This document shows, piece by piece, positions 1 through 8,676 of a DNA stretch of 8,676 nucleotides. Each line of letters opens with the position of its first letter. The stretch's first letter is position 1. Source of the DNA: Candidatus Delongbacteria bacterium (lineage in GTDB: Bacteria; UBA4055); the NCBI GenBank assembly GCA_016937995.1, contig JAFGVM010000042.1, forward strand, positions 1 to 8,676, written 5' to 3'. The position numbers and the translations under genes are program-made. The notes under the pieces are model-generated. The model was not told where the DNA came from. It searched no databases and saw only the letters and a list, made by a program, of their open reading frames with translations.

Positions 1-170
1 AAAAGGCTGTCGATGAATGCGAGAGGTTCCGCAGAGCTTGCCAGCCGGGTTGAGAGAAGCACCGCACCTGTCAGTATAGAAAGCAAATAATAGAATATCA
101 GAAGCTGACTTGGCGAAGTAAACCTTATCAGTTTTCCGAAGTTGAATATCTGCAGAAATTTATTGTTCAA
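1..170 (-). CDS. TrkH/KtrB-family potassium uptake membrane subunit, N-terminal fragment (runs off window)
   Basis: This frame reads leftward off the window edge and covers about 56 residues. It begins LNNKFLQIFNFGKL, continues through a hydrophobic segment (SPSQLLIFYYLLSILTGAVL, about residues 19-38) and ends in AEPLAFIDSL. An S/TPxQLL start to the first membrane helix, a helix ending near LLSTRLAS, then PLxFIDxLF is the usual N-terminus of TrkH/KtrB channel subunits, where FIDALFTATSAVCVTGL leads into the first selectivity-filter loop. These proteins pass K+ through the inner membrane with a cytoplasmic TrkA/KtrA RCK partner, which is not visible here. No ATG is in frame: an upstream stop lies at 198-200, so TTG at 168-170 is the best start, without a clear Shine-Dalgarno. 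Whether it is TrkH or KtrB cannot be told from this fragment. Confidence 0.72.
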   Translation of the reverse strand, partial: MNNKFLQIFNFGKLIRFTSPSQLLIFYYLLSILTGAVLLSTRLASSAEPLAFIDSL

Positions 171-210
171 AAAGGCCCGCTTTTTTTTAAATTTAAATCA
201 AACAGCTCTT

Positions 211-240
211 AATATAATACAAAAATTCAGAAAATTCCAA
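211..240 (-). promoter_or_regulatory. possible sigma-70-like promoter for the TrkH/KtrB gene
   Basis: On the minus strand TTGGAA (235-240) is followed after 18 bases by TATATT (211-216), about 40 bases before the proposed TTG start. The match to TTGACA/TATAAT is partial and the region is AT-rich, so chance is a real possibility. Confidence 0.25.
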
Positions 241-247
241 ACAGAGT

Positions 248-548
248 TTAAGTTTCCTCAAATATTGTTTGAAAAATATATCCGTTGTAATCATCTTTGA
301 TATGCGATTCGAATACGGCTTTTAACTGCTCTTTAGTATATTTATCCTGGAAAGTCACATAAGCTTCATCCAAAGCTTCAGCACAATGCCTGAACTTTCT
401 GTGGTCATAAGGGTCAGGTGAGTTTTTCTGATCGGAGGAAATCTTCAAATCCGTCAAAATCAAAGAATCCGTCTATCCATTTATGGATATCCTCGGTTCT
501 GATACCAACCAGCATCTCGGTCATGTCTGCGTGTTCTGATGTTTTCAT
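248..548 (-). pseudogene. small conserved-type hypothetical protein interrupted by a +1 frameshift
   Basis: Two overlapping minus-strand frames join into one protein. The first starts at ATG 546-548 (MKTSEHADMTEMLVGIRTED... ending FEDFLRSE) and hits TGA at 414-416. The second frame continues sensibly (NSPDPYDHRKFRHCAEALDE... KAVFESHIKDDYNGYIF) to TAA at 248-250. The crossover lies at a run of five A (minus strand GAAAAAC, near 425-430). The span is 301 bases, that is 100 codons plus one base, so removing one A restores a 99-residue soluble, acidic protein. The reading is therefore either a recently broken gene or an indel error in the assembly. I do not recognise the family, but the even amino-acid quality across the join argues for a real protein. 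No good ribosome-binding site is seen before the ATG. Confidence 0.6.
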
Positions 549-610
549 GGTGTTTGTCGTTTATTTAATGCTAAATACAATATAATACTTATATATTCGT
601 TTTACAAAAC

Positions 611-720
611 AAAAGGGGACGGTTTAAAACCGTCCCCTACATTTTATTTTTTCTACGCAGAGTGAAGGCGTGAAAGCCTACCCCTACGGAAACCCTCATC
701 TTTTCTCTGTGCCCTCTGTG
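611..720 (-). repeat. composite REP-like repeat unit 1 (type A + type B palindromes)
   Basis: The type A hairpin at 615-637 is a perfect 11-bp stem around one base (GGGGACGGTTT/AAACCGTCCCC) and ends in CTAC (637-640). After an AT-rich spacer ending TACGCAGAG (654-662) comes a decayed type B palindrome at about 664-683 (AGGC/GCCT core), also followed by CTAC (684-687). The tail AAACCCTCAT...TTTTCTCTGT (690-710) and a CTCTGTG direct repeat (704-719) follow. Positions 615-710 align with 3009-3104 without net gaps. Read on the minus strand, each palindrome starts with GTAG, the layout of REP elements. The stretch between this unit and the next gene also holds the AGACGCAA palindrome, a heptamer-like tract and a possible promoter, and no gene. 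Confidence 0.8.
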
Positions 721-748
721 GTTAATATCTTTTTTCTTTTGCGGTATT

Positions 749-772
749 AGACGCAAAGTGTTGCGTCTCTAC
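749..772 (-). repeat. REP-like palindrome, type C (AGACGCAA)
   Basis: AGACGCAA (749-756), a four-base loop AGTG, and TTGCGTCT (761-768) form a perfect 8-bp stem followed directly by CTAC (769-772). On the minus strand this is GTAG plus hairpin, the same layout and orientation as the A and B types but with an unrelated stem sequence. Confidence 0.65.
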
Positions 773-785
773 GGAATCCTTGGAA

Positions 786-813
786 ATTGGGTATTCCGTG
801 TTGGATATTCGAT
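786..813. repeat. imperfect heptamer tandem tract
   Basis: Four consecutive 7-base blocks are related: ATTGGGT, ATTCCGT, GTTGGAT, ATTCGAT. The similarity is loose, but period-7 tracts recur elsewhere in the window (2106-2126, 6847-6867), which makes this one more credible. Confidence 0.3.
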
Positions 814-823
814 TTTTATTTTC

Positions 824-852
824 TTGACAAAACAACTTCATATAACTAATTT
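824..852 (+). promoter_or_regulatory. possible promoter of the plus-strand secreted-protein gene
   Basis: A perfect TTGACA lies at 824-829 and a weak -10 candidate TAATTT at 847-852, with a 17-base spacer. A TATAAT at 861-866 is too far from this -35 box to pair with it. The position, 52 bases before the ATG at 905, is suitable. The clear TTGACA is the main support; the -10 choice is uncertain. Confidence 0.35.
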
Positions 853-904
853 AATAATGATATAATTTTCATCTGAACAACAATATTTCCCATGGAGGAG
901 CTTT

Positions 905-2386
905 ATGAAACACATTATTTATTTTATTATGATCTCTTTGTCCATTTCTTTTTCTCAGGGCATGGAATGGAGTAATACGATATCACTTAGTACAGAAGAA
1001 AATGGTGTAAAGCAGATAGATACTGATGAAAATGGTAACATTTATATTGCAGGATATTATGGTGCGCCAAATTATGCTAATTGGGATTATGGAACGTACG
1101 ATTCGCTTATATCTTCTCCAGATATTAGGCTACTTAAATTAAGCTCTAGCGGGGAGTTGATATTTGACCAGGATTACGGAAAATTATTTCATAATTTAGC
1201 AGGGATGACTAACAGTTACCAAGGCTTGAAACTGATCGGCAACACTGACTCTGGTTATAACCCCCTTGACTGGACATACTATTCCATTGCGACAGGGAAT
1301 GAAGAAGGAACTCTCATTGACACTGTTGATTATATTCCATACTATCAATATGGTGATAATTATCGGGCAAATTATGTTTTACCAACAACCGATGGCGGTT
1401 ATATATATTCCTATTCATATTATGGGTTTGAATATTATAATGGTGAAATTGTTAGAATATCTCCTATTGATAGCTTAAATAATTCATTCCCTCGCTATAA
1501 TTACTTTCCCCCCGATTCATTATCAATCTATGGAATAACAGATTTTTTTGCTCGAGATGTTAGCACCACTAATGATAATGGAGTAATTTTAACAGGATAT
1601 TTCGGGGAATATCTGGGATATTATAGAAATTTCATTATAAAATTAGATGATTCGTTTGATGTTGATTGGCAATTATTTTATCCTTACGAATGGAACCATG
1701 AACCTGATGAGACACCATATTCTTTTGGTTCTATTGAGTCAATTAATGATTCAAGTTTCATTACTACTTGCTGGATTGATATTAATCAAAATCAGGATGA
1801 TGATGATGATGAAATATACCTTTTGATTATGAATAATATTGGAGAATATTCATGGTCTTATGGGCCTTTTACTGAATCAATTAAAGTCGAAAAAATGTCT
1901 CATAAAGATTTCATTGTTAGAGGTTTAGATACAAATACGATTTGGAAATTCCGATACAATGGAACTGGGATGGATCTATTATGGTCAGAAGTGTTTCCTG
2001 ATTTGGATATTTTAAAAGTAGTGCCTGAAGGTTTTATTAATGCTACAATAATTAATGATGATCTTTATGTTTTTAAAGTTAAGGATGATACTTCAATTAA
2101 TAATGAACAATTAACAATTAATAATTTTAGGCTCGAACAGAATTATCCGAACCCGTTCAATCCGGTAACAACAATATCTTACTCAATTTCTGAAAAAGGA
2201 TTGGTTAATTTAGTTATTTATAATACCAAAGGTGAAGTTGTATCTGAATTAGTTAATAAAGAGCAAAATATCGGTTATTACAATATTAATTTCGAAGGAA
2301 ATGATCTAAATTCAGGTGTGTATTTTTATCAATTGAAACTAAATAACAAACCTGTTGATACAAAACGGATGCTGTTGATAAAATAG
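905..2386 (+). CDS. T9SS-secreted beta-propeller-like surface protein with type A C-terminal sorting domain
   Basis: The 493-residue protein starts at ATG 905 with a strong ribosome-binding site, GGAGG at 894-898, six bases away. Residues 1-18 are a signal peptide (hydrophobic core IIYFIMISLSISFS), so export is by Sec. The body is rich in Tyr, Asn and Asp and carries repeated blade-like phrases: DENGNIYIAGYYG (41-53), TTDGGYIYSYSYYG (161-174), TNDNGVILTGYFG (222-234), and strands of the form LLKLSSSGEL and IIKLDDSFDVDW. These resemble the DGGYI.(x)G / (I,V)KLDxxGxxxW repeats of secreted beta-propellers. An acidic run DDDDDE (298-303) comes from five GAT codons. Residues 408-493 (FRLEQNYPNPFNP... 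to KRMLLIK) are a typical T9SS type A sorting domain, which predicts passage through the outer membrane and release or surface attachment. The linker 397-407 is encoded partly by a heptamer repeat. It is the only plus-strand gene and stands alone between repeats. The ligand or substrate is unknown. Confidence 0.88.
   Translation: MKHIIYFIMISLSISFSQGMEWSNTISLSTEENGVKQIDTDENGNIYIAGYYGAPNYANWDYGTYDSLISSPDIRLLKLSSSGELIFDQDYGKLFHNLAGMTNSYQGLKLIGNTDSGYNPLDWTYYSIATGNEEGTLIDTVDYIPYYQYGDNYRANYVLPTTDGGYIYSYSYYGFEYYNGEIVRISPIDSLNNSFPRYNYFPPDSLSIYGITDFFARDVSTTNDNGVILTGYFGEYLGYYRNFIIKLDDSFDVDWQLFYPYEWNHEPDETPYSFGSIESINDSSFITTCWIDINQNQDDDDDEIYLLIMNNIGEYSWSYGPFTESIKVEKMSHKDFIVRGLDTNTIWKFRYNGTGMDLLWSEVFPDLDILKVVPEGFINATIINDDLYVFKVKDDTSINNEQLTINNFRLEQNYPNPFNPVTTISYSISEKGLVNLVIYNTKGEVVSELVNKEQNIGYYNINFEGNDLNSGVYFYQLKLNNKPVDTKRMLLIK
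2106..2126 (+). repeat. heptamer tandem repeat (AACAATT) inside the coding region
   Basis: AACAATT (2106-2112), AACAATT (2113-2119) and AATAATT (2120-2126) are three consecutive 7-base units within the preceding gene. They encode part of the linker SINNEQLTINN immediately before the sorting domain at residue 408. The reverse complement, AATTGTT, differs by one base from a rotation of the CAATTGT heptamer found at 6854-6867. Confidence 0.6.
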
Positions 2387-2415
2387 ATACTGAAATAAAT
2401 TCAGGATGTCATATT

Positions 2416-2456
2416 AAAAAAGGGGACGATAAGAAATCGTCCCCTACGTTTTTATT
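2416..2456. terminator. probable bidirectional rho-independent terminator made by the type A hairpin
   Basis: The 9-bp GC-rich stem (2422-2444) has six A on its left (2416-2421), which is a U-run for minus-strand transcripts coming from the AlbA_2 gene. On its right, after TACG, is TTTTTATTT (2449-2457), a U-rich tail for plus-strand transcripts ending the gene that stops at 2386. The position between two converging genes fits a shared terminator. Confidence 0.55.
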
Positions 2457-2493
2457 TAATGCGTTCAGGGAAGGCGTGGAAGCCTTCCCCTAC
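2416..2493 (-). repeat. composite REP-like repeat unit 2 (type A + type B palindromes)
   Basis: Type A: GGGGACGAT (2422-2430), loop AAGAA, ATCGTCCCC (2436-2444), then TAC, giving CTAC at 2444-2447. Type B: GGGAAGGC (2468-2475), six-base loop, GCCTTCCC (2482-2489), with CTAC at 2490-2493. The A-to-B spacing matches unit 1 within one base. Compared with unit 1, stem pair 8-9 changes from GG/CC to GA/TC, a compensated substitution that keeps the hairpin. Confidence 0.82.
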
Positions 2494-2539
2494 GAAAACC
2501 CATTATAATTTTTATGATTAAATTTTACCAATCAGAGCT

Positions 2540-2989
2540 TCAAGTACGATTTGCACGCAATTCTTCGATCATTTTTGAAGGCATAGGTTCAGAAGCACTT
2601 CCTTTCCGAATAAAACATCCCTTTTCTGTCATACCTGATTTTTTTATGAAGTACGGTTTCTCAGGTCCACCGGTTAAATCTATCTTGATCACAACTTTAT
2701 CTTTTCGATTTTCAAATAAGACATCATATAAATCTAAAGCCGATGGAAGAATTCTGTTCTTTATTCTATCATTGATCTGAAGCTTAAGTCTATCTGCTTC
2801 TTTTATTCCGGTAACAGAACCATTATTCTCGATACCAATATAAATAGTACCTCCTTCACGGTAGTTTAAGAACGCAACAACCTCTTTTTCAAATGTTGTT
2901 GACAGCTCTCTTTTATATTGGACCCTATTTGATTTCATTGATTTTCTATTCCCCATTGGTTTTATACAATGTAACACTTTTATGTTCAT
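2540..2989 (-). CDS. AlbA_2 (Schlafen-like) domain protein, probably the truncated N-terminus of a COG2865-type putative regulator/helicase-related protein
   Basis: The 149-residue frame contains a complete AlbA_2 domain (Pfam PF04326, formerly AAA_4): NRVQYKREL (21-29), EKEVVAFLNYREGGTIYIGI (34-53), and EKPYFIKKSGMTEKGCFIRK (110-129) followed by GSASEPM (130-136). Family members of this type are usually several hundred residues long and continue after ...EPMPxxMIxELxAxRT with RNS... and a C-terminal region. Here TGA follows the RT directly, so about two thirds is missing. No ribosome-binding site precedes ATG 2989. The internal ATG at 2936-2938 (MKSNRVQYKREL) matches how relatives start and has GGGGA about 11 bases upstream, so the true start may be 2938. 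The gene is bracketed by composite repeat units 2 and 3. It is either a decaying remnant or a domain-only protein. AlbA_2 domains are associated with nucleic-acid binding; no specific role can be assigned here. Confidence 0.72.
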   Translation of the reverse strand: MNIKVLHCIKPMGNRKSMKSNRVQYKRELSTTFEKEVVAFLNYREGGTIYIGIENNGSVTGIKEADRLKLQINDRIKNRILPSALDLYDVLFENRKDKVVIKIDLTGGPEKPYFIKKSGMTEKGCFIRKGSASEPMPSKMIEELRANRT

Positions 2990-2999
2990 TTTACTAAAT

Positions 3000-3115
3000 A
3001 AAAAAAATGGGACGAATAAAAATCGTCCCCTTACATTTCATTTTTCTTACGCAGAGGGAAGGCATGGGAACCTTCCCCTACAGAAACCCTCATATTTTCT
3101 CTGTATTATCTTTGA
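3000..3115 (-). repeat. composite REP-like repeat unit 3 (type A + type B palindromes) with terminator-like U-run
   Basis: Type A: GGGACGA (3009-3015), seven-base loop, TCGTCCC (3023-3029), with CCCCTTAC in place of CCCCTAC (one changed base). Type B: GGGAAGG (3056-3062), loop of eight, CCTTCCC (3071-3077), with CTAC at 3078-3081. The tail AAACCCTCAT...TTTTCTCTGT (3084-3104) matches unit 1. To the left of the type A stem is an A-rich run (3000-3007), so minus-strand transcripts of the upstream BNR-repeat gene would meet a hairpin plus U-run here. Confidence 0.8.
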
Positions 3116-3152
3116 AAAAATCTTTTAATCTTTGGTTCATCGTAACTCTTGC

Positions 3153-3186
3153 GAACTCATAGTTTTTAGTTCATATCTTATAGTTG
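3153..3186. repeat. imperfect period-7 tract downstream of the BNR-repeat gene
   Basis: On the minus strand the stretch reads as loosely repeated heptamers: AACTATA, AGATATG, AACTAAA, AACTATG, AGTTC. It lies directly after the stop codon at 3192-3194. The units are diverged, so the call is tentative. Confidence 0.35.
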
Positions 3187-3191
3187 TTTTT

Positions 3192-5798
3192 CTATCGCAG
3201 ATAATTCATCTTATGGGTCTGAACTTGATTTCCCGCTACAACTCTGCAAATATACAATCCTGATGCAATATTATATTTCCCTGCATCGAAACTTATCTTG
3301 TTATTCCCTTTCCTTAGCATTCCATCAAATATTGTCCCGATCTCTCTGCCAGCAGCATTATAGATTTTCACAATGCCATTCTTTTGCTCACTCATAGAAA
3401 TATTTATAACAGTCTCATTGTTAAATGGATTCGGATAGTTGCTCAAGGTCATTTCACTTATGATATTACTTTCAGGATTTTCTATACTACTGAAATCATC
3501 CAGAGATGTTTTATAAGCCGATCTGCCATAGGTCGCTGCAAAAACTAAATTATCCTGATAATGGATCTTAATTTTGTAAACAGGGGAGTTCGGAATACCT
3601 AAGCCACCTGCTTTCCAGCTACCACCGGCATCATTGGTATAATATAGACCAATATCTGTACCTACAAAGATCATATTCGGATCATTCTTATTGATCTCTA
3701 TCGTATTGATCGGTAAAAGTGGAAGATTTCCGGTAACATCAGTCCAGCTAACACCATAATCTTCTGTTTTATAGACATACGCCAGTTCTGAATCCCATCT
3801 CAGGCCGGAGTAAGAAACAAATGCTCTTCCCGGATCATCCCAGTCAACTACTATTCCTGTTACCCATCTGTTTGGCAGACTGGTAGAAATTTTCGTCCAG
3901 TCAGTACCTCCATTCTGAGTAACCCATACATTTGAATGAGATGTTCCTACATATATGACATTGGCATTGGCCGGAGCAGGTGCAATAGCGTATATATTTC
4001 CTACACCATCTGTCAGGTCAGGACTTATCTTGTTCCATGTGAACGAATAATCTGCATCCATTGCATCACCTGATTTATACAAATACTGTGAACCGCAAAA
4101 GATCGCTCTGGGATTCATTGGGTGGAATATCATTGGTGTATTCCAGTCAAACCTGTCATCTCCGATAAGGCCATCGGTAATATTCCAAAAGTAATTTCCG
4201 TCATCAATACTTTTACACATCCACCCCCATTGTGCTTCTGCATAAATAACTGAAGGATTCCCCGGATTAATTAAAGCCCTGAAACCATCACCACCCAGAA
4301 CATGCTCCCAGTCATCCAGATTGCCTGTTCTGGTAAAGTTCGTACCGTTATCCTGAGCTCCACCGATCATTCGGTTTGAATTATTATCATCAACATCAAA
4401 GCCGTAAAATTGAGTGATCGGCAGCTTAATATCTGTAAAAGTTGCACCATTGTCTGTACTTGTTATCAAACCACCATCATTCCCGTTAATGAAGAAATTC
4501 TCTGTAGGACTTATCGCTATTGCATGATGATCGACGTGTGGACCTGTTCCCGCATAATATTCATCATAACCTCCAAGAAGTTGCCAAGTAGTTCCTCCAT
4601 CAGAAGTCATATGATATGAAACTCCAAGTAAGAAAGCTACATCATCATCCTTTGGATCAACCTCTATTTTTGAGAAATACCATCCGAAATTACTGTAGCT
4701 GTTAGACAGGGATGAATCATTTGTTCGTGTCCATGTAGCTCCTCCGTCAACAGTTTTCCAGACACCTCCGAACTCACTGCCGGTTGAAGCATAATAATTT
4801 GCCATAGAAGCATACAGAATATTTGAATTTTGCTGACTGATAGCTAGACCAATCCTACCTACAAAATCTCCTTCAGGAAAACCGTTCGTAAGTTTTTCCC
4901 AGTCTGTACCACTATTAACAGACTTATATATCCCAGAAGTTACTCCACCTGAAATTCTATCATTCAACGGTCTATTCCTTTCCCACATGGATGCATAAAT
5001 AATATCTGAGTTATTTGGATCAATCACAAGATCATTTGCAGCAGTAATGTCAGAGATATAGAGTATTTTATCCCAGGAAGCTCCACCGTCTATGGACTTA
5101 TAAACTCCTCTTTCTTCATTGGCTGAATATACTTTACCCGTAGCACAGGCATAAACAATATTTGAATTATTCGGATTGACCCTCACTCTTGATATATAAT
5201 AACTGCTGTCAAGACCTATATGCTCCCAGGTTACACCACCGTCTATGGTTTTGTACATACCGTCACCATAAAAACTAAAACTACTGGCAGATGCTTCTCC
5301 GGTACCGACATAAACTATATTTGAATTATTTGGATCGATCGCCAGAGCTCCGATAGTTAAAATCGGCTGATCGTCAAAGACAGGAGTCCAGTTTAAACCT
5401 TTATCTACAGTTTTATAGACACCACCTGAAGCTGTTGCTGCCCAGATAATATCTTCATTGTTTGGATCGATCTCAATATCTGAAAATCTTCCACCAACAT
5501 TCATTGGTCCGGCAAGCTCCCACTGCTTTGGATTCTTTTCTTTTAAAAGTTCCTGCTTAAGTTGATTTGCCTGCTCAAGTCCTCTCTTGTAAGCCCTGAT
5601 ATCAATATCTTTTTCAGGATATGCTCTCATTTCCCAGTAATTTGCATTGGGATTAGCTTTTGGACCACCTTGTCTGTGTTTTGCAGTTTTCTTAAAAACT
5701 GCCCTATCCGGTATTTTTGATAAATTATTTGTGTAAAAGATCAGGAGCATTGCAGTTGACAGAAAAATAATGGTTAGGAACAACATTTTCTTTTTCAT
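3192..5798 (-). CDS. large secreted BNR/Asp-box (sortilin-like) beta-propeller protein with T9SS sorting domain
   Basis: The 868-residue protein starts at ATG 5798 with a clear AAGGAGA site (5806-5812) eight bases upstream. Residues 1-24 are a hydrophobic export signal (MLFLTIIFLSTAMLLIFY). The body carries about eleven Asp-box-like motifs (S/TxDxGxxW): YKTVDKGLNW (128-137), YKTIDGGVTW (182-191), YKSIDGGASW (233-242), YKSVNSGTDW (291-300), WKTVDGGATW (347-356), MTSDGGTTW (397-405), TSTDNGATF (446-454), CKSIDDGNYF (528-537), VTQNGGTDW (626-634), YKTEDYGVSW (676-685) and YTNDAGGSW (720-728), often preceded by DPNNSNIIYA-type strands. GTGPHVDHHAIAISP (417-431) then NGNDGGL (438-444) is a conserved insertion of the sortilin/VPS10-like, GH74-like secreted propellers. 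This predicts two seven-bladed propellers' worth of repeats. Residues about 784-868 (LSNYPNPFNNETVINI... KMNYLR) are a T9SS type A domain. It is often annotated glycosyl hydrolase, but catalytic Asp residues cannot be assigned, so enzymatic activity is unproven. Confidence 0.9.
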   Translation of the reverse strand: MKKKMLFLTIIFLSTAMLLIFYTNNLSKIPDRAVFKKTAKHRQGGPKANPNANYWEMRAYPEKDIDIRAYKRGLEQANQLKQELLKEKNPKQWELAGPMNVGGRFSDIEIDPNNEDIIWAATASGGVYKTVDKGLNWTPVFDDQPILTIGALAIDPNNSNIVYVGTGEASASSFSFYGDGMYKTIDGGVTWEHIGLDSSYYISRVRVNPNNSNIVYACATGKVYSANEERGVYKSIDGGASWDKILYISDITAANDLVIDPNNSDIIYASMWERNRPLNDRISGGVTSGIYKSVNSGTDWEKLTNGFPEGDFVGRIGLAISQQNSNILYASMANYYASTGSEFGGVWKTVDGGATWTRTNDSSLSNSYSNFGWYFSKIEVDPKDDDVAFLLGVSYHMTSDGGTTWQLLGGYDEYYAGTGPHVDHHAIAISPTENFFINGNDGGLITSTDNGATFTDIKLPITQFYGFDVDDNNSNRMIGGAQDNGTNFTRTGNLDDWEHVLGGDGFRALINPGNPSVIYAEAQWGWMCKSIDDGNYFWNITDGLIGDDRFDWNTPMIFHPMNPRAIFCGSQYLYKSGDAMDADYSFTWNKISPDLTDGVGNIYAIAPAPANANVIYVGTSHSNVWVTQNGGTDWTKISTSLPNRWVTGIVVDWDDPGRAFVSYSGLRWDSELAYVYKTEDYGVSWTDVTGNLPLLPINTIEINKNDPNMIFVGTDIGLYYTNDAGGSWKAGGLGIPNSPVYKIKIHYQDNLVFAATYGRSAYKTSLDDFSSIENPESNIISEMTLSNYPNPFNNETVINISMSEQKNGIVKIYNAAGREIGTIFDGMLRKGNNKISFDAGKYNIASGLYICRVVAGNQVQTHKMNYLR

Positions 5799-5841
5799 GA
5801 TTATATCTCCTTAAAATATTTTTGTTTATCCTTTTAAGAGA

Positions 5842-5867
5842 GGGGACGGTAAGAAACCGTCCCCTAC
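5842..5867 (-). repeat. REP-like palindrome, type A, solitary copy
   Basis: GGGGACGGT (5842-5850), loop AAGAA, ACCGTCCCC (5856-5864), then TAC, giving CTAC at 5864-5867. It lies between prmA and the BNR-repeat gene. Unlike the other type A copies it has no A-run on its left (GAGA instead), so it is a weaker terminator for minus-strand transcripts. The loop is identical to that of unit 2, while the stem carries GG/CC as in unit 1. Confidence 0.8.
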
Positions 5868-5894
5868 GGTTTACATTGGAAATTGCGAAATAGA

Positions 5895-6758
5895 TCAGAT
5901 CTTGATCAATTTCATACAGCACCATTCACCCATTTCAAAATACCCGTCCGACTTTAATCCTCCGATTTCCTGGATCCTTTTATACATTTTCTCATTGTCA
6001 TCTATAAGAATACCTGAAAGAAGAATGATCCCACCGGGTTTTACGATCTTTTTGAAATTAGGCAGTAATTCTTCAAGAACTTTCCTGTTTATATTTGCCA
6101 GAACGACATCATACTCATCTTTAACTGCATAGTCTTTTTCATTTGTGAATTTTACGATGATCTTATCAAAAACTCCGTTCAATTCAGCATTTTCTCTGCA
6201 GTTATCATAACTTTCTTCATCTATATCCACCGCAGTAACTATCTCAGCTCCGTTTTTCACCGACCCAATTGATAAAATACCTGACCCGGAACCTGCATCA
6301 AAAACTTTCTTCCCTTTGAGTTCAAGCTTACTTATCTGCTCAAGCATTAATTTCGTAGTTTCATGAGTCCCTGTCCCGAAAGCCATTTTCGGCTCAATAA
6401 ATATCTTTATCTTATCAGATTCAACAGTCTGCCATGAAGGAACGACAATGAATTTTCCTGCATCAATAGGCTTATAGCTCTTCTTCCATTCTTCTCTCCA
6501 GTCCATTTTAGGTATATTTTCAATTTTTATCTCTGACATACCTTCCATGTCCTTGTCTCTGAAAAACACTTTAAGTTTCCCGATCACTGTTTCAGGGTTA
6601 TTATCTTTTTCAAAGAATAATCTTAAACCTGTTGTATCTTCAAAGGTCGTCTCGTCAAGGTCTTCTATACCCTGACATCCTATTGAAAATGCAAATTCAG
6701 TAATAACATCTTTTAAAATTTCATCTGAAATATTTATATCGATTGAATACCATTCCAT
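5895..6758 (-). CDS. prmA: ribosomal protein L11 methyltransferase PrmA
   Basis: The 287-residue protein is close to the usual PrmA length. PrmA is a cytoplasmic SAM-dependent enzyme that methylates the N-terminal amine and lysine side chains of ribosomal protein L11. Visible signatures, in order: the N-terminal substrate-recognition domain (1-80); DWREEWKKSYKP (86-97), the linker motif typical of PrmA; PKMAFGTGTHETT (123-135); the SAM-binding motif I DAGSGSGILSI (154-164, usually D.GTGSGILSI); acidic motif VDID (177-180); and LANIN (220-224), the NxxxxxL-type motif IV region. Start ATG 6758 has AAGGA (minus strand, 6767-6771) eight bases upstream. It follows the oxidoreductase gene by 112 bp filled with repeats and precedes the BNR gene by 96 bp, so operon membership is unclear. 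No missing catalytic residue is seen. Confidence 0.95.
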   Translation of the reverse strand: MEWYSIDINISDEILKDVITEFAFSIGCQGIEDLDETTFEDTTGLRLFFEKDNNPETVIGKLKVFFRDKDMEGMSEIKIENIPKMDWREEWKKSYKPIDAGKFIVVPSWQTVESDKIKIFIEPKMAFGTGTHETTKLMLEQISKLELKGKKVFDAGSGSGILSIGSVKNGAEIVTAVDIDEESYDNCRENAELNGVFDKIIVKFTNEKDYAVKDEYDVVLANINRKVLEELLPNFKKIVKPGGIILLSGILIDDNEKMYKRIQEIGGLKSDGYFEMGEWCCMKLIKI

Positions 6759-6778
6759 TTGTGTTTTCCTTATCCGTC

Positions 6779-6799
6779 ATCCTGAATTTATTTCAGGAT
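6779..6799. repeat. intergenic palindrome ATCCTGAA-N5-TTCAGGAT
   Basis: ATCCTGAA (6779-6786) and TTCAGGAT (6792-6799) form a perfect 8-bp stem around five bases. I recognise this as a common dispersed intergenic palindrome in many bacterial genomes (its translation gives the recurrent phantom peptide VILNLFQDL). It lacks the CTAC tag of the types A-C and lies 21 bases upstream of the prmA start. Confidence 0.6.
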
Positions 6800-6808
6800 C
6801 TTGTTTTA

Positions 6809-6841
6809 AAAATGGGGGGACGACAAGAAATCGTCCCCTAC
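6809..6841 (-). repeat. REP-like palindrome, type A, with minus-strand U-run (possible terminator)
   Basis: GGGGACGA (6816-6823), seven-base loop CAAGAAA, TCGTCCCC (6831-6838), with CTAC at 6838-6841. On the left is AAAAAT preceded by TTTT, so a transcript of the oxidoreductase gene running leftward meets an 8-bp GC-rich stem and then UUUUU. It may end or attenuate transcription before prmA. Confidence 0.75.
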
Positions 6842-6846
6842 AATTT

Positions 6847-6876
6847 CAACTGTCAATTGTCAATTGTCAATCAATT
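6847..6876. repeat. heptamer tandem repeat (CAATTGT) running across a stop codon
   Basis: CAACTGT (6847-6853), CAATTGT (6854-6860), CAATTGT (6861-6867) and a degraded CAATCAATT (6868-6876). The last part contains the stop codon of the oxidoreductase gene (6871-6873), so the repeat supplies the gene's 3' end. It is the same heptamer class, one base different, as the AACAATT repeat at 2106-2126. Confidence 0.65.
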
Positions 6877-7851
6877 CAGCTGTTTTTCTATTTCTGAAAT
6901 AACCATTTCTGCAGTAATTAAAGCTCTGAGACCGTCAAGTCCCGACACTTTTACAGGTGTACCGTTCGTTACTGAATTTACAAAATCCCTGTTCTCTTCC
7001 AGAAGTGCATTTATCTGACCTTCAGGATTTTTGACATACATTATCTTCTTACCTTTGGATTCTATGTTTGCAATTGCCATACCCTGTGCTGTAACATCAC
7101 TTTCATCTGCCAGAGAAAATACATCAGCAGCACCTTTATCGAGATCCAAAGATATATACATTTCTTTCTGGAAAATTCTGAATTTTCTCATCTTCTTGAT
7201 TGATATTCTTGAAGCAGTAAGGTTTGCAACAGCACCGTTAGCGAACTTTATCCTTACGTTTGCTATGTCAGGTGTTCCTGTCAGTACTGCTACTCCTGCT
7301 GCATCAACTTTTTCTACCGGAGCTTTGATAAGGCTTAATATCAGGTCAATATCATGTATCATAAGGTCATGGACAACTGAGACATCCGAACCTCTGGGGT
7401 TGAAAGATGCCAATCTGTGAGCTTCAATGAACATTGGATCCACATTCATATCCTCTATCTGAAAAAAAGCAGGATTATATCTTTCGATATGACCAACCTG
7501 GATTATCAAACCTTTTTTATCAGCCAGCTCAACGATCTCTTCAGCTTGAGGAACTGTGGCAGTAATAGGTTTCTCTATGAAAATACTTTTATTTGCATTC
7601 AGACACTGCTTTGCAACTTCATAGTGTGACTGTGTAGCTGCTGCGATCACAACCGCATCAACTTCTCCGAGAAGTTCATCAATACCTGAAAATTGCTTAC
7701 AATTAAATTCTTCTGATACTTTTTTTCCCTGTTCAGGATTAAGATCATAAACTCCTATCAATTCTGAAATATCTTCCAGCATTGTATGCATCTTTGTATG
7801 AAATCTTCCCAGATGACCACAACCAATTACACCGACTTTCAATCTGCTCAT
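6871..7851 (-). CDS. Gfo/Idh/MocA-family NAD(P)-dependent oxidoreductase, GnnA/MviM-like
   Basis: The 326-residue protein starts at ATG 7851 with AGGGA (7858-7862) six bases upstream. Residues 1-118 are an N-terminal Rossmann fold: VGVIGCGHLGRFHT (6-19) with the GxGxxG nucleotide site, VYDLNP (34-39), then AVVIAAATQSHYEVA (66-80) and the family's active-site IFIEKPI (90-96) with catalytic Lys. The C-terminal substrate domain contains VGHIERYNPAF (119-129), FNPRGSDVSVVHDLMIHDID (150-169) and a beta-sheet to the end. HIERYNP and HRLASFNPR plus HDLMIHDID are the pattern of the group that includes UDP-GlcNAc 3-dehydrogenases (GnnA) used for N-linked lipid A sugars, commonly near lpx genes in FCB bacteria. 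No lpx or GnnB aminotransferase gene is in the window, so the substrate is inference. The C-terminal codons abut a heptamer repeat. Confidence 0.85.
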   Translation of the reverse strand: MSRLKVGVIGCGHLGRFHTKMHTMLEDISELIGVYDLNPEQGKKVSEEFNCKQFSGIDELLGEVDAVVIAAATQSHYEVAKQCLNANKSIFIEKPITATVPQAEEIVELADKKGLIIQVGHIERYNPAFFQIEDMNVDPMFIEAHRLASFNPRGSDVSVVHDLMIHDIDLILSLIKAPVEKVDAAGVAVLTGTPDIANVRIKFANGAVANLTASRISIKKMRKFRIFQKEMYISLDLDKGAADVFSLADESDVTAQGMAIANIESKGKKIMYVKNPEGQINALLEENRDFVNSVTNGTPVKVSGLDGLRALITAEMVISEIEKQLN

Positions 7852-7888
7852 GTATTTTCCCTATTTAATTTATAGATCTCAAATGAAA

Positions 7889-7913
7889 TCGACTGGATTC
7901 TATACCCAGCCGA
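7889..7913 (-). other. stem-loop in the leader of the oxidoreductase gene
   Basis: On the minus strand TCGGCTGG (7906-7913), nine-base loop, CCAGTCGA (7889-7896) form an 8-bp stem with one G-T pair, 37 bases before the start codon. No U-run follows, so it is not a standard terminator; a leader structure is possible. Confidence 0.35.
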
Positions 7914-7927
7914 CATTTATAATTAAA

Positions 7928-8044
7928 ATGTTTAAAAGCAAAGAAGTTCAAGGAATTGGTCAAATTTTGAAAGGAAGCTTAGATTGACCTAAGCGATCTT
8001 GATAAAATTTGACTAATGACGCAGAAATTTGAAGCTTTTAACAT
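7928..8044. other. 117-bp nested inverted-repeat element between the barrel and oxidoreductase genes
   Basis: Three nested stems share one axis. Outer: ATGTTTAAAAGC (7928-7939) with GCTTTTAACAT (8034-8044), 11 pairs and one bulged T. Middle: 7955-7968 with 8004-8017, 13 pairs plus one G-T. Inner: GCTTAG (7977-7982) with CTAAGC (7989-7994) around six bases. The element fills most of the 195-bp gap and its right edge ends two bases from the upstream gene's stop codon (8047-8049). There is no U-run for a simple terminator. It could be a small MITE-like insertion, a structured leader RNA or a processing site. Confidence 0.5.
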
Positions 8045-8046
8045 TT

Positions 8047-8676
8047 TTACCAATAAAACTTTTGTCCGATCGCAAGGCTCAATCCCTTCGAACTATCCAT
8101 GTAAAGATATTTATTCTCAACGGCAAGATCAAATGAATAATGACTGAACGCTAAGCTGAATCCAATTGCTGATGAGTATAATGCTTCACCTCCTCCGGTA
8201 ATTCCCGCTCTGCAAATAAACCAGTCCGCTGATTTATGGTTCCACTGGATACCTGTAGAGAATTTTGGAGTTGTAGTTGACAATAATTCATTCCTGAAAC
8301 CCTGAATGTAAGAGTTAGTCCAGAATATTCTCTGTTTTCCCGGCTGAAATTCCCATGTGAAACCAAGTCTTAGCTCAGGTGGCAAAATTGTAAAGAACTT
8401 TCTCGTCTCAGCAACGTTTTTATAAGTATACATTGTATCAGCATCAGCTTCAAAATCATCCATATCACTGATCAATATTCCGTCGATCTCATAATCAAAC
8501 CTGTAAATTCTATTGTTCTTATACCAGCTTATTCCTGCTAATGCATTTGTAACACTTAGGCCTATGTTCATTCTATTGTTTATCTTTGCTGAAACACCAA
8601 GATCGAGACCTAATCCCTGACCACCTTCTGACGTTAAAAGATCAAATTGACCTTTTAATGTTGTTGCTCCTTCAGA
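8047..8676 (-). CDS. outer-membrane beta-barrel protein (DUF5723-like), C-terminal part; N-terminus beyond the window
   Basis: The frame is open to the window's right edge, giving 209 residues in view. It starts SEGATTLKGQFDLLTSEGGQ, then GLGLDLGVSAKINNRMNIGL and SVTNALAGISWYKNNRIYRF. The G(Q/L)GxDLGxxxKxNxxxxxGxSVxNxxxxxSW pattern is what is seen in DUF5723/PorV-like outer-membrane barrels of FCB bacteria. The remainder alternates polar and hydrophobic residues in 8-12 residue strands (LRLGFTWEF, KFSTGIQWNH, WFICRAGITGG, FSLAFSHYSFDLAVENKYLY), and the protein ends LSLAIGQKFYW. A terminal aromatic is the usual recognition mark for the BAM outer-membrane assembly machine. ATG 8571 is an internal Met, not the start, because the upstream frame is coding without interruption. 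The specific role (structural, transport or T9SS-associated) is not determinable. Confidence 0.65.
   Translation of the reverse strand, partial: SEGATTLKGQFDLLTSEGGQGLGLDLGVSAKINNRMNIGLSVTNALAGISWYKNNRIYRFDYEIDGILISDMDDFEADADTMYTYKNVAETRKFFTILPPELRLGFTWEFQPGKQRIFWTNSYIQGFRNELLSTTTPKFSTGIQWNHKSADWFICRAGITGGGEALYSSAIGFSLAFSHYSFDLAVENKYLYMDSSKGLSLAIGQKFYW

Follow-up and report, generated by a model that had tools for sequence, protein, structure and literature searches.

A contig from a Candidatus Delongbacteria genome carries nine short palindromes with a GTAG end, which raises the question of whether they are bacterial REP sequences and to which transposases they belong. The window, that is the whole stretch of DNA analysed, is contig C86 in full (8,676 bp) of a MAG of 2,745,438 bp in 99 contigs. 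We consider it very probable that these palindromes are GTAG-tagged REPs of the TnpA_REP subclass 2.4 (RAYT group 4) type, whose copies a RAYT (Y1 HUH) would seed, each lineage having its own stem. The observations behind this reading are the palindromes themselves, their tag, an enrichment restricted to the genus, the same palindromes within RAYT open reading frames and presence/absence differences between sister species. The REP class is already known and the host phylum is little studied, hence this is a new example there; a REP/RAYT system was in this way confirmed in a candidate phylum from one raw contig. Apart from an orientation bias, the biology was already known.

The palindromes of the window

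An earlier note on this DNA had listed nine palindromes of three stem types, and all of them were recovered, the first type B copy, placed there at about 664, spanning positions 662-687. Type A copies are located at 615-640 (plus strand GGGGACGGTTTAAAACCGTCCCCTAC; the same type as the palindromes within RAYT open reading frames), 2422-2447 (GGGGACGATAAGAAATCGTCCCCTAC), 3009-3034, 5842-5867 (GGGGACGGTAAGAAACCGTCCCCTAC) and 6816-6841, type B copies at 662-687 (GTGAAGGCGTGAAAGCCTACCCCTAC; repeat family D4, with a decayed stem), 2468-2493 (GGGAAGGCGTGGAAGCCTTCCCCTAC) and 3056-3081 (GGGAAGGCATGGGAACCTTCCCCTAC), and the type C copy at 749-772 (AGACGCAAAGTGTTGCGTCTCTAC). The GTAG end lies on the minus strand in all nine. 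CTAC follows directly after eight of them, as had been described; the deviating copy at 3009 ends in CCCCTTAC, as if a T had been inserted and the first G lost. The claim that five of the six intergenic gaps contain palindromes was also borne out, with at least one in each. A scan for hairpins followed by CTAC, with a score threshold of at least 9.5 under which two decayed copies fall, gave 7 sites in the window; among 100 dinucleotide shuffles the average was 0.1 and no shuffle exceeded 1. A search of the window in Rfam gave no match.

The GTAG super-family (Di Nocera et al. 2013, PMC3733652) comprises palindromes of 20-40 nt with GTAG at one end, has several families per genome and lies mainly between unidirectional and convergent genes. 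Eight of the nine window copies are palindromes of 20-40 nt with an unpaired GTAG at one end and, with families compared by description only, palindrome size, GTAG end, several families per genome and placement in gene gaps are all alike. The window copies occur singly or as same-direction pairs and not as the inverted pairs of a REPIN.

Types A and B recur in the window as a linked head-to-tail unit (three occurrences, start spacing 46-49 bp), and the segment 606-739 matches 3000-3133 at 71% over 134 nt. Local duplication therefore contributes, and the nine palindromes represent fewer than nine independent events; nine are indeed present, but those of the A-B unit form a locally repeated composite. 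The remaining type B copies of the genome did not show this A-B spacing. At about 2389-2405 and 6780-6800 of the window, close to REPs, there is a second dispersed repeat (CTGAAATAAATTCAG within GTCATCCTGAATTTATTTCAGGATC), which has nine sites in a wider genome sample (about 742 kb, taken by stretches).

Copies across the genome and the genus

The search for further copies that the earlier note had proposed was carried out with a pattern for each stem type. In this genome the type A core GTCCCCTAC gave 39 matches and its reversed control 12; in the other two genus members the corresponding counts were 53 against 5 and 22 against 6. This enrichment was limited to the three genus members among the 15 genomes searched, and the searched genomes outside the genus showed none. 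In this genome, type B (CCTTCCCCTAC) gave 15 matches against 1 for the reversed control, and type C (GCGTCTCTAC), a short pattern, 8 against 5. The elements are repeated, mostly extragenic and present above chance, type C being weak by simple count. Their copy number is in the tens, which is low for a REP family and counts against the assignment.

Positions 5, 6 and 8 of the type A stem covary, the right arms matching the left-arm variants GGGGACGA, GGGGACGG, GGGGAGGG and GGGGTCGA. As for type C, nearly all of its matches are hairpins with a complementary left arm, and their inner stems are altered yet paired (GCAA/TTGC, GCAT/ATGC, GCAG/CTGC, GCGA/TCGC and GCCC/GGGC). Types A and B have three G-C pairs at the stem foot; type C is without such a foot and has AGACG or GAGACG there.

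As for the tag, in 400 kb sampled from this genome 7.6 of every 1000 CTAC tetramers lay at the base of a strong hairpin, against 0-1.5 per 1000 for the other permutations of these bases tested, so that the conserved GTAG is found at other copies too. GTAG is the sole element common to the different stem types. The earlier statement that the stem types share this tag holds for the type C copy of the window, but C-like members in the wider genome sample mostly end in TTAC and not CTAC. A further dispersed family, GTCATTGCGA...GTGGCAATCT, has 20 and 13 sites in the 742-kb sample (reversed controls 0) and sometimes adjoins type A REPs.

RAYT genes and their stems

TnpA_REP subclass 2.4 of Quentin et al. 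(2018, PMC6006769) corresponds to RAYT group 4. Its transposases, scattered across phyla, have HuH (NH[IFV]H), WQ and YIxNNP motifs, its REPs are canonical and long with a stem ending in three G-C pairs and the tag GT[AG]G, and its unique feature is a REP inserted in frame into the transposase coding sequence, between the HuH motif and the Y (PMC6006769).

A PF01797 search of this genome found one IS200-like gene and missed the divergent RAYTs. With a profile made of divergent RAYTs, mainly from sister species and also from other phyla, five genes or remnants were found in this genome, on contigs C41, C80, C56, C81 and C30. The profile matches PDB 4er8, TnpA_REP; matches of the RAYTs to NF047646 are partial and below the curated cut-off. 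The RAYT of C41, with an open frame of 205 aa, is the sole full-length one found in this genome, and it has a different stem with a TGC-type end and NV in place of the signature NP. The C81 remnant adjoins half a GTAGGGGAGGGTT palindrome. The C80 fragment carries the type A palindrome GGGGACGAATGGGAATCGTCCCCTAC in frame within its open reading frame; it encodes RRGDEWESSPTV across the palindrome and then a C-terminus with WQ and YIRDNP. The contig ends 34 bp past this palindrome, with the HUH half unseen.

We found also, in the RAYT L231 of the sister genome G001 (contig C193), two type A palindromes in inverted orientation between MPNHIHC and WQRSF...YICDNP. One of them (L231:1805-1830) is identical to the window copy at 2422-2447 and the other (L231:1697-1722) to that at 5842-5867. 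The motifs of L231 are NHIH, WQ and YICDNP, and those of another genus RAYT, L081, are NHLH, WQ and YIRNNP, both sets being a close match to the subclass 2.4 signature. RAYTs of the same clade are present in this genome (G000), G001, G002 and G007, and none was found in the eight other family genomes searched. One or more CTAC hairpins are present within the open reading frame in 65 of the 80 RAYT relatives, which come from many phyla, a proportion that may be inflated because these relatives were found and ranked by queries which themselves contain such palindromes. The density of CTAC hairpins inside the open reading frame of the relatives was 2.9 per kb compared to 0.26 per kb at a distance from the gene, and those in the open reading frame usually form an inverted pair whose start lies about 240 nt inside the match. 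The C80 fragment, L231 and the wider relatives all show a REP placed in frame between HuH and Y. The REP/RAYT reading put forward in the earlier note is supported, since additional copies exist, the GTAG is conserved and there are RAYT genes with a matching stem, which lies within the gene both in the same genome (C80) and in the genus (L231).

Like subclass 2.4 REPtrons, the elements described here have a three-G-C foot, a GTAG tag, WQ and YIxNNP-type motifs and in-frame REPs between HuH and Y. They differ in that their host genus belongs to Candidatus Delongbacteria, that one genome harbours several lineages, some decayed, each with a stem of its own, and that the window copies are single or in the same direction, whereas inverted pairs occur inside the RAYT genes. 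The E. coli REP/TnpA_REP system (subclass 2.2; PDB 4er8) is similar in having GTAG plus a hairpin and a Y1 HUH protein matched by our RAYT profile, but its stem is bulged, whereas the stems here are mostly regular.

For type A the tie to a RAYT is one of sequence identity: the copies inside the RAYT gene link the REP family to its transposase letter for letter. Type B appears tied to L081 by similarity of stem and loop only. No RAYT with a matching stem was found for type C among the RAYT genes searched. A type C-like palindrome, AGACGTTGCAGTGCAACGTCTTTAC, is located at L091:2855-2879 (G002:C9); the IS200-like gene that lies some 130 nt away is a possible partner for type C. Another IS200-like gene, in L001 (G000:C56), has inverted flanking palindromes, GTAGGTCGTCCCTAAGGGACTTT and TTAGGTCGTCCCGAGGGGACTTT, at 1385-1410 and 1868-1895 and a Y motif, YIKNQKSH, like that of subclass 1.2 (PMC6006769); no further copies of these two palindromes were present in the 742-kb sample.

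The different stems could be served by several RAYT lineages or, as the earlier note also proposed, by one RAYT reading mainly the GTAG tag and mobilising all stem types. The latter draws on GTAG being the one element common to all of them; it is very unlikely given that the RAYT genes of the genus carry different stems, namely GGGGACG (L231), GGACAGGC and GGTCGGAC (L081), GGAACGC (L082), GGGCGTAT (L226), GGGCGTTAT (L229) and GGGCGAAT (L095). Because the RAYTs examined in the genus differ in this way, several lineages fit the different stems, and of the two proposals this is the one that stood. Of the stems carried by other genus RAYTs, several have free copies in this genome as well: GGAACGCATTCCTGCGTTCCCTAC, present beside the RAYT in L082, is found at C56, C66 and C81, and the GTAGGGGAGGGTT stem was seen as free copies in the 742-kb sample.

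By analogy with work on other RAYTs (PMC8266576), from which we infer binding, cutting and mobilisation, a RAYT of this type, as a Y1 HUH nuclease, would recognise GTAG and its own hairpin as single-stranded DNA, and would cleave and rejoin the REP, seeding copies into intergenic DNA. Each RAYT lineage would read its own stem, so that several lineages would give several stem families per genome.

Turnover and orientation of the copies

The gap between prmA and an oxidoreductase gene contains a type A copy here (6816-6841) and none in G002. In the G001 gap matching 2990-3191, a type B copy related to that at 3056-3081 is present and the type A copy at 3009-3034 is absent. These differences between sister species fit movement, and loss is also possible. 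The window genes at 905-2386, missing from the matching place in G001, and at 3192-5798, likewise missing in G002, are each bracketed by same-direction REP copies, which suggests gain or loss via recombination between REPs.

Such an arrangement, with two genes between same-direction copies that are each absent at the corresponding site of a sister genome, would also be expected if ordinary duplication and recombination, with no RAYT, had produced the copies, as would the triple A-B unit and the match of 606-739 to 3000-3133. Against this, copies on many contigs have unrelated flanks and share only the 26-nt element or little more, and the same sequences are present in RAYT genes, which makes duplication on its own extremely improbable. 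Local duplication probably adds to spread by RAYTs and does not replace it.

In gaps between codirectional genes, taken as long open reading frames and not as curated annotation, GTAG came first on the sense strand in 33 copies and the opposite was seen in 6 (p = 1.4e-5). On contig C56, neighbouring copies flip with the local gene direction. The single orientation stressed in the earlier note is real for the window, but it is not a property of the array: it tracks the direction of the neighbouring genes, and it is mostly explained by the window genes lying mostly on the minus strand. Local gene direction fitted the orientation in 23 of 29 cases and regional strand with GC skew in 20 of 29; only 7 cases separate local gene direction from replication strand, of which 5 follow the local gene.

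A terminator-like tail followed the stem on the GTAG strand in 26 of 62 copies, and a comparison of the two strands is unfair in this respect, since the CTAC side scores lower by construction owing to the TAC of the tag. Where 5.0 terminator-like sites were expected in the window, 13 were counted, and seven of these lie on type A palindromes. These tails and the terminator scan support, rather than show, a predicted terminator role for the REPs. That selection has simply kept the palindromes as intrinsic terminators or as stabilisers of mRNA 3' ends, and that CTAC stands beside them by chance through base composition, would agree with these same counts and with their intergenic, mostly sense placement. 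We regard it as highly improbable, since terminators need neither a shared GTAG tag nor genus-wide stem families, and leave the identical in-frame palindromes inside RAYT genes unexplained. Terminator activity could be a secondary use, and is partly compatible with an origin as REPs.

For REPs seeded by RAYTs, copies with GTAG on the sense strand may be favoured or kept because the upstream gene would then have at its 3' end a hairpin with a T-rich tail directly behind it; alternatively, the bias may come from the manner in which the target strand is exposed. We propose, tentatively and as a rather doubtful possibility, that the orientation of group 4 REPs in this genus would be set by local transcription, the REPs being either portable terminators whose wrong-way copies are lost or the products of a RAYT that captures a strand exposed by transcription and not by replication. 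A bias with gene direction was not found reported in the REP/RAYT literature cited here; it is measurable and can be tested in any REP-rich genome.
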